Positions 1 to 64,000 of a DNA stretch of 64,000 bases are shown in pieces. The notes beneath the pieces were generated by a model. That model worked only from the letters and a program-made list of their open reading frames with translations, was not told the origin of the DNA and made no database searches. The stretch is from Pseudacidobacterium ailaaui (GTDB lineage Bacteria > Acidobacteriota > Terriglobia > Terriglobales > Acidobacteriaceae): assembly GCF_000688455.1 (NCBI RefSeq), contig NZ_JIAL01000001.1:3379001-3443000 (forward strand), in the 5' to 3' direction. Within the stretch, counting starts at the first letter, position 1. Each line of letters opens with the position of its first letter. The position numbers and the translations under genes are program-made.

Positions 1-591
1 CGATACGTCTATCTCCAACCATTCGGAGAACCTCATCCTATCTGGACCCAGGGTGGAGATGAGTTTTCGCGAGCCACGTCGCAGGACACGGTGACTGGGG
101 CCGATGGCCGGCTGCATGTCTCCGACCAAGCCAGTATCTGGCGATGGCGGCAAGCCTTCCAAAATGATTTTGCCGCCCGTATGGACTGGACCATTGAAGA
201 TTTTGCCCATGCAAACCATAATCCCCGCGTTGTTGTGAATGGAAAAAATGGGACATCACCTCTGGAACTGCAGGCGACGTCTGGACAAACCATCACTCTG
301 GATGCCAGGGGCACCAGCGACCCGGACCCGCATCAGACGCTTTCCTATCGGTGGTTTTTGTATCCGGAAGCCGGATTGACAGGGACCCATGGGGCGGATG
401 TTTCTCTCGACGGAGCAGAGGGCCCTGTTGTAACGGTAAAAGTAAACTCGCCGTGCCGTCCCCTGTGGCTGCCAGCAATCCCGTGCCAGGGACCGGGAGT
501 CATGCACATTATTCTGGCGGTCACAGATGACGGAACGCCAGCTTTGACTTCCTATCGCAGGATCATCCTTACTGTTGGGGCCAAAGAATAA
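1..591 (+). CDS. Sde182-type (DUF1593) glycan-binding / nucleoside-hydrolase-like protein, C-terminal part
   Basis: The reading frame is open from the first base and ends at a TAA at 589-591, so 196 residues of a longer protein are visible. The first ~60 residues (YVYLQPFGEPHPIWTQGGDE, then a Q..IWRWR..FQ.DFAARMDW block) resemble the end of the nucleoside-hydrolase-like domain of DUF1593/Sde182 proteins. The last ~120 residues look like their immunoglobulin-like C-terminal domain, with a DARGTSDPD turn and a VTDDG strand typical of PKD/cadherin-like folds. Members are secreted and linked to polysaccharide binding or breakdown. The family call is from memory of the motifs and is moderately firm; the N-terminal part, signal peptide and true start lie outside the window. 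Confidence 0.7.
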   Translation, partial: RYVYLQPFGEPHPIWTQGGDEFSRATSQDTVTGADGRLHVSDQASIWRWRQAFQNDFAARMDWTIEDFAHANHNPRVVVNGKNGTSPLELQATSGQTITLDARGTSDPDPHQTLSYRWFLYPEAGLTGTHGADVSLDGAEGPVVTVKVNSPCRPLWLPAIPCQGPGVMHIILAVTDDGTPALTSYRRIILTVGAKE

Positions 592-627
592 CTGGAAAAC
601 GCCATTGACCTCGGAAGGCTCGATCGG

Positions 628-690
628 TGGCGGGAAAAACGGAGATCGAACCCCCGACTTTGCTCCCCGTAAAAAACGGGCAGACAAACG
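628..690 (-). other. tRNA 3'-end-like fragment in a 369-base gap
   Basis: The 592-960 stretch has no convincing gene. On the minus strand it contains a tRNA-like 3' end: a GGGGGTTCGATC T-loop-like block (about 646-657), then TTTTCCC, a G in the discriminator position and CCA (plus-strand TGG at 628-630). Upstream of it on that strand is a CCCG-TTTTTTA-CGGG stem-loop (about 666-680). No matching 5' acceptor strand is present and the T-stem has a mismatch, so it is not a working tRNA. A remnant of a tRNA gene, as left by an integration event, or chance are both possible. CGGAAGG (612-618) and CCTTCCG (724-730) bracket the segment as an inverted repeat. Confidence 0.3.
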
Positions 691-960
691 GACCTGCGCT
701 TGCATTGCGTATGGGTAACACATCCTTCCGCAAAACCAGCGCACTCAAGTAGATTCACATTTTGGCTTGGAAAGATTTCGCGATCTCTTTTTGAGGAACT
801 TGTTGCTAAAGCACACAATTCAAACAATTTGCAAAAGGCAAGAAGCACAAACCGAGAGCAAATCCGCTCACTGCGTGGTGATTTCAACAAAGTCCTAGAC
901 TCTCATTTCTGCGTCAAACTTACTCAGAGAACAACCTGTCCCTTTCCCAGAGGTGATCCG

Positions 961-1581
961 ATGGTTCGTAAATCTCTCCAATATACCTGCGTCATGGCCG
1001 CCATTCTGGTCAGCAGCGTGGCAGCCTTCGCGGTCCGCGTTGGTGGCCCCGCTCCAGACTTTACCGGGACGGACTCCAATGGTAAGACACACAGACTCTC
1101 TGATTTTCGAGGGAAATTTGTCGTCCTCGAATGGACAAACAAGGACTGTCCCTATACCCGCAAGCATTACGAGAGCGGTAATATGCAGGCCCTCCAGAGA
1201 GAGTGGACGGCCCGAGGCGTGGTCTGGCTGACCATCCTCTCCTCTGCCCCAGGCCACCAGGGCTATATGACGGCCGCAGAAGAAAATGCCTACCTTGCCA
1301 GGGAGAAAGCCTCTCCAACAGCGGCGATCCTCGATCCGACCGGTGCCATTGGCCATGAGTACGAAGCCAAAACGACACCGCATATGTTTGTGATTGACCC
1401 TTCCGGAAAGATTATCTATGAGGGCGCAATTGATGATCATCCCACAACGGATCCTGCAGATATCAAAAGCTCGAAGAATTATGTGTCTGCGGCCCTGACG
1501 GAAGCGATGAAAGGCCAGCCTGTCGCCGTCTCTTATACACGCCCTTATGGGTGCTCCGTGAAATACGCGGGCGGAGAATAA
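961..1581 (+). CDS. Secreted thioredoxin-fold redoxin (AhpC/TSA-like)
   Basis: A 206-residue protein with an N-terminal signal segment (VMAAILVSSVAAFA, about residues 11-24) followed by a redoxin domain. PAPDFTGTDSNGK and LSDFRGKFVVLEWTNKDCPYTRKH are the usual start of AhpC/TSA/thioredoxin-like proteins. The active-site motif is CPYT with one cysteine in the motif and one more near the C-terminus (YGCSV), so a two-Cys CxxC oxidoreductase is unlikely and a peroxiredoxin-like thiol protein is more likely. The start at 961 is supported by GAGGTGAT just upstream and by the signal peptide; the longer open frame back to 700 has neither. It probably acts in the periplasm; its substrate cannot be told from the sequence. 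Confidence 0.82.
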   Translation: MVRKSLQYTCVMAAILVSSVAAFAVRVGGPAPDFTGTDSNGKTHRLSDFRGKFVVLEWTNKDCPYTRKHYESGNMQALQREWTARGVVWLTILSSAPGHQGYMTAAEENAYLAREKASPTAAILDPTGAIGHEYEAKTTPHMFVIDPSGKIIYEGAIDDHPTTDPADIKSSKNYVSAALTEAMKGQPVAVSYTRPYGCSVKYAGGE

Positions 1582-1635
1582 ACCCGCAAGAGCAGATCGC
1601 AGAAAATCTTGCGCGGATGCTGTCCCGGTGTCCTC

Positions 1636-1785
1636 ATGGCTCGCTGTCGTACCATCCAGCATCTGTTCGGGATCCCTGTCCTGATTCACATCGGCATCGC
1701 CCTCGTGGCCTGGGGCAGGAAGCCGGACGGCAAAGCTTTGTATGATAGTTGGATCCGCTATGGAACAGACAGTAAAAATCGTTGA
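1636..1785 (+). CDS. Possible 49-residue membrane peptide overlapping the next gene
   Basis: A short open frame with a hydrophobic centre (LFGIPVLIHIGIALVAWG) that could span the membrane once. It overlaps the start of the HMG-CoA-lyase-family gene by 26 bases, which would fit translational coupling. There is no clear Shine-Dalgarno sequence and I do not recognise a family. It may be only a chance ORF in the leader of the following gene. Confidence 0.2.
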   Translation: MARCRTIQHLFGIPVLIHIGIALVAWGRKPDGKALYDSWIRYGTDSKNR

Positions 1786-2632
1786 ATGCCCCCGCGATGC
1801 ATGGCAGGGACTGCCCAAAATCATCCCGGCCGAGGTCAAGGCCGATTATCTGCGTCTTTTGCTGGCCGCCGGATTCAAGCATCTGGATGCTGTTTCCTTT
1901 GTCTCTCCAAAGGCCGTGCCGCAGATGGCCGACTCGGAACAGGTCCTCGAATATCTGGATCCACCCGAAGATGCCGAGATCATCGGAATCGTCGTCAATC
2001 CGAAGGGTGCCGAACGTGCCATAGCCACTGACGCCGTCCGTACCCTTGGCTTTCCCTACTCCATCTCGCCCGAATTTCTGAGGCGCAATCAGGGGCAGAC
2101 TCCGGAGGAGTCTTTGGATGTGCTTGAGACGATTGGGCAGATGACATACAAGGCAGGTCTCAATCTGGTGGCATATCTTTCTATGGCTTTTGGCAACCCT
2201 TACAACGATGACTGGAGTGTGGAAGAAGTCCTGGCCGCTTGTGATCTTCTTGCAGACATGGGAATCCGACAGATTTCTTTGGCGGACACAGTCGGCCTGG
2301 CGACGCCGGAGGAAATCTCACAGCTTCTGAGCGCCGTCATTTCCGTCAATGAAGGCCTCGAAATTGGTGTACACCTTCATGCGCGTCCGGATGATGTGAA
2401 AGCCAAGGTAGAAGCCGCGTACCGTGCCGGATGCCGCCGCTTCGATATGGCCATGGGCGGACTCGGAGGCTGCCCTTTCGCTCAGGATACTCTGGTTGGG
2501 AACCTCGCTACTGAGCTTGCAATCCAGGAACTCGAGCGGCTTGGGGCCACCCTAGAGCCATTGCAGCCTTTAGGCAGCATTCTGGAAGCAAGCCGCAAGA
2601 TTGCAGATAAATTTGGCCCGACAAAACATTAA
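1760..2632 (+). CDS. Hydroxymethylglutaryl-CoA lyase family enzyme
   Basis: A 290-residue TIM-barrel protein of the HMGL-like family. HMG-CoA lyase splits HMG-CoA into acetoacetate and acetyl-CoA in leucine and ketone-body metabolism. Visible family features are the N-terminal Arg-Asp pair (ECPRDAWQG), FVSPKAVPQMAD, the metal-binding HLH (GVHLHARPDD) and the catalytic cysteine in GGLGGCPFA followed by VGNLATE. The N-terminal motif is divergent: classic lyases have GPRDGLQNE, here the second half is AWQGLPK, so a related acyl-CoA lyase activity is possible. Start chosen at ATG 1760 because the family begins right there; an in-frame ATG at 1742 adds six residues. No leucine-catabolism genes adjoin it. 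Confidence 0.82.
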   Translation: MEQTVKIVECPRDAWQGLPKIIPAEVKADYLRLLLAAGFKHLDAVSFVSPKAVPQMADSEQVLEYLDPPEDAEIIGIVVNPKGAERAIATDAVRTLGFPYSISPEFLRRNQGQTPEESLDVLETIGQMTYKAGLNLVAYLSMAFGNPYNDDWSVEEVLAACDLLADMGIRQISLADTVGLATPEEISQLLSAVISVNEGLEIGVHLHARPDDVKAKVEAAYRAGCRRFDMAMGGLGGCPFAQDTLVGNLATELAIQELERLGATLEPLQPLGSILEASRKIADKFGPTKH

Positions 2633-2661
2633 ATCAGCCAGAAATGGCAGGGGCCGGAAAG

Positions 2662-3516
2662 TTACCAGTCAATCTTTTCCGGAAAATATTCTGCAATCAG
2701 ATCGTCGTAATACGGCTTCAGTTCTTTCAGATTTGGCTTGGTGTGGCCTTTTGAGTAAAGGTCGTACGGATTAAATTTACGCACCCACTCAAACATCTCC
2801 TCGTCATGCTTGCTCATCAGGTGTTTGTAAGCTCCATGCTTGTGGGCCGGATAAAACGAGTGGTAACGCAGCATGTAGAGGGCTGGCTCTGGCAAATAAG
2901 GCTTGGCCACATGATAGATGTATTCATCGTGTCCCCAGGACAAATGGACATTGTCCAGACCACAGTGGGGCTCATAGATGCCATATTTGGTTTGATATTC
3001 GGGGACCTTGCTGTCAGGGTTCGCATCAAAATACTCGCGAAAGACAATCTCATCTGACCAGGCACAGCCAACCGGGAATGTGTCTCCCACAACGGCCCAC
3101 TGCGGTTCTCCGTAAAGGCAAAGCACTTTGCCCAGATCGTGAATGAATCCGGTCAGCACCATCCAGCGGGGATGACCGTCACGCCGGATGGCTTCCGAGG
3201 TCTGAAGCAAGTGTTCAATCTGGGTCAGGTCCGTGTCCGGGTCACTATCATCCACCAGGGTGTTCAGATACTCAGCAGCCTCCCAGATACTCTTTTTGCC
3301 GCGGCTGAGGCCGAGAAACTCTTTCTTTTTCTGGAGCACGAAATCGAGTGTCTGATGGGTGTGGTTCAGACGATAAAATTCCGCCACGCCAGGATTTGCG
3401 GCGGCATCATAGTTTCGGAACTCCTCCTGTGATTTGCCTTCCTTGTAACGACTGGCAACAAAATCGTCCCAGTCATCGAGGTGCTCCAATGGTCTTTCCG
3501 GGGTCACAGTATGCAT
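2662..3516 (-). CDS. Myo-inositol oxygenase (MIOX)
   Basis: A 284-residue homologue of the di-iron enzyme that oxidises myo-inositol to D-glucuronate with O2. All six iron ligands of animal MIOX can be placed: His102 (EHLLQTSE), His126-Asp127 (FIHDLGK), His196 (SWGHDEY), His219 (RYHSFYP) and Asp252 (NPYDLYSK), within a few residues of the mouse numbering. Length is the family's usual length. The ATG at 3516 follows GGAGG; a GTG 18 bases upstream lies inside that Shine-Dalgarno sequence and is rejected. A sugar transporter is divergently arranged next door, so import of an inositol or sugar substrate is a reasonable inference. It converges with the lyase gene. Confidence 0.95.
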
Positions 3517-3624
3517 CGCGAAGAATTCCTCCACTTATGGGATGCCATTATAGGGGTGTGCAACATTGGTTGTCATGCCTCATTTTGACAGTATGGCAGC
3601 GATACCATTAGGGTAAATATCCAA

Positions 3625-3714
3625 ATGCTCAAAGCAATTCTGACCGACGCGCAGTTCTGGATCCCGGCTTGTGTTCTGGTCCTGGGAATCCTGCTGCTGG
3701 CCTGGTTACATTGA
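3625..3714 (+). CDS. Putative 29-residue single-span membrane peptide
   Basis: The frame encodes a 29-residue peptide: a short polar start (MLKAILTDAQ) followed by one strongly hydrophobic helix (FWIPACVLVLGILLLAWLH), ending 21 bases before the sugar transporter. The composition is what a small integral membrane protein looks like rather than a random ORF. The Shine-Dalgarno sequence is weak. It may be cotranslated with, and assist, the transporter; that is inference only. Confidence 0.45.
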   Translation: MLKAILTDAQFWIPACVLVLGILLLAWLH

Positions 3715-3735
3715 AATGAAATTCCGGGAGTCTCT

Positions 3736-5028
3736 GTGAGCCATTTCGACGCGGCAAAGCCGAAATCGGCTGCCGCCTTCACCCATAAGCTGGGGGTAGT
3801 TTGTGCTCTTGCGGCTGGCGTATGGCTGGGGGGCGCCGAAGCACCCACGAAGCTGGTAAATATCGGCATCTCTCCATTTGCCATCTCGCTGGCCATGGTC
3901 CTGGGCGTTTTTGTTGCCCGCTGGACACTGCCGACGCTACTGAAGGGCACCGATTTTGTCTTTCATGACTTATTTACCCGACCCCATTTGATCATTTGGG
4001 CTGTCCTGGCAGGAGCACTCTGGGCCGTGGCAAACACGCTGACTGTTTTTGCCATTCGCGATGTGGGACTCTCCATCGCCTTTCCGCTATGGAATGCAAA
4101 CAGTCTGGTCGGCATTTTCTGGGGATGGTTGCTTTTTCAGGAAATGCGCGGGGCCGGGTTCAGAACTGTGACGCGAGTGCTGGGAGGCGCATTCATCATT
4201 GTCATTGCAGCAACTCTGCTGGGTTATGTGACCGTCCAGCACAACCATTCCCCTCATGCGCAGGCTCTGCACGGAGTCGCAGCGGCCCTCGGCGCCAGCC
4301 TGCTTTGGGGGACCATGTATGTTCCTTACCGGAAGGCGTATATCAGCGGAATGAATCCGCTCTCATTCGTTACGGTCTTTACCTTGGGCGAAGTGGGCAC
4401 AATGGCCTTGCTTGCAGTAGCGTTCGGAGGGGGAGCGGCGCAGCTTCACAGGGAGTTAAGCGCTGCGCGTCATGCAATCTTCTGGATCTTCCTGGGCGGC
4501 TTCTGCTGGGTGATTGGCGATCTTTTTCAACAGTACGCAACCAAGTACATCGGCATTGGACGTGGAATCCCGCTCTCCAATACAAACCAACTCTGGGGCC
4601 TGGCCTGGGGCGCTCTGGTATTTGGTGAACTTGATCACGTGAGCACGCCCGACCGCTGGCTTGTTCTGCTGGGGTCGGTCATGATGATTCTTGGGGCGAT
4701 GTTCATCAGTACTGCAGTTGCCCCGGCACGGGAGCAGGACTCCGGAAGAGACGCGATCTCCCGTGAATGCGAAAAATACGGCCTCAGCTTTGAACAATGT
4801 ATTGCGACCCAGCTTGGTCATGCCCATGGACAGCAAAAGGGTCGCCGGCCCTGGTGGGACCTTTTGATTGTAGCCGCAGCAATTGCTGTTTTTCTTTGGC
4901 TGGGGCTCAAAGTACAGATTCCGTCATTGGATATGAATTTCTTCTGGATGGGAGTGCTTGGCGCAATCCTGCTTTTTGCGGCCTTGAGTTGTGGATGGTT
5001 GCTGTGGAAGCACACACGTTTCTCTTAG
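3736..5028 (+). CDS. GRP-family sugar transporter (GlcU/RhaT-like)
   Basis: A 430-residue membrane protein of the drug/metabolite-transporter superfamily, with about ten helices in the first ~335 residues and two more near the C-terminus (LLIVAAAIAVFLWLGL and FWMGVLGAILLFAAL). The pattern G.WLGGAEAPTKL, then FPLWNANSLVGIFWGWLLFQE and IGRGIPLSNTNQLWGLAWG, matches glucose/ribose uptake (GRP) proteins, which act as secondary sugar symporters. The region between the two parts (residues ~340-378) is a polar, probably cytoplasmic loop not present in short members. Start is GTG 3736 with GGGAG eight bases upstream. It sits head-to-head with myo-inositol oxygenase, so the substrate may be inositol or a related sugar. 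Confidence 0.85.
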   Translation: MSHFDAAKPKSAAAFTHKLGVVCALAAGVWLGGAEAPTKLVNIGISPFAISLAMVLGVFVARWTLPTLLKGTDFVFHDLFTRPHLIIWAVLAGALWAVANTLTVFAIRDVGLSIAFPLWNANSLVGIFWGWLLFQEMRGAGFRTVTRVLGGAFIIVIAATLLGYVTVQHNHSPHAQALHGVAAALGASLLWGTMYVPYRKAYISGMNPLSFVTVFTLGEVGTMALLAVAFGGGAAQLHRELSAARHAIFWIFLGGFCWVIGDLFQQYATKYIGIGRGIPLSNTNQLWGLAWGALVFGELDHVSTPDRWLVLLGSVMMILGAMFISTAVAPAREQDSGRDAISRECEKYGLSFEQCIATQLGHAHGQQKGRRPWWDLLIVAAAIAVFLWLGLKVQIPSLDMNFFWMGVLGAILLFAALSCGWLLWKHTRFS

Positions 5029-5067
5029 CCGCAAGTCACAAAAGCCGGTACTTGAGAGACGCGCTGG

Positions 5068-7320
5068 TTATTTTCCTGTGTTCAATGCCCGGATGAGGCC
5101 CATGTAAGTGTCTGTGATCGCAATATCAGGAAATCCGTCGCCGTTTATATCAAAGATCCCATATTGATTACGCGAATATATAGGAATCGGAGAACTTCCG
5201 GAAACGAAATATTCCTCTGCATTGTTAAACGTTCCGTCACCATTGCCCTGGAAATATTGCACATGTCCGAACTCTGTAAACAAGACATCTATATTTCCAT
5301 CACGATTGAAATCTCCAGTCAGAACTGCATCAGCTGATCCCACATACTGGACAGAACAAGTAAAGTTCGCCGGTGGGCCAAATGTTCCATCACCTTTACC
5401 CAAAGCAACACCAATGCCGGCAAAATATGGACTTTGAGAAAGTTGGTATATTCCATAGATCAGGTCAGGAATTCCGTCATGATTCACATCCGCTGCATTG
5501 ACATCTCCAAAGATATTCGGAGCACTGTAAGGAATGTCTTTGGAGAAGCCGCCTTTCCCATCTCCAAGCAGAACATGAATCTGCACATTGTTTACATCAG
5601 AAAGCGGAACTCCGATATAGGCCACATCTGGAAAACCGTCCCGATTAAAATCGCTTACAGTGATTCCGTCTAAAAACATGATGTTACTTGGAAGCGGATT
5701 TGTAATCTGGAAAGTGCCGTCGCCGTCACCGAGTGCAATACCCCACTGCCCCACAAGGTCGAGCTTGCCGTCTTGATTCATGTCGGTCAGATAGGCCGTA
5801 TATGACTGCAAAGCATTGGACAAATTCAGGACTTTCTGCATCATAGGCGCACGAAAGGTCCCATCCCCGTTGCCTAGATAGACGACCACATCATAACTTC
5901 TACTATTTGCAATCGCGACCAGATCTAGCTTGCCATCGCCATTGACGTCGCCCGCAATCAGTCCGTAGAACGTTCCTGGAGCGCTCAGTACAACGGGGGC
6001 GAGGAAATAGCCTTTCCCTGAGCCAAGAAAGACACATAAAGACAAATTACATGGTGTAGCAGCATCCATGATGCCGTCTCCGTTAAAGTCTCCAGAGGCC
6101 AATGGTTGCGCATTAAGATTGCCTTGGGCCACAGTTTCCATGGGCATTTGGAAAAGACCGGTTGGAGTACCTAGTGCAACACTCAGATACGTTCCACCAA
6201 ATTCAGTGTCCTTCGACCAGATAAGATCCGTATTTCTGTCACCATTGACATCAGCTCCTATCTCATTGCCATAGCCAGAAAGAACTTTGGCAATCGTAAA
6301 AACGCCGTTGCCGTGCCCCTCATAGACATATGGACCAACAACAAAGTCGACATTTCCATCATGGTTGAAATCGCCAAGCACAACAGCGAAGTCGCCATAA
6401 CCGTTCTGCTCAACATAGCGTAGTGGTTTTTGAGAGTTTGCGTCGCTAAACGTACCATCTCCGCGATTCAATAAAACGCTCACACGTGTGGCCTGGGAAA
6501 GAATTAAGTCTGGGCGGCCATCATGATTGACATCAGCAATTCCAACGGCCCGCGTTGATGAACTGAGAGAGTCGTAAGCAGGAGGTAGGATCGAGGGTCC
6601 AACCTTTACCGTGCCATCGCCATTTCCCCATAACAGCTGTATGCCGCTGTGTGATTGGACAATAAGATCCAGTTTATGGTCGCCATTCATATCTGCCGCG
6701 CCATAAATCGTGTAATATGAGCCCGCTACAACTTGCCCCGAGATAAAAGTGCCGTTTCCATTATTTCGGAGAATTTCCACTCCTCCTGGCACGATAGCTA
6801 TGATGTCTGGTTTCTGATTATTTTCAAGGTCTGCGGGCAGTATGCTATAGACAGCAACATTCAACAGATACCGTTGTGGGTCTTTGAAGGTCCCATCTCC
6901 ATTGCCTTGATAAACGTCCAGCTCAGTACCGGGAGGGTCGTTGCCTGGTATGCCGAAATCGGAAGACGCAGCGATGATATCAAGGTGGCCATCGTGATTC
7001 ACATCCGCAAGGCGCACTGATGTCGGAACATTATTGGTAAGAGCGTTGGGAATGGACATTTCCGTGAATGTACCGTCACCATTGCCCTTGAACCATTTCA
7101 GGAAGGGCGGAGGGGTTTCTTGTTCAAAATCCAGACCAACGACCAAATCAGGTCTGCCGTCGCCATCGATATCGCCGGCATCTAAGTCATACACCATTGA
7201 AACTGCGCTTGTGCCGATCGGCCAGCTTATCGGAGATACAAATCTAGGCTGTGCCAGTTGCGAATGAGCTGAAGTTGATAGAACAAGCAGGGTGAACACA
7301 ACGGTTAGATTGGGCTTCAC
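5068..7320 (-). CDS. Secreted FG-GAP/VCBS repeat protein (14 repeats)
   Basis: A 750-residue exported protein: signal peptide (NLTVVFTLLVLSTSAHSQ, residues ~3-20), then about fourteen FG-GAP-type repeats, recognised by a Dx(N/D)xDGxxD calcium-binding loop followed by hydrophobic residues and a GNGDGTF or similar turn about 25 residues later. The repeats should form one or two integrin-like beta-propellers on the cell surface or outside the cell. Two loops are degraded (DLENNQKPD and DMNGDHKLD). The GTG start at 7320 is preceded by a full AAGGAGG eight bases upstream and leads straight into the signal peptide; the longer frame to 7362 is rejected. No enzyme domain is visible, so an adhesion or binding role is the best guess. 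Confidence 0.88.
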   Translation of the reverse strand: MKPNLTVVFTLLVLSTSAHSQLAQPRFVSPISWPIGTSAVSMVYDLDAGDIDGDGRPDLVVGLDFEQETPPPFLKWFKGNGDGTFTEMSIPNALTNNVPTSVRLADVNHDGHLDIIAASSDFGIPGNDPPGTELDVYQGNGDGTFKDPQRYLLNVAVYSILPADLENNQKPDIIAIVPGGVEILRNNGNGTFISGQVVAGSYYTIYGAADMNGDHKLDLIVQSHSGIQLLWGNGDGTVKVGPSILPPAYDSLSSSTRAVGIADVNHDGRPDLILSQATRVSVLLNRGDGTFSDANSQKPLRYVEQNGYGDFAVVLGDFNHDGNVDFVVGPYVYEGHGNGVFTIAKVLSGYGNEIGADVNGDRNTDLIWSKDTEFGGTYLSVALGTPTGLFQMPMETVAQGNLNAQPLASGDFNGDGIMDAATPCNLSLCVFLGSGKGYFLAPVVLSAPGTFYGLIAGDVNGDGKLDLVAIANSRSYDVVVYLGNGDGTFRAPMMQKVLNLSNALQSYTAYLTDMNQDGKLDLVGQWGIALGDGDGTFQITNPLPSNIMFLDGITVSDFNRDGFPDVAYIGVPLSDVNNVQIHVLLGDGKGGFSKDIPYSAPNIFGDVNAADVNHDGIPDLIYGIYQLSQSPYFAGIGVALGKGDGTFGPPANFTCSVQYVGSADAVLTGDFNRDGNIDVLFTEFGHVQYFQGNGDGTFNNAEEYFVSGSSPIPIYSRNQYGIFDINGDGFPDIAITDTYMGLIRALNTGK

Positions 7321-7459
7321 GGCAAGGGCCTCCTTAGCGAGTTGGGGCTTATGACTCGTCAAAAAGCAGGCAAGATAAGCGAAGCCGATGCTATTTCCGA
7401 TGATGAAAGGGCGTCAAGAGCGGTTTGCTCCCGAAATCATGCGAAGAAATTCTCACGCC

Positions 7460-10285
7460 TTAATTCTTACGAGTGGTCTTTCCGGTACTTACCATGTTTG
7501 CAAAGATCCGGTAGGCACCCGGAACTCCTTCTGCCATCTGCCGATAGAGCGCATATGCAACGTAGATATAGACTCCTTTACCATAGCGGGCATAAAGCAG
7601 TCCGCCTTTCTGTGGGTCTTGCCCGGGATCATGGGTCTCTAAAAGTGCTGCGTAGCGTGGGTCCCAGGACTGCATGAAGTCGTGTCCGCGCTCCTCCACC
7701 CAGCCGTCAAAATCAGCTTGTGTAATGTGATTCGGCCAGGTCAGCAGAGGGTGGTCTGGATCGAGAATTGCTACCGCCGAGTTCTCGTCGACGACTTTCT
7801 CCTGCATGCTTCCAAGCGTGTATGGAAAGGGGCCATAGTTGTGGTCGAATTCCAGCCCGTTGTACTGGACGATCATGGTCCCGCCGTTCTTTACATACTC
7901 TAGAAGCCGCAGCGTCGCTGTCGCCAGCTCAGGCCGTGCTGCATAGGTCCGAATGCCCAGCACAATCGCGTTGTACTGGCCCAGATCGCCATACAGAACT
8001 TCATCTCTGGTCAGCAAGTGGGGCTGAACGCCGATTTGTTCAAGCGCCCGCGGAACTTCATCACCCGTGCCCATGATGTAGCCGACCTTCAACCCCGGAG
8101 CGACCTTCACATCAACAGCGCGGGCGCGATAGGTGGCCGAATGATAGTAATCATATGGGCGAAGCCCCGGATAGCCTACAGGCTGCACGCTTTCGCTGAA
8201 CTGCGCATTGCCACTTTGCGCAATGGCCTTGATGGTGTAACTGGCATCGCTGGTCAAGTGTGCGGGATGAACCATAAATGTAACAGTGACAGAATCATTT
8301 GCCTGAAGATGGAACTTCTGCACCCCAGGTTCGGCCGTCCAATCGGGAGGAAGGTCCAAGTGCAGTTCTCCATCGGCAGCATCCTGCTGCTCATTCGTAA
8401 GAGTCACATGCAGAGGAAAGGACTTTTCTTCCAACGGGATGACTCCAGCGCCAGTTTCAAAGCCCACAGAAATCTGTGGCAAAACGACTAAGGGCTGGTA
8501 GACCGCGCCTGTACCGTGCTCCCAGTGCACTGTTTGGACTACCTGACCGACACGCACTGGTACGCCTCGATAATCAAATTCGGCCCATCCTTCTACCGGA
8601 TATGGAGCAAGCGGACGGTTCAGCCACCGTTTGTCATCAATGTTGTAATAAGGCTGCTCTATCGAAGGGCGACTGAAATATGGCTTTGTAACCGAAGCAT
8701 TCCGCGGCACATGGACTTTGAAAAGAATGTCTGCTTCAGATGCACTGGAGGACAGAGGTCCTTCCTCACGCTCTACCGGCCAGTTTTCGCCATCGGGTGT
8801 TACGAGCCATGTCCTAGCAAGGCGCAGGTCTCCACCCGGCGTCCAGGGTTGCGCACTTGTAACGTGCAGGCGCACATGAAAATCCATACCAGGGGTCGCG
8901 TGGAGAAAGGTCATCTGCGCGGCAGATCCAAAGAATGGATTCTGGTCCGATTGCAGGTTCGGCGTTACCAGCGCATTCATCTGTAAACCAAGCGCCTCTG
9001 CCAATGCTGTATTGAACTGGGCCAGTTTAATCTGCAGCTCGTGGTCAATGTTTGCCTTGTCATCGGCATTTAAAGAACTGGCATCGACATCATGGACCAA
9101 TTGTTTTGTTCTAAGGTATCCATCATGCAGAGCAGGCAAAATCCTTGACGGGTCAGAGGGAACATAGGAGTAGAGCGCCTGCGTGACGGCAGCTTGGATC
9201 GCACGCAGTCCGTCCTTGAGGAATGGAGCGTCGCCGTGAGCCAGTGAGGCAATGCCCATCAGAGAGACGTCAATCCCGTCAAAAAAAGAGGATTCATGTT
9301 CGCTGGCCGGGACGCGAGAGCCATAGCGATGGTAGGCAACATTGAATGGGCCGGGCAGCGGTGGATTTCCTCCACCATTCTGGGACTTTTGCAGCGCCCA
9401 TCCTTCTCGCGCCATCTGCAGGTAAGAAAGTCCAAGCACCGGATCGAACGCACCCTCAGGAATTTCGACGCTGGCATCCGGAACATCATCCATCCATTGA
9501 CCGTTCACGTAATCGCGCAGATGGAGTGGAAAGGATTTTCCAGTCGCATAGTCAAACATGCGCTTGTTCGGGCCTTCTCCACGAATAGAAAATGAGGGTA
9601 CGCGTGCATAGACCTTCAGCGGGGTCCATGGACGCAGCCCTTCGGCAATCTGATCAGGAAACACATGGGGATCGCCGGCAGCCTTGAAGGCCTCCTGTGC
9701 CATCTCTCCGGCCACCTGATGATGACCATGACCATCTGTTACATTTCCAGTGAAAACAGATGTAAGCACCAGCGGCCGGTTGATGCGGATTGCGCGGACG
9801 ACATCATAAAGTACACGGTCATGGCCCCATTGCTGAAAGGCTTCTTCCATGGTTTTTGAAAAGCCGTAGTCGGCCACGCGCGTCCAGTACTGCTCTGTGC
9901 CGCTGTATTCATCGGCCCGCAGCAGTTCATTGGTGCGGATCAGGCCCAATGCATCATATGTCTCGCTGGACATCGCATTCTGGCCGCCCTCACCGCGCGT
10001 CAGCGTCAGCATCGCAACACGTGCACCGGCCCCACGTGATTCAAGCGTCAACATACCGCCGTCTTCATCATCCGGATGCGCCACGATCATCATCAGGCTG
10101 GCCCAGGTTTGCAATTTGCGCAATGTCTGCCACAGTCCGTCTGCACCCCGATCCTGCGGCAACGTGTCCGCATCGGGAGCCGCTGCGATTTGCGTGGCCC
10201 AGGGAAGATTCTGTGCCTGGGACGTAAGTGTGGCGGCAAGCACGAGAGTGGCAATCTGCTTGAGTCTTCTGCTGGCTGGCTGCAT
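7460..10285 (-). CDS. Large secreted PIG-L (LmbE-like) deacetylase-family protein
   Basis: A 941-residue protein with a signal peptide (IATLVLAATLTSQAQ, ~11-25), a PIG-L domain at about residues 60-290 with the zinc-binding AHPDDE (69-74) and the later HGHHQ motif (~168), a long middle region, a beta-sandwich near residues 640-720 (NEW3-like: LHLDLPPDW, then VTFMVHPAHLTSDASYTIKA) and a C-terminal alpha/beta region (VLGIRTYAARPEL, MIVQYNG) resembling a ThuA/GATase-like fold. PIG-L enzymes remove N-acetyl groups from amino sugars. The size and export signal separate it from the cytoplasmic bacillithiol deacetylase BshB. It is divergent from an APC permease, with only 85 bases between the two start codons. 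Confidence 0.85.
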   Translation of the reverse strand: MQPASRRLKQIATLVLAATLTSQAQNLPWATQIAAAPDADTLPQDRGADGLWQTLRKLQTWASLMMIVAHPDDEDGGMLTLESRGAGARVAMLTLTRGEGGQNAMSSETYDALGLIRTNELLRADEYSGTEQYWTRVADYGFSKTMEEAFQQWGHDRVLYDVVRAIRINRPLVLTSVFTGNVTDGHGHHQVAGEMAQEAFKAAGDPHVFPDQIAEGLRPWTPLKVYARVPSFSIRGEGPNKRMFDYATGKSFPLHLRDYVNGQWMDDVPDASVEIPEGAFDPVLGLSYLQMAREGWALQKSQNGGGNPPLPGPFNVAYHRYGSRVPASEHESSFFDGIDVSLMGIASLAHGDAPFLKDGLRAIQAAVTQALYSYVPSDPSRILPALHDGYLRTKQLVHDVDASSLNADDKANIDHELQIKLAQFNTALAEALGLQMNALVTPNLQSDQNPFFGSAAQMTFLHATPGMDFHVRLHVTSAQPWTPGGDLRLARTWLVTPDGENWPVEREEGPLSSSASEADILFKVHVPRNASVTKPYFSRPSIEQPYYNIDDKRWLNRPLAPYPVEGWAEFDYRGVPVRVGQVVQTVHWEHGTGAVYQPLVVLPQISVGFETGAGVIPLEEKSFPLHVTLTNEQQDAADGELHLDLPPDWTAEPGVQKFHLQANDSVTVTFMVHPAHLTSDASYTIKAIAQSGNAQFSESVQPVGYPGLRPYDYYHSATYRARAVDVKVAPGLKVGYIMGTGDEVPRALEQIGVQPHLLTRDEVLYGDLGQYNAIVLGIRTYAARPELATATLRLLEYVKNGGTMIVQYNGLEFDHNYGPFPYTLGSMQEKVVDENSAVAILDPDHPLLTWPNHITQADFDGWVEERGHDFMQSWDPRYAALLETHDPGQDPQKGGLLYARYGKGVYIYVAYALYRQMAEGVPGAYRIFANMVSTGKTTRKN

Positions 10286-10370
10286 CTAGTTGGCTAGTCT
10301 CCAGAAAGAACGGGAATGGCTACAGTGTACAATCCATCCACTGCATTGTTTTTTTGATGAAGATCAGACC

Positions 10371-11777
10371 ATGACGTCGCAACTGAAACGCCAGCTTGGG
10401 CTGGGTAACGCCATCTCGCTGAACATGATGAACATGATTGGCGTGGGACCGTTCATCACCCTGCCCCTTGTTGTGGCCGCAATGGGCGGACCACAAGCCA
10501 TGCTTGGCTGGATAATTGGGGCGGTGATCGCCGTTTGCGACGGCCTCGTCTGGGCCGAACTGGGAGCTGCGATGCCTGAGGCTGGCGGTTCGTATGCTTT
10601 TCTCAGGGAGATCTATGGGAGGGATGGCGCTGGGCGATGGATATCATTCTTATATATTTGGCAGCTTGGCTTCAGCGCGCCGCTCTCGATTGCATCCGGC
10701 TGCATCGGTCTGGCACAATACGCAGGCTATTTGTGGCCTGGGCTTAACCACACGTTGCCTTCTTTTTCTCGTCTTCCGTTGCCGGTTTTTTCTCATCTTC
10801 GCTGGTCAAGTGTTGTTGCAGCAGCCACGTGCCTGTTACTGCTTGTCCTTCTATATCGCAACCTCAATACTGTCACGCGCCTTGCCTGGGCTCTCTGGAC
10901 GGGCGTTCTGCTGACCATCGGATCGGTGATTTTCGCTGGCATGACGCACTTTCATCTTTCGCAACTCGCCATTGCTCCGGGGGCGTTCCATGGATCGCCA
11001 TCCTTTTTTCAGGGACTTGGCGCAGCCACACTGATTGCAACCTATGACTACTGGGGCTACTATAGTGTCTGCTTTCTAGGCGGTGAGGTCCGCAATCCGG
11101 GGAAAACCATCCCACGCGCTGTGTTGTTTTCAATTGCCATCGTTGCCGTGCTTTATCTGGCCATGAACATCAGTGTCCTGGGGGTCATTCCCTGGCAGGA
11201 ACTTGCCAAGCAAGGGGACGGACGATATGCGGTTGTCGCAATTCTGATGCAGAGAACATTCGGAGCAACAGTTGCGCGTATTTTCGCCTTGCTTGTGATG
11301 TGGACGGCTTTTGCATCGGTCTTCTCTCTGCTTCTGGCCTATTCACGTGCGCCTTACGCCGCGGCCCTGGACGGTAACTATTTCCGTTCCTTTGCAAGGT
11401 TGCATCCTCGTCACGGATTTCCAGATTTCTCTCTCCTGGCCCTTGGCATTGTCGCCGCAATCTTCTGCTTCTTCGATCTGTCGCGTGTCATTGCGGCATT
11501 GGTGGCCATTCGCATTCTTCTGCAATATGTTCTTCAGCAAGCGGGCGTGATTCTGCTGCGCATTCGCAGGCCAGACATGGAACGCCCTTTCCGTCTATGG
11601 CTCTATCCCCTGCCACCTTTGTTTGCTCTGGCTGGATTTCTTTTTATTCTCTTCTCGCGCCGAGATGCCATGCGTGAGTTCGTTTATGCGGGCCTGGTCG
11701 CCGCAACGGGAAGTATCCTCTATTTTGTACGCGCGTACCGACAAAACAAATGGCCATTTATCGGTCATCAGCCCTGA
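10371..11777 (+). CDS. APC-superfamily amino-acid permease
   Basis: A 468-residue polytopic membrane protein with about twelve helices. The first helix carries the broken-helix motif of the amino acid-polyamine-organocation family (ISLNMMNMIGVGPFITLPLVV), followed by W.GAVIAVCDGLVWAELGAAMPEAGGSYAFLRE, the usual TM2-TM3 signature. These proteins exchange or cotransport amino acids across the inner membrane. Start set at ATG 10371, where the family similarity begins; the frame extends upstream to 10290 but that part is not hydrophobic or conserved and would overlap the shared promoter region with the PIG-L gene. Substrate unknown. Confidence 0.88.
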   Translation: MTSQLKRQLGLGNAISLNMMNMIGVGPFITLPLVVAAMGGPQAMLGWIIGAVIAVCDGLVWAELGAAMPEAGGSYAFLREIYGRDGAGRWISFLYIWQLGFSAPLSIASGCIGLAQYAGYLWPGLNHTLPSFSRLPLPVFSHLRWSSVVAAATCLLLLVLLYRNLNTVTRLAWALWTGVLLTIGSVIFAGMTHFHLSQLAIAPGAFHGSPSFFQGLGAATLIATYDYWGYYSVCFLGGEVRNPGKTIPRAVLFSIAIVAVLYLAMNISVLGVIPWQELAKQGDGRYAVVAILMQRTFGATVARIFALLVMWTAFASVFSLLLAYSRAPYAAALDGNYFRSFARLHPRHGFPDFSLLALGIVAAIFCFFDLSRVIAALVAIRILLQYVLQQAGVILLRIRRPDMERPFRLWLYPLPPLFALAGFLFILFSRRDAMREFVYAGLVAATGSILYFVRAYRQNKWPFIGHQP

Positions 11778-11929
11778 ACCCTATTCTTCCATTGCGGCTG
11801 TTACCTTTTCCGTATTTTTTCATCCTAATGAGTGGGGCGGAGGTATTTTCTCACTTTTATGACATCCAAACATCCATACCAGGTGTGGGCCGCGTATTTT
11901 AGTCTGTTGGAAAGAAAGCAGGTCGCATA

Positions 11930-12871
11930 ATGCTCATCCGCAAGCCAAACGATATTCCTTCCTCCGAAATTACACCTAAGTCCGTATATCTGAACCGTCG
12001 GCAGTTTCTTGCCTCAGCGGCAATCGCTGCGGGCGGGGCCATGCTTTCGAAAGCCCACGCCGAAACGACAAAACTCAATACCGTCAAAAGTGCATATACC
12101 GTCCCCGGAGAAGACCTGACACCCTACGACTACATCACGCACTACAACAACTTTTACGAATTCGGCGTGGAAAAGAGCGACCCCGCAAAGAATGCCTGGC
12201 GCCTGCAGACCCGTCCATGGACTGTGACTGTGGAAGGGCTGGTCAACAAGCCAAAAACTTTTGATATTGATACATTGCTGAAACTCCGCCCGCTCGAAGA
12301 TCGGGTTTATCGGTTTCGATGCGTAGAAGCCTGGAGTATGGTCATTCCATGGGTCGGCTATTCATTTTCTGAACTCATTCAACAATGCGAGCCCTTAAGC
12401 AAGGCAAAATACGTGCAGTTTCTTTCTTTGGCCGACCGCAAACAGATGCCCGGACTCAGCCAGTCGTCTATTGACTGGCCCTATTCTGAGGGACTGCGCA
12501 TGGATGAGGCCATGCACCCACTCACGCTGCTCACATTTGGCTTGTACGGTGAAATCCTTCCCAACCAGGATGGCGCACCCGTACGCATTGTTGTTCCGTG
12601 GAAATATGGCTTTAAGTCTGCGAAATCCATTGTGAAAATCCGTTTTGTGGAGAAACAACCTCACACGGCCTGGAACGATGAGGCGCCAAATGAATACGGA
12701 TTTTATTCCAACGTGAATCCTAACGTAGACCATCCGCGCTGGAGCCAGAAATACGAACGCCGTATTGGAGCGCCCATTTTCAAACAGCGCCGCCCGACAT
12801 TGATGTTCAATGGGTATGCCGATCAGGTAGCCAGTCTCTATAACGGAATGGACTTAAGAAAGTATTATTAA
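11930..12871 (+). CDS. msrP: Protein-methionine-sulfoxide reductase, molybdopterin subunit MsrP
   Basis: A 313-residue YedY-family enzyme that repairs oxidised methionine in periplasmic proteins using a molybdopterin cofactor. A Tat signal ([16 protein letters not shown], ~22-37) precedes the oxidoreductase molybdopterin-binding domain. The Mo-ligating cysteine is in [11 protein letters not shown] (residue ~131), and the block [23 protein letters not shown] is diagnostic. Its heme partner msrQ follows 67 bases downstream on the same strand, the usual arrangement. Electrons would come from the quinone pool through MsrQ. Confidence 0.96.
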
Positions 12872-12938
12872 GTACGGGCCAAGTGGAAGATTTTATTGAG
12901 AAACCAGGAGCCGGCCTCACGCCAGAAGATCCCTTAAC

Positions 12939-13592
12939 ATGTCAAACCGCTTCATTATCTTTCTGAAGGTATGTGTTCACGTTGCCTGCCTTGCTCCCAT
13001 AACGTGGCTCGTCATCCAGTTCTGGCGGGCAAGCACAACTGCACCGGATGCCCTGGGTCCTGATCCCATTGCAGCGGTCACGTTTTTTACGGGAAAAGGC
13101 ACGTTACGCCTTCTGGTGCTCACGCTGGCCATTACTCCTGTGCGCCGGCTCATTTCGAAACTTGGCTGGACGATCCGTTTCCGCCGGATGCTCGGACTTT
13201 ATGCCTTCTTTTACGCCTGCCTGCATCTGCTGACCTATGTCTGGCTTTATTCCAATTTCAGCCTGAGCGCGATGGTCAGCGACATCAGTCAGCGGAGGTT
13301 TATCACCGCTGGACTTACCGCCTGGCTGCTCATGCTGCCGCTCGCTTTGACCTCTACCGCCTGGGCCATTCGCAAGCTGGGAGGCAAACGCTGGCGTGCG
13401 CTGCATAGCCTGGTATATTTTGCAGCCATTGCCGGGACTGTGCACTACTGGTGGGGGGTAAAGACTGGCGTAAAGACGCCACTGAAGATCACTATCGTGC
13501 TGGCAACCCTGCTGTTCTCCAGAATCGTCTTCCGGTTGATTACCCCAAAATATAAGCCAAAACCGCAAATGAGGCAGCCTGCGCAACTCTAG
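12939..13592 (+). CDS. msrQ: Heme-binding membrane subunit MsrQ
   Basis: A 217-residue YedZ-type membrane protein with about six helices and the ferric-reductase-like heme-binding core: RRMLGLYAFFYACLHLLTYVW, RFITAGLTAWLLMLPLALTS and RWRALHSLVYFAAIAGTVHYWW, with histidines at the expected helix positions (CLHL, ALHS, VHYWW). It passes electrons from quinones to MsrP. Placement directly after msrP supports the call. Length and topology are typical. Confidence 0.95.
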   Translation: MSNRFIIFLKVCVHVACLAPITWLVIQFWRASTTAPDALGPDPIAAVTFFTGKGTLRLLVLTLAITPVRRLISKLGWTIRFRRMLGLYAFFYACLHLLTYVWLYSNFSLSAMVSDISQRRFITAGLTAWLLMLPLALTSTAWAIRKLGGKRWRALHSLVYFAAIAGTVHYWWGVKTGVKTPLKITIVLATLLFSRIVFRLITPKYKPKPQMRQPAQL

Positions 13593-13631
13593 GAGAGAAA
13601 TTGCTGTCTACAGAAGTGTCAGGAGAAAGTC

Positions 13632-15629
13632 ATGCTGCACACCTCTGCCTTACTGCGGACCCTCGCTTCAGCGCTTCTTCCCTGTAGCCTTCTGTTCGCA
13701 CAAAGCACGTCACATCATAGATCGACAACAAAAACGGAGTCTTTTCGTCCGCTCAGCAACCAGGAAAAAGCCCAGCACATCCTGGAGCGTTTTACCTTCG
13801 GCCCCCGCCCAGGAGAAGTAGCGGCCGTAACAAAGCAAGGCTGGGATGCATGGTTTGAGCAGCAACTGAATCCTGACACGATTCCTGACACAGAGTTGGA
13901 CAAGCGGCTGGATGCATATCCGGCACTCAAGATGAGTCCTTCAGAAATCGCAGCCAGCTTCCCTGATGCACAGGCCCTGCGCCAGATTGAGATGGGCAAA
14001 CGCGCCATGCCCCAGGACCCTGTCCTGACCGGAGCCTTTGAAGTGGCACTGGCAAAGTATGACGAGCAACAGGCAAAAAAGAACGACAATCAGGCACCGC
14101 CACCCATCGACCTCCCGCAGCAGTCGCAGCAAAACAAACAGGAACAGCTTGCTTCTGCTCAGATGCTCGCCAGCCAGGTCCTTGGCTACCCCAAAAATAT
14201 GCGCATGCAGGCGATCATGAAGCTTCCGGTGGAACAGCGGATTGTTCTGTGCCGCAATATTGCTGAACCGCAGCGCAGCCTCTTGCTCAATGATTTCACC
14301 CCCCGCGAGCGCGAGATCTTCTACATGATGGCGGGCGGTGGAGGTGGCGGCCTCGGCGTTGTCCAGAATGAAATGATGCAGGCAAAGGTCCTACGCGCCA
14401 TTCTGAGTGAGCGTCAGCTCCAGGAAGTGATGACGGACTTCTGGTTCAATCACTTCAATGTCTTCATGCACAAGAATGGCTTTGAGACATACTATCTGCC
14501 TGATTACGAGCGGAACGTCATCCGTGCACATGCACTCGGTAAATTTAAAGATCTTCTTCTGGCCACAGCCGAGCATCCTGCAATGCTTGACTACCTGGAC
14601 AACTGGACCAGCATCGGCCCGGATTCTGCTGCTGCAGAAAAGTCGAGACCAGGGAAGAAGCAGGCCGACCGCGGCCTGAATGAAAACTATGGCCGCGAAG
14701 TCATGGAGCTTCACACTGTAAGCGTAAATGGAGGATATACACAAACCGACGTCACCAATCTGGCAAAGATATTCACAGGATGGACGATCGATCACCCGCA
14801 GCTTGGCGGCCCTTTTGTATTTGATGAACGCAGACACGAACCAGGCCCCAAGAAATGGTTCGGCCATACTGTGAAAGAAGATGGTTTCAACGAAGGAGTA
14901 CAAGCGCTCATGTGGCTGGCCGCACAGCCGCAAACAGCGCACTTTATTAGCTACAAGCTCGCGCAGCGCTTTGTTGCTGATGATCCACCGCCAACGCTGG
15001 TAGACCGCATGGCCAGGACATTTCTTTCTTCCGACGGAGACATTCGAGAAGTCCTGCGCACCATGGTGCATTCCCCCGAGTTCTGGTCACGTACCAACTA
15101 TCGCAATAAAGTAAAAACGCCGCTGGAGTTCGTTGCCTCTGCCTTTCGTGCCACCGATACAAACCCGACCAATCCTGGTGCCTTGGTCACAGTGATTGCA
15201 CGAATGGGTGAGCCGCTCTACCAGATGCAGCCGCCTACCGGTTATCCAATGACAGCCGACCATTGGATGAACTCCGCTGCCCTCGTAGACAGGCTGAATT
15301 TTTCGATGGCGCTTGCAGACAACAGGCTCGGAGGTATGAAGTTTGATGCACCACACCTGCTTGCAGAAGGAATGCTGACGGCACCAGCGATCTCATCGGA
15401 ATCAGCACATACGGAATCTGTTTCATTGACAGCCACTCCGCCCCCCGCAAATGGCCAGGACGAGGCACTCTCTCTCATGGAGCAACTCCTGGTTGCGGGC
15501 GATGTCTCTTCAAAAACCACCGCAGTCATCAAACAGCAGCTCGCTCAGACCCAGGTAAAGGACCCGATCCAATTGCTTGACACAATGACAGCACTCATCC
15601 TCGGTTCGCCCGAGTTCCAGATGCGCTAA
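13632..15629 (+). CDS. DUF1800 family protein
   Basis: A 665-residue secreted protein with a signal peptide (ALLRTLASALLPCSLLFAQS) and DUF1800 features: AQHILERFTFGPRPGEV near the start, LRAILSERQLQEVMTDFWFNHFNVF, NENYGREVMELHTVSVNGGYTQTDV and the C-terminal MTALILGSPEFQMR. A strong AGGAGA precedes the ATG by five bases. The biochemical role of DUF1800 is not known to me. These genes commonly pair with a DUF1501 gene; none follows here, because the next gene is on the other strand. Confidence 0.92.
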   Translation: MLHTSALLRTLASALLPCSLLFAQSTSHHRSTTKTESFRPLSNQEKAQHILERFTFGPRPGEVAAVTKQGWDAWFEQQLNPDTIPDTELDKRLDAYPALKMSPSEIAASFPDAQALRQIEMGKRAMPQDPVLTGAFEVALAKYDEQQAKKNDNQAPPPIDLPQQSQQNKQEQLASAQMLASQVLGYPKNMRMQAIMKLPVEQRIVLCRNIAEPQRSLLLNDFTPREREIFYMMAGGGGGGLGVVQNEMMQAKVLRAILSERQLQEVMTDFWFNHFNVFMHKNGFETYYLPDYERNVIRAHALGKFKDLLLATAEHPAMLDYLDNWTSIGPDSAAAEKSRPGKKQADRGLNENYGREVMELHTVSVNGGYTQTDVTNLAKIFTGWTIDHPQLGGPFVFDERRHEPGPKKWFGHTVKEDGFNEGVQALMWLAAQPQTAHFISYKLAQRFVADDPPPTLVDRMARTFLSSDGDIREVLRTMVHSPEFWSRTNYRNKVKTPLEFVASAFRATDTNPTNPGALVTVIARMGEPLYQMQPPTGYPMTADHWMNSAALVDRLNFSMALADNRLGGMKFDAPHLLAEGMLTAPAISSESAHTESVSLTATPPPANGQDEALSLMEQLLVAGDVSSKTTAVIKQQLAQTQVKDPIQLLDTMTALILGSPEFQMR

Positions 15630-15739
15630 GGTAGCTTGGATTGATTGGGTGACCGCCGGGAGCTATCGGGGCACAGCGATGTATAGCAGCTTCACCAGCG
15701 CACATCATCAAAGCGCATTCGGGTCAAGCGATGGGAAAG

Positions 15740-16765
15740 TCACTTATCGTTGTTCGCGGCGAAAATGCCCCGCAAAACCTGGGGCCGAACAAGGGTATCC
15801 GGATCTGCGATGCCGAACATACGCTGCAGATCAGACTCGCGAAACTCCCGGTATTTGAGTCTGGGAGTGAGTTTGAAAACGTAGAAACATTTCTCACTGC
15901 CCAGCTGCGACTCCGCAGTTGGACCAAATCCTTCTGAACTGAACGTCAGCTCGATGGCGACAGCTTCGGCATCGGCATTGACGGCGATGCGGCCGAGGTC
16001 CGTCGACATCTCTTGAGGGTCGCACGAGGCATTGTGTACACGGCACCAATCGTAATCCCGAAGTGCTGCGAGGCGCTGCTGGAACTCTTTCCGCAAACGG
16101 TCGTTCGCGGGCGGGAACAGGTTGCGTTCGCGGCCAGTAGCAGGGTCAAGCAACGCCAAGCGTAATGGATGAGTGGGGGCGAAGTGGACCTCGCTCCGCT
16201 CGAAAAGAATTTCAGAACCGAGCGCCGCGATTTTCCAGCCACTGAACGCTGAAACCAGCTTCAGGTTGGAAGCCAAAATGATCGTGCATTCTGCCGAGGG
16301 CGAAAGATGAGTACCTATTAGGAGCAAACCTGCCGCTGTGCTGATCGACGCGGAGCCGAAGCAGTCCTCCACCATCGGCTTCTGGCCGGGAGTCAAACCG
16401 GCCGTAAAAGGCACATTCACTTCTCCTTCGTTAAATTCGCGGCGATACCACTGCCGCGCAGTCTTGTCATAGCGGAGCACATGGAGTGGAGGTGTGAGGA
16501 AGTCGGTGCCGTTGTACTGGTAGTAAGCAATGACAAACTGCGAAGGTTCATTGAGAACTCCATATGAAGTAATTGTCGTGGCCGTGTCTACATCGGGCGG
16601 TGAGAAAGGAAGGGAGTTCTGATGCAGAACTTCGGCAAGCGTAGGCCAACCAGACCGTTGGGCTGAGCACAGTTCTGGTGTGATGAATAATGTGCAGGCA
16701 ACAACCAGTGCAGTCAATTTTGCCAAGCCGACCCCCAACGAGCGGGATTCCAGCATGATCCCCAT
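15740..16765 (-). CDS. Unrecognised secreted protein
   Basis: About 341 residues. An N-terminal hydrophobic segment (LAKLTALVVACTLFITPELCSAQ) looks like a signal peptide. The mature part has no motif I can name; it holds several cysteines (VEDCFGSAS, SAECTI, DWCRVHNASCDP, EKCFYV) that could form disulfides outside the cytoplasm, and a regular alternation of short beta-like segments. The start is uncertain: ATG at 16765 or 16756 both lead into the signal peptide, while the open frame runs further to 16846 without a ribosome site. It lies between DUF1800 and a nucleoside hydrolase, pointing the same way as the latter with a 133-base gap. Confidence 0.65.
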   Translation of the reverse strand: MGIMLESRSLGVGLAKLTALVVACTLFITPELCSAQRSGWPTLAEVLHQNSLPFSPPDVDTATTITSYGVLNEPSQFVIAYYQYNGTDFLTPPLHVLRYDKTARQWYRREFNEGEVNVPFTAGLTPGQKPMVEDCFGSASISTAAGLLLIGTHLSPSAECTIILASNLKLVSAFSGWKIAALGSEILFERSEVHFAPTHPLRLALLDPATGRERNLFPPANDRLRKEFQQRLAALRDYDWCRVHNASCDPQEMSTDLGRIAVNADAEAVAIELTFSSEGFGPTAESQLGSEKCFYVFKLTPRLKYREFRESDLQRMFGIADPDTLVRPQVLRGIFAANNDK

Positions 16766-16898
16766 TATGCAGCGGGCCGCTCGGCGGAGACAACTGAACA
16801 AAACACAGTTGGCCGTTGGCTGCAAGTTGCACGACCGGTAAGACACAGAACGCCTTTGGGCCTGTTCCTAGCAGGAATATCAAGTTTCCCTTGAAGGA

Positions 16899-17864
16899 CT
16901 ACCTGACGCAGCTAGAATTGCCGTGAAGGTCCTGTTTCAGTAATCGAGGCATCAGGAACTGGAAAAAAGTTTCCGCATCTGAGGCAAGACATACATTTGT
17001 ATTGGGAGTCCCGGGCCCTTCCTTTGTTTTTCCCTCTTCACTTACGCTGATGTGCATGGCAGTTACCGGACACAACTCAGGCTTGATCGCAAAGGCGACA
17101 GCCATTACGTCATAAAGGACTGGTGTTACCTGATGCGATGCCCTTTGCCATTCGGCAGTCAGCACCAGCAATGCGTCTGTAAGCGGAGTGCTCACCGTTG
17201 TCAACATCTCCCGCTTTGTTTCGTCCAATGCGAGCTGCGTTGAATCCAGAGGCATCAGGTAAATCGGCACGCCGGACTGAAACAGCTTTCTTGCCGCAGC
17301 AACATCCATGGCAATGTTGTATTCCGCATCCGGTCCATGAGCAGGTGTCAGCCCCGTATCTCCGTACCCGCGCCGGATGGAGCCACCCATCATCACGATG
17401 CGCTTGAGTTTTTTAAAGGTCACGGGGTCGCGATCCATCGCCGCGCCAATATTTGTGAGGGGAGCGATTGCGAGCAAAGTAATTTCGCCAGGATTTTTCC
17501 TGATTGCATCCAACAAGAAATCTACCGCATCTCCATGGACGCGGCCCTCGCCGGCACGAGCCCAGACTTGCTGTGAAAAAACATTCTCTGTTGTAGTTTT
17601 CACTCCAGACAGAACAGGAACATCACTTCGTCCTGCCAGACACAAAAGACGGTCGAGCATCTGACTGCGCAGTTCTGTATTGCCCCATGCTGAGGTGATT
17701 CCAAGAATCTTCAGCTCAGGGCTGGCCAGTGCAAGGGCAACAGCATAGGCATCATCAATATCATCGCCAATGTCCGTATCCATGATGACCTTCTCCTGCG
17801 CAAGCATCTGGGAGGAAATGGTAAGCAAGGTCAACAGAAGCAAAAAGGACAGTTTCATTCTCAT
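16899..17864 (-). CDS. Secreted inosine-uridine-type nucleoside hydrolase
   Basis: A 321-residue nucleoside hydrolase that would split ribonucleosides into base and ribose. The calcium-binding DTDIGDDIDDAYA signature sits right after a signal peptide (LSFLLLLTLLTISSQMLAQ), so the mature enzyme begins at the active site and works outside the cytoplasm. Later family blocks are LAIAPLTNIG, VMMGGS and the DAEYNIAMDV motif that supplies substrate contacts. Start at ATG 17864 is chosen for the signal peptide. An alternative ATG at 17921 has GGAGGTGAG just upstream and would add 19 residues; the frame beyond that to 18191 overlaps pckA and is rejected. Divergent from pckA. Confidence 0.9.
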   Translation of the reverse strand: MRMKLSFLLLLTLLTISSQMLAQEKVIMDTDIGDDIDDAYAVALALASPELKILGITSAWGNTELRSQMLDRLLCLAGRSDVPVLSGVKTTTENVFSQQVWARAGEGRVHGDAVDFLLDAIRKNPGEITLLAIAPLTNIGAAMDRDPVTFKKLKRIVMMGGSIRRGYGDTGLTPAHGPDAEYNIAMDVAAARKLFQSGVPIYLMPLDSTQLALDETKREMLTTVSTPLTDALLVLTAEWQRASHQVTPVLYDVMAVAFAIKPELCPVTAMHISVSEEGKTKEGPGTPNTNVCLASDAETFFQFLMPRLLKQDLHGNSSCVR

Positions 17865-17923
17865 GGTTTCTTCATAGTACAAAGAAGCAACGTTGGGGCG
17901 AACAGAAACAACCTTTGCCATCT

Positions 17924-17937
17924 CACCTCCCCAGGTG
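17924..17937. promoter_or_regulatory. Inverted repeat between pckA and the nucleoside hydrolase
   Basis: CACCT-CCCC-AGGTG is a perfect 5-bp inverted repeat with a four-base spacer in the short divergent intergenic region, 33 bases before the pckA start. It could be an operator. It may equally be fortuitous, since one arm doubles as a Shine-Dalgarno-like sequence for the alternative ATG at 17921. Confidence 0.3.
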
Positions 17938-17969
17938 GCACAATAAACGGTTTGCCTGAAGGAGAATTC

Positions 17970-19556
17970 ATGGGAGCAGCCACTGTAGCCACCGATCTTC
18001 GGATCCTTATCGAGGGGCCTCATGTACATCGCAATCTTTCTACGCCGCAATTGGTCGAAGCTTCCATTGCGCGGGGAGAGGCTAGCCTTGCCGCCAATGG
18101 CGCGCTTGTGGCACTGACCGGAGCGCGCACCGGAAGGTCCCCGAAAGACAAATTCATCGTAGAAGATGATCAAACACGAGACCGCATTCACTGGGGAAAA
18201 GTAAACCAGCGTTTCGATTCAGATAAATTTGAGGCCCTGCTGGAGCGCGTGATCCGGCACATGGCCGAACGGGACCTCTATGTGATGGACCTTTACGCTG
18301 GCGCTGATCCTGACTATCGGCTGCCCATCACGGTCATTGCGGAATATGCATGGCATGCCCTGTTTGTAAAACAGCTTTTTGTGCGCCCGCAGCCCTCAGA
18401 TTTCGAACATCACGCAGCCAAATTTACCGTCATTGCCGCTCCTGAATTTGAGGCGATACCGGCCCGTGACGGAACAAAATCAAGCACATTTATACTGACT
18501 GATTTCACGCGAAAAATTGTCCTCATCGGAGGAACGAAATATGCAGGCGAAATGAAAAAGTCCATTTTTGGCGTTTTGAACTTTCTTTTGCCGCAACAGG
18601 ACGTTTTTCCCATGCACTGTTCAGCCAATGTCGGTACAGATGGCGACACTGCACTCTTTTTCGGTCTTTCCGGAACAGGTAAAACCACCCTGTCCGCTGA
18701 CCCGGCGCGCCGTCTTATTGGCGATGATGAACACGGATGGAGCCCCGCTGGCATCTTCAATTTCGAGGGAGGATGCTATGCCAAGTGCGTTGACTTGTCC
18801 GAAGAAGAAGAGCCGCAGATCTATCGCGCCATCCGCTTCGGAGCCGTGCTTGAAAATGTTGTCATCGATCCGGTCACCCGCGTTCCGGTTTACTCAGACA
18901 TCCGATATACAGAAAATACTCGCGCTGCCTATCCAGTGGAATATATTGAAAACGCCGTCATCCCAGGGACAGGTGGACATCCCAGAAATGTGCTTTTCCT
19001 GACTGCCGATGCTTTTGGCGTTCTGCCGCCGATTGCAAAGCTCACACCGGACCAGGCCATGTATCATTTCCTTTCTGGATATACGGCGAAACTCGCTGGC
19101 ACGGAAGCCGGGCTTGGCAGCGAACCAGTCCCTGAATTTTCTACCTGTTTTGGAGCACCTTTCCTGCCGCTTCCGCCGCGGGTCTATGCAGAAATGCTGG
19201 GCCGGAGACTCAGAGAGCATCATGCACAATGCTGGCTTGTGAATACAGGATGGACAGGGGGTGCCTTCGGCACGGGCAAGCGCATGAGTTTAAAGCATAC
19301 GCGCGCCATCGTCCATGCTGTGCTGAATGGTAGCCTGTCCAAAGCCGAGTACGCTACGGAAAGTGCTTTTGGTCTCTCCATCCCACTCTCCTGTCCAGAG
19401 GTCCCGGCTGAAGTATTAAACCCGCGCAATGCATGGGCCGACAAGCATGCTTATGACAAGCAGGCACACATGCTGGCGGCAAAATTTGCAGAGAACTTTG
19501 CGAAATTCGATGTACCGGAAACGATTCGCGCAGCAGGACCCAAGGCGGCAAAATAG
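17970..19556 (+). CDS. pckA: Phosphoenolpyruvate carboxykinase (ATP)
   Basis: A 528-residue enzyme converting oxaloacetate and ATP to phosphoenolpyruvate, CO2 and ADP, the entry to gluconeogenesis. It has the early TGARTGRSPKDKFIV block, the kinase-1a P-loop GLSGTGKTTLSADP (~232-245), the metal-binding IGDDEHGW (~250) and the LVNTGWTGGAFGTGKRMSL adenine-site block near residue 430, all features of the ATP-dependent family rather than the GTP one. The ATG at 17970 follows GAAGGAG; a TTG at 17952 is rejected. Typical length. Confidence 0.97.
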   Translation: MGAATVATDLRILIEGPHVHRNLSTPQLVEASIARGEASLAANGALVALTGARTGRSPKDKFIVEDDQTRDRIHWGKVNQRFDSDKFEALLERVIRHMAERDLYVMDLYAGADPDYRLPITVIAEYAWHALFVKQLFVRPQPSDFEHHAAKFTVIAAPEFEAIPARDGTKSSTFILTDFTRKIVLIGGTKYAGEMKKSIFGVLNFLLPQQDVFPMHCSANVGTDGDTALFFGLSGTGKTTLSADPARRLIGDDEHGWSPAGIFNFEGGCYAKCVDLSEEEEPQIYRAIRFGAVLENVVIDPVTRVPVYSDIRYTENTRAAYPVEYIENAVIPGTGGHPRNVLFLTADAFGVLPPIAKLTPDQAMYHFLSGYTAKLAGTEAGLGSEPVPEFSTCFGAPFLPLPPRVYAEMLGRRLREHHAQCWLVNTGWTGGAFGTGKRMSLKHTRAIVHAVLNGSLSKAEYATESAFGLSIPLSCPEVPAEVLNPRNAWADKHAYDKQAHMLAAKFAENFAKFDVPETIRAAGPKAAK

Positions 19557-19594
19557 GACCCGGCAGAACCAGAATATAGACCGACACAAACACT

Positions 19595-19864
19595 ATGTTT
19601 CTGCGTAAATTGGAAATCCTGATTACCGGTCCCGAAGGGACCGTTCGCCCATGCCCGGTTGCCTGGATTGATAACTTTGCGATGCGGAACTTCACGAATG
19701 ATCCGGTATTCGACGACACTCTTCCCGTAACGGATGGCTTGATGGAAGCCGGCTTTCGCGTACCCCTTGACCGCCTGGAAGCAGCAATGGACAACTGGCT
19801 ACACCGCAAAGGATATCTGAAGCCGCAGGAAGGGTTGCGGGTCCTGGAGAGGCAAACAAGATAA
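19595..19864 (+). CDS. Small hypothetical protein
   Basis: An 89-residue open frame 38 bases after pckA on the same strand. I do not recognise a family. The sequence is soluble, with no signal peptide or membrane helix, has a single cysteine and ends in a basic stretch. No good Shine-Dalgarno sequence precedes the ATG. Its length and position behind pckA make it plausible as a real gene, possibly cotranscribed. Confidence 0.5.
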   Translation: MFLRKLEILITGPEGTVRPCPVAWIDNFAMRNFTNDPVFDDTLPVTDGLMEAGFRVPLDRLEAAMDNWLHRKGYLKPQEGLRVLERQTR

Positions 19865-20012
19865 CCTCTACCGTACAGCATTCCTTCCTGTTGTCGCACC
19901 AGTCCACAGTTTTTTTGGTTCCCCGACCTCTTCAGCGGTTTCGTTCTTTCGAGCAAATGCATCTCAGAGACAAAGAGAACGTTCGTCCATTCCTACAAAT
20001 GAGGTGTTTGAG

Positions 20013-20504
20013 ATGAAACTGGAAAATATGAAAGCACTGCTGCTAGACGAACTACAAGACCTGCACTCGGCTGAACTGCAGATTACGAAAGCATTGCCGA
20101 AAATGGTGAAGAGTGCATCGAACGAAAGATTAAAAGAGGCATTCCAGTCACACCTGGAAGAAACAGAAAATCATGTGCAACGTCTGGAAAAGATCCTGAA
20201 GCACATGAAGATGAACGCTAAGGGCAAAACCTGCGAAGGAATGAAAGGCATTCTGAAGGAAGGCGAAGAGCGGACCAAAGAACATGGTGATCCGGCAGTT
20301 ATGGATGCAGGTCTGATTTCGGCCGCCCAAAGAGTGGAACATTACGAGATTGCGTCCTACGGTTCAGCCCGGACTTATGCAGAATTACTAGGTGAAAATG
20401 AGGTTGTTCGCTTGCTGGAAGAAACACTGGAAGAAGAGAAATCTGCCGATGCAAAACTTACGCAGATTGCAAACCAGATTCACCAGCAGGCGAAAGCGGC
20501 ATAA
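20013..20504 (+). CDS. Ferritin-like DUF892 (YciE/YciF-type) protein
   Basis: A 163-residue, almost entirely helical protein. It opens with the family's LLLDELQDLHSAELQITKALPKM and continues with HLEETENHVQRLEKIL, then a loop with a cysteine (KTCEGMKG), HYEIASYGSARTYAELLG and LEETLEEEKSADAKLTQIA. The E.HV..L / H.EI..Y / EE pattern is the four-helix-bundle di-metal arrangement of DUF892. Such proteins are generally stress-induced. ATG 20013 has GAGGTG six bases upstream; a GTG at 20004 is rejected. It is followed by a hairpin terminator and a stress-type small membrane peptide gene. Confidence 0.92.
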   Translation: MKLENMKALLLDELQDLHSAELQITKALPKMVKSASNERLKEAFQSHLEETENHVQRLEKILKHMKMNAKGKTCEGMKGILKEGEERTKEHGDPAVMDAGLISAAQRVEHYEIASYGSARTYAELLGENEVVRLLEETLEEEKSADAKLTQIANQIHQQAKAA

Positions 20505-20517
20505 TTCCATGTCTTAA

Positions 20518-20566
20518 GCGGAGGAGGCGTTCTGGAATCAGACCTCCTCCGCATTCGTCATCTTTT
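20518..20566 (+). terminator. Intrinsic terminator after the DUF892 gene
   Basis: A perfect 10-bp stem, GCGGAGGAGG (20518-20527) with CCTCCTCCGC (20543-20552), a 15-base loop, then ATTCGTCATCTTTTT. It lies 13 bases past the stop codon. The following small gene has its own ribosome site, so some read-through is possible. Confidence 0.6.
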
Positions 20567-20593
20567 TAGAAAGAAAAAAGGAGAACTGGTCCC

Positions 20594-20743
20594 ATGTATC
20601 TGCTTCTTGCATTGATTCTTGTACTTATCTGGATTGGGAGTTTTGTGCTCTATCATGTAACCGGATTTCTGATTCATCTGCTACTGATTTTTGCAGTGAT
20701 TTCTCTGGTGCTTCACTTTTTGCGAGGCAAGAAAACAGCCTAG
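20594..20743 (+). CDS. lmo0937-type small membrane protein
   Basis: A 49-residue peptide with two short hydrophobic helices: LLLALILVLIWIGSFVLYH, then TGFLIHLLLIFAVISLVLHFL, ending in RGKKTA. The W.GSFVLYHVTGFLIHLLL pattern matches the lmo0937 family of tiny membrane proteins, often found beside stress genes. AAGGAGA lies nine bases before the ATG. Function unknown; its position between a DUF892 gene and aquaporin fits an envelope or osmotic-stress setting. Confidence 0.85.
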   Translation: MYLLLALILVLIWIGSFVLYHVTGFLIHLLLIFAVISLVLHFLRGKKTA

Positions 20744-20749
20744 ACGAAA

Positions 20750-20773
20750 ACGGCGCCTCCATAGAAGCGCCGT
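20750..20773. terminator. Hairpin between convergent genes
   Basis: ACGGCGC (20750-20756) pairs with GCGCCGT (20767-20773) around a ten-base loop, 6 bases after the small membrane protein gene and 39 bases beyond the end of the opposing aquaporin gene. On the minus strand the stem is followed by TTTTCG, so it more likely ends the aquaporin transcript and may act in both directions. Confidence 0.5.
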
Positions 20774-20812
20774 CATCAATTCAATAAAAGTTGGATGCAA
20801 ACTCTAATTTTG

Positions 20813-21523
20813 CTACGATTCCCGTTCCTCCATCAGGAGACGGTACACAATCCCACCGGCAACCGCCCCCAGAATCGGCGCAACCCAAAACAACCAGAGT
20901 TGCTGCAAAGGCCACCAATATCCGGCAAAGATGGCCGGACCCGTGCTACGGGCAGGATTCACAGATGTATTGGTGATCGGGATGCTAATCAGGTGGATGA
21001 GTGTCAGCACGAAACCGATACCCAGGGGCGCAATGCCTGAAGGAACACGCTTGTCAGTAGCTCCCATAACTACCAGGAGAAAGAAAAATGTGAGAACAAA
21101 CTCGGCTACAAAACAGGAAATTAGGGAATAATTTCCTGGGGAATGGGCTCCATATCCATTGGAAGCAAAGGTGCTTGAGGCGGCATCGAACGACGGGTTT
21201 CCCGTTACGATCACATAAAGGACCCCGGCCGCTGCGATCGCACCAAGCACCTGGGCCACAATGTATGCAGGCAGGTCCTTTACAGGGAAGCGTTTGCCCG
21301 CCACCAGTCCGCAGGTAACTGCGGGATTAATATGGCAGCCGGAAATATGCCCGATGGCGTAGCACATGGTCAGCAGCGTAAGACCAAATGCAAAGGCCAC
21401 ACCAAGAAATCCAATCCCCAGCTCAGGAAAAGCCGCTGAAATCAAAGCGGCCCCGCACCCACCAAAGACCAGCCAGAAAGTGCCCAGAAACTCCGCAATC
21501 GAACGCCTGATTAGTGACGACAC
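20813..21523 (-). CDS. aqpZ: Aquaporin Z
   Basis: A 236-residue channel with six helices and both NPA boxes: HINPAVT (NPA at 66-68) and [13 protein letters not shown] (NPA near 188-190). The stretch [19 protein letters not shown] matches the water-selective AqpZ type, with the narrow-pore histidine and the Arg after the second NPA, so water rather than glycerol passage is expected. The GTG start at 21523 is preceded by GGAGGAGAAG. It is the only gene on its strand here and ends against a shared hairpin. Confidence 0.95.
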
Positions 21524-21670
21524 AGACTTCTCCTCCCTTCCGGTTCTTGCGCCTGAATGGCCGCTTCGAATCTCGCAAAGACGTTATCACAAAAGTCTTT
21601 CAATCTGGGAAATATTTTTTGGGTTCTGGAGCAGAACGGCACACCCGGATCGATCATTCCATGCGAGCTA

Positions 21671-22609
21671 TTATGATACTTCTCTTCTTCCCAGGCTGGT
21701 AATCATGAATGCCGCGGCAAGAATCATTCCGCCACCTATCCAAGCATATGGACTCAACTTTTCTCCAAGCAGCTCAACTCCCAGCACCGAACCGAGGGCA
21801 GGCTCGATATTGAGAAAGACCCCGGCCCTGGATGCAGGCACCCTGGCAATACCCCAGTTCCACAAAAACATCGCGCTCGTATTACAAAGCAGTCCACTTC
21901 CCAGAAGTGCCATCCAGGCGCGAGAACTTACGTTATGCACAGGGGGGAGTCCATTGCGCAACACAACCCAAATCGTCAACATGAGAGTGCCGCTCAACAG
22001 CACAAAGGCAGTCACTTGCAATGGGGAGTGCGTTCGCATAAGAAATTTGTTCAACAAGACCCACGCCAGCGCAACCAGCAGCGAAAGGACCACCAACAGA
22101 TCTCCGGCCAGAGTAGGCCCCTGGGCAGCATTTCCTGCGCGATTATTACTTCCCAAAACAATAAGGGTCACACCGGCAGAGGAGGCAGTTAGAGCAAACC
22201 AACCGATGAGGTCCAGTCTTTCATGTGCAAAAATGCAGGCGCCAATCGCTAGGATTACCGGCATCGTCCCTACCATCAGGGCGGCATGGCTGACCGTGGT
22301 CCACGCCAGTCCCTGAAATTGCACCAGGTATTGCACTGGAATTCCTAAAAAGGCCGCAATCAGTAAGAGTCGCCACTCTCGCATAGAAAACCGCGGGCGC
22401 CGCAGCACAAAAAATAACGGTGGACATGCGAACCAAAAGCGATAAAGCACCATGTGCGGAACAGACATTTCTCTCAGCACGATTTTGCCAAAAAAGAACC
22501 CCAATCCCCATAAACAGCCTGCAAGAGCACACGCGCCATATCCAGCAAGCAAAAGGTCTACATGGCGTTTCTCAAGTTTTCTGTTGACTTCAGTAAGTGT
22601 TTGATTCAT
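21671..22609 (-). CDS. EamA/DMT-family transporter
   Basis: A 312-residue inner-membrane protein with about ten helices arranged as two five-helix EamA repeats. Typical blocks are GCLWGLGFFFGKIVLREMSVPHMVLYRFWFA in the first repeat and SRAGVFLNIEPALGSVLGVELLGEKLSPYAWIGGGMILAAAF in the second. Such proteins export amino acids or other metabolites; the substrate cannot be read from sequence. The start at ATG 22609 puts the first helix at residue ~22. The open frame continues upstream to 22945 but that portion is antisense to the acylase gene and has no family similarity. Confidence 0.88.
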   Translation of the reverse strand: MNQTLTEVNRKLEKRHVDLLLAGYGACALAGCLWGLGFFFGKIVLREMSVPHMVLYRFWFACPPLFFVLRRPRFSMREWRLLLIAAFLGIPVQYLVQFQGLAWTTVSHAALMVGTMPVILAIGACIFAHERLDLIGWFALTASSAGVTLIVLGSNNRAGNAAQGPTLAGDLLVVLSLLVALAWVLLNKFLMRTHSPLQVTAFVLLSGTLMLTIWVVLRNGLPPVHNVSSRAWMALLGSGLLCNTSAMFLWNWGIARVPASRAGVFLNIEPALGSVLGVELLGEKLSPYAWIGGGMILAAAFMITSLGRREVS

Positions 22610-22686
22610 CTGGATGCAGTTTACTTGTTTTGCTTCATAGGCAGATACAACTTCTTCCCTTGTGGATTTCAATACGAGACAATGAC

Positions 22687-25125
22687 ATGGGTATGCCTCT
22701 TGGAAGAAGACTTCAGACTGAGGAAGAAAAGCGCAGTCATCCCCTGTTGCGCCTGATAGCTGTATTTTTATCGCTGGGAATTGTTGTGGTCGTCGCGGGA
22801 ACCCTGGGAGGAGCGTGGTGGCTGAAGCACGCCATGCGTGATTCGCTGCCGCAACTTGATGGCAGCTTGCGCTTACCAGGTCTTTCTGCGCCGGTAACAG
22901 TGCGCCGCGATCAACACGGTGTTCCTCATATTGAAGCATCGTCACTCGACGACCTGTTCGAGGCGCAGGGATATATTACCGCGCAGGACCGACTCTGGCA
23001 GATGGACATGGCCCGTCGCATGGCAGCAGGCGAGGCCGCCGAGGTCCTGGGCAAAAGCCTTGCAGACCATGACCGCCTGGAGCGTGTGCTCCAGATGCGG
23101 CCGACGGCAGAGCGCATGGCTGCGAGTCTAACCGAGCGTGACCGCCGCTTTTTTGAAGACTATGCACGCGGCGTCAATGAGTTTCTTGATAGTCATCGTG
23201 ATCATCTGCCTGCAGAGTTCCGCCTGCTCATGTACAAACCACGCGCATGGCAGCCTGTAGATTCTATCCTTATCGGCCTGAGCATGGTGCAGATCCTGGA
23301 TGAGCACTGGCCTGAGAAACTGGAACGCGAAAAGGTAGAATCGCGGATTGGCCCAGGCCTGGCTGCAGACCTTTATCCAACCGGGTCCTGGCGCGACCAT
23401 CCGCCCACGGTTACACCACCGGACCTGACTGCGCCACAGCCTGTCATTCCTGAGGCCCCTCTGGATGAATCCCAAACCAAATTGAAGGACCTCCTTAAAC
23501 TGCGCGAAGTCATTCGTGGAACACAAGAGATTTGCAGGGAATGTCTTTCGGGATCAAATGAATGGGTCGTTTCTGGAGCCCACACCTCCAGTGGCAAACC
23601 ACTGCTGTCAAATGATATGCATTTAGAGCACGGTATTCCCAATACATGGTACGAAGTAGACCTGAGAGCGGGGGATTTCCATGTTGCCGGTGTGACCATT
23701 GCCGGTATGCCGTTTGTTACGGCAGGACATAATCATCACATTGCGTGGGGTTACACCGCCCTTTATGGAGACACGCAAGATGTGTACGTGGAGCAGACCA
23801 ACAGCCAAGGCGAGTCCCTGGGCGCAGATGGTTGGCATCCGATTGAACACAGTAAAGAAACCATCCACGTGCGTGGCGGCGCTGATATTCATTTGGATGT
23901 GGAACGTACCGAGCATGGCCCTGTTCTGAATCCATTGCTGCCAGGTGAAACACGCACTCTCTCTCTTCGCTGGACCGCATACGATCCCAAAGCTGCCGCG
24001 ATTCCGCTTTTTGACCTGGACAGCGCCAACAATTGGGACGAGTTCCGTCAGGCCATCAGCAAATGGTGGGGGCCCACGCTGAACATTGTTTACGCAGATG
24101 ATCAGGGGAATATTGGCTACCAGGCAGCCGGATTGATTCCCTATCGCCCCGCCGGCCTGAAGGGTGTTCCCGTGGCTGACCATCAGCATGAATGGCAGGG
24201 CTTTGTTCCCTTCGACCAAATGCCCAGCACGTTCAATCCAACGGATGGCATATTGGCGACAGCAAATTCCCGGATCACTCCTGACAACGCTCCGTATCAG
24301 CTCACTCTGGAATGGGCAAGCCCGTATCGCAATGAACGCATCTGGAAATGGCTTTCTGGCAAAGACAGGTTCACGCCCTCTGACATGCTGAAGCTGCAAA
24401 CGGACATTTACTCCGAGGTAGACCAGGAACTTGCACAACGCTTCGCCTATGCGATTGACCACTCTTCGAAAGCTGATGCGCGCCTGCGGCAGGCAGCGGA
24501 CCTGATGCGTACATGGAGCGGTGAAGTTGCAATTGACTCTGCTCCGGCAGCAATTGTTGCTGCCGCCAAACATGTTTTCTGGCCCATGCTTCTCAAGCCA
24601 AAGCTGGGTGAAGACTGGCAGCTCTATCAATGGGCCGAAAGCGCTTTTGCACAGGAGGAGATCATCATGCATGCGCCGGCGCAGTGGCTTCCTAAAAACT
24701 ATGCCACGTGGGACGACTTTCTGGCCGCGTGTGTCTCCGAAGGACTGAAAGAAGACCACGCTCCGGCTGATTTAAACACGTGGCGCTACGGATATGCACA
24801 TCCGGTAGAACTTATGCACCCGCTCTACCGCTTGCTTCCCTGGTTCAAAAGCTGGACAGGCACCGGGGTCCAGCCACAATCTGGCGATACAACTACAGTC
24901 AAACAGGTTGGTCGCACCTTCGGGCCCTCGCAGCGCTTCACCATGGACTGGAGCAACATCGACGGATCAACCGAAAACATTGTGATGGGTGAATCCGGCA
25001 ACCCTCTCAGTCCCTACTACCGCGACCAGTGGTGGTACTGGTACAACGGCAAAACATTTTCTTTGCCGTTTACGGACGGCGCTGTAAATGCTGTCACCGT
25101 GCACACACTACGGTTGGTGCCGTGA
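22687..25125 (+). CDS. Penicillin-acylase-family (Ntn) hydrolase
   Basis: An 812-residue precursor. An N-terminal membrane segment (LLRLIAVFLSLGIVVVVAGTLGG) is followed by the alpha-chain region with VRRDQHGVPHIEA, LFEAQGYITAQDRLWQMD and EVLG. The autocleavage site is in CLSGSNEWVVSG, giving Ser290 as the nucleophile at the start of the beta chain, followed by PLLSNDMHLEHGIPNTWYE. The family hydrolyses amide bonds of acyl-amines, including acyl-homoserine lactones and penicillins; the physiological substrate here is unknown. Start is uncertain by two residues (ATG 22687 or 22693). The next gene overlaps its stop by GTGA. Confidence 0.92.
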   Translation: MGMPLGRRLQTEEEKRSHPLLRLIAVFLSLGIVVVVAGTLGGAWWLKHAMRDSLPQLDGSLRLPGLSAPVTVRRDQHGVPHIEASSLDDLFEAQGYITAQDRLWQMDMARRMAAGEAAEVLGKSLADHDRLERVLQMRPTAERMAASLTERDRRFFEDYARGVNEFLDSHRDHLPAEFRLLMYKPRAWQPVDSILIGLSMVQILDEHWPEKLEREKVESRIGPGLAADLYPTGSWRDHPPTVTPPDLTAPQPVIPEAPLDESQTKLKDLLKLREVIRGTQEICRECLSGSNEWVVSGAHTSSGKPLLSNDMHLEHGIPNTWYEVDLRAGDFHVAGVTIAGMPFVTAGHNHHIAWGYTALYGDTQDVYVEQTNSQGESLGADGWHPIEHSKETIHVRGGADIHLDVERTEHGPVLNPLLPGETRTLSLRWTAYDPKAAAIPLFDLDSANNWDEFRQAISKWWGPTLNIVYADDQGNIGYQAAGLIPYRPAGLKGVPVADHQHEWQGFVPFDQMPSTFNPTDGILATANSRITPDNAPYQLTLEWASPYRNERIWKWLSGKDRFTPSDMLKLQTDIYSEVDQELAQRFAYAIDHSSKADARLRQAADLMRTWSGEVAIDSAPAAIVAAAKHVFWPMLLKPKLGEDWQLYQWAESAFAQEEIIMHAPAQWLPKNYATWDDFLAACVSEGLKEDHAPADLNTWRYGYAHPVELMHPLYRLLPWFKSWTGTGVQPQSGDTTTVKQVGRTFGPSQRFTMDWSNIDGSTENIVMGESGNPLSPYYRDQWWYWYNGKTFSLPFTDGAVNAVTVHTLRLVP

Positions 25126-26906
25126 AAATATCCTTCCGCTTCCCGCAGACTCTGTCTGACCATGCCACACGACGATATCGCAGTCACTCCCTGCTCTTCT
25201 GCTGCGCCTTCATCGCTGTATTGCCGCTGGTATGGCGAGGCACTTCGTGCGGGCACGATTTCGATTTCCACCTGCAATCGTGGCTGGAAACCGCGCAGCA
25301 TTGGCGCGAGGGAGTGTTCTATCCACATTGGGACGCATCTGCCAACTATGGAGCAGGCGAGCCGCGCTTTGTATTTTATCCGCCAGCTACGTGGATGCTG
25401 GGCGCACTTTTGGGAAAGATCTTCCCGTGGAACTGGGTGCCTGCCGCTTTCACATTTCTTGCTTTTCTTGCATCTGGCGCTAGCTTTTACAAGATGGCAC
25501 GCGCGTGGATGCCAGAGGATGCAGCCACTGCTGCGGCCTGCATTTATGTGCTAAATCCATACCTGCTGTTTGTAGCCTACGAACGCACTGCCTATGGAGA
25601 ATTGCTTTCGGCCGCCCTGTTTCCTTTGCTTGTTGTGTATGGATTGCAGAAGGAAACAGGACTTTTACCGCTTGCATCTATAATCGCCGCTCTATGGCTG
25701 ACAAATGCTCCCTCGGCTGTGATGGGAAGCTATTTCCTGGCCCTCATTACCATCCTTAGCGCTTTGCGCAGCTCAAGCCTCGAATATGTGGTGCGCTCCA
25801 CAAAGGCCTTTCTTCTTGGAATTGGACTCGCAGCCTTTTATATCGTTCCTGCCTATTATGAGCAGCGCTGGGTAGAAATCTCACGCGCAATCGGTCCGGG
25901 AATGCGTGTAGAAGACAGTTTTCTTTTTGAACACACGGGAGCTGTCTTTCACGATCAGGTCTTGCGGAGCGCTTCCTGGATCGCTGTTGCCATGTTGACC
26001 GCAACGTTCATCGCTGCCTGGCTGTCCCTCAAATTCGACCGCATGTTTTGCTCGCAAAAGGACCTTCTCTTTCCTCAGATGGAAAACTGGACACTGTGGC
26101 TGGTCATGACCTCCGCGGCCACGGTCATCCTTTTGCTCCTGCTGCCATTCAGCCGCTTTCTTTGGTATCACTTGCCTGAACTCGTCTTTTTGCAATTTCC
26201 CTGGCGTTGGCTGCTCGTCCTCGGGGTTGCCATGTGTACGCTCATCGGACTGGCGTTCCGCGGCCATCTGCAGGAAGCAGGCACACGCCGAAGTATCCTC
26301 ACGCCATCTCTCCTGGTGATTTTGACTGCCGCAATCCTGTCATTCCTTGCTGCTAAGGTTTTCTGGCAACCGTGCGATGAAGAAGACAACGTCGCCGCGC
26401 AGCGAATGGCCCTTCAGTATGACGGATTTGAAGGAACGGATGAGTACACCGCAGCAGGCACTGACAATAGCAGTATTCAGCGTCACCGTCCGCTGGTTGA
26501 GACTGTACATGCTGCGGATGCAGAACAAGGTGAGAGCGGCAACACAGAGAACCCAGAATGGCAGCCGGAATCCCAGCAGAGCATTCCAGCCAGGATAAAG
26601 ATCCTTAACTGGCAAACAGAAAACAAGACGATTGAGATCACCACGAAGGCTCCGGCCGATGCGCTTCTTCGGCTCGTGGATTATCCCGCCTGGCGGGTCA
26701 CCTTGAATGGAAAACTGAGCGCGAAGCGGCCGCACCGCGAAGACGGCCTGATGGTCCTTCCTCTGCCTTCTGGAAAATCCGTGATTTCCATCCGATATAC
26801 AGCAACCACGGACGTGAAACTGGGTCGTATCTTCTCTCTGTTGGCCTTGGGCATTGCCATTTTGCTTTTTTTGCGGACAAAGAAACAACGGGAACTTCGG
26901 GTATGA
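25122..26906 (+). CDS. Polytopic membrane protein (6-pyruvoyl-tetrahydropterin-synthase-related / YfhO-like)
   Basis: A 594-residue protein with around ten membrane helices and a periplasmic-looking C-terminal beta domain before a last helix (FSLLALGIAILLFL). Near the N-terminus GHDFDFHLQSWLETAQHWREGVFYPHW resembles the acidic loop-1 motif of GT-C glycosyltransferases, and the C-terminal RLVDYPAWRVTLNGK looks like the conserved end of YfhO-type proteins. Databases often label this family 6-pyruvoyl-tetrahydropterin-synthase-related, which I do not take as a function. A role in transferring lipid-linked sugars is possible. GTG 25122 overlaps the acylase stop (GTGA); the longer frame from 25029 lies inside the acylase. 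Confidence 0.72.
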   Translation: MKISFRFPQTLSDHATRRYRSHSLLFCCAFIAVLPLVWRGTSCGHDFDFHLQSWLETAQHWREGVFYPHWDASANYGAGEPRFVFYPPATWMLGALLGKIFPWNWVPAAFTFLAFLASGASFYKMARAWMPEDAATAAACIYVLNPYLLFVAYERTAYGELLSAALFPLLVVYGLQKETGLLPLASIIAALWLTNAPSAVMGSYFLALITILSALRSSSLEYVVRSTKAFLLGIGLAAFYIVPAYYEQRWVEISRAIGPGMRVEDSFLFEHTGAVFHDQVLRSASWIAVAMLTATFIAAWLSLKFDRMFCSQKDLLFPQMENWTLWLVMTSAATVILLLLLPFSRFLWYHLPELVFLQFPWRWLLVLGVAMCTLIGLAFRGHLQEAGTRRSILTPSLLVILTAAILSFLAAKVFWQPCDEEDNVAAQRMALQYDGFEGTDEYTAAGTDNSSIQRHRPLVETVHAADAEQGESGNTENPEWQPESQQSIPARIKILNWQTENKTIEITTKAPADALLRLVDYPAWRVTLNGKLSAKRPHREDGLMVLPLPSGKSVISIRYTATTDVKLGRIFSLLALGIAILLFLRTKKQRELRV

Positions 26907-26915
26907 TGAAAAGAA

Positions 26916-27812
26916 ATGCAAGCCGAAGTAAAAGATCTGCTGCAAGCAGGCCAGGAACTGACTGATGCCGCACTGGAGCGGCTGCTACCTCCGGAAACCC
27001 AGGTTCCCACTTCCATTCATAAAGCCATGCGTCATAGCACTTTTGCCGGTGGAAAGCGCCTGCGCCCGGTACTCTGCATGGAAGCAGCCCGCATGGTTCG
27101 CGGAAATGGTGTTTTGCCCGAAGGAGTTGAGGAGCTGGGCGCAGCGATTGAGATGCTGCACACCTACTCCCTCATTCACGACGATCTACCCGCCTTGGAC
27201 AACGATGACCTTCGCCGTGGAAAACCCACGTGCCATGTAGTGTTCGGGGAGGCCATTGCGATTCTCGCCGGTGATGCACTCCAGACCCAGGCTTATCAGG
27301 TTCTGGCCAGATTGCGTTGCCCGGCCCCATCTGTTGTTGAAATCATCCGGCACATCTCAGAAGCAACAGGCACGGTCGAGGGGATGATTGGCGGCCAAGT
27401 CCTCGACCTGGAGGGTGAGGGATCCAGGCCCACTGCCGAATTGGTTGATGCGATCCACCGTGCAAAGACCGGAGCACTCATCCGTGTCAGCGTTGTAACG
27501 GGCGGAATTTATGCCGGCGCAACCAAGGAAGATGTGGATCGACTGACGGAGTTTGGCCGGAAAGCCGGATTGGCGTTCCAGATTGTAGATGACATTCTGG
27601 ACGTAACGCAAAACTCTGAGCAACTGGGAAAGACCGCAGGCAAAGACTTGGCCAGCGACAAAGCCACGTGGCCTGCCGTCTTTGGAATTGACGCATCAAG
27701 GAAGGAAGCAAATAGGCTCATCCAGCAGGCCTTCGCGGCGCTGGCCCCTTACGGTCCCGCTGCGGAGGGACTGAAGTCTGTTGCTGCTTATCTGGTAGAA
27801 CGGACCTATTAA
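26916..27812 (+). CDS. ispA: Farnesyl/geranyl diphosphate synthase
   Basis: A 298-residue short-chain prenyl diphosphate synthase making isoprenoid precursors from IPP and allylic diphosphates. Both aspartate-rich motifs are present: HDDLPALDNDDLRRGKPT (~88-105) with the bacterial two-residue insertion, and QIVDDILDVT (~222-231), plus GGKRLRPVLC near residue 43. The insertion and length fit a bacterial FPP synthase (IspA). It starts 9 bases after the preceding membrane-protein gene and is probably in the same transcript. xseB, often a neighbour of ispA, is instead far downstream at 61.3 kb. Confidence 0.92.
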   Translation: MQAEVKDLLQAGQELTDAALERLLPPETQVPTSIHKAMRHSTFAGGKRLRPVLCMEAARMVRGNGVLPEGVEELGAAIEMLHTYSLIHDDLPALDNDDLRRGKPTCHVVFGEAIAILAGDALQTQAYQVLARLRCPAPSVVEIIRHISEATGTVEGMIGGQVLDLEGEGSRPTAELVDAIHRAKTGALIRVSVVTGGIYAGATKEDVDRLTEFGRKAGLAFQIVDDILDVTQNSEQLGKTAGKDLASDKATWPAVFGIDASRKEANRLIQQAFAALAPYGPAAEGLKSVAAYLVERTY

Positions 27813-27858
27813 TTGGGCCGCAGAATTCAGCTAAGCCGCCGTGAATGCTGGAGATTCA

Positions 27859-28179
27859 TCAGCTTATTGCATTGCGCAGCTTACTTCCCTGTTTCGCAAC
27901 TTCGTTGACAAAGTCTTCTATACGCACCAGCAAATCCTGCCCTTTTCGCAGGTAATGAGGCAGGCTTTCCCATAATTCTTTGGCTGCTTCAGGATTCTCC
28001 AGGAGTCCAACCGTCGCGCCAGCAGCAGCAAGAACCAGAGCTGTTTTGCGTCGCCCTGCCAGAAATAGGCAAGCACCGGCCACCAGCGATCCCGCTGCAG
28101 CTGTCCTCTGCCAGGAAAAATTTTGTACCGTCGTCGGAGCGTTTTCCTTAATTTCGTGAGAAATCTTTGTCAGACCCAT
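27859..28179 (-). CDS. Small hypothetical protein with central hydrophobic region
   Basis: A 106-residue protein: a polar N-terminus, a hydrophobic alanine/leucine-rich stretch at about residues 26-60 (AAAGSLVAGACLFLAGRRKTALVLAAAGATVGLL) that could form two short membrane helices, and an amphipathic helical tail. No family recognised. It is followed on the same strand, after a 33-base gap, by the ORF at 28213-28524 reading toward it, so both may share a transcript with bshC. Confidence 0.6.
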   Translation of the reverse strand: MGLTKISHEIKENAPTTVQNFSWQRTAAAGSLVAGACLFLAGRRKTALVLAAAGATVGLLENPEAAKELWESLPHYLRKGQDLLVRIEDFVNEVAKQGSKLRNAIS

Positions 28180-28212
28180 AGCTACTCCTGCAAAGAATGG
28201 GGATTGGCTTAC

Positions 28213-28524
28213 TCAATCAAGATCGAAATCACGCAAAGGCTTGCCTGTGTCCGGTGTTTCTTTGGCTTTGCGAAGAGCCTCGGCAAATTTCTTTTCCAAA
28301 AGATCGTTTTTATGCTTCTCCGCGTCCACGGCCTGGCGAAAGAGACTCTCGCGGCGCTCATCCTGCTCCCGCATGGCTTTGGCTGCGGTTTCAAAGTCCT
28401 CGAACGTTTTCTTACGAGGAGCCGGTGTATGCGCAATGATTGCGCGGGTCTCCGGATCAATCTTCAGGATTGCCCCGCAATCCGGGCATGAGACTTCGAA
28501 CGCGGATGGTTTCTTAGATGACAT
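28213..28524 (-). CDS. Small zinc-ribbon-like hypothetical protein
   Basis: A 103-residue protein starting with a CPDCGAILKID segment that looks like half of a zinc ribbon; only this one CxxC pair is present, so a metal site would need a second molecule or partner. The remainder (residues ~35-100) is highly charged and predicted coiled-coil-like (DFETAAKAMREQDERRESLF...). No named family. It lies 43 bases downstream of bshC on the same strand. Confidence 0.62.
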   Translation of the reverse strand: MSSKKPSAFEVSCPDCGAILKIDPETRAIIAHTPAPRKKTFEDFETAAKAMREQDERRESLFRQAVDAEKHKNDLLEKKFAEALRKAKETPDTGKPLRDFDLD

Positions 28525-28567
28525 CAATCAGAATTTTAGGCCAGTCCAGATGGATTCGGCCAGTCGC

Positions 28568-30178
28568 TCAAAGATAGATGACTTTGTGACCCGGACACTC
28601 CTGTGCTGCTTGCTGCAGCAGAGTTTCCATCAAGCTGTTCCCATAGCGCGATAAAAAGTACCCCGCGCCAATGGCCCGCTCCTGTAAATGCCGCTCAGGA
28701 AACAGGGCCAGATACACCGCTTCCACTTCTCGCCGCAAGCCGGACTCTTTCTGCAACTGAAAATTCGCCGCCATCCGTCGCAGACGGTTCATCTGATAAC
28801 GCATTTTCGAAGCGGCAACAGCAGCAGAACGGCCCAATCCTGGATCCAGGGAGTGCATCCAGTCCGTCAAAGACTTCAGTTCGGCATCCAAAGCATTTCC
28901 TGCCGCAGCAAGTTTCTTTTTGCCCTCAAGGGGCATGGAACGCGCCCCGATGCGTTGCGCCAGGTCCTCAGGACGTAGCACGAACAGATCGCTTAAGGTA
29001 ATTTCATATTTCGCCATGATTTCGGCAATCTGTGGCTCAACGAAAGTTACGCTCAGGCGGGGCAGTACCGCCGTGGTCCGCCCCAAGACCCTTTCATAAA
29101 TGACCTGTGATTGAGCAAAATATGCGATCTCGGCCGGACCTGCAATATACAGGGACGTGGGCAGAATGAAATCCTGAAATACCGGACGAAGCAAGGCATT
29201 GGGACTTAAACGTTCAGGTTCCGCTTTAAGAATCTCTAGTAAGTCTGCACTGGTGTAGGTCTTTTTTCCTGCCGACCATTCCCCATTCTTTCTCCGCAAG
29301 GGCTGCCGCTTTTTTGTTTCCTCATCCAGCAAAAACAACAGACTGCTATGCGGGGCCACCAGAACCTGGGTGTGATATCCAGCCTCTACCAGCTCTTTGT
29401 CCCGCGCCAGAAGGGCATTTCTGATCGGCTCTGCATCCGTAATGGCCTGCTGAAAAACGGGCGCTCCGAGAGCGTGAAATTGTTGGTCAGATGCATCGAT
29501 GACGATCAGACCCTGAGCAGAGAAGATTTGCGCGAGTAAAGATCCAAAGGCCTGGGCAAAAGTAGCGTCCGGCTTATAACACCGCTCCAGGATCTGAAAG
29601 AATTCACTCCCCCCTAGAATCTCTGCAACCTGGTCTAGCAGGCTTTGGATACCGGGGCCCAATTTCAGGCCGCCCACCGGATTTCCGCCGTTTTCCAGTT
29701 CCAACCTGTATGTGCGCAGCTCACGACGTAAGGGAAAAGCAATATGGTCTGCCTCTGCCAGGTCATGGTCTTCAGTTGCAAGCCAAAAGATGGGAACGTG
29801 TGAAAACCCAGCATCCGTGGCATCCTGCGCCTTGCGCACGGCAGTGACAGCCTTGAGCAGTGTATATAGCGGGCCGCCCAAAAGAGTGACCTGCTGTCCG
29901 GTCACGACCGCTCCTGCACCATTCCGCAAGCGCTCGATATTGGCAAGGGTCTTCTCTCCGGCGCCGAAGGCCAGATTTTGCCTGCGCAAAAGGTCTGCGA
30001 TGGCCGAGCGCGCTTCCGGTGCCATCTGTGGAGCCTGCACCATCCATTCACGCGAATATGGGCTTTGACGGTAAAAAGGCAGAGGAGTGTGGCTCTGCGC
30101 ATAATCAGTAAACAACCGCGAGAGATGCGGCAATATCGTGATTGGGAAACACTCTACGTGCAAGTTCTCGTTCTCCAC
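28568..30178 (-). CDS. bshC: Bacillithiol biosynthesis cysteine-adding enzyme BshC
   Basis: A 536-residue protein matching BshC in length and blocks: FPITILPHLSRLFTDYA at the N-terminus, GAVVTGQQVTLLGGPLYTLLKAVTA, VPIFWLATEDHDLAEADHI, a middle TSLYIAGPAEIAYFAQ and a C-terminal coiled region with FPERHLQERAIGAGYFLSRYG. BshC joins cysteine to GlcN-malate, the last step in bacillithiol, the thiol used in place of glutathione. BshA and BshB are not in the window; the large PIG-L protein at 7.5-10.3 kb is secreted and is not a good BshB. Confidence 0.93.
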   Translation of the reverse strand: MENENLHVECFPITILPHLSRLFTDYAQSHTPLPFYRQSPYSREWMVQAPQMAPEARSAIADLLRRQNLAFGAGEKTLANIERLRNGAGAVVTGQQVTLLGGPLYTLLKAVTAVRKAQDATDAGFSHVPIFWLATEDHDLAEADHIAFPLRRELRTYRLELENGGNPVGGLKLGPGIQSLLDQVAEILGGSEFFQILERCYKPDATFAQAFGSLLAQIFSAQGLIVIDASDQQFHALGAPVFQQAITDAEPIRNALLARDKELVEAGYHTQVLVAPHSSLLFLLDEETKKRQPLRRKNGEWSAGKKTYTSADLLEILKAEPERLSPNALLRPVFQDFILPTSLYIAGPAEIAYFAQSQVIYERVLGRTTAVLPRLSVTFVEPQIAEIMAKYEITLSDLFVLRPEDLAQRIGARSMPLEGKKKLAAAGNALDAELKSLTDWMHSLDPGLGRSAAVAASKMRYQMNRLRRMAANFQLQKESGLRREVEAVYLALFPERHLQERAIGAGYFLSRYGNSLMETLLQQAAQECPGHKVIYL

Positions 30179-30214
30179 AGCGAAACTTGTATCCAGTCTC
30201 TCACGCGTACGGTC

Positions 30215-31069
30215 TCAAAGTGTCTTCGGCAGGTCTTGGACCTGCCGAAGCAATTGCCTCAGACCATCGCGTCGCCGGACCGGCAATGTTTCGATCGCAT
30301 ATTGGGCAAGCGCACTGTAAATCTCTTTGAGCATCGGATGCTCGCCGAGCACCTGAAGATGCAGTCTTATTGTAGAAAGGTCGCCACGGAAAAATGGCCC
30401 GCTGAAGCTACTGGCCGATCCGCGTTGCAGAAAATTGCGGATTGTTGCCTGTCCCAGCGTGCCAACCCATTTTTCCGCCAGTTTTTCCGGTAAACCAGCC
30501 ATTCTTGCCATCTCCGCCGCCGCTGTGATTTCACTCAGCAATAAAGGTGAGGCCATGGTGGCCGCTGCATGATACAGGGACTTCTTCTCCGCCTCGATTC
30601 GGAACGGTTCACCTCCCAATTTGCGTAAAAGCTCCTCCAGAGTTTCCAGTATTTCTTCCTGCCCCTCCACTGCATACATGGTGCCTTGAAGAGGCACGGG
30701 AATGCGTGAGGGAAAGCTCATCACAGGCGCAACCGATCCGACCCGGGCCCCGACTCGCTTTACCGCTTCGAGCTCCTTGGCCGTGAGGGCCCCGCTGGAA
30801 TGCACCACGATTTGCCCCGTCATATCTCCTCGATGCAGAGCAATTTGATCGGCCAAGGCGGCAATCTCGTCATCGCGCACGCATATCCATATCACGTGTG
30901 CATCCAGCGCAGCCCTCTCCAAAGAAACCATCGGAAGATTTCCAAATTGTGCTGCCGGCTTACGGACAACCACTTCCCGCAAAGGCACTCCGGAAGCCAG
31001 GCAGCCATTCGCCAGAGAAGTTCCCCAGTTCCCCATGCCAACGATAGCGACATCAATCTGTTTTCTCAT
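30215..31069 (-). CDS. Rossmann-fold and DUF2520 protein
   Basis: A 284-residue dinucleotide-binding protein: N-terminal Rossmann fold with GMGNWGTSLA (11-20) and VIWICVRDDEIAALADQI, then VVHSSGALTAKELEAVKRVGARVGSVAPVMSF, and an all-helical DUF2520 domain from about residue 150 (HAAATMASPLLLSEITAAAEM). The family resembles ketopantoate and F420-dependent NADP reductases; substrate unknown. It lies 36 bases upstream of bshC on the same strand, so they are probably cotranscribed. A perfect hairpin overlaps its last codons. Confidence 0.88.
   Translation of the reverse strand: MRKQIDVAIVGMGNWGTSLANGCLASGVPLREVVVRKPAAQFGNLPMVSLERAALDAHVIWICVRDDEIAALADQIALHRGDMTGQIVVHSSGALTAKELEAVKRVGARVGSVAPVMSFPSRIPVPLQGTMYAVEGQEEILETLEELLRKLGGEPFRIEAEKKSLYHAAATMASPLLLSEITAAAEMARMAGLPEKLAEKWVGTLGQATIRNFLQRGSASSFSGPFFRGDLSTIRLHLQVLGEHPMLKEIYSALAQYAIETLPVRRRDGLRQLLRQVQDLPKTL
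30224..30250 (-). repeat. Perfect 12-bp inverted repeat at the end of the DUF2520 gene
   Basis: CTTCGGCAGGTC (30224-30235) and GACCTGCCGAAG (30239-30250) are exact complements around a three-base loop. The hairpin lies within the last dozen codons of the gene and is not followed by a T run on either strand, so it is not a standard terminator. It could affect mRNA stability or read-through into bshC, or be one copy of a dispersed palindromic element; the window holds no second copy that I could find. Confidence 0.7.
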
Positions 31070-31117
31070 GTTCAGGATGATACGGTAGAAAAAACAGCTG
31101 TTTTCAAAGAGGAAGCT

Positions 31118-31705
31118 ATGCCATCTAAGCCAGTTCTTACTGCCAAAAAGGCAAAGGTTGACGTTCTTTCATCTAGGACCGCATTTGAAGGCCCGCTTTT
31201 CCGGGTCGAGATTGATGAGGTCCGCGAACCTGGCAATCGTATTTCGCGTCGGGATGTAATTCGTCACAATGGATCGGTTGTCATTCTGGCTGTAGATGAC
31301 TCCAGAAAAAGAGACCCTCTCATTGTGATGGAGCGGCAGTATCGGCACGCAGCCGGGCAGTACATGTGGGAGATTCCGGCGGGAAAAATTGAAGAGGGGG
31401 AGAAACGTCTGGCAGCAGCAAAACGCGAATTGCGCGAAGAAACCGGGTACAGCGCAAAAACGTGGACAAAGCTCACCCGCTATATTCCCAGCCCCGGCTT
31501 TCTGGGTGAATGGATGCAGATTTATCTGGCCGAAGGGCTGACTTTGGGAAAAACTTCTCCTGATGAAGACGAGTGGCTTGAAGTGAAACTGGCGCCTCTT
31601 TCTGAAGTTTTAACCAACATCGAAGAAGGCAAAATTCTTGATGGGAAAACACTGATTGCTGTACTGCTTTTTACGCATCTGCGCGCAAAGCACAAGCGCA
31701 AATAA
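31118..31705 (+). CDS. NUDIX hydrolase, ADP-ribose pyrophosphatase type
   Basis: A 195-residue protein with a complete Nudix box, GKIEEGEKRLAAAKRELREETG (about residues 89-110), where the REL.EE helix binds magnesium. Upstream blocks (FRVEIDEVREP, RRDVIRHNGSVVILAVDD, MERQYRHAAGQYMWEIPAG) match ADP-ribose pyrophosphatases, which cleave ADP-ribose to AMP and ribose 5-phosphate. ATG 31118 follows GAGGAAGCT; the open frame back to 30800 is antisense to the DUF2520 gene and is rejected. Divergent from that gene. Confidence 0.9.
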   Translation: MPSKPVLTAKKAKVDVLSSRTAFEGPLFRVEIDEVREPGNRISRRDVIRHNGSVVILAVDDSRKRDPLIVMERQYRHAAGQYMWEIPAGKIEEGEKRLAAAKRELREETGYSAKTWTKLTRYIPSPGFLGEWMQIYLAEGLTLGKTSPDEDEWLEVKLAPLSEVLTNIEEGKILDGKTLIAVLLFTHLRAKHKRK

Positions 31706-31762
31706 ATGATATTTCTGTCTCATTCTGAATTTTGACTGGTTTTACAGGTGTGATTTGTGCAA

Positions 31763-31834
31763 TTTCCTTAAAAAAAGGAAAACCAAAGCCCGCCTGAATG
31801 CGTCTTTACTTTCAAGCAGGTTGTTTCCCCAACC
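31763..31834 (+). promoter_or_regulatory. Structured leader of the cold-shock gene
   Basis: The 161 bases between the NUDIX gene and the cold-shock start contain a hairpin TTTCCTT/AAGGAAA (31763-31769, 31775-31781) and a second short stem GGTTG/CAACC (31819-31823, 31830-31834). A TTGACT at 31732-31737 may be a -35 box but I see no good -10. Cold-shock mRNAs often have long structured leaders; that this one works as a thermosensor is inference. Confidence 0.35.
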
Positions 31835-31866
31835 GCACTCTGCTTGAGAAGGAAGGACGAAGGCTC

Positions 31867-32085
31867 GTGTCTACATACAAAGGCAAGGTGAAGTGGTTCA
31901 ACAACGCCAAAGGTTATGGATTTATCGGACGTGACGATGGACCAGATGTATTTGTTCACTACAGTGCAATTCAGTTGGATGGGTACAAGAGCCTGAAAGA
32001 GGGCGACGAAGTGGAATTCGACATTGTACAAGGACAGAAAGGCCCGCAGGCCGACCAGGTAGTGCGTACGCGCGAGGTGGCTTGA
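31867..32085 (+). CDS. Cold-shock protein, CspA family
   Basis: A 72-residue single OB-fold, single-strand nucleic-acid-binding protein. [20 protein letters not shown] carries RNP1 (KGYGFI) and DVFVHYSAI carries RNP2 (VFVHY); the end GPQADQVV is also typical. The GTG at 31867 is preceded by AAGGAAGG and gives the normal family length, so the ATG at 31798 is rejected. It acts as an RNA chaperone in the cytoplasm. A long leader and a strong terminator frame it as a single-gene transcript. Confidence 0.95.
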
Positions 32086-32181
32086 TCCGTAATCCAGCAG
32101 CCTATTCAACAAGAAGTGCCAAGAACCAATCCATCGCGTAAAAATTCACCTTGAGCGGTGAACATACCAAAATCTGCCCAG

Positions 32182-32213
32182 ACCCAGCTTCTTTGCTGGG
32201 TTTTCTGTTTTTA
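32182..32213 (+). terminator. Strong intrinsic terminator after the cold-shock gene
   Basis: ACCCAGC (32182-32188) pairs with GCTGGGT (32195-32201) around TTCTTT, followed directly by TTTCTGTTTTT. It is a clear rho-independent terminator, 96 bases past the cold-shock stop codon and just before polX. Confidence 0.9.
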
Positions 32214-32239
32214 CAGTGCTATGCGCGATAATGCTTTCG

Positions 32240-33997
32240 ATGGACAACCGCACGATCGCGCAGCTGCTCTACGAAACCGCTGATTTACTTGAAATCAGCG
32301 CCGCTGATCCTTTTCGCATCCGCTCGTATCGCCGGGCTGCAGAGGCAGTCGAATCCAGCACCACGCAACTTAGCGAGATCGCCGGAGACGCTAAGAAATT
32401 GCAGGAAATCCCAGGGATTGGCAAAAGCATGGCTGCAAATATTCAAGAGATTGAGAAGACCGGGACCCTGCCCCTGCGCGAGGAGCTTTTAACAAAATAC
32501 CGTCCCGGCATGTTGGACCTATTGAAACTCCCGGGCATGGGCCCGAAATCAGTCGCACTTTTTTGGGAATCGCTGCAAATTTCATCCATTGAAGAACTCG
32601 AATCTGCCATTGCCGAAGGCAAATTGGCCTCACTGCCGCGGATGGGGGCGAAACAAATAGAAAAATTGCGCAAAGGCATTGAAGACTATAAAAAGAACAG
32701 CGGCCGCTTCCTGGTCGATGAAGCTGAGATCGCTGCAGAAAAGCTCATTTCCTATCTGCGCAATTTCGACGGAATGGACGTTATCACTCCAGCCGGGTCT
32801 CTGCGACGTGGACGTGAGACCGTCGGCGACCTTGACATCCTGGTCACGGGAAAAGCCTGCGCGGAGGACAGGGTACAGGCTGCGGTGGACTATACAGCAG
32901 CCTATCCGCCAATTGTTGACCTGATTGCCAAAGGTCAGAACAAGGTGAGCTTTCGCCTGCGCGCTGGACTTCAGGTAGATGTGCGCTTGCTTCCGGAAGA
33001 CTCTTACGGTGCGGCCCTTCAATACTTCACTGGCTCCAAGATGCACAACGTTGCCATCCGGCAGCGGGCCCTGAAGCTCGGCTACACACTCAGTGAATAT
33101 GCGCTGGCCCGCGTGGAAGACGGCAGCGTTGTAGCGGGAGCCACGGAAGAGGACATCTACGCTGCTCTAGGTCTGGATTGGATCCCGCCCGAATTGCGGG
33201 AAAACAACGGTGAAATCGAGGCTGCCGAACAGCACCGTCTGCCTGCTCTCATAAAATTGAGCGACATTCGTGGCGACGTTCACATGCACACGAATGCGAC
33301 CGATGGAAAGTGCAGCATCCGCGAAATGGCCGAAGCTGCGGTTTCGCGTGGATATGAGTACATCGCAATCACTGACCACACGAAAAATCTCGCCATGACG
33401 TTTGGCCTGGATGACACTCGCACAATCGAACAGATACGCCGCATCCGGGAAGTGGAAAAAGAGATGGGTGGACGCATCCGCATCTTCGCGGGCATGGAGG
33501 TGGACATACTGGCCGACGGTCAGCTCGACCTGGCTGATGAAACGCTTGCGCAACTGGACATCGTAATTGTCAGCGTCCATTCACTTTTCAACATGCCTGA
33601 AGAGGAAATGACGGAGCGCGTTCTTCGTGCCCTGGAAAATCCCTACACGCGCATCCTGGCCCACCCTACAGGAAGGCTTCTTCTTCGCCGTGAAGCATAC
33701 AAGATTCATCTGCCTCGGATACTTCGCCGTGCCGCAGAATTGGGCGTTGCCGTTGAACACAATGCTTATCCGGACAGACTGGACCTCTGCGATCGCGACC
33801 TGCGCATGGCAAAAGAGATGGGCTGCAAAATTGTTATCAATACCGATGCACACCATACCAGCCACATGGAAAAGCTGCGTTACGGAATGAGCCAGTTGCG
33901 TCGTGCATGGCTTACAAAAACTGATGTACTGAATACATTGCCTGCAGACGAGTTCCTTGCGGCTCTGCGTCCAAAACCGCAGACACCGCTCCAGTGA
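32240..33997 (+). CDS. polX: DNA polymerase X with PHP exonuclease domain
   Basis: A 585-residue bacterial PolX. Residues ~1-80 hold the helix-hairpin-helix 8-kDa-type domain (PGIGKSMAANI, LPGMGPKSVALFW), the polymerase core has GSLRRGRETVGDLDILVT (~186-203) with the two catalytic aspartates, and the C-terminal PHP domain begins at DVHMHTNATDG (~346) and includes ITDHTKN, HSLFNM and NTDAHHTS metal ligands. The enzyme fills short gaps in DNA repair and has 3'-5' exonuclease activity. Start set at ATG 32240, where the family alignment begins; a GTG at 32216 overlaps the terminator tail region. Confidence 0.95.
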   Translation: MDNRTIAQLLYETADLLEISAADPFRIRSYRRAAEAVESSTTQLSEIAGDAKKLQEIPGIGKSMAANIQEIEKTGTLPLREELLTKYRPGMLDLLKLPGMGPKSVALFWESLQISSIEELESAIAEGKLASLPRMGAKQIEKLRKGIEDYKKNSGRFLVDEAEIAAEKLISYLRNFDGMDVITPAGSLRRGRETVGDLDILVTGKACAEDRVQAAVDYTAAYPPIVDLIAKGQNKVSFRLRAGLQVDVRLLPEDSYGAALQYFTGSKMHNVAIRQRALKLGYTLSEYALARVEDGSVVAGATEEDIYAALGLDWIPPELRENNGEIEAAEQHRLPALIKLSDIRGDVHMHTNATDGKCSIREMAEAAVSRGYEYIAITDHTKNLAMTFGLDDTRTIEQIRRIREVEKEMGGRIRIFAGMEVDILADGQLDLADETLAQLDIVIVSVHSLFNMPEEEMTERVLRALENPYTRILAHPTGRLLLRREAYKIHLPRILRRAAELGVAVEHNAYPDRLDLCDRDLRMAKEMGCKIVINTDAHHTSHMEKLRYGMSQLRRAWLTKTDVLNTLPADEFLAALRPKPQTPLQ

Positions 33998-34080
33998 GCG
34001 CAAGCCTGTACTCAACTCTTGTTCGCACACTGTGTGGGGCCGACTCCGGGCCCGGCAAGGTGGTCCTTTGGCAGGATAAA

Positions 34081-34221
34081 ATGGAAGAAAGAACATTCCT
34101 GCTTTTTGCCCTGGCAGCTTGGGGCCTTGTTGTTACTATTCTGCATCCCTGTTTCGTTCCCAACAGAACCGGAATGCGTTACATTTCATCTAATAGGGCT
34201 GAAGCGAAAGGAACGCCGTGA
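34081..34221 (+). CDS. Possible 46-residue membrane peptide overlapping lon
   Basis: A short frame with one hydrophobic stretch ([18 protein letters not shown]) and AGGA four bases before the ATG, ending by a GTGA overlap on the lon start codon. This would couple its translation to lon. No family recognised, and it may be a chance ORF in the lon leader (33998-34217), where I see nothing else clear. Confidence 0.25.
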
Positions 34222-36638
34222 CCTCTAAGGAAGTGCGAGACAAAAGCGAACTTCGGAAACTCCCCATGATGCCCATTCGGGACATGGTGATTTTCCCCTA
34301 TATGATGACGCCCTTTGTCGTAGGGCGTGAAACCAGTGTGCGGGCCCTGGAAGAGGCACTCACTGGTGACCGCAAGATCTTTCTTGCTACGCAGCATGAT
34401 GCACGTGTCGATGAGCCAAAGGCTGAAGACATCTATTCCGTTGGAACCATCGGCAATATTGTCCAGAGCGTCAAGATGCCCGACGGCAACATTAAAGTGC
34501 TGGTAGAGGGTTTGGAGCGTGCGAAGGCGGTCGAACTAAACGATTCTGATGGTTTCTTTGTGGCCACGCTGCGCGTTCCTAAACTTGAAGCCGAACGGCC
34601 GTCAGGCATTGAACAGCTCACGCAGCGCGTCACTTCCCTTTTTGAGCAATACATCAAGCTGCAGCAATCTCTGAACTATGAAACCATCATTGCTGCTGTG
34701 CGCACCGATGAGCCAGGAAAGCTGGCAGACACCATCGCCGCCAATCTGCAGCTTGAAATACCGGAAAAACAAGAGCTTCTGGAAATCTTTGAACCGGCCG
34801 AGCGTCTTTTACGGCTGGCCGATGTGCTTGACATCGAAATTGAAAAGCTCAACATGGAGCGCAGCATCCAATCGCGCGTAAAGCGGCAAATGGAGCGTGC
34901 GCAAAAAGAGTATTACCTGAACGAAAAGATCAAGGCCATCCAGAAAGAACTGGGTCGCAGCGAGAAGAGTGAATTTGACGAGCTGAAAAAGAAAATCGAA
35001 TCTGCTGGAATGCCAAAGCCGGTTTTCGAAAAGGCAATCCAAGAGTTGAAGAAGCTCGAAGCCATGCCTCCTATGTCTGCCGAATCCACGGTTTCGCGCA
35101 ACTATCTGGACTGGCTGTTGGCTGTGCCGTGGAAGAAGAAGTCCAAGGAAACGCGTTCCATAGAAAAAGCAGAAAAAGTACTGAATGAAGACCATTACGG
35201 TCTGGAAAAAATTAAGGAGCGCATCCTGGAGTTTCTGGCAGTACGCCAGCTGGTAAAGAACCCCAAAGGTTCCATCCTCTGCTTTGTAGGACCTCCCGGA
35301 GTCGGAAAGACCTCGCTTGGTATGTCCATTGCCAAGGCCACGGGGCGTAAGTTTGTCCGCATGTCTCTGGGTGGCGTGCGTGACGAAGCCGAGATCCGCG
35401 GGCATCGGCGCACTTACATCGGCGCACTCCCGGGGCAGATCATCCAGTCCATGAAAAAGGCCGGCACAAAAAATCCGGTATTCATGTTGGATGAAGTGGA
35501 CAAAATGGCCTCAGACTTTCGCGGCGACCCAGCATCGGCGCTGCTGGAAGTCCTGGACCCAGAACAAAACCACAGCTTTCAGGACCACTACCTCGACGTT
35601 GAATACGATCTTTCCGAGGTCCTCTTTGTGGCAACGGCCAATGTGCTGCATACCATTCCCGGGCCTTTGCAGGACCGCATGGAAATCCTCCGCCTGCATG
35701 GTTACACAGAGACTGAAAAACTGGAAATTGCGAAGCAGTATCTTATCCGAAAGCAGCGGGAAAATACGGGACTGACAGAGAAAAACATCGTTTTTACAGA
35801 CGAGGCAATTGTTGAGATCATCCGCCGGTATACGCGCGAAGCGGGCGTGCGCAACCTGGAGCGGGAAATTGGCAATGTTTGCCGTAAAGTCGCGCGGCGG
35901 GTTGTTAAGTCGGGCCCCAAACACAAAGAAGAAATTACACCTGAAAACCTGGCTGACTTTCTGGGGGTGGCCCGGTTCCGGGATTCTCAGGTCCATGAAA
36001 AAAGTGAGGTTGGTTTGGTTACTGGCCTGGCATGGACCGAGGTCGGAGGTAGTATTCTGCCCGCAGAGGTCCAAGTTCTGGATGGAAAAGGTAAATTAAC
36101 ACTTACCGGACAGCTTGGAGATGTGATGCAGGAGTCGGCACAGGCTGCGCTCTCATATGTGAGGAGCCGTGCTGCTCAGCTGGGGCTTTCCCGTGATTTC
36201 TACAGGAATGTAGACATCCATATCCATGTTCCCGAAGGGGCCATTCCCAAAGATGGTCCTTCCGCGGGTATTACTATGGCCACGGCCCTGGCCAGTGCGC
36301 TGACCAAGATCCCCGTGCGGCGCGATATCGCCATGACGGGAGAAATTACGCTGCGCGGCAAAGTACTTCCTATCGGGGGACTTAAGGAAAAGCTGCTGGC
36401 TGCGCATCGTGCGGGAATCTTTGAGGCCATTCTGCCCAGAGACAATGAAAAGGACCTGGCTGAATTGCCGGAGAATCTGAAAAGCGCCATGAAGCTGCAC
36501 TTTGTGGACTCGATGGATGAAGTACTGCAATTGGCGCTTGAAGGTCCTCTGCCGGAACTGCGAGAAGAGAGCGCGAACGTTCTCTCTCCGGTGCCTCCGG
36601 CCGTGGTCATCAACCCGGAGCAGCGTCCACATCAATAA
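34218..36638 (+). CDS. lon: Endopeptidase La (Lon protease)
   Basis: An 806-residue ATP-dependent protease that degrades misfolded and regulatory proteins. Order of domains: N-terminal LON substrate-binding domain ([24 protein letters not shown], residues ~15-38), a coiled segment, the AAA+ module with Walker [10 protein letters not shown] (~358-366) and Walker [11 protein letters not shown], and the C-terminal protease with the Ser-Lys dyad: Ser near 681 in [11 protein letters not shown] and Lys near 724 in [17 protein letters not shown] start with AAGGA six bases upstream. Typical length. Confidence 0.97.
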
Positions 36639-36691
36639 ACTCAGACCCGGTCAACCAAGGACAGCAGCAAGATTGGTCTTAACAACCTGGG

Positions 36692-37162
36692 TCACGGGTA
36701 AACTTCCATATGGTACTTCTCCGCCAATGCGAGAAGCCTCTGGAGTGTATCCGCGCTCTCTTCGCTGTCCGGGCATTCGCGGGTCCCGGCCTTTCCTGCC
36801 TCGGCAAGAATCTGCTCGAAGCCACCGGGTGAAAAAACCGCGAGCAGCTTTCCTGGAACCGCCCCAACGTTTTGATATGTATGCAGCGTTCCCTTGGGGA
36901 TTCGGACAAAATCGCCATCAGCAATGTCCAGAACTCTGCTGCCTAAGATGATGGAAAAAGCGCCTTCAATCACGTACAGGCATTCATCTTCCTGGTGATG
37001 GATGTGTGGCGGAGGTCCATTCCCAGGAAAAGACTCGATTTCGACAATGGAGCAGGTCCCACCGGTCTGAGCGGGAGCGGATTTAATGGCATAAAAATCA
37101 CCCATGAGCCAGAAACATTCACCCTGGCCTGCTTCCAGAAAAACATCAGAAAGATTGCTCAT
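36692..37162 (-). CDS. Cupin-domain protein
   Basis: A 156-residue single-domain cupin. The first motif is GNGPPPHIHHQEDECLYVIEG (G-PxHxHxxxE) and the second FVRIPKGTLHTYQNVG, giving three histidines and a glutamate for one metal ion. The role is open: such proteins include quercetinase-like dioxygenases, isomerases and small-molecule sensors. Start at ATG 37162; upstream in-frame starts at 37177 and 37228 have no ribosome site. It is downstream of the ABC ATPase gene on the same strand with an 83-base gap. Confidence 0.82.
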   Translation of the reverse strand: MSNLSDVFLEAGQGECFWLMGDFYAIKSAPAQTGGTCSIVEIESFPGNGPPPHIHHQEDECLYVIEGAFSIILGSRVLDIADGDFVRIPKGTLHTYQNVGAVPGKLLAVFSPGGFEQILAEAGKAGTRECPDSEESADTLQRLLALAEKYHMEVYP

Positions 37163-37245
37163 TGGATGGCAATACATCTTAGTGCGTTGACCGATTGTAG
37201 CTGGATTCTGTCCTGTTCTAACAACCAAAAACCAGAAAATCGCAC

Positions 37246-38031
37246 TTATGCATTCGCCCGTTTGCGTCCAGAAGGCTGGTCAGAGAAGATTTTCCCATCA
37301 CGGATGTGCACAACGCGATGCGCAAACTCTGCGATGTCCGGCTCATGCGTAACCAGTACAATTGTGTTTCCGTTAGCATGGAGTTCATCAAAGAGTGCCA
37401 TAATCTCGTCGCCAGTCTTGGAATCGAGATTGCCGGTAGGCTCGTCGGCGAGAATAATCGAAGGCCGATTGATAAGCGCGCGTGCAATGGCAACACGTTG
37501 ACGCTGACCTCCGGAAAGCTCATTCGGCTTATGGTTCATGCGCTCCCCCAGACCAACGGCCTTGAGTGCATCCTCCGCGCGTTGCATCCTCTCTGCGGCC
37601 GGTGTGCCGTTATAAATCAAAGGCAGCTCCACATTATGCAGTGCGGTAGCGCGGGCCAGCAGATTGAACGTTTGAAACACAAAACCGATTTCTTTATTGC
37701 GGATCCGTGCCAATTCATCATCGTTGAGGTCACTCACCAGATGACCATTCAGCCAATAGTCTCCTCGGGTTGGCGTATCCAGGCAGCCAATCAGGTTCAT
37801 CAGGGTAGACTTCCCTGACCCGGAGGGTCCCATGATTGCGACATACTCATTCTGTTTAATGCGCAAAGAAACGCCCTGCAATGCATGGACCTGCTGTTCG
37901 GACCCCATGTCGTAGGTCTTCCATAAGTCACGCACCAGGATGACATCTCCCGGCTCAGGGCTGAAATCAGCAGCCTTCCCAGATGTCAATGTGGTCTGCG
38001 TGCCGGCTTCGCTGGTTGTCTGGACGATCAT
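37246..38031 (-). CDS. ABC transporter ATPase, MacB/LolD type
   Basis: A 261-residue nucleotide-binding subunit with Walker [11 protein letters not shown] (~67-76), signature [15 protein letters not shown] and Walker [13 protein letters not shown], of the MacB/LolD/FtsE-like group that powers periplasmic adaptor pumps ([24 protein letters not shown]). The fused FtsX permease of MacB is absent. ATG 38031 has GGAG eight bases upstream. It follows the adaptor gene by 15 bases, so both are in one operon. Confidence 0.92.
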
Positions 38032-38046
38032 CCGCAATACTCCTGC

Positions 38047-39441
38047 CTATGTGGCCGAATCATTCGTATCTTTGCTGGTATTTACGGGCGTGGTATCACG
38101 TTTGACCAGGGCCCCATCTTTGAGTGCCCGCAGCGTCCGGAAGGTGCCAGTAACAATCTCATCGCCCTGCTTCAGGCCGCTTGTGACCTCGATGTCCGTG
38201 GCCCCCGTGATACCCGTTGTAACTGGTACAAAATGTGCCCGCAGTTTGCCATTCTTGTCTGGACGCACGACAAAAACACCTTGTACCTTCTGCGCATCCT
38301 GCGCGGGAGCATTCGAGCTAGCAGAGGTCTGTTGTACATGCGGCTTCTGGTCTTTTCCATCCTCGGGGCTTCTCATGGTGAGCGCCTGAATGGGAATCGA
38401 GAGCGCGTTTTCACGGCGGGCTGTAATGATCTTTGCCGTTGCCGAAAGACCGGGCTTTAAAAGATCTGAAGTCTGGTCCAGGGTGACCACAACCTTGAAG
38501 TCTTTTGCTTCCTCGGTTCCGGTGGTGGATTGACTCGTCGCCAGGCCGGTGGAACGCAGAAGAGCCTGATCACCCACCTCGGTCACATGACCTTTAAAGA
38601 CCTTTCCGGGAAGTGCATCCACTGTGACATCTGCTTCCTGGCCTAGAGCGACATTCACGATGTCAGTCTCGTCCACCTTGACTTCGGCGGTGATTACGGA
38701 CATGTCGGCCAAGGTCATCAAGGTCGACCCTTCGGCATTCTGAATACCAACAACTACCGTCTCTCCCTCCCGGACGGGGAGATTTGTCACTAAAGCATCA
38801 AACGGAGCAACACTCACTGTCTTGTTGAGTGCGTCTTCGTTGTATCGGAGAGTTGCCACCTGGTTCTGCAAATGGCCGCGTGCCGATGCGGTCTGCGCGC
38901 GGGCCTGGACTAGAGAAGCCTGGGACTGTTCCAGGGTGGCTACAGCCGTATCATAGGCGGCCTTTTTGGCGTCATAGTCAGCTTTGGAAACCAGCTTGTC
39001 TGCGTATAAAGCCTGATACCGGTCCCAGTCCAGGCGTTTTTGCTCAAGATCGGCCTTGGCGTGGTCCACGTTGGCCTGGGCAGTCTTCTCGGCAGCAAGA
39101 TAGGAGGCGATATCCGTCTTTGCCGCCGCGATCGCGGCCTTTTGGGCCTCCACATTGGCCTCCGGCTGCACGCTTTCGACGGTGGCCAGGACCTGCCCCC
39201 TTTTTACGTGGTCGCCTTCCTTTACATAAAGATGCGTAATTCTTCCGAATGCTGTAGCCCCGATATTTACGTAGGTCTTCGGCTTGATCTGGCCGGTGCC
39301 ATTCACGATGGCAACCAGATTGCCTCGGGTTACCTTGCCAGTAAGAACCTTTGTGTAACCGGACTGAGCACGGACCACGGTAAGCGTGATGATTAACACA
39401 ACAGCGATAACGGCAGCAGTGATAAGAATAATTTTCTTCAA
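38047..39441 (-). CDS. Membrane-fusion (HlyD/MacA-type) efflux adaptor
   Basis: About 464 residues: one N-terminal membrane anchor (ILITAAVIAVVLIITLTVV), a lipoyl-like half (TGQIKPKTYVNIGATAFGRI, GDHVKRGQVLATVES), a long alpha-hairpin (~residues 90-190) and a beta-barrel half (DALVTNLPVREGETVVVG, VTVDALPGKVFKGHVTEVG). Such adaptors link an inner-membrane pump to an outer-membrane channel. I prefer the TTG start at 39441, preceded by AGGAAG and followed by the anchor; a TTG at 39501 is also possible. The ATPase gene follows in the same operon but no permease is encoded nearby. Confidence 0.88.
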   Translation of the reverse strand: MKKIILITAAVIAVVLIITLTVVRAQSGYTKVLTGKVTRGNLVAIVNGTGQIKPKTYVNIGATAFGRITHLYVKEGDHVKRGQVLATVESVQPEANVEAQKAAIAAAKTDIASYLAAEKTAQANVDHAKADLEQKRLDWDRYQALYADKLVSKADYDAKKAAYDTAVATLEQSQASLVQARAQTASARGHLQNQVATLRYNEDALNKTVSVAPFDALVTNLPVREGETVVVGIQNAEGSTLMTLADMSVITAEVKVDETDIVNVALGQEADVTVDALPGKVFKGHVTEVGDQALLRSTGLATSQSTTGTEEAKDFKVVVTLDQTSDLLKPGLSATAKIITARRENALSIPIQALTMRSPEDGKDQKPHVQQTSASSNAPAQDAQKVQGVFVVRPDKNGKLRAHFVPVTTGITGATDIEVTSGLKQGDEIVTGTFRTLRALKDGALVKRDTTPVNTSKDTNDSAT

Positions 39442-39707
39442 GCTGATTTCTTCCTGTGTCTTGCTGTTCCGTGTCAGATATACGAAAACAGGCACTCCCA
39501 AGTTCCTGAGAAAAACGAATTTCCGCAGGACAAAAAGTCTTTCGCTCAGGTGCCATTCATGATAACAGTCACGCCGTCCGGGCTGCTAACTGAAAATGGG
39601 CCTCGAGCGTCAAAAAGAGCATCGATAATCCCACCCTGGACCGCTTGTATTCTGCCTTTGCAAATCTTTAAAATTAAGGAGCGGTAGAGGGGTAACCAGG
39701 TATCAGT

Positions 39708-41477
39708 ATGTTCAAGGGCCGTTTTCCTGTTTTTCTAGCAATTTTCTTCGGAGTGATCACAACGACGCTGGCTCAGCAGGCGCAGACCACCTCTCAGAAC
39801 CAGAATGTTCCTGATGGCCAGCCGCAATTAAAACAGCGAAGCGATATTCCGGACAACACTGCCAATCCGACCGATTCCCAAGACCCACTGAAGCGCCAGC
39901 TCTCTGACAAAGAACGATTTAAGCAACAAAAAGAGTTAAAGCAGGAGTTAAAAGGCCCTTACAAAAAGTGGGTGGATGAGGACGTCCGCTGGATCATTAC
40001 GGATCAGGAACTGAAGGCATTCAAGAGCCTGAGCAATGATGAAGAACGGGACGCCTTTATTGAACAGTTCTGGCAGCGTCGCAATCCAAATCCCGACTCC
40101 CCCGAGAACGAATACCGCGAAGAACATTATCGCCGCATCGAATATGCAAATGAGCACTTTGCCGCAGGAAAACCGGGTTGGAAGACAGACCGCGGCATGA
40201 TCTACATCAAGTACGGCAAGCCGGATTCCATCGATTCGCACCCGAGCGGTGGAACCTATGACCGCCCAATGGAAGAAGGCGGCGGAACTACGGCGACCTT
40301 CCCTTTCGAGGTATGGCATTACCGATACATTGAAGGTATTGGCGAAAACATTGACATCGAGTTCGTAGACACCTGCATGTGCGGCGATTACCACATGACC
40401 ATCGACCGCTCGGAAAAGGACGCTCTGCTGCATGTTCCAGGAGCGGGCCTGACCCTCTACGAACAGATGGGTATGGCCAAACAGGCTGACCGATTCAAGG
40501 GCGGACTTGAATCACTGGGTAATGGCCCCATGTCCAGCATGCAGCAGAGCAAGCAATTTGACCGCCTTGAGCAATATGCCAAGCTTCAGGCGCCTCCCGT
40601 CATCAAGTTCAAGGACCTCCAGCTTGAATCCTTCATGTCAAACCACAAGCTGATGACAGGTCCCTACTTCCCCTTTGATGTAAGGACGGATTTCGTAAAG
40701 GTCACCGATGATACGGTGCTGGTGCCAATTACGCTCCAGATCAAAAACCGCGATATCACCTTTAATACCAAGGATGGCGTGGCTACCGGCGAAGTCCATA
40801 TTATTGGCCGTGTTTCCACCATTACAGACCGTATCGTGCAGAGTTTTGAGGACACTGTAGAGGTGCAGGAACCAGCCGAGCTGCTTTCCAAGGCCCTCGA
40901 TTACAAACGACTTTACTGGAAAGCGCTTCCTCTGCGCCCGGGACGCTATCGTCTGGATATCGGAATCAAAGACGTGAACAATCCGGACCATCTCGGGGTT
41001 TTTGCCCAGGCCATCAATGTTCCGCGCTATGACGATGACAAACTGGCGGCCTCATCCTTGATCCTGGCCAACCGCATGGAGTTGGTTCCTTCAAAGGAGA
41101 TCGGCGCAGGCAACTTTGTGATTGGCAATACAAAGCTCTTGCCAGCAGTGACAGCGAATCCTACAATTCCTGTGACTTTCCAGCGCTCGCAAAAGCTGAA
41201 TTTCTGGATGCAGGTCTACAATTTGGGAATTGATGAAAAAAGCAAGCAAAACAATGCGACTGTTCAGTACCAAATCATCGACCTTGCGTCTAATAAGGCA
41301 ATTCTGGACATGCAGGAGGACTCGAAGAAACTGGGCGCCAATTCGGATCAGTTGACTCTGGAGCACACTGTTCCCCTGTCTAACCTGCAGCCCGGAAAGT
41401 ACGAACTGAAGATTAAGGTCAACGACAGCATCTCCAACCAAGAGATTGCCCAGTCGGCCAGCTTTACAGTGGAATAA
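39708..41477 (+). CDS. Secreted GWxTD-domain protein
   Basis: A 589-residue exported protein with a signal peptide (FPVFLAIFFGVITTTLAQQ). Residues ~85-170 hold the GWxTD domain: WIITDQELKAFKSLSNDEERDAFIEQFWQRRNP..., HFAAGKPGWKTDRGMIYIKYGKPD. After it come repeated beta-rich segments that end in LSNLQPGKYELKIKVND. GWxTD proteins are widespread in Acidobacteria and related phyla; their activity is not known. The following gene on the same strand, 138 bases on, is an outer-membrane-like protein, and the two may work together. Confidence 0.93.
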   Translation: MFKGRFPVFLAIFFGVITTTLAQQAQTTSQNQNVPDGQPQLKQRSDIPDNTANPTDSQDPLKRQLSDKERFKQQKELKQELKGPYKKWVDEDVRWIITDQELKAFKSLSNDEERDAFIEQFWQRRNPNPDSPENEYREEHYRRIEYANEHFAAGKPGWKTDRGMIYIKYGKPDSIDSHPSGGTYDRPMEEGGGTTATFPFEVWHYRYIEGIGENIDIEFVDTCMCGDYHMTIDRSEKDALLHVPGAGLTLYEQMGMAKQADRFKGGLESLGNGPMSSMQQSKQFDRLEQYAKLQAPPVIKFKDLQLESFMSNHKLMTGPYFPFDVRTDFVKVTDDTVLVPITLQIKNRDITFNTKDGVATGEVHIIGRVSTITDRIVQSFEDTVEVQEPAELLSKALDYKRLYWKALPLRPGRYRLDIGIKDVNNPDHLGVFAQAINVPRYDDDKLAASSLILANRMELVPSKEIGAGNFVIGNTKLLPAVTANPTIPVTFQRSQKLNFWMQVYNLGIDEKSKQNNATVQYQIIDLASNKAILDMQEDSKKLGANSDQLTLEHTVPLSNLQPGKYELKIKVNDSISNQEIAQSASFTVE

Positions 41478-41615
41478 GACCGAGACAATCAGCCACAAGA
41501 GCTGATGTCCTAAAAAAAACACGATTTTGGGGCACGGCCAGGGAGTGTAAAGGGCTGTGTGACGGATCCGCAAGGTCGCCGTCAAAGCAGCCCGACAACG
41601 ACAAAATCGGTGAAG

Positions 41616-43319
41616 ATGACAGTTCCCAATCTGCAAATAAAAATCGGTGCAGTGCTCGCGCTGTTTGCGGCCATGCTGGCATTGCCCGTACACGCGGAAA
41701 ATCCTGCGACTGTTTCCGGGGTGGTCCGCGATGCAAAGGGGACCCCGCAAATAGGAGCACTGGTCGAATTACTCGGCCCAAACCTTTCCGTACTGGCGCA
41801 GACCTTCACGGACAATAAAGGTCGATATTCTCTGGCCGGCATTCAACCAGGCACCTACAACATTAAGGCGACTGGATCGCTCTTCCTGCCGACGCTCCGC
41901 GAAAATCTTCGCGTTCTCGCCAATTCCAGAGTTGTTGTCAATCTCACACTCAACACCCTGTATGAGGCCTTTCGTTGGCTACCGGCACAGCCCCGCCAGG
42001 TCAACGAACCGCAGGACGACTGGACATGGACGCTTAGACTTTCGGCCAACCGTCCCTTGCTGAGACTTCTTGAGGATGGCCCTCTCGTTGTAGTTTCCGA
42101 TGGGGATGGCTCAGCTCCGGCCCTGAAGGCCCGCGTCGTAGTTCGCGGCGGCTCCAACCAATTCGGCGATGGTGGTGTTCATAACGACTTTGAAATTGAG
42201 CATTCTAACGGTGATGGGCAAGCTGTGCTTTTGCGCGCGGACCTGAGCCAACCGGAAAGCGCTGCCGCACTTACTGCAGTTCATGCCTCTCTGGGATATG
42301 CTCGGGACCTTGGCATGGGACGGACCTTCCGCTCCGTGGTGGCCTACCAGGACCAGCCTGGGATCGAAAGCGGGATCCAAGGGCAGGGTATGCAGGCGGT
42401 CATACTCCGCACAGCGGAGACCATGGAGCTCATGGACGGCCTCTCTGCCGAATTTGGAAATGATCTTCAAGCCGTTCATCTGGGACAAAGTCAATTCGCC
42501 AGCCACCCCTTCGGCGGGCTCACTCTGCATACAGAGAGCAATCAGATTTCCTATCATGTAGCCACCTCTCCCGGCGCCCAGCACGCAAGTGAGCTTGACC
42601 GTGAAAATACCCTCATCCCAGCATTGACGGAAAAGAATGGCAAGCTGTTGCTGGAAAGTGGCCTGCACCAGGAACTTTCCGTTGCACATCATGCAGGAAA
42701 TACCAGCATGCGTGTGACATTTTTCCGTGACGACATTTCCCATCCTGCGATTAATGGAGGTGGCACTCTCTCTTTGGCGGACTGGAACAGTGGGAACCTG
42801 CTTTATGACCCCAATACAGATCTGATGAAGGTCGCAGGGCAGAGCTATTCCGGAAATGGTGTGCTGGCAGAGATGAACAGTGAAGTGAACGACGATCTCT
42901 GGATCAACTTTGCATTTGCTTGGGGCAATACTCTGGCCATGGACCATCTTTCCGGACCTGTGACCTTACAGGACGGGATTTCCGACCTGTATCAGCACAG
43001 TGCAGAGATGCTTTCAGCAAGCATGACGGGGAAGATGAAGCATACCGGCACGCAATGGCGTGCATCGTATCGCTGGCAGCCTCAAGATACTGTCACTGTG
43101 GTCGCCCCCTTTGACTCTTCCCTGCCCTCTCCATATCTCAGTCTTTACTTTCGCCAGCCCATACACTGCCACATGCTTCCTTATCGCATGGAAGCCTTGA
43201 TTGACGTGCGCAATCTTCTGGCCCAAGGATACCGACCCTTCGTGACGCGGGACGGTAGCACCCTGTACTTTGCCCAGGCCGAACGAAGCATACAAGGCGG
43301 ACTGGCATTTACCTTCTGA
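41616..43319 (+). CDS. Carboxypeptidase-regulatory-domain outer-membrane barrel-like protein
   Basis: A 567-residue protein with a signal peptide (IGAVLALFAAMLALPVHA), a carboxypeptidase-regulatory-like beta-sandwich at ~30-110 (ATVSGVVRDAKGTPQIGALVELLG ... GRYSLAGIQPGTYNIKATG), then a long region of alternating beta strands ending in aromatic FTF, as expected of an outer-membrane barrel. I see no TonB plug motif between them. The ATG at 41616 is preferred over a GTG at 41559. It may be a relative of TonB-dependent receptors that has lost the plug, paired with the GWxTD gene upstream. Confidence 0.72.
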   Translation: MTVPNLQIKIGAVLALFAAMLALPVHAENPATVSGVVRDAKGTPQIGALVELLGPNLSVLAQTFTDNKGRYSLAGIQPGTYNIKATGSLFLPTLRENLRVLANSRVVVNLTLNTLYEAFRWLPAQPRQVNEPQDDWTWTLRLSANRPLLRLLEDGPLVVVSDGDGSAPALKARVVVRGGSNQFGDGGVHNDFEIEHSNGDGQAVLLRADLSQPESAAALTAVHASLGYARDLGMGRTFRSVVAYQDQPGIESGIQGQGMQAVILRTAETMELMDGLSAEFGNDLQAVHLGQSQFASHPFGGLTLHTESNQISYHVATSPGAQHASELDRENTLIPALTEKNGKLLLESGLHQELSVAHHAGNTSMRVTFFRDDISHPAINGGGTLSLADWNSGNLLYDPNTDLMKVAGQSYSGNGVLAEMNSEVNDDLWINFAFAWGNTLAMDHLSGPVTLQDGISDLYQHSAEMLSASMTGKMKHTGTQWRASYRWQPQDTVTVVAPFDSSLPSPYLSLYFRQPIHCHMLPYRMEALIDVRNLLAQGYRPFVTRDGSTLYFAQAERSIQGGLAFTF

Positions 43320-43437
43320 AGTGATTGTTTTTCCTACACAAGCTATAAAATTTTCTATGCTATATTTGTAGAAGGTGATCATTCACATGATCCCCTTCTC
43401 ACACCAGACTTCTGCTAAACCTTCTCATAGGGATTGT

Positions 43438-43513
43438 GGACGCGTAGCTCAACTGGCAGAGCATTCGACTCTTAATCGACAGGTTGTAGGTTCGATTCCT
43501 ACCGCGTCCACCA
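43438..43513 (+). tRNA. tRNA-Lys (anticodon CTT)
   Basis: A full cloverleaf: acceptor GGACGCG (43438-43444) pairs with CGCGTCC (43503-43509), discriminator A, and encoded CCA at 43511-43513. The D-arm TAGCTC...GGCAGAGCA is normal, the anticodon loop is CTCTTAA with CTT at 43471-43473, reading AAG lysine codons, and the T-loop is TTCGATT. All stems close. Confidence 0.97.
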
Positions 43514-43519
43514 AGATTT

Positions 43520-43557
43520 CAGATTGATCCGTTCACGGCACCTCATGGATCAGTCTG
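43520..43557 (+). terminator. Hairpin after tRNA-Lys
   Basis: CAGATTGATCC (43520-43530) pairs with GGATCAGTCTG (43547-43557), eleven base pairs with one G-T, directly after the tRNA. The following GCCGTTCTCTCTCTCTT is pyrimidine-rich rather than a pure T run, so it is a probable but not ideal terminator. Confidence 0.5.
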
Positions 43558-43667
43558 GCCGTTCTCTCTCTCTTGTGATTGTTACTTTGCCTGCACTGCT
43601 TCAGATCTAGACCGCACACGACCCTCGACCGGTGCAATCAGTTCAATTCGTTTTGGTCTTGAAAGAT

Positions 43668-43704
43668 AAAAAAACGGGAGGCCCTCATGTTTGAAAGGCC
43701 TCCC
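43668..43704 (-). terminator. Intrinsic terminator of the TonB receptor gene
   Basis: Read on the minus strand, GGGAGGCC (43704-43697) pairs with GGCCTCCC (43683-43676) and is followed by GTTTTTTT. It lies 33 bases beyond the receptor's stop codon and is a clear rho-independent terminator. Confidence 0.9.
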
Positions 43705-43736
43705 ACACGGAAGCAAAGCAAATTTTCGCGTCCGGG

Positions 43737-46700
43737 CTAAAACATGACACGAGCTCCAAGCCACATGGTCCGATTTCCAGCATCGGGTCCAAAAAATCCA
43801 CCTGGTTGTGCGGTGCCCGTGATGACGCCGAAATTGTTGTTGGTCCCTGTATTACAGAGCTGTCCTGGTAATGTTGCATTGGCCGGACATGAAACATTCG
43901 GATTCGCAAAATGAGGTGTGTTTGTAAGGCCAAAAGCGTCAGCGCGAACCTGCAAAGTGGCCCACTCTTTTATTTTGAAGTCCCGTACAACACTTAGGTT
44001 CATGTTGAAGAATCCAGGACCGCGAAACTCATTGCGATTCGTGTTTCCATAGTGTGGAGGCGAAATTCCTGCCGGGCATGAGCTCGGATTAGGATTCGTG
44101 CAGATCCACGGCGCCGCAAATGACCGGGGATCAAAATATTCACAACTCGTATCTCCCAGGGCGCAAGTCACGCCTGTTCGAGGCGGTTTTCCATGCGTCA
44201 GGCGGAACGGCTTCACCAGGTCTGCTGTTTGGCTTGAGCCATTTGCATTCAGGTTACCTCCAGCGCTCACGGTAAAAGGACTGCCGCTCATGATGCTTAA
44301 AATTGGATTGATGAGCCAGCCTCCCAGTATTGCGCTGCCAACACCACTTTTTGCCCAAAGACCTTCCTTTCCGAAAGGCAACGCGATTACGCCGGCAAAT
44401 TCAAAATTGTTAGTTCGGTCGAAACCCGCTGGTGCGTAGTTTTTTTCCCAATAATCAGGATAGGGAAAAGACAGAAAGCCTAAGTCTTCATTGTCCGCAT
44501 AATCCATTGCCTTCGACCAAGTATAGGCTGCCCGAATATTTGATCCGCCGGCAAACCGATAGGTCAAACTGCTTTGCAATGAATCGTACCGGCTATGTTT
44601 AAAAGGATTCAGCTTGTTAATTGTTCCCGTGTAGTTGGCACCATAAGCCTGACTCAGAAGACCTCCCGCACTTCCGGCGCCCGGAGCGGAAGCATTTGCG
44701 TTCATATTGACAACAGGTCGGACGGCGTATGTGCCTACATAGCCAATGTTGAAAGTGAAGTTATTTTGTATCTGCTGTTCGACTGTAAAGTTATAGGAAT
44801 GAATGTATCCTCGATGAAACGGGTTGGGCACAGTGGTTGTGCTGATATTTTGGGGTAGAGAGATCATTCCGCTACTTAGGTCGGGCAAAGGCGCCAAGAC
44901 GATTCCGGTTGGAACAGAATAGCTACCGCTTCCAAGCCCGGTTCCGTTTGCGCCTGTCAGACTAGCTGCAGGAATAAAGTCCGCGGTATTCGCAGGGGTA
45001 TTCGTATCCAACAGTACCGACGGATAAGCATTGCGTAAGACATGCCATGTGTAGGGGTCTGCACTCATTCCATATCCTGCGCGTATCACAGTGTCAGGAG
45101 TAGCGCGATAGGCAAGCCCCAAACGGGGTAGGAACTGACCTGATCCTACGTCCATGCCATCATCCCGAGGAACATTCCCGTATCCGCCAAGCAGCACCTT
45201 GCCAGTGGTGAGATCCAGAACGCGGAGACCTTTTCCATTATCGCTATAGCCAAATGGATAAAACTCCCAGCGCACACCATAAGTCAAAGTAAGCCTCGCG
45301 GTGACCTGATAGCGGTCCTGCAAATACCATGCCCACTGTGTCCATCGCAGCGCCGTAGGATTGAAAAGCGCTCTTGCTTTTCCTGTCGTGCTTGGCAGTC
45401 CCAGCAAAAAGTCGGCCCAGGAGTTGAACCAAGTCGGGGTAGATCCCTGCAGTGCTGTTACATTGCCGTTAAACTGGAATGCACCGCGAGGCTGTTGAAA
45501 TGTTCCCCCCTGAGGCTGGAAATGATTGATTTGAGAATGGTTCCATTCGATACCACCCCGGAATCCATGCTTCCCTTTATTCCAGCTCAGATTGGCGCCC
45601 GTTACAAACTGCTGATCACGAAAGAGGAATGGATTTGCGGGCTGTGCATTTCCCAGGCTTGCTCCTCCTGTAGGAAAGGTAAAACCGGGCCAGCCATAGT
45701 AGAGGGAAGGATCTCCAGTAGCTCCGGCATTGTTGGTTCCTGGAATATGGAGTTCATCCAGACCTCTGGCAGAGGTCAGATCGAAGGTGGATCCCAAGCG
45801 CTGGCGGGTAAAACCAAAATTCCAGTCCACTAAAAGGGCGGGAGTGAAGGCGTGGGTTGCTCCAAGTCCCACACTCTGTACAAGCCCGGGGGCATTCCCG
45901 AGCTGTCCACCGTTTGTGGCATCTCCGATGGCAGCGCCTAAAAGGGGCGGATCGTAAACCAGAGTTTTTGAAAAGCTATAGCGCCCGAAAAGTGTTGAGT
46001 TCTGATTTGGTACGTAAGTAACCTTGAAATCTGCATTATCGCGGTTAAAGAGGGCTGTTCCACTTCCTGTCCAGTTATTCAGCCCATTGCTGGTCTGAAA
46101 CTCCTGCGAAATGAGCGGCTGTAACAGCTTGATCATGGTCTGGGCAGCGGGGTCAATTCGATTGGGACAAATGACATTCAACACGCCATTGCAGGAAACC
46201 TGTTGCTTATTTGCGCCGTGCGCATCGCCAGTGGCGGGGTCGTAAATGATTGGGTTGCCGGGCAAATTGCGAAAATCGCCCTGGATCATCGCAGATGTAG
46301 GAAGAGTCCGTGTATCCGGACCAGCCAGTTGTCTTTGGGTCGTGCGTTCATAATCTGCGAAGAAGAACAACTTATCCTTTATGATTGGGCCGCCAAACGC
46401 ACCTCCGAACTGGTTCTGATTATTTCGATTCTTTTTCGGAAAGAGCTTCGGGTCGGTCTGGAAGTAATTTCTCGCCGCAAAATTTTGGTCAGTATGATAT
46501 TCGTGCGCGCTGCCGTGAAATCGATTTGTGCCCGATTTGATCTGCACATTAATGGCGGCCCCACCTGCCATTCCCTGCTCTGCATCAAACGAATTGGTAA
46601 CAACGTTCACAGATTCTATGGCATCTGCCGGAGGAACATAAGCCACATTTGCCGGCAGCCACGGATATGCATCCTGTGCTCCATCAATCCGTGTATTATT

Positions 46701-47312
46701 TCCCTGGTTCGAGAGCCCATTCATATTCGTATTGATGGCTCTCTGCGGATTTCCGGCGAGGGAGTTTGTTTCCGCAGTCAGTCCAGCTCCCGGGATGGTA
46801 CGAAGCAAGGACTGAAAATTTGCCCCCTGAGATCCCATAATGGGCAGATTCTCTATTTCCCGCGATGTCAGGTCTGTATGTACATCTGCTTTGTCTGTCT
46901 GAAGAATGGGAGGGGCCGTTGTTACAGTAATGCTCTGCGTAGCCGAGGCCACTTTCAGTTGAGCGTCCAGCCTGGTGACTTCATTGGCACGTACAGCGAC
47001 ATTCGTCGTTTCCTGTGTAGCAAACCCTGAAGAAACCACAGTAATTTTGTAACTTCCTGGCAATAAAGTTGAAAACCGGTAGATCCCATTAGAATCCGTA
47101 GTCGTAGTCTGACTCGTTCCCGTATGTACATCTAAAGCTGTAACTTGTACTGCATTGATCGCCGCGCCGCTGCTGTCTGTAACGGTACCGGTCAGCGATC
47201 CATACAAGACCTGCGCAGATGACCGCTGCACGAAGCTGCAATTCCACAGCAACAAGCAGAGCAACATGCTGCATTTCAAAAACCAATTGTGTTTTCTGCG
47301 AACCCTCTTCAT
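43737..47312 (-). CDS. Oar-like TonB-dependent receptor with carboxypeptidase-regulatory domain
   Basis: A 1191-residue outer-membrane protein. Signal peptide (FLKCSMLLCLLLWNCSFVQRSSAQ), then a carboxypeptidase-regulatory beta-sandwich (~38-120: LTGTVTDSSGAAINAVQVTAL ... LPGSYKITVVSSGF), a plug region (REIENLPIMGSQGANFQSLL, SFDAEQGMAGGAAINVQIKSGTN) and a large barrel from about residue 260 with FFADYERT and ending in RTMWLGARVMF. This Oar-like type, common in Acidobacteria, imports large substrates such as oligosaccharides. ATG 47312 has GGAGG five bases upstream; a TTG at 47324 is rejected. Divergent from the SDR-ROK-ManD operon, so a uronate-containing glycan is the likely ligand. Confidence 0.93.
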   Translation of the reverse strand: MKRVRRKHNWFLKCSMLLCLLLWNCSFVQRSSAQVLYGSLTGTVTDSSGAAINAVQVTALDVHTGTSQTTTTDSNGIYRFSTLLPGSYKITVVSSGFATQETTNVAVRANEVTRLDAQLKVASATQSITVTTAPPILQTDKADVHTDLTSREIENLPIMGSQGANFQSLLRTIPGAGLTAETNSLAGNPQRAINTNMNGLSNQGNNTRIDGAQDAYPWLPANVAYVPPADAIESVNVVTNSFDAEQGMAGGAAINVQIKSGTNRFHGSAHEYHTDQNFAARNYFQTDPKLFPKKNRNNQNQFGGAFGGPIIKDKLFFFADYERTTQRQLAGPDTRTLPTSAMIQGDFRNLPGNPIIYDPATGDAHGANKQQVSCNGVLNVICPNRIDPAAQTMIKLLQPLISQEFQTSNGLNNWTGSGTALFNRDNADFKVTYVPNQNSTLFGRYSFSKTLVYDPPLLGAAIGDATNGGQLGNAPGLVQSVGLGATHAFTPALLVDWNFGFTRQRLGSTFDLTSARGLDELHIPGTNNAGATGDPSLYYGWPGFTFPTGGASLGNAQPANPFLFRDQQFVTGANLSWNKGKHGFRGGIEWNHSQINHFQPQGGTFQQPRGAFQFNGNVTALQGSTPTWFNSWADFLLGLPSTTGKARALFNPTALRWTQWAWYLQDRYQVTARLTLTYGVRWEFYPFGYSDNGKGLRVLDLTTGKVLLGGYGNVPRDDGMDVGSGQFLPRLGLAYRATPDTVIRAGYGMSADPYTWHVLRNAYPSVLLDTNTPANTADFIPAASLTGANGTGLGSGSYSVPTGIVLAPLPDLSSGMISLPQNISTTTVPNPFHRGYIHSYNFTVEQQIQNNFTFNIGYVGTYAVRPVVNMNANASAPGAGSAGGLLSQAYGANYTGTINKLNPFKHSRYDSLQSSLTYRFAGGSNIRAAYTWSKAMDYADNEDLGFLSFPYPDYWEKNYAPAGFDRTNNFEFAGVIALPFGKEGLWAKSGVGSAILGGWLINPILSIMSGSPFTVSAGGNLNANGSSQTADLVKPFRLTHGKPPRTGVTCALGDTSCEYFDPRSFAAPWICTNPNPSSCPAGISPPHYGNTNRNEFRGPGFFNMNLSVVRDFKIKEWATLQVRADAFGLTNTPHFANPNVSCPANATLPGQLCNTGTNNNFGVITGTAQPGGFFGPDAGNRTMWLGARVMF

Positions 47313-47369
47313 TACCGCCTCCAAGCCATATCCTGCTATGTGCGCACCGGGCCTCGTGGGGCCTAAAAT

Positions 47370-47381
47370 TAAATCAATTTA
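47370..47381. promoter_or_regulatory. 12-base palindrome downstream of the receptor promoter
   Basis: TAAAT-CA-ATTTA is an inverted repeat just past the predicted transcription start of the TonB receptor gene, where a bound repressor would block transcription. The ROK-family regulator encoded in the divergent operon is the natural candidate, but this assignment is inference. Confidence 0.4.
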
Positions 47382-47394
47382 GTACGCGATGCGA

Positions 47395-47424
47395 ACTATA
47401 TTGATTCCTCCGAAGGATTGTCAA
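47395..47424 (-). promoter_or_regulatory. Promoter of the TonB receptor gene
   Basis: On the minus strand a perfect TTGACA (47424-47419) is followed, after 18 bases, by TATAGT (47400-47395), placing the start of transcription near 47388 and leaving a leader of about 75 bases. It is the best sigma-70-type match I found in the window. Confidence 0.75.
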
Positions 47425-47591
47425 CTGGATTTTTTTTGATCCCAGGCAGTCAGAACTGAAGCCTTGTCCAAAGAAAAATCCTGTTTATTTAAGATCCGAA
47501 GCAGTTTCTTCTTTTCAGCAATCGCATTACACTGGATTTTCGCTTTATTGCAAACTTTATTGAGTCTAATCAAACCTTTGTCTGGAGCTGC

Positions 47592-48368
47592 ATGAACCCG
47601 TGCATTTTTGATTTGAAAGGAAGAACGGCCGTTGTGATCGGGGGCACGTCGGGCATAGGCCGCTCGATTGCGCTGGGACTGGCCAAGGCCGGGGCCGACG
47701 TTGTCGCTTCTTCTCGACACTTAGAGGATGTTGAAAAGACATCCGCAGAAATCCAGGCACAAGGCAGAAATAGTCTGGCAGTTACGGTCGATGTACGGGA
47801 CCGTACTTCATTACAGGCCCTTCACGATAAGGTGTTGGAAAGATTCGGCAGAGTAGACATTCTGGTGAATTCTGCCGGGACCACGACTCGCATCTCTACC
47901 CTTGACTGCTCAGAGGACGATTGGAACCTGGTTCTGGAAACAAACCTGACTGGGACATTTCGTTCCTGCCAGATATTTGGGCGCACCATGCAGGCACAGC
48001 GGTATGGAAGGATCATCAATATTGCTTCTCTGGCTACCTTCGTTGCTTTTCACGAAGTGGCTGCGTACGGGGCAAGCAAGGCTGCTGTTGCTTCCCTTAC
48101 CCGCTCGCTGGCGATTGAGCTGGCCCGCGACGGCGTTTGTGTGAATGCTATTGCTCCTGGAATTTTTCCAACATCCTTGAATGCTGACCTTCTTGACAGC
48201 ACTCCTCGCGGGCATGAGATGCACATGCGAATCCCGATGCAACGCTTCGGGCATACGGACGAATTGATCGGCGCGGCGATTTTTCTTGCTTCCGATGCCG
48301 CTTCGTACGTAAACGGACAGGTCATCGTGGTCGACGGAGGATATCTTGCCAGCGGAGTGAATCAGTAA
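47592..48368 (+). CDS. SDR-family oxidoreductase (likely uronate-pathway ketose/aldonate dehydrogenase)
   Basis: A 258-residue short-chain dehydrogenase. The cofactor loop is VIGGTSGIGRS (~15-25), then NSAG, the catalytic serine in NIASLATFV and Y159/K163 in YGASK, ending with the family's YVNGQVIVVDGGY. SSRHLEDVEKT after the second strand, with an arginine, leans toward NADP(H), not proven. The fold and FDLKGRTAVV start resemble gluconate 5-dehydrogenase and fructuronate reductase-like SDRs. Followed by a ROK regulator and mannonate dehydratase, it may reduce a keto-uronate to D-mannonate. GGAG lies six bases before the ATG. Confidence 0.88.
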   Translation: MNPCIFDLKGRTAVVIGGTSGIGRSIALGLAKAGADVVASSRHLEDVEKTSAEIQAQGRNSLAVTVDVRDRTSLQALHDKVLERFGRVDILVNSAGTTTRISTLDCSEDDWNLVLETNLTGTFRSCQIFGRTMQAQRYGRIINIASLATFVAFHEVAAYGASKAAVASLTRSLAIELARDGVCVNAIAPGIFPTSLNADLLDSTPRGHEMHMRIPMQRFGHTDELIGAAIFLASDAASYVNGQVIVVDGGYLASGVNQ

Positions 48369-48442
48369 TCCAGAGTCATTCCGGTGTACATTGGACAAAA
48401 GACGGGAAAGACTTGGGACGCATAGGACAAACAGGAAAAGGA

Positions 48443-49606
48443 ATGCGGCATGTGGACCTGACCTCGGCCGAACTGGCATCGAGTGAAACGGCCCGCCACA
48501 TTAACCGAGACATTATTCTGCAACTGATCCGGACACGCCAGCCCATCTCTCGGGCCGACTTGGCACGCATCTCAGGGCTTCAGCGCAGCACTGTTTCACA
48601 GATCATTGAGCAATTGCTAGAGGAGCGTTGGGTGCGCGAAGGCGCGCTGGCACATCTGCCCCGTGGGCGGCGACCCACTCTTGTTCACCTGAATGACGAT
48701 TTAGTTGTCCTCGCAGCCGATATTCATCCACGGCAGGCAACAGTAGCGCTCGTAGATCTGAATGGACGCCTGCTGTCCCGGTCTACACTGCCTATCGGTA
48801 CAAATCCGGCGAAGGCCCTTCACGCCATCACGGAGTGCATGAAACGTATTTGTGATGCGCATCCTAAAAAGTCGATTGAGGGCATAGGCGTCAGTCTTCC
48901 GGGACGTGTGGATCCGAAGACGCAGCGTCTGGTTTTTGCACCGAACCTGCATTGGCCAGACTTCGACATTAAAGGCACGATCGAACGTGAGATGCATCTC
49001 CATACTGAGATGGAAAATGCCGCCACGGCCTGTCTACTCTCTGAGCTCTGGTTTGGCAGAATGGACGGCATTCGTGATGCGGTGTTGATTACGGTCTCAG
49101 AAGGCATCGGCTCTGGTGTAATGACCAATGGACAGATCGTCTCCGGCAGAAATGGGATGGCCGGAGAATTTGGTCATGTTCCGCTCGATCCCTCCGGACC
49201 GCGCTGCGCCTGTAATGCGAATGGGTGCTGGGAAATGTTTGCCTCCTGTAATGCAGCCCTGCGCTACTATAGCGAGCTTGATCCAAGGGGAAAACGCATC
49301 ACATTCCACGAGCTCCTGAGCCTTGCGGAAGAGGGCAATACACGCGCTATCGACGCTCTGAGTAAACAAGCACGGTATCTCGGCAAGGGACTACGCACAG
49401 TGATTGCTGGCCTTTCACCGGAAGTCATTCTGGTTGCTGGCGATGTGACCTCAGCCTGGGCACGTTTTGCTCCGCTGGTGGAAGCGGAAATCAAATATGC
49501 TGTTCTGGCCGGACATCCACCCCAGCTTCTTCCAACTCATGAGGGCGATGTGGCCCGTCTTCGCGGCGCTGCCGCATTACTTTTGCAAAGGCATTCTGTT
49601 TCATGA
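48443..49606 (+). CDS. ROK-family transcriptional regulator
   Basis: A 387-residue NagC/XylR-type protein: an N-terminal winged helix (~15-80: [41 protein letters not shown]) and a sugar-binding ROK fold with [36 protein letters not shown] and [15 protein letters not shown]. The zinc site [21 protein letters not shown] keeps the histidine and three cysteines but has Asn where CxCG usually has Gly. It probably senses a sugar acid and controls this operon and the divergent receptor. ATG 48443 is preferred, with AGGA upstream; the stop overlaps manD by ATGA. Confidence 0.92.
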
Positions 49607-50811
49607 AGATTACTCGCGCTTGGGTCAATATCTGCTCTCCGGGACGTAATTTCGTTACCCTCAAAGTAGAAACCGACGAAGGCTTTTACGGACTGGGCGA
49701 TGCGACGCTTAATGGCCGGGAGATGGCGGTCGCCAGTTATCTTACCGAGCATGTGGTCCCCTGCATCATCGGGCGCGACCCTTTCCAGACTGAGGACATC
49801 TGGCAATATCTCTATCGTGGAGCATATTGGCGGCGTGGACCAGTCACCATGGCAGCCATCGCTGCCGTGGATGTCGCACTATGGGACATCAAGGGTAAAG
49901 CACTCCAAACTCCTGTTTATAACCTGCTGGGCGGCAAGAGTCGGGAAGGCGTGCTTGTGTATGCGCATGCGCATGGCAATTCTACTGAAGAAGTAATCGC
50001 TGATGTTCAAAAACATATGGAAATGGGTTACCTCGCCGTGCGCGCGCAGAGCGCCATTCCTGGACTTGATTCTACCTATGGTGTTCCGAAAAAAGCACAA
50101 CCCTATGAGCCTGCCGAGCGCGGTCTGCCTTCTGAAAGCCGATGGTCGTCGGAGCTGTATCTGCGGCACACTCCGAGGCTGTTTGAGAAATTGCGTGCGG
50201 CAATCGGGGAAGATGTGCATCTGCTGCACGATGTTCATCACCGCCTGACACCAATCGAGGCAGCCCGACTGGGCAAAGAGCTTGAGCCGTTTCACCTCTT
50301 CTGGATGGAAGATCCTGTCCCGGCTGAGCTGCAAGAGGGCTTCAAAATCATCCGTGAGCACACCACTACTCCGGTTGCTACGGGCGAGGTCTTCCACAGC
50401 ATCTGGGACGCCCATGATTTAATTCGCAACCAGTGGATCGACTACATCCGCATGTCTGTCGTCCATTCCGGTGGGCTGACGCATTTAAAAAAGGTCGCTG
50501 ACTTTGCCTCTCTTTATCATGTCCGAACCGGATGCCACGGAGCTACAGACCTTTCGCCTGTAACGATGGCCGCTGCCTTGCACTTTGGCATCGCTGTGCA
50601 TAACTTTGGGATTCAGGAACACATGCCACATTCAGCAGAAACAAATGCTGTCTTTCCTCACGCATATTCCTTCAAAGCTGGATATATGTATCCCGGCGAT
50701 GCTCCAGGACTAGGCGTAGACCTGGATGAAAGCCTCGCAAAAAAGTATCCATACCAGCGGGCCTACCTGCCCATCAACCGGAGACTGGATGGAACGCTTA
50801 CAGACTGGTAA
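49603..50811 (+). CDS. manD: D-mannonate dehydratase ManD (enolase superfamily)
   Basis: A 402-residue enolase-superfamily enzyme that dehydrates D-mannonate (in some members D-gluconate) to 2-keto-3-deoxygluconate. Every key residue lies at the number known for characterised ManD: metal ligands Asp210 (HDVHH), Glu236 (WMEDP) and Glu262 (TGEVF), the base Tyr159 with Arg147 (AVRAQ), and His212. The C-terminus [21 protein letters not shown] is also typical. It starts by ATGA overlap with the ROK gene, so it is translationally coupled. The remaining steps to pyruvate (KdgK, KDPG aldolase) are not in the window. Confidence 0.96.
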
Positions 50812-50964
50812 CTGGCCATATCTCGCTGTTGAAGATACGAAGATAGGGCCTGACTCCACGAAAGCGCAAAAGGTAAAGCCATCTTACAATAACCCGGACC
50901 ATATACCAGAGATGGAACTATCAAGCAAACTCAAGCGAGACTATGCTCGGTGCATTCTTAGCTT

Positions 50965-53451
50965 TTATTCCATACGCAGCACAGCTATCGGGTCCACAGC
51001 GGCCGCCTTCCGGGCGGGAAGATAGCTCGCCACAAGTCCGCACACGGATAGGACCAGGACAACAGCCAACAGAGTAAAAACATCATAGCCGTGGAAACCA
51101 TATATAAAAGAGCGCATGACTCCGCTGATGGCAAAAGCCATGGCAGTCCCTGCAGCAACGCCGATGCCGAGGAGAAACAGAGCATGACGCAAGACCAACC
51201 AGACTACGGCTTCGCGAGGTGCTCCTAAGATGAGGCGCACACCGAATTCCCGCGTCCGCTGACTCACGGAATAAGAGAACAATCCATAGATTCCCGCTAT
51301 GGCGATTCCAAGCGCCGCAAGGCCAAAGATAGCAAGCAGGCGGGCTGCAAGGGTTTGGTCTCCTAAGGAATCGGTCACGATCTGGTCCATCGGACTCAAT
51401 CCATCAATGGCAATCTCTGGTTGTAATTGATGAACAGCAGTCCGTATTGCGCGTTCCGTGGTATTTGCAGGAAGAGACCCGCGTACGGAAATATTCATGA
51501 TGAATGAAGCAAGGATAGGATAGAGATCGTCACTGGGTTTTAGCTGCATCAGATCAAGATCAAATTCCGGCTGGGATTCGTCGCCGGCGGAAAGCTGGCG
51601 CACGTTGTCTGAGATCCCAACGATGGTAGCCCAATTCCGTGGGCTGTCTGTTTCGTTTACCTTCATCTGCTTTCCGATCGGGTCTTCTCCGGGAAATACC
51701 CTATGGACGAAAGCCTGGTTCACAACCGCTACAAGAGGAGAATCTGGTGTGTCCTTCTCATCGAAGAAGCGGCCGCGAAGCAGCTGGATGCGGAAGGTCT
51801 GAAAATAGCCGGGATTTACGGTGCGTAGAATTGCATGTTGCTCACTTGCTGCATCGGGCTTCGGGCGGCCTCTTATCCACACTGAACCGCTAAAGGACCA
51901 GTTTGGCTGCATCGGTCTTACCGTTTCCAGCCCGACAGCGGTTATACCAGGAGTATGCTCCAGCTTTTCTTCAAGAGGGCGATAGAAGGTCTGAATCAGA
52001 TCGGATGCATCCGGATTATATTGCAGTCCAAAGGCCCCAGTACCGTGTGTCGGCAGGTAAATTTCTCCCGTCACTACTTTTTCCGGCACAAAACCAAGTT
52101 TCGCGTGCTGCAGAACCAACAAGGTCCGAATCATCAATCCGGCCGCAATGAGCAATGTTAGGGTCAGCGTAATCTCCGTTACCACAACAGCATCACGCAA
52201 GATGGACTGGCGCCTGCTGGTTCCGGCAGCGATACTGTTCTCGCGTAACCCTTCCTGAGCAGAGGCGTTGGCTGCAATCCAGGCCGGGACCAGTCCGAAC
52301 ATCAAGGCTGAAACGATTGAGGCTACAAGAAGAAATACAGTCACAGAAATGCTGATGTGAATGTTTTCTCCATAAAGCAGCTTTGCTGAAAGATAATGTT
52401 TCAACATGCGCAGAATGGCAGCGGCAACACCCAGTCCTGCAATACCTCCGCTAAGCGCAAGCAACATGCATTCGGTGAGGTAGCGTTGCATGATCCTTGC
52501 GCGCATGGCACCCAGTGCGGAGCAGATCGCGATTTCGCGGCGTCGCCCGTTGATGCGCGTAAGCATCAGTCCGGCCACATTGGCACAGGCAATAAGCCAT
52601 ACGGCGACTACGGCAAAACTAAGCGCCAGAAGCGCAGGACGCACATTACGGGTGAGTGAATTGCGATAACTTACTACCCGAATGAGTTCTTTGGACTCGT
52701 CTTTGGGAAATTCTTTGCGAAGTTGCTGCCGGATCTCATTCAGTTCAATCTGCGTCTGAGGCACGTGGACTCCCGGACGCATCAGACCAATGAGACTTAA
52801 ACTGGAATTGGAACGATCGTGCATCGATCCGATTTCAGTTTCCAGAGGGGCATATACGAAATCCCCAGTTCTGGGATCAGGAAACCCAATCCCTGCCGGT
52901 AATATCCCTATGACCGTGTAGGGATCGCCATTCAGCTTGACGGTGCTGCCGATTGCATCCCGCGCGCCATGCAACTGTTCCTTCCAGACGCTGTAACCAA
53001 GAATCACCACATGATTTCTGCCCGGTGTGCCATCATCATGGGCAAAGCTGCGTCCCAACATGGGCCGTATACCAAGCAGGTCAAAGAGATTGGTGCTGCT
53101 GATGACCTGCGGCGTCATTCGAGGTTCCTCTGCGCCGCCTAGCGTGACGAATTTATAGGAGTACCAGGCAACTCCCTGGAGAGAACGGCTGCGGGCAGCG
53201 AAATCCTGAGCGTCCGGCAACGACATGACTGAAAGATCCTGACCTGAACTGCTCTGCCCTCCGAAGCGAACGATGCGGTCGGCATTTTTGTATGGCAAGG
53301 GACGAAGGAACACCTGGTCAATGACCGAAAACATGGCCGCGTTTACGCCAATACCCAGCGCCAGCGTCAGGATGGCGGTGAGGGTGAAACCGGGCGTCCT
53401 GCCCAACTGGCGCAGAGCGTACTTTACGTCACTCCAGAGAATGTCCTTCAT
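50965..53451 (-). CDS. ADOP-type ABC transporter permease (FtsX/MacB-like)
   Basis: An 828-residue permease with the ADOP arrangement: MKDILWSDVKYALRQLGRTPGFTLTAILTLALGIGVNAAMFSVIDQVFLRPLPY at the start, a periplasmic MacB-like core domain, FtsX membrane block 1 (~280-400), a second periplasmic region and FtsX block 2 (~700-815) ending in YLPARKAAAVDPIAVLRME. The family is much expanded in Acidobacteria and is usually without a linked ATPase; it is not obviously tied to the ABC pair at 37-39 kb. Function is unproven; export of lipids, peptides or drugs is suggested for relatives. Codes opposite to its neighbours on both sides. Confidence 0.95.
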   Translation of the reverse strand: MKDILWSDVKYALRQLGRTPGFTLTAILTLALGIGVNAAMFSVIDQVFLRPLPYKNADRIVRFGGQSSSGQDLSVMSLPDAQDFAARSRSLQGVAWYSYKFVTLGGAEEPRMTPQVISSTNLFDLLGIRPMLGRSFAHDDGTPGRNHVVILGYSVWKEQLHGARDAIGSTVKLNGDPYTVIGILPAGIGFPDPRTGDFVYAPLETEIGSMHDRSNSSLSLIGLMRPGVHVPQTQIELNEIRQQLRKEFPKDESKELIRVVSYRNSLTRNVRPALLALSFAVVAVWLIACANVAGLMLTRINGRRREIAICSALGAMRARIMQRYLTECMLLALSGGIAGLGVAAAILRMLKHYLSAKLLYGENIHISISVTVFLLVASIVSALMFGLVPAWIAANASAQEGLRENSIAAGTSRRQSILRDAVVVTEITLTLTLLIAAGLMIRTLLVLQHAKLGFVPEKVVTGEIYLPTHGTGAFGLQYNPDASDLIQTFYRPLEEKLEHTPGITAVGLETVRPMQPNWSFSGSVWIRGRPKPDAASEQHAILRTVNPGYFQTFRIQLLRGRFFDEKDTPDSPLVAVVNQAFVHRVFPGEDPIGKQMKVNETDSPRNWATIVGISDNVRQLSAGDESQPEFDLDLMQLKPSDDLYPILASFIMNISVRGSLPANTTERAIRTAVHQLQPEIAIDGLSPMDQIVTDSLGDQTLAARLLAIFGLAALGIAIAGIYGLFSYSVSQRTREFGVRLILGAPREAVVWLVLRHALFLLGIGVAAGTAMAFAISGVMRSFIYGFHGYDVFTLLAVVLVLSVCGLVASYLPARKAAAVDPIAVLRME

Positions 53452-53621
53452 TCATACCTCGTAGGAATTTCAACACGATACCACATGCCGACCGAGGTTT
53501 TCGGCCAAACATAGATCAAGAGTCTTTGAAACTATGCGGGACTGCTTTCGGTCTTTGCTTTTCATCTGGAGGCAGGTAGCAGGAACCAGAAACTCGCTCA
53601 ATCCTCTTTTCTGACTTTCTT

Positions 53622-54284
53622 ATGGAATACTCTATGCTTACTTTTATGTCCCAGAATTTTTATATAGCCACCAGCAACCCGGGAAAGCTGCGCGATTTTG
53701 CTGTTGCGGCTGAGGTTTTTGGGGTTGCCATTGTTCCCTTACCGCGGCTGAAGAACATTCCTGCCCCAGAAGAACATGGAACGACGTTTGCTGAGAATGC
53801 CTGCCTCAAGGCCATTTACTATAGCCGTTCGTTCTGGAATCACCTGGTCATTGCTGACGACTCGGGTCTGGAAGTGGATGCACTGGGTGGGCTGCCGGGC
53901 GTCCGCTCGGCACGATATGCGGATGATGCAGGGTTTGGTGCTCCGGGGAGTACGGATGAACGCAACAATCTTTATCTGGTGAAACAGCTTGCTGCTTGTG
54001 CCGGTGAGAAATTGAGCGCACGTTACCGCTGCGTGATTGCTCTTGCACGCAATGGCGACGTTTTGCTGACAGCAGAAGGGACCGTGGAGGGAGAAATTCT
54101 ACTATCTCCGCGGGGCACCGGAGGCTTTGGCTACGACCCGCTCTTTTATCTGCCCGGCCTGGGCAAAACCATGGCAGAAATCGACCTGGCACAAAAGCAA
54201 AAGCTGAGCCATCGGGGAAATGCCCTTCGTTCCCTGCTTGAGCGGTATGCCGGTCCCGCCCGCGAGAAGGCTCAAAGACCTTAG
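53622..54284 (+). CDS. rdgB: Non-canonical purine NTP pyrophosphatase (RdgB/HAM1)
   Basis: A 220-residue housekeeping enzyme that hydrolyses dITP, XTP and ITP to keep them out of DNA. The family start IATSNPGKLRDF is followed by the catalytic VIADDSGLEVDALGGLPGVRSARYA (~84-108), GFGYDPLFYLPGLGKTMAEID and SHRGNAL. The start may be ATG 53622, 53634 or 53646; the last fits the family best but none has a good ribosome site. Confidence 0.95.
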   Translation: MEYSMLTFMSQNFYIATSNPGKLRDFAVAAEVFGVAIVPLPRLKNIPAPEEHGTTFAENACLKAIYYSRSFWNHLVIADDSGLEVDALGGLPGVRSARYADDAGFGAPGSTDERNNLYLVKQLAACAGEKLSARYRCVIALARNGDVLLTAEGTVEGEILLSPRGTGGFGYDPLFYLPGLGKTMAEIDLAQKQKLSHRGNALRSLLERYAGPAREKAQRP

Positions 54285-54317
54285 ACTTGTATTTCCTGGA
54301 AATCCTTTGACTCTTTC

Positions 54318-54347
54318 TTGACGATGGTTCTTACCAGCACCAATAAT
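54318..54347 (+). promoter_or_regulatory. Promoter of the sdhCAB operon
   Basis: TTGACG (54318-54323) and AATAAT (54342-54347) are separated by 18 bases, each one mismatch from consensus, placed about 110 bases before sdhC in a 172-base gap that contains no gene. Confidence 0.6.
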
Positions 54348-54456
54348 AAATAGTGACTTCTCTGAAAGATTCACCGGTACACAAACATCTCTACCTCAAC
54401 TCCTGCTTTCTGGAGACCAGGTTGCGGGAAATGAAACCAAAGGCTGGGAAGATCGA

Positions 54457-55149
54457 ATGAGCACTACAGCGGTCAGCCCGCGCGCGCTCCGCGTCGTGGG
54501 CTTCTGGGATTCAACGAACGGGAAGAAAGCGGTGATGGCCGTAACAGGGGCCATTCTGTTTCTTTTTGTGATAGGGCATCTGGCCGGAAACCTGCAAATC
54601 TACGAGGGACGCGCAAAATATAACGGTTACGCCCATTTTCTGCACACCATAGGTGAGGTGCTGTGGATGGTGCGCGTGGTGCTGATTGCCTCTGTTGTTT
54701 TGCATATCACCGCAACAGTGCAGCTTGCACTACGCAAAAAGCGGGCACGTCCGATTGGATATTCACGCAAGCAGGCCATTGCTTCCTCCTATGCTTCACG
54801 AACGATGTATTGGAGCGGTCCAATTCTTCTGGCTTTTGTGATCTTCCATCTGCTGCAATTTACGGCCGGATATATTCATCCCCAGTCACAGTTCATTGAG
54901 GGAGATGTTTACCATAATGTAATTGCCGGATTCAGCGTGTGGTGGGTCTCAGCCTGGTATATCTTTTCGATGGTTCTTCTCGGCATGCATCTACGCCACG
55001 GCATCTGGAGTATGTTCCAATCGGTAGGATTCAACCATCCGCGACATACTCCAATTTTGAAGTCGGCAGCACTGGCGATCGCCACTCTGATTGTTCTCGG
55101 TTATATCTCCATTCCGATTAGCGTTTTGCTGGGGTTTGTAAAAGAATGA
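54457..55149 (+). CDS. sdhC: Succinate dehydrogenase cytochrome b subunit
   Basis: A 230-residue membrane protein with five helices (for example [21 protein letters not shown] and [18 protein letters not shown]), carrying histidines in the helices that can ligate two hemes ([43 protein letters not shown]). A single large cytochrome b subunit before SdhA and SdhB is the B-type succinate:quinone oxidoreductase arrangement found in Bacillus and many Acidobacteria. It anchors the enzyme and passes electrons to quinone. Confidence 0.95.
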
Positions 55150-57059
55150 TACTCGACGGAAAAGTACCTTCTGGCCCGATAGAACAGGCCTGGGACAAGA
55201 CACGCTTCGAAATGAAGCTGGTCAACCCGGCAAACAAGCGCAAGCACACGGTGATTGTGGTGGGCTCTGGCCTTGCCGGAGCGTCAGCCGCAGCCACATT
55301 GGGCGAACTTGGATACAACATCAAGTGCTTTTGCTTTCAGGATTCACCTCGGCGCGCCCATTCGATTGCTGCTCAGGGCGGCATCAACGCTGCTAAGAAC
55401 TACCAGAATGACGGCGACAGTGTCTACCGCCTTTTCTACGACACGGTAAAAGGCGGAGATTTCCGCGCGCGCGAAGCCAATGTGTACCGCCTGGCACAGA
55501 TCAGCGTCAACATTATTGACCAGTGTGTAGCACAAGGGGTCCCCTTTGCTCGTGAGTACGGCGGTACGCTGACCAACCGGTCTTTTGGCGGCGCGCAGGT
55601 TTCTCGTACCTTTTACGCCCGTGGACAGACAGGCCAGCAGCTTCTGCTCGGAGCATACCAGGCGCTGGAGCGGCAGGTAAACGCAGGGACAGTGAAGATG
55701 TTTCCGCGCACCGAAATGCTGGACCTGATCGTCATTGACGGCAAGGCCCGCGGTATTGTCACGCGCAATCTGGTCACCGGCGCCATCGATATCCATCTTG
55801 CCGATGCAGTCATCCTTGCTTCTGGTGGATATGGAAACGTCTACTATCTTTCGACAAATGCGAAGGGCTCGAACGTAACCGCAAGCTGGCGAGCGCACAA
55901 GCGCGGGGCACTGTTTGCCAATCCCTGCTACACGCAGATTCACCCCACTTGTATTCCCGTCTCGGGCGACTATCAATCGAAGCTGACGCTGATGTCAGAG
56001 TCGCTGCGCAATGACGGACGTATCTGGGTACCGAAACAAAAGGGTGACAAGCGGCCTCCGAATCAGATTCCTGAAGACGAGCGCGACTACTATCTTGAGC
56101 GCCGTTATCCCAGCTTCGGCAATCTTGTCCCTCGCGACGTGGCCTCACGCAACGCAAAATATGTTTGCGACGAAGGCCGCGGCGTGGGCGAAACCGGACT
56201 TGGCGTTTACCTCGATTTTTCCGACGCCATCAAACGGCTAGGTGAGCAGAAGATCCGCGAGCGCTATGGGAACCTCTTCGACATGTATCAGCGCATTACA
56301 GATGAAGATCCCTACAAGGTCCCCATGCGCATCTATCCGGCCATCCACTATACGATGGGCGGGCTATGGGTGGATTACTACCTGCAAAGCACCATCCCCG
56401 GCCTCTTTGTGCTGGGTGAAGCAAACTTCTCAGACCACGGCGCAAACCGTCTGGGCGCAAGCGCGCTGATGCAAGGCCTTTCCGATGGGTACTTCATCAT
56501 TCCCTACACTCTGGGAAATTATCTGGCATCCACCAAGCTTGAAAAAGTCAGTGAATCTCATCCGGAAGCGCGCAATGCTGAAGCATGCGTGAAGATGACC
56601 ATTGAGAAGCTACTCTCCATCAAGGGCCGGCGCACAGTGGATTCCTTCCATCGAGAACTAGGCAAGATCATGTGGGACTACTGCGGTATGTCCCGCACTG
56701 CCGAGGGTCTTGAACATGCCATTCAGAAAATCCGCGAACTGCGTGAGGAGTACTGGCAGAACGTGAATGTCCCGGGCAGTGGGGATGACCTGAACCAGAG
56801 CTTGGAAAAGGCAGGTCGAGTCGCCGACTTTTTTGAGCTTGGCGAGCTGATGTGCATCGATGCGCGGCATAGAAACGAATCCTGCGGCGGCCATTTCCGC
56901 GAGGAATACCAGACTCCGGACGGAGAAGCACAGCGCGATGATGAACATTTTTCTTATGTTGCGGCCTGGGAATACCGTGGAGCCGGAAATCAGCCCGAAC
57001 TGCATAAGGAACCGCTGGAATTTCACTATGTCCACCCCAGCCAGAGGAGCTACAAGTAA
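55146..57059 (+). CDS. sdhA: Succinate dehydrogenase flavoprotein subunit
   Basis: A 637-residue FAD-linked subunit oxidising succinate to fumarate. FAD binding is shown by [19 protein letters not shown] (~37-55) and the covalent-FAD motif [17 protein letters not shown]; the active site includes HPTCI, RDVASR and [11 protein letters not shown]; near the end are [15 protein letters not shown] and a typical tail. It overlaps sdhC by ATGA, so the genes are translationally coupled. Confidence 0.97.
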
Positions 57060-57887
57060 ATGAAATTAACGCTGAAAATCTGGCGTCAAAAGAACCCCAA
57101 AGAGGCCGGGAAATTCGTCAGCTACACGGTTGATAACGTGAATCCGGACATGTCGATGCTGGAATGTCTGGATGTGCTCAATGAGTCTCTGATTGAGCGT
57201 GGGGAAGAGCCTGTTGCCTTTGAACACGACTGCCGTGAGGGCATCTGCGGGTCCTGCGGGTTCATGATTAACGGCATTCCGCATGGTCCGCTGCCTGCTA
57301 CAACAGTCTGCCAGCTCACCATGCGTCACTTTAAGGACGGGCAGGAACTCGTGATCGAGCCGTGGCGTGCCGCTGCTTTTCCGCCGATCAAGGACCTGGT
57401 CGTAGACCGCCGCGCCTTTGACCGCATTATTGCGTCCGGCGGCTATATTTCGGTCAACACCGGCAATGCTCCGGATGCCAATTGCATCCCGGTGGGCAAG
57501 GACCTCGCAGACAAGGCGATGGATGCGGCCGCATGCATCGGATGCGGTGCCTGCGTGGCAGCATGTCCAAATGCCTCTGCTGCTCTGTTCACGGGCGCAA
57601 AGATTGCGCATCTGAGCATCCTGCCGCAGGGCAAACCAGAACGGGACCGCCGTGCCCTGAACATGGTGGCGCAGATGAATGCCGAAGGCTTTGGCGGATG
57701 CACCAATATCGGCGAATGCACCGGAGCATGTCCGAAGGAGATTCCGCTGGAAGTCATCGCAACCATGAACCGCGATTTTATCCGGGGAAGTTGGAGGGAG
57801 CGCGACAATGTCGTGCGGACGATTACTCCGATGACCGAATGGAGCACCGGTTCCAAACTGGACGTGGACCCACACGCAACCAGTTAG
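57060..57887 (+). CDS. sdhB: Succinate dehydrogenase iron-sulfur subunit
   Basis: A 275-residue electron-transfer subunit. An N-terminal plant-ferredoxin-like [2Fe-2S] site ([16 protein letters not shown], ~59-74) is followed by [18 protein letters not shown] and [19 protein letters not shown], which hold the [4Fe-4S] and [3Fe-4S] clusters. The ATG follows the sdhA stop with no gap, completing a sdhCAB operon. Confidence 0.97.
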
Positions 57888-57911
57888 TTAGTTTGAAAAA
57901 TTCAAAAGCAG

Positions 57912-57952
57912 ATAAGCAGGAACGAGGACTTGCTCTTTCCTGCTTATTTGCT
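57912..57952 (+). terminator. Terminator of the sdh operon
   Basis: ATAAGCAGGAA (57912-57922) pairs perfectly with TTCCTGCTTAT (57937-57947) and is followed by TTGCTTT; it lies 25 bases past the sdhB stop codon. The T run is short, but the eleven-base stem is strong. Confidence 0.65.
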
Positions 57953-58086
57953 TTGGTTCAACATCTCGTAGAAATAGACACTTCCGCCGGAATTTGATTG
58001 GCGCCAATCGATGATTCTCATCAGACCCGGGCCTCAGCTTGGGCTGCACGGTGAGTTTCATCTGGATGCGATAATCTGAAACCACT

Positions 58087-58638
58087 GTGGTTGGTTTGGA
58101 TCCCAAGCGGGTTTTCTGCACTACCTGGGTGCTTCTGGCCGGCCTTCCGGCCACTGGGAAAAGTACACTTGCGCATCGGCTGGCGGAGCAGCTTGAGCAG
58201 GCGGTCATTCTGGACAAAGACCGAGTGCGACAAGCGCTCTTTCCTGGCCCCATGACGGACTATTCTGACGAACAGAACTCGATCAGTATGAAGGCCATAC
58301 TGGAGGCGGCCCAGTATCTCACCCGGCAAAGACTGGCCCGATACATCTTCTTTGATGGACGAACTTTCAGCCGCTTCAAGCATATCGAAGAGGTGTGTAT
58401 GGCGGCCGAAGCCGTGGGGGCGCGATGGCGTATTCTGCACCTTTTCTGCACGGACCAGGTGGCAACCAGACGCCTACATTCTCCTGACCTGAAACATCCG
58501 GCCCGCAACCGTGACATGGCCCTCTATTACCGGCTTAAGGCTGCTTTTGAAACCATTCCTCACCCAAAGCTGGATCTAGACACTTCGGGCGGCATCGAAG
58601 ACCTATTGCCGGACGCGCTTGCTTACATTTCCATCTAA
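58087..58638 (+). CDS. P-loop kinase-like protein of unknown substrate
   Basis: A 183-residue P-loop protein: LAGLPATGKSTLAHRLAEQL (Walker A, ~18-37), LDKDRVRQALFP and a DGRTF motif in RYIFFDGRTFSRF (~86-98), followed by a lid-like RRLHSPD...RNRDM. This is the arrangement of small kinases related to zeta-toxin, gluconate and APS kinases, which phosphorylate a small molecule. Substrate cannot be named. It lies 26 bases before polyphosphate glucokinase, so a sugar-related kinase is possible. Start is GTG 58087, with no clear ribosome site. Confidence 0.7.
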   Translation: MVGLDPKRVFCTTWVLLAGLPATGKSTLAHRLAEQLEQAVILDKDRVRQALFPGPMTDYSDEQNSISMKAILEAAQYLTRQRLARYIFFDGRTFSRFKHIEEVCMAAEAVGARWRILHLFCTDQVATRRLHSPDLKHPARNRDMALYYRLKAAFETIPHPKLDLDTSGGIEDLLPDALAYISI

Positions 58639-58664
58639 GGACGTAGGATGTATATTCCTTTCTT

Positions 58665-59375
58665 ATGCCCAAAAAGAATGCTCTGAATACGCTCTGCATT
58701 GATATCGGAGGCACCGGATTAAAAATCATGGTGCTGGATAAAAACGGAAATCCGCTGACCGAACGTCTGCGAATACCTACACCAGCAGATCCCACACCAG
58801 CGAAGGTGATTGCTGCATTAGACCGATTAAAGAAAAAGGCGCCTGAATTTGACCGGGTGGCGGTGGGCTTCCCTGGAGTCGTCAAACTTGGTGTTCTTTA
58901 TACGGCCGCGAACCTGCATCCGAAGTGGGTTGGATTTAACCTGCAGGCCGAACTGGAAAAGCGGTGGAAAAAGCCGGTGCGTGTGGCCAATGATGCCGCT
59001 GTCCAGGGATATGCTGCCATTCGCGGCCAGGGCGTGGAGATGATTCTTACTCTTGGAACGGGTCTTGGATCTGCACTGTATACAGATGGACATCTTTGCC
59101 CGGGGCTGGAGCTGGCCCATCATCCGTGGATGAAAGGCAAGACCTATGAGGACTATCTGGGCAAGCGCGGCTTGAAAAAGCATGGCCATAAGCGCTGGAA
59201 CAAGTTGCTGGCAAAGGCCATCCAGCAAACATCAGCAACCTTTAACTGGGACCACCTTTACATTGGCGGTGGCAACGCAAAATTGATCAACTTTCCACTG
59301 GGGGAGAACATTGAGGTAGTCTCCAATGAAGATGGCTTGCTTGGTGGTGTTGCCCTATGGAAACACAATGCTTAA
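58665..59375 (+). CDS. ppgK: Polyphosphate glucokinase (ROK family)
   Basis: A 236-residue sugar kinase phosphorylating glucose with inorganic polyphosphate, often also with ATP. The phosphate-binding CIDIGGTGLKIMVLDKNG (~12-29), VAVGFPGVVKLG, ANDAAVQGYAA with the catalytic aspartate, LTLGTGLGSALYTDG and ELAHHPW are hallmarks that separate PpgK from ATP-only ROK glucokinases. No zinc cluster is present, as usual in this subgroup. Confidence 0.92.
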   Translation: MPKKNALNTLCIDIGGTGLKIMVLDKNGNPLTERLRIPTPADPTPAKVIAALDRLKKKAPEFDRVAVGFPGVVKLGVLYTAANLHPKWVGFNLQAELEKRWKKPVRVANDAAVQGYAAIRGQGVEMILTLGTGLGSALYTDGHLCPGLELAHHPWMKGKTYEDYLGKRGLKKHGHKRWNKLLAKAIQQTSATFNWDHLYIGGGNAKLINFPLGENIEVVSNEDGLLGGVALWKHNA

Positions 59376-59423
59376 GCTGGCTTTCCTTAGTGGACTGTCT
59401 TAGCATGACTTTAGCAGGAAACC

Positions 59424-61334
59424 ATGCCAAGTCGCTTGCAAGACCTATTTCAGAACCGCACCGTGCTCTTTGATGGGGCCATGGGCACCATGCTTTACTC
59501 GCGCGGAATTTTCATCAACCGCTGTTATGACGAGCTGAATCTTTCACAGCCTGAACTTGTCCGCTCCATTCATGATGAGTATCTGCAGGCCGGCGCAGAG
59601 ATTATCGAGACCAATACCTTCGGTGCAAATCGCTTCCGACTTGCGCGCTATGGTCTGCAAGACCAGGTAACAGCCATCAATCAGGCTGGCGTCCGTATTG
59701 CGCGGCAGGCGGTCCATCAATTGAAAGACAAACAGGCAGGGACGGCTTGGGTGGCAGGCTCTGTAGGGCCCCTGGGCGTACATCTGGAGCCATTGGGGAA
59801 AACGTCCCTGGAAGAGGCCCGCCTCGCATTTGCTGAACAGGTCCGCGCCTTGGCCGCCGGAGGTCCCGGCATTGGCGCAGATCTGATCGTGATTGAGACC
59901 ATGCCTGCGCTCAATGAAGCCGAACAGGCAATTCTTGCCGCACGAGAAGCCGCTCCGCACCTGCCCGTGATGGCGCTCGTCACAGTGGACGAGGAAGCAC
60001 ATTGCCTGGACGGTGCAACCGCAGAAGCGGCGGCCAGCAAATTAAGCATGTGGGGCGCCGATGCGATTGGGGTAAATTGCAGCACCGGACCCGCCACTGT
60101 GCTGACGGCGATTGAATGTATGGCTGCGGAAAGTGATCTCCCACTGGTGGTCATGCCCAATGCAGGGATGCCGCGTGCAGTGGATGGGCGAAATATTTAT
60201 CTGTGCTCGCCAGAGTACATGGCCAGCTTTGCCCGCAAGTTCCTCAAGGCAGGCGTGCAATTTATTGGCGGATGCTGCGGTACCACCCCTAATCACACCC
60301 GTGCAATGAAATCAGCCATGCGTGCAGTGGATGCACAGAAATCGTCCCATGCACATCCGTCGCGCGCCCCCATTGTGACGGAAACACCTCCTCCGCCTCT
60401 TGCTGATCGCTCACGGGTAGGCAGGCTGATCCACGAGGGAAAATTTGTCACAATGGTCGAGATTGTCCCCCCCAAGGGGATTGACTGCTCAAAGGAGCTG
60501 GCTGGTGCCTCTTTGCTGGCCGATCTGGGTGTCGATGTCATCAATGTGCCGGATTCCCCCCGGGCCTCAGCACGCATGAGCGCGCAGAGCCTGTGCATCC
60601 AGATCCAGCAGAAAGTCGGAATTGAAACAATCTTGCACTACACATGCCGTGACCGGAATGTGCTCAGCATCCAGAGCGATCTGCTGGGCGCCGCATCCAT
60701 TGGCCTGAAAAATATTCTCTGCCTGACCGGTGATCCGCCCAAGCTGGGCAATTATCCGGATGCTACTGCCGTCTTCGACGTGGATGCAATTGGTCTGGTC
60801 AACATTGTCCGGCGTCTTAACCATGGTCTTGATATTGGGGGAAATCCAATTGGGGCATCCACTGGATTCACAATCGCCTGCGCAGCCAATCCTGGTGTTC
60901 CGGATATTGAAAATGAAGTCCGGCGCTTTGCGTATAAGGTAGAAGCAGGCGCAGAATATGCTATTACCCAGCCAGTATTTGATTTAAGCGTGTTGGAGGC
61001 TTTCCTGAGGCGGATCGAGGAGTTCCGCATTCCAGTGATTGCGGGCATCTGGCCACTCACAAGTCTGCGCAATGCAGAATTTATGAAGAATGACCTGAGG
61101 GTCTCGGTCCCGGATTCGGTTATGCTGCGAATGCAGGCGGCACCGACTCCGGAAGCAGCGCGGGCAGAGGGAATTCTGATTGCACAGGAAATGCTCGAAG
61201 CAGCGCGCCCCATGGTACAGGGCGTCCAGGTAAGTGCGCCTTTCGGACGCTATGCCTCCGCCGCTGAGGTACTGGCGAGAGTGTTGCCAGGGGCAAGACA
61301 ACCAGAAGAAGGAGCTAGCGTTGGCCAGCTTTGA
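59424..61334 (+). CDS. Bifunctional homocysteine S-methyltransferase / methylenetetrahydrofolate reductase
   Basis: A 636-residue fusion. The first ~310 residues are a homocysteine methyltransferase barrel (LFDGAMGTMLYSRG, ETNTFGANRFRL) with the zinc cysteines in GVNCSTGP (~217) and GGCCGTTPNHTRA (~282-292). Residues ~345-620 are a MetF-like reductase barrel (MVEIVPPKGIDCS, NVPDSPRASARMSAQ, LCLTGDPPKLG, EAGAEYAITQPVFD). The fusion supplies methyl groups for methionine; B. subtilis YitJ has the same layout. AGGA precedes the ATG. The 3' end overlaps xseB. Confidence 0.93.
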   Translation: MPSRLQDLFQNRTVLFDGAMGTMLYSRGIFINRCYDELNLSQPELVRSIHDEYLQAGAEIIETNTFGANRFRLARYGLQDQVTAINQAGVRIARQAVHQLKDKQAGTAWVAGSVGPLGVHLEPLGKTSLEEARLAFAEQVRALAAGGPGIGADLIVIETMPALNEAEQAILAAREAAPHLPVMALVTVDEEAHCLDGATAEAAASKLSMWGADAIGVNCSTGPATVLTAIECMAAESDLPLVVMPNAGMPRAVDGRNIYLCSPEYMASFARKFLKAGVQFIGGCCGTTPNHTRAMKSAMRAVDAQKSSHAHPSRAPIVTETPPPPLADRSRVGRLIHEGKFVTMVEIVPPKGIDCSKELAGASLLADLGVDVINVPDSPRASARMSAQSLCIQIQQKVGIETILHYTCRDRNVLSIQSDLLGAASIGLKNILCLTGDPPKLGNYPDATAVFDVDAIGLVNIVRRLNHGLDIGGNPIGASTGFTIACAANPGVPDIENEVRRFAYKVEAGAEYAITQPVFDLSVLEAFLRRIEEFRIPVIAGIWPLTSLRNAEFMKNDLRVSVPDSVMLRMQAAPTPEAARAEGILIAQEMLEAARPMVQGVQVSAPFGRYASAAEVLARVLPGARQPEEGASVGQL

Positions 61335-61578
61335 AGAATCTCTAAAGCGCCTGGAAAAGATTGTAGAGCAACTGGAACACGGCGATTTACCACTTGAAAC
61401 ATCTATTCAGTTGTTTGAGGAAGGCACACGCCTTTCCATGGAGTGCAAAAACCTTCTTGATAAGGCCGAGGGCAGAGTACAGATTCTGATCAAGCATCGA
61501 GACGGTACGATGAAGGCAGAATCTTATCCTCCAGGAAAATCTGAAGAAAGCCAGACCGACAGAACTACTGAGGAATAA
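61321..61578 (+). CDS. xseB: Exodeoxyribonuclease VII small subunit
   Basis: An 85-residue helical protein: FEESLKRLEKIVEQLEHGDLPLETSIQLFEEGTRLSMECKNLLDKAEGRVQIL is the near-complete XseB signature. The TTG at 61321 follows GAAGGAG by six bases and gives the family's normal start; the frame upstream lies within the preceding gene, which it overlaps by 14 bases. The large subunit XseA is not in the window. Confidence 0.93.
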   Translation: MASFEESLKRLEKIVEQLEHGDLPLETSIQLFEEGTRLSMECKNLLDKAEGRVQILIKHRDGTMKAESYPPGKSEESQTDRTTEE

Positions 61579-61581
61579 GCA

Positions 61582-62232
61582 TCACTTTTTGCAGACCTGC
61601 GCCCAGGTTTCGCTGACGAACACCACATCTAGAAAACGCGGCCCATGGACGCCTCGAATGCGTGTCATCTCAATGTCAGCTGTGGCAGAAGGACCAGAGA
61701 CAAAAGTAAGCGGCTCCATAGCCAGGGGCTGTAGCCGCGCAAAGGCCTCCGGAACTGTTTCAACAATCTGGTGATCGCACACCACGCATAGCAGACGGTC
61801 GGGCAGAAGCGTAAGTCTGCGCGCACCCACGATCACGATGGTGCCTGTATGCGCGATTGCAACTTCACATCCGCAGATCGCCCCTTCAGCAAGATTCAAT
61901 TCTTCTGCAGTAGCGTCAGCTTCGGGCTGCCAGCGAAATCCTTCCGGCAGAAGCTTTTGAGGAAATCGATCAGCAACTACGGCCGATTTCTGATGGTTGC
62001 GAAGCAGGACTTCAGCAAGAGCGGACGGAAGCGTATCCGGCGTGGCTGCTGTGACACGCGCATCATATTCATGAAGTCGTTCGATAAAAGTCTTCCAAAT
62101 CGCTTCCCTGCCCATGCAAGCCGTCTGTTGATATGCACGCTCCAGAGAAGCATAGTCAGATGTAGGCAGATCAGCATTGCTCCGCCGAATGCGATTAAAA
62201 ATCGTTTCGCGTGCCGTGTTGGTCTCATTCAT
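61582..62232 (-). CDS. lutC: Lactate-utilisation protein LutC (LUD domain)
   Basis: A 216-residue LUD-domain protein, third gene of a lutABC set that oxidises L-lactate to pyruvate. Blocks GAICGCEVAIAHTGTIVIVGARRLTLLPDRLLCVV and GPSATADIEMTRIRGVHGPR are characteristic of LutC/YkgG. ATG 62232 follows AGGAGAAG; it overlaps lutB by eight bases. The longer frame to 62292 is rejected. Confidence 0.93.
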   Translation of the reverse strand: MNETNTARETIFNRIRRSNADLPTSDYASLERAYQQTACMGREAIWKTFIERLHEYDARVTAATPDTLPSALAEVLLRNHQKSAVVADRFPQKLLPEGFRWQPEADATAEELNLAEGAICGCEVAIAHTGTIVIVGARRLTLLPDRLLCVVCDHQIVETVPEAFARLQPLAMEPLTFVSGPSATADIEMTRIRGVHGPRFLDVVFVSETWAQVCKK

Positions 62233-63661
62233 GATTTTTCTTCTCCTGGCGCGTTTTCCACCAACTACGGAATGTCTGCTCCGGCATCGCACGCAGGTCG
62301 CGCACAGTGGTCCAGTTCCCTAGCATTCCTGGGAGATGCCTCACCCACCCGTGAGAAACAAAAGGTCTCTGCCCGAGGCGCCCAAGGCGCTGTGCAGCCT
62401 CAAATCTGCGGTGGTTCATGAAAACTTGGGCCATGGCCTTCATACCAAGGGCTTCGAGAGACGCACTGCTCTGCTGCTCACGAACAACCCGCCCACGCAG
62501 ATGAATCAACACCTCAGGGATATTGATCTTTACCGGACAGACTTCATAGCAAGCTCCACACAAAGAGGATGCATATGGCAGCGTCTGCGCATGCTGCATA
62601 TTAAAAAGCTGCGGCGTGAGAATGGCCCCGATGGGCCCGGCATAAATCGACCCATAGGCAAGACCGCTGGTCTGCCGGTAAACCGGACAGGCATTCTGGC
62701 AAGCCCCGCAGCGAATGCAGCGCAGGGTCTGGCGCGATTCTCGATCCGCCAGGATACGCGTGCGACCATTGTCCAGAAGAATAATGTGGAAATTTTGCGG
62801 GCCTTCTCCTTTGTGCACGCCTGTCCATAAAGAGTTGTACGGGTTCATCCGCTCTCCTGTTGCCGATCGCGGCAACAGTTGCAGAAAGACCTCCAAGTCA
62901 CGGAATGTGGGAATGACTTTTTCAATGCCAGCAATCGTGATGAGAGTTTCTGGCAGCGTAAGACACATGCGGCCATTGCCCTCAGATTCAACGACACACA
63001 CGCCTCCGGTTTCTGCGATGAGGTAGTTTGCGCCACTGAAACCGATTTTTACTTTCAGAAATTTTTCGCGCAAATACTGTCGCGCTGCAGCCGTTAAGTC
63101 TTCTGGGCGGTCGCCAAGCTCTTTTAGCTGCATTGCCTGCATAAAGATCTCGCGCACCTGCTGACGGTTCTTATGCAGCGCTGGCACAACAATGTGCGAA
63201 GGCTTGTCATGCCCAAGCTGGATGATCATATCAGCAAGATCGGTCTCATGCGCATGTATGCCGCTTGCCTCCAGTGCGCGGTTCAGGCCGATCTCGTCTG
63301 AGGTCATTGTTTTGACCTTGATGATCTCGCTACCGCCGGCCTGCTTCACGACGTCTAGAATAATGCGATTGGCCTCGTCCGCATCTGCTGCCCAGTGGAC
63401 ATGACCTCCAGCTGCAGTGCAGTTTTTCTCGAATTGTTCCAGGTAACGGTCAAGATGACGCAGAGTGTGCTCTTTAATGGCGCTGGCCGAAGTACGCAAC
63501 TGCTGCCAGTCCGGCTGCTCGCTCACAACCACAGCACGCTTTCGAGTAATGACGTTGGTCGCATGACGCACATTTTTGCGAAGCTGTGAATCATCGAGCA
63601 GAGGAAGCGCAGCTTTCTGAAACGGCAGTGCTTCAGCGGCCTGGCCAACGCGGATGGTCAT
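62225..63661 (-). CDS. lutB: Lactate-utilisation iron-sulfur protein LutB
   Basis: A 478-residue protein combining a LUD-type N-terminal domain (VKTMTSDEIGLNRALEASGI, FSGANYLIAETGGVCVVESEGN) with two [4Fe-4S] ferredoxin motifs, CIRCGACQNACP (~305-316) and CGACYEVCP (~355-363). LutB is the electron-transfer part of the LutABC lactate dehydrogenase. ATG 63661 starts the family similarity, overlaps the lutA stop by ATGA, and the 40 upstream residues of the open frame are rejected. Confidence 0.95.
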   Translation of the reverse strand: MTIRVGQAAEALPFQKAALPLLDDSQLRKNVRHATNVITRKRAVVVSEQPDWQQLRTSASAIKEHTLRHLDRYLEQFEKNCTAAGGHVHWAADADEANRIILDVVKQAGGSEIIKVKTMTSDEIGLNRALEASGIHAHETDLADMIIQLGHDKPSHIVVPALHKNRQQVREIFMQAMQLKELGDRPEDLTAAARQYLREKFLKVKIGFSGANYLIAETGGVCVVESEGNGRMCLTLPETLITIAGIEKVIPTFRDLEVFLQLLPRSATGERMNPYNSLWTGVHKGEGPQNFHIILLDNGRTRILADRESRQTLRCIRCGACQNACPVYRQTSGLAYGSIYAGPIGAILTPQLFNMQHAQTLPYASSLCGACYEVCPVKINIPEVLIHLRGRVVREQQSSASLEALGMKAMAQVFMNHRRFEAAQRLGRLGQRPFVSHGWVRHLPGMLGNWTTVRDLRAMPEQTFRSWWKTRQEKKNHE

Positions 63662-64000
63662 TGTCTTCCACCTTCTGTGGATGCGAGGATTTCGGCCAGA
63701 TGCACAGTCCTGATACCTGCACGGAGCCGGTGTAAGCCGCCAAAAATGTGCATGAGACAAGAGTTGTCGAGTGCCGTGCATACCTCGGCCCGGGTGTCTT
63801 CTACACAGCGAATCTTGTCAGCAAGCATAGCAGCTGATACGTCTCCCATCTTCACCGCAAAGGTACCTCCAAAGCCGCAGCATTGGTCTACATCCTGCAA
63901 CTCAACCAGGTCAATTCCCCGTACATTCCGCAACAGACGAAGGGGCAGCTCACCAACCTGCAGGCCGCGCAGTGAATGACAACTGGCATGATAGGTCACG
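63658..64000 (-). CDS. lutA: Lactate-utilisation protein LutA, C-terminal part
   Basis: The last 113 residues of an iron-sulfur oxidoreductase; the gene runs off the right edge of the window. The cysteine-rich CCG domain is visible: TYHASCHSLRGL (with C...H), then CCGFGGTFAVKMGDVSAAM, and a conserved cysteine in LDNSCLMHI. The domain binds a cluster and takes part in lactate oxidation. The 4-base overlap with lutB confirms a lutABC operon. Confidence 0.93.
   Translation of the reverse strand, partial: VTYHASCHSLRGLQVGELPLRLLRNVRGIDLVELQDVDQCCGFGGTFAVKMGDVSAAMLADKIRCVEDTRAEVCTALDNSCLMHIFGGLHRLRAGIRTVHLAEILASTEGGRQ

Follow-up and report, generated by a model that had tools for sequence, protein, structure and literature searches.

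A divergent receptor and SDR-ROK-ManD gene block in Pseudacidobacterium ailaaui, a probable D-glucuronate arm of glucuronoxylan utilisation

Results

Gene content of the locus

The stretch of DNA analysed, hereafter the window, is 64,000 nucleotides long and covers positions 3379001-3443000 of the single-contig, 3.69 Mb genome of Pseudacidobacterium ailaaui. It contains a gene for an outer-membrane receptor that diverges from genes for an SDR oxidoreductase, a ROK-family regulator, and the D-mannonate dehydratase ManD (Table 1). The receptor and SDR genes lie 267 bp apart, the SDR and ROK genes are spaced by 44 bp, and the ROK and ManD genes overlap by 4 bp. All four open reading frames of this arrangement, which had been proposed from the sequence before the present analysis, were found in place and their families were confirmed. 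The genes flanking the block that were scanned are of other kinds, and encode Lon, an HlyD-like protein, a GWxTD protein, a carboxypeptidase-regulatory-like protein, an ADOP permease, succinate dehydrogenase subunits, and a homocysteine methyltransferase/MTHFR protein. The locus differs from a SusCD polysaccharide utilisation locus in that no SusD-like partner was found among the 15 window proteins scanned with Pfam.

Table 1. Features of the four-gene block, in window positions
Feature	Position	Strand	Description	Basis
Receptor	43737-47324	-	Oar/SusC-like outer-membrane receptor (CarboxypepD_reg, plug-like stretch, OMP_b-brl_4 barrel)	Pfam
Divergent intergenic region	47325-47591	no strand	presumed promoters and regulator site for the receptor and SDR-ROK-ManD	position only
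SDR oxidoreductase	47592-48368	+	predicted D-fructuronate reductase (UxaD/UxuB role)	
ROK-family transcriptional regulator	48413-49606	+	winged HTH and ROK domain, [10 protein letters not shown] motif	
D-mannonate dehydratase ManD	49603-50811	+	enolase superfamily; Ala at position 314	

The receptor passes the OMP_b-brl_4 (655 bits) and CarboxypepD_reg models as well as TonB_dep_Rec_b-barrel (27.8 over 27), and scores 21.5 with Plug (cut-off 23.9). Translation of the receptor probably does not begin at the listed TTG; the likelier start is an in-frame ATG at 47312, which opens a stretch that, read by eye, resembles a signal peptide. A structure prediction from seven sequences gave too poor a model (mean pLDDT 35.0), and a search of solved structures returned only short carboxypeptidase- or scaffoldin-like stretches. 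The ROK protein combines a ROK domain (193 bits) with an N-terminal winged helix-turn-helix. No shared palindrome that could serve as operator was found upstream of the ROK-containing operons; one perfect palindrome precedes the GH10 gene of a single relative's locus (L180, see below).

ManD passes the curated equivalog model NF043051 (700.5 bits, cut-off 550), and its nearest relatives in named collections are Acidobacteriota. It has R147, Y159, D210, H212, E236, E262, H312, E339, and W402, of which we take D210, E236, and E262 to be metal ligands and R147, Y159, and H212 to be catalytic; these numbers are presumably those of the Novosphingobium enzyme. The original prediction held that ManD keeps the catalytic and metal residues of characterised enzymes at identical numbers: every residue is indeed present at its number. 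Matches to solved ManD proteins (PDB 4fi4, 3thu, 3ow1, 2qjj) span residues 2-402 or 1-402, with the same active-site residues. Position 314 is Ala in the window protein and its two nearest solved relatives and Pro in the Chromohalobacter enzyme; it is a site that distinguishes 4k2s, the solved Chromohalobacter protein, from 3ow1 and 4f4r. Ala at this position presumably goes with efficient ManD enzymes, and may be read as an indirect sign only of catalytic efficiency with D-mannonate.

The SDR gene and its proposed role

The SDR matches Pfam adh_short_C2 with 219 bits and carries the glycine-rich and YxxxK motifs of the SDR domain, the latter as YGASK at residue 159. It passes the cut-off of only one of its 25 top-scoring NCBIfam models, NF005559, a broad 'glucose 1-dehydrogenase' subfamily (230.6 over 215). 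Its top scores are with KduD (242.9 and 242.1 bits, below the cut-offs of 369 and 338.85), and it reaches neither the gluconate 5-dehydrogenase model (240.6 bits, cut-off 279) nor the D-mannonate oxidoreductase model PRK08277 (224.3 bits, cut-off 281). The name we give it rests on gap filling and genomic context, not on a family model. Searches of the genome for UxuA and for the Mannitol_dh family gave no match, whereas among 14 control genomes they were positive in 5 and 7, respectively. This leaves the SDR as the strongest candidate fructuronate reductase, and it likely is that enzyme.

Counting against this role, a paralog in the UxaE cluster described below is 67% identical to the window SDR and could catalyse the same step. 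In a tree of SDR proteins, seven UxaE/LarA-linked SDRs form one group (96/35, the second value being weak), and the window SDR falls outside it, paired with the ManD-linked SDR of locus L002 (98/91); the 33 ManD-linked rows are not gathered in a single group, and the L033_847 branch is very long. That an SDR stands in place of the classical mannonate oxidoreductase, as originally suggested, is likely by context, given that the genome has no Mannitol_dh match, and such a replacement is already known in kind, since UxaD of Thermotoga maritima is described as an SDR with mannonate oxidoreductase activity (PMC5673643). The gap analysis gives a clear fructuronate reductase candidate for a lineage in which few genomes (3/61) have the classical enzyme family.

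Genes of a putative glucuronate route elsewhere in the genome

Families for every step of a glucuronate route are encoded in the genome: GH67 alpha-glucuronidase, MFS transporter, UxaC, SDR, ManD, PfkB-type kinase, and Eda. UxaC has one copy, at 1242033-1243466, which passes the glucuronate isomerase equivalog NF002794 (586.8 bits over 387) and adjoins an MFS gene and a divergent GntR/FCD regulator. It scores only 266 bits with Pfam UxaC, a low-scoring type found in 13 of the 30 genomes with UxaC, the other 17 having copies of 552-667 bits. The neighbouring MFS protein does not reach the cut-off of its best model (247.7 bits, cut-off 395). The GH67 gene (1502240-1504747) encodes N, middle, and C domains and a signal-like N-terminus. 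Adjoining it is a gene with a weak GH79_N match. The genes for the PfkB kinase and Eda lie side by side at 2943728-2945591; Eda scores 183 bits over 156, and the kinase reaches no KDG-kinase cut-off. With UxaC, the MFS transporter, GH67, the PfkB kinase, and Eda all elsewhere in the genome, the route is not compact, and the compact path from import to KDG that was first envisaged must be given up.

A second cluster (L164, 1634167-1637651) encodes the SDR paralog, UxaE (PF16257, 159 bits), and a LarA group-18 protein (NF052594, 659.9 bits, cut-off 500). Galacturonate is more likely handled via UxaE in this separate cluster, which could feed it in.

Distribution of ManD and its neighbours

We searched 61 genomes, this one and 60 relatives. 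ManD exceeds its cut-off in 20 of them, UxuA in 14; UxaC occurs in 30, GH67 in 24 (fragments included), and Mannitol_dh in 3. The SDR clade (E below 1e-79) is present in all 20 ManD genomes compared with 12 of the 41 others (Fisher p 3.8e-8, kinship ignored), UxaC in 17 of 20 compared with 13 of 41, and GH67 in 15 of 20 compared with 9 of 41; ManD has no link to UxuA (6/20 and 8/41), and all but one of the 20 ManD genomes gave no Mannitol_dh match. Seven of the 30 UxaC genomes lack the SDR clade, and of these seven only G059 has Mannitol_dh. Of the 23 genomes that carry both the SDR clade and UxaC, 12 have the two no more than 5 kb apart, and in G039, G040, G045, and G047 the distance is under 300 bp.

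The neighbourhoods of 54 distinct acidobacterial ManD loci besides the window, and of 43 from other phyla, were compared by tblastn with bit thresholds, keeping only the best match per locus; several contigs are short. Neighbour genes were predicted by homology-weighted calling, which missed some SDR genes; length-based calling had hidden real genes. In 34 of the 54 acidobacterial loci, ManD has a close relative of the SDR within 5 kb, a grouping beyond chance: genomes carry one or two copies of the SDR clade, so the chance of such proximity is estimated at under 1%. Twenty-three of these 34 neighbours are at most 300 bp from ManD and on the same strand. Also within 5 kb are KDG-kinase-like genes (14 loci), Eda (14), MFS (10), GH67 (9), and UxaC (5); the 20 loci with no SDR match in this range are counted from best matches, on contigs that are short in several cases. 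ROK is in the available flank of only 4 of the 54, and the receptor in 2. The 43 loci of other phyla have GH67 (15), MFS (12), and UxaC (4) within 5 kb and no nearby SDR of at least 230 bits, so that the window ManD and the solved ManD proteins are alike in residues and unlike in genomic partners; in three loci from Bacteroidota (L038, L054, L056), ManD directly follows a weaker SDR (33-38% identity).

The sister genome G001 keeps a ManD of 90% identity, but the surrounding 19 kb contain no match to SDR, ROK, or receptor, and GH67 is represented in this genome by a partial match only. The pattern looks as if SDR, ROK, receptor, and GH67 go together.

Receptor orthologs beside ROK, SDR, and GH67 genes

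In its own genome, the window receptor is one of 71 stretches that match its barrel family, so adjacency of a receptor alone means little. We compared candidate receptors from other loci with 41 sequences of this genome, the window receptor and 40 paralogs. The receptor of L180 is 70% identical to the window receptor (1697 bits; next own paralog 33%, 488 bits), that of L011 is 42% identical (756 bits; next 30%, 423 bits), and that of L025 is 36% identical (635 bits; next 28%, 366 bits). For large receptors near ManD in L023, L026, L027, and L034, the window receptor is not the best match. The gene order is GH10-GH67-ROK-receptor-SDR-GDSL esterase in L180, where ROK and SDR are 53% and 63% identical to their window counterparts, and SDR-ROK-receptor-GH67-ManD in L011; L123 has SDR-ROK-GH67-ManD, and in L025 receptor and ROK are encoded on one strand, SDR and ManD on the other.

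This synteny of receptor orthologs with GH67, ROK, and SDR is the main new point of the analysis, and the context supports the original prediction that the operon serves uronate catabolism, includes a ROK regulator, and goes with a receptor. To our knowledge, receptors of this type rarely have a known ligand; a ligand prediction based on synteny makes one of many such outer-membrane receptors testable. In the paper collection searched, none was found that joins Acidobacteria and TonB-dependent receptors with either glucuronoxylan or carboxypeptidase regulatory-like proteins.

Discussion

A probable D-glucuronate arm of glucuronoxylan utilisation

We consider it probable that the locus is the D-glucuronate arm of glucuronoxylan utilisation, a reading whose basis in sequence is threefold: every enzyme family of the route is encoded, searches for Mannitol_dh and UxuA gave no match, and receptor, ROK, SDR, GH67, and ManD genes recur together in other genomes. 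The block probably imports glucuronoxylan fragments and degrades glucuronate with enzymes of known kinds. The receptor would take up aldouronic (glucuronic-acid-bearing) xylo-oligosaccharides, from which the presumably exported GH67 alpha-glucuronidase, coded elsewhere, would free (4-O-methyl)glucuronate for transport into the cell by the MFS protein. UxaC would then convert glucuronate to D-fructuronate, the window SDR would reduce this to D-mannonate, ManD would dehydrate D-mannonate to KDG, and the PfkB-type kinase with Eda would complete the route to pyruvate and glyceraldehyde phosphate. The ROK protein may keep the receptor gene and the operon repressed in the absence of a bound ligand, which would be a xylan-derived sugar or uronate. 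A point against the proposed route is that it does not account for how 4-O-methylglucuronate from xylan loses its methyl group. That the receptor imports glucuronoxylan oligosaccharides is a prediction, at once the most useful and the least certain part of the proposal. The uptake locus for uronate glycans that was originally proposed is borne out by context as to uronate catabolism, and is narrowed to glucuronoxylan by the GH67 and GH10 genes linked in relatives. Alginate or pectin was rejected as the main target, no gene of that kind being among those recurring neighbours that were identified by sequence reading and family scans.

The route corresponds in its intermediates (glucuronate, fructuronate, mannonate, KDG, KDPG) to the E. 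coli isomerase route UxaC-UxuB-UxuA-KdgK-Eda (PMC6353982), and differs in having ManD, of the enolase superfamily, for UxuA and the proposed SDR for the Mannitol_dh-family UxuB. The glucuronoxylan genes aguX-uxuB-uxuA of Caldicellulosiruptor bescii (PMC8579813) offer a likeness in joining a glucuronidase with fructuronate and mannonate enzymes under a xylan regulator; that organism has an ABC transporter and UxuA, whereas here there is an outer-membrane receptor and ManD, and GH67 lies outside the operon.

Alternative explanations

The SDR might instead be KduD (a KDG 5-dehydrogenase), a gluconate 5-dehydrogenase, or a glucose dehydrogenase, and the operon serve pectin, gluconate, or glucose, not glucuronate. 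Its best NCBIfam matches are of the first two kinds, the one model it passes is of the third, and its solved relatives bear names of this sort. However, the KduD and gluconate 5-dehydrogenase cut-offs are not reached, and the neighbours of the SDR in relatives are ManD, UxaC, GH67, and UxaE; moreover, with a KduD-type SDR and no Mannitol_dh, fructuronate reduction would depend on the paralog at 1634k alone. We regard this alternative as improbable. ManD itself could have low efficiency or act on gluconate and serve another role, such as working downstream of a LarA-type epimerase that turns gluconate into mannonate. The ManD subgroup reportedly includes members of low efficiency (Wichelecki 2014), and the genome does encode the putative hexonate epimerase of LarA group 18, but the Ala at position 314, which is also present in the two nearest solved relatives, as opposed to Pro in the Chromohalobacter enzyme, and the linkage of ManD to GH67, UxaC, KDG-kinase-like, and Eda genes make such a role very improbable.

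It is unlikely, if less so, that the receptor is an unrelated neighbour and that SDR-ROK-ManD alone form the unit. The receptor gene is on the opposite strand, the abundance of its family in the genome makes a chance neighbour easy, the receptors near ManD in four loci are non-orthologs, and most ManD loci are without ROK and receptor. Yet in L011, L025, and L180, orthologs far closer to the window receptor than any of the 40 own paralogs compared adjoin ROK, with SDR or GH67 near, which argues for a receptor that belongs with the operon.

A possible second exit for mannonate

The L164 cluster has the same three kinds of protein (SDR, UxaE, LarA-type epimerase) as the UxaE, UxaD, and GntE regulon of T. 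maritima (PMC7953866). Here, unlike in T. maritima, an additional SDR copy is linked to ManD and accompanied by ROK and an outer-membrane receptor, and the LarA protein is of group 18 instead of group 20; LarA groups 18-20 are described in PMC7583248, with a guess that group 18, so far without a known substrate, acts on a hexonate. Gluconate 2-epimerases are described in PMC11770544. We put forward tentatively, as a joint proposal that is possible though rather doubtful as a whole, that the acidobacterial receptor family includes a dedicated SusD-less importer of glucuronoxylan fragments (aldouronates) and that LarA group 18 is a D-mannonate/D-gluconate 2-epimerase. If so, the aldouronate importer would be traceable by its synteny with ROK, SDR, GH67, and ManD, and LarA group 18 would be a second exit for fructuronate-derived mannonate, and the sole exit in genomes like G032, which has a UxaC-MFS-LarA-SDR cluster with neither ManD over the cut-off nor UxuA.

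SDR-ManD pairing and related loci in P. ailaaui and other genomes

The pairing of an SDR with ManD may extend beyond one phylum, because in three Bacteroidota loci (L038, L054, L056) the gene immediately upstream of ManD encodes an SDR with 33-38% identity to the window SDR. The ManD of the sister genome G001 has no SDR, ROK or receptor match within the surrounding 19 kb. The only GH67 match found in G001 is partial, covering residues 417-760 of the P. ailaaui GH67 at 45% identity.

Within P. ailaaui, the gene adjoining GH67 matches GH79_N weakly, although above the cut-off (27.4 vs 23.1 bits), and possibly encodes a further glucuronidase. The SDR beside the PfkB kinase and Eda, 44% identical to the window SDR, may be a KduD-type enzyme.

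A recurring neighbourhood provides a starting point for working out what LarA group 18 acts on. By clustering, the LarA group-18, UxaE and SDR kinds of the P. ailaaui cluster occur again in four relatives (G001, G009, G031, G033), together with UxaC and an MFS gene; G032 has the UxaC, MFS, LarA and SDR kinds together, without UxaE.

In the window, a GWxTD and carboxypeptidase regulatory-like domain gene pair borders the receptor-SDR-ROK-ManD block.

Coordinates of the features discussed
Feature	Genome	Position
GWxTD-domain protein, then protein with carboxypeptidase regulatory-like domain; adjoins block	P. ailaaui	window 39708-43319
GH79_N-matching gene adjoining GH67	P. ailaaui	L163:6576-8171
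SDR paralog, UxaE, LarA group-18 putative hexonate epimerase (consecutive)	P. ailaaui	L164:9168-12652 (genome 1634167-1637651)
PfkB kinase, Eda, more distant SDR (consecutive)	P. ailaaui	L165:8229-10976
Partial GH67 match	G001	L181:8849-9871
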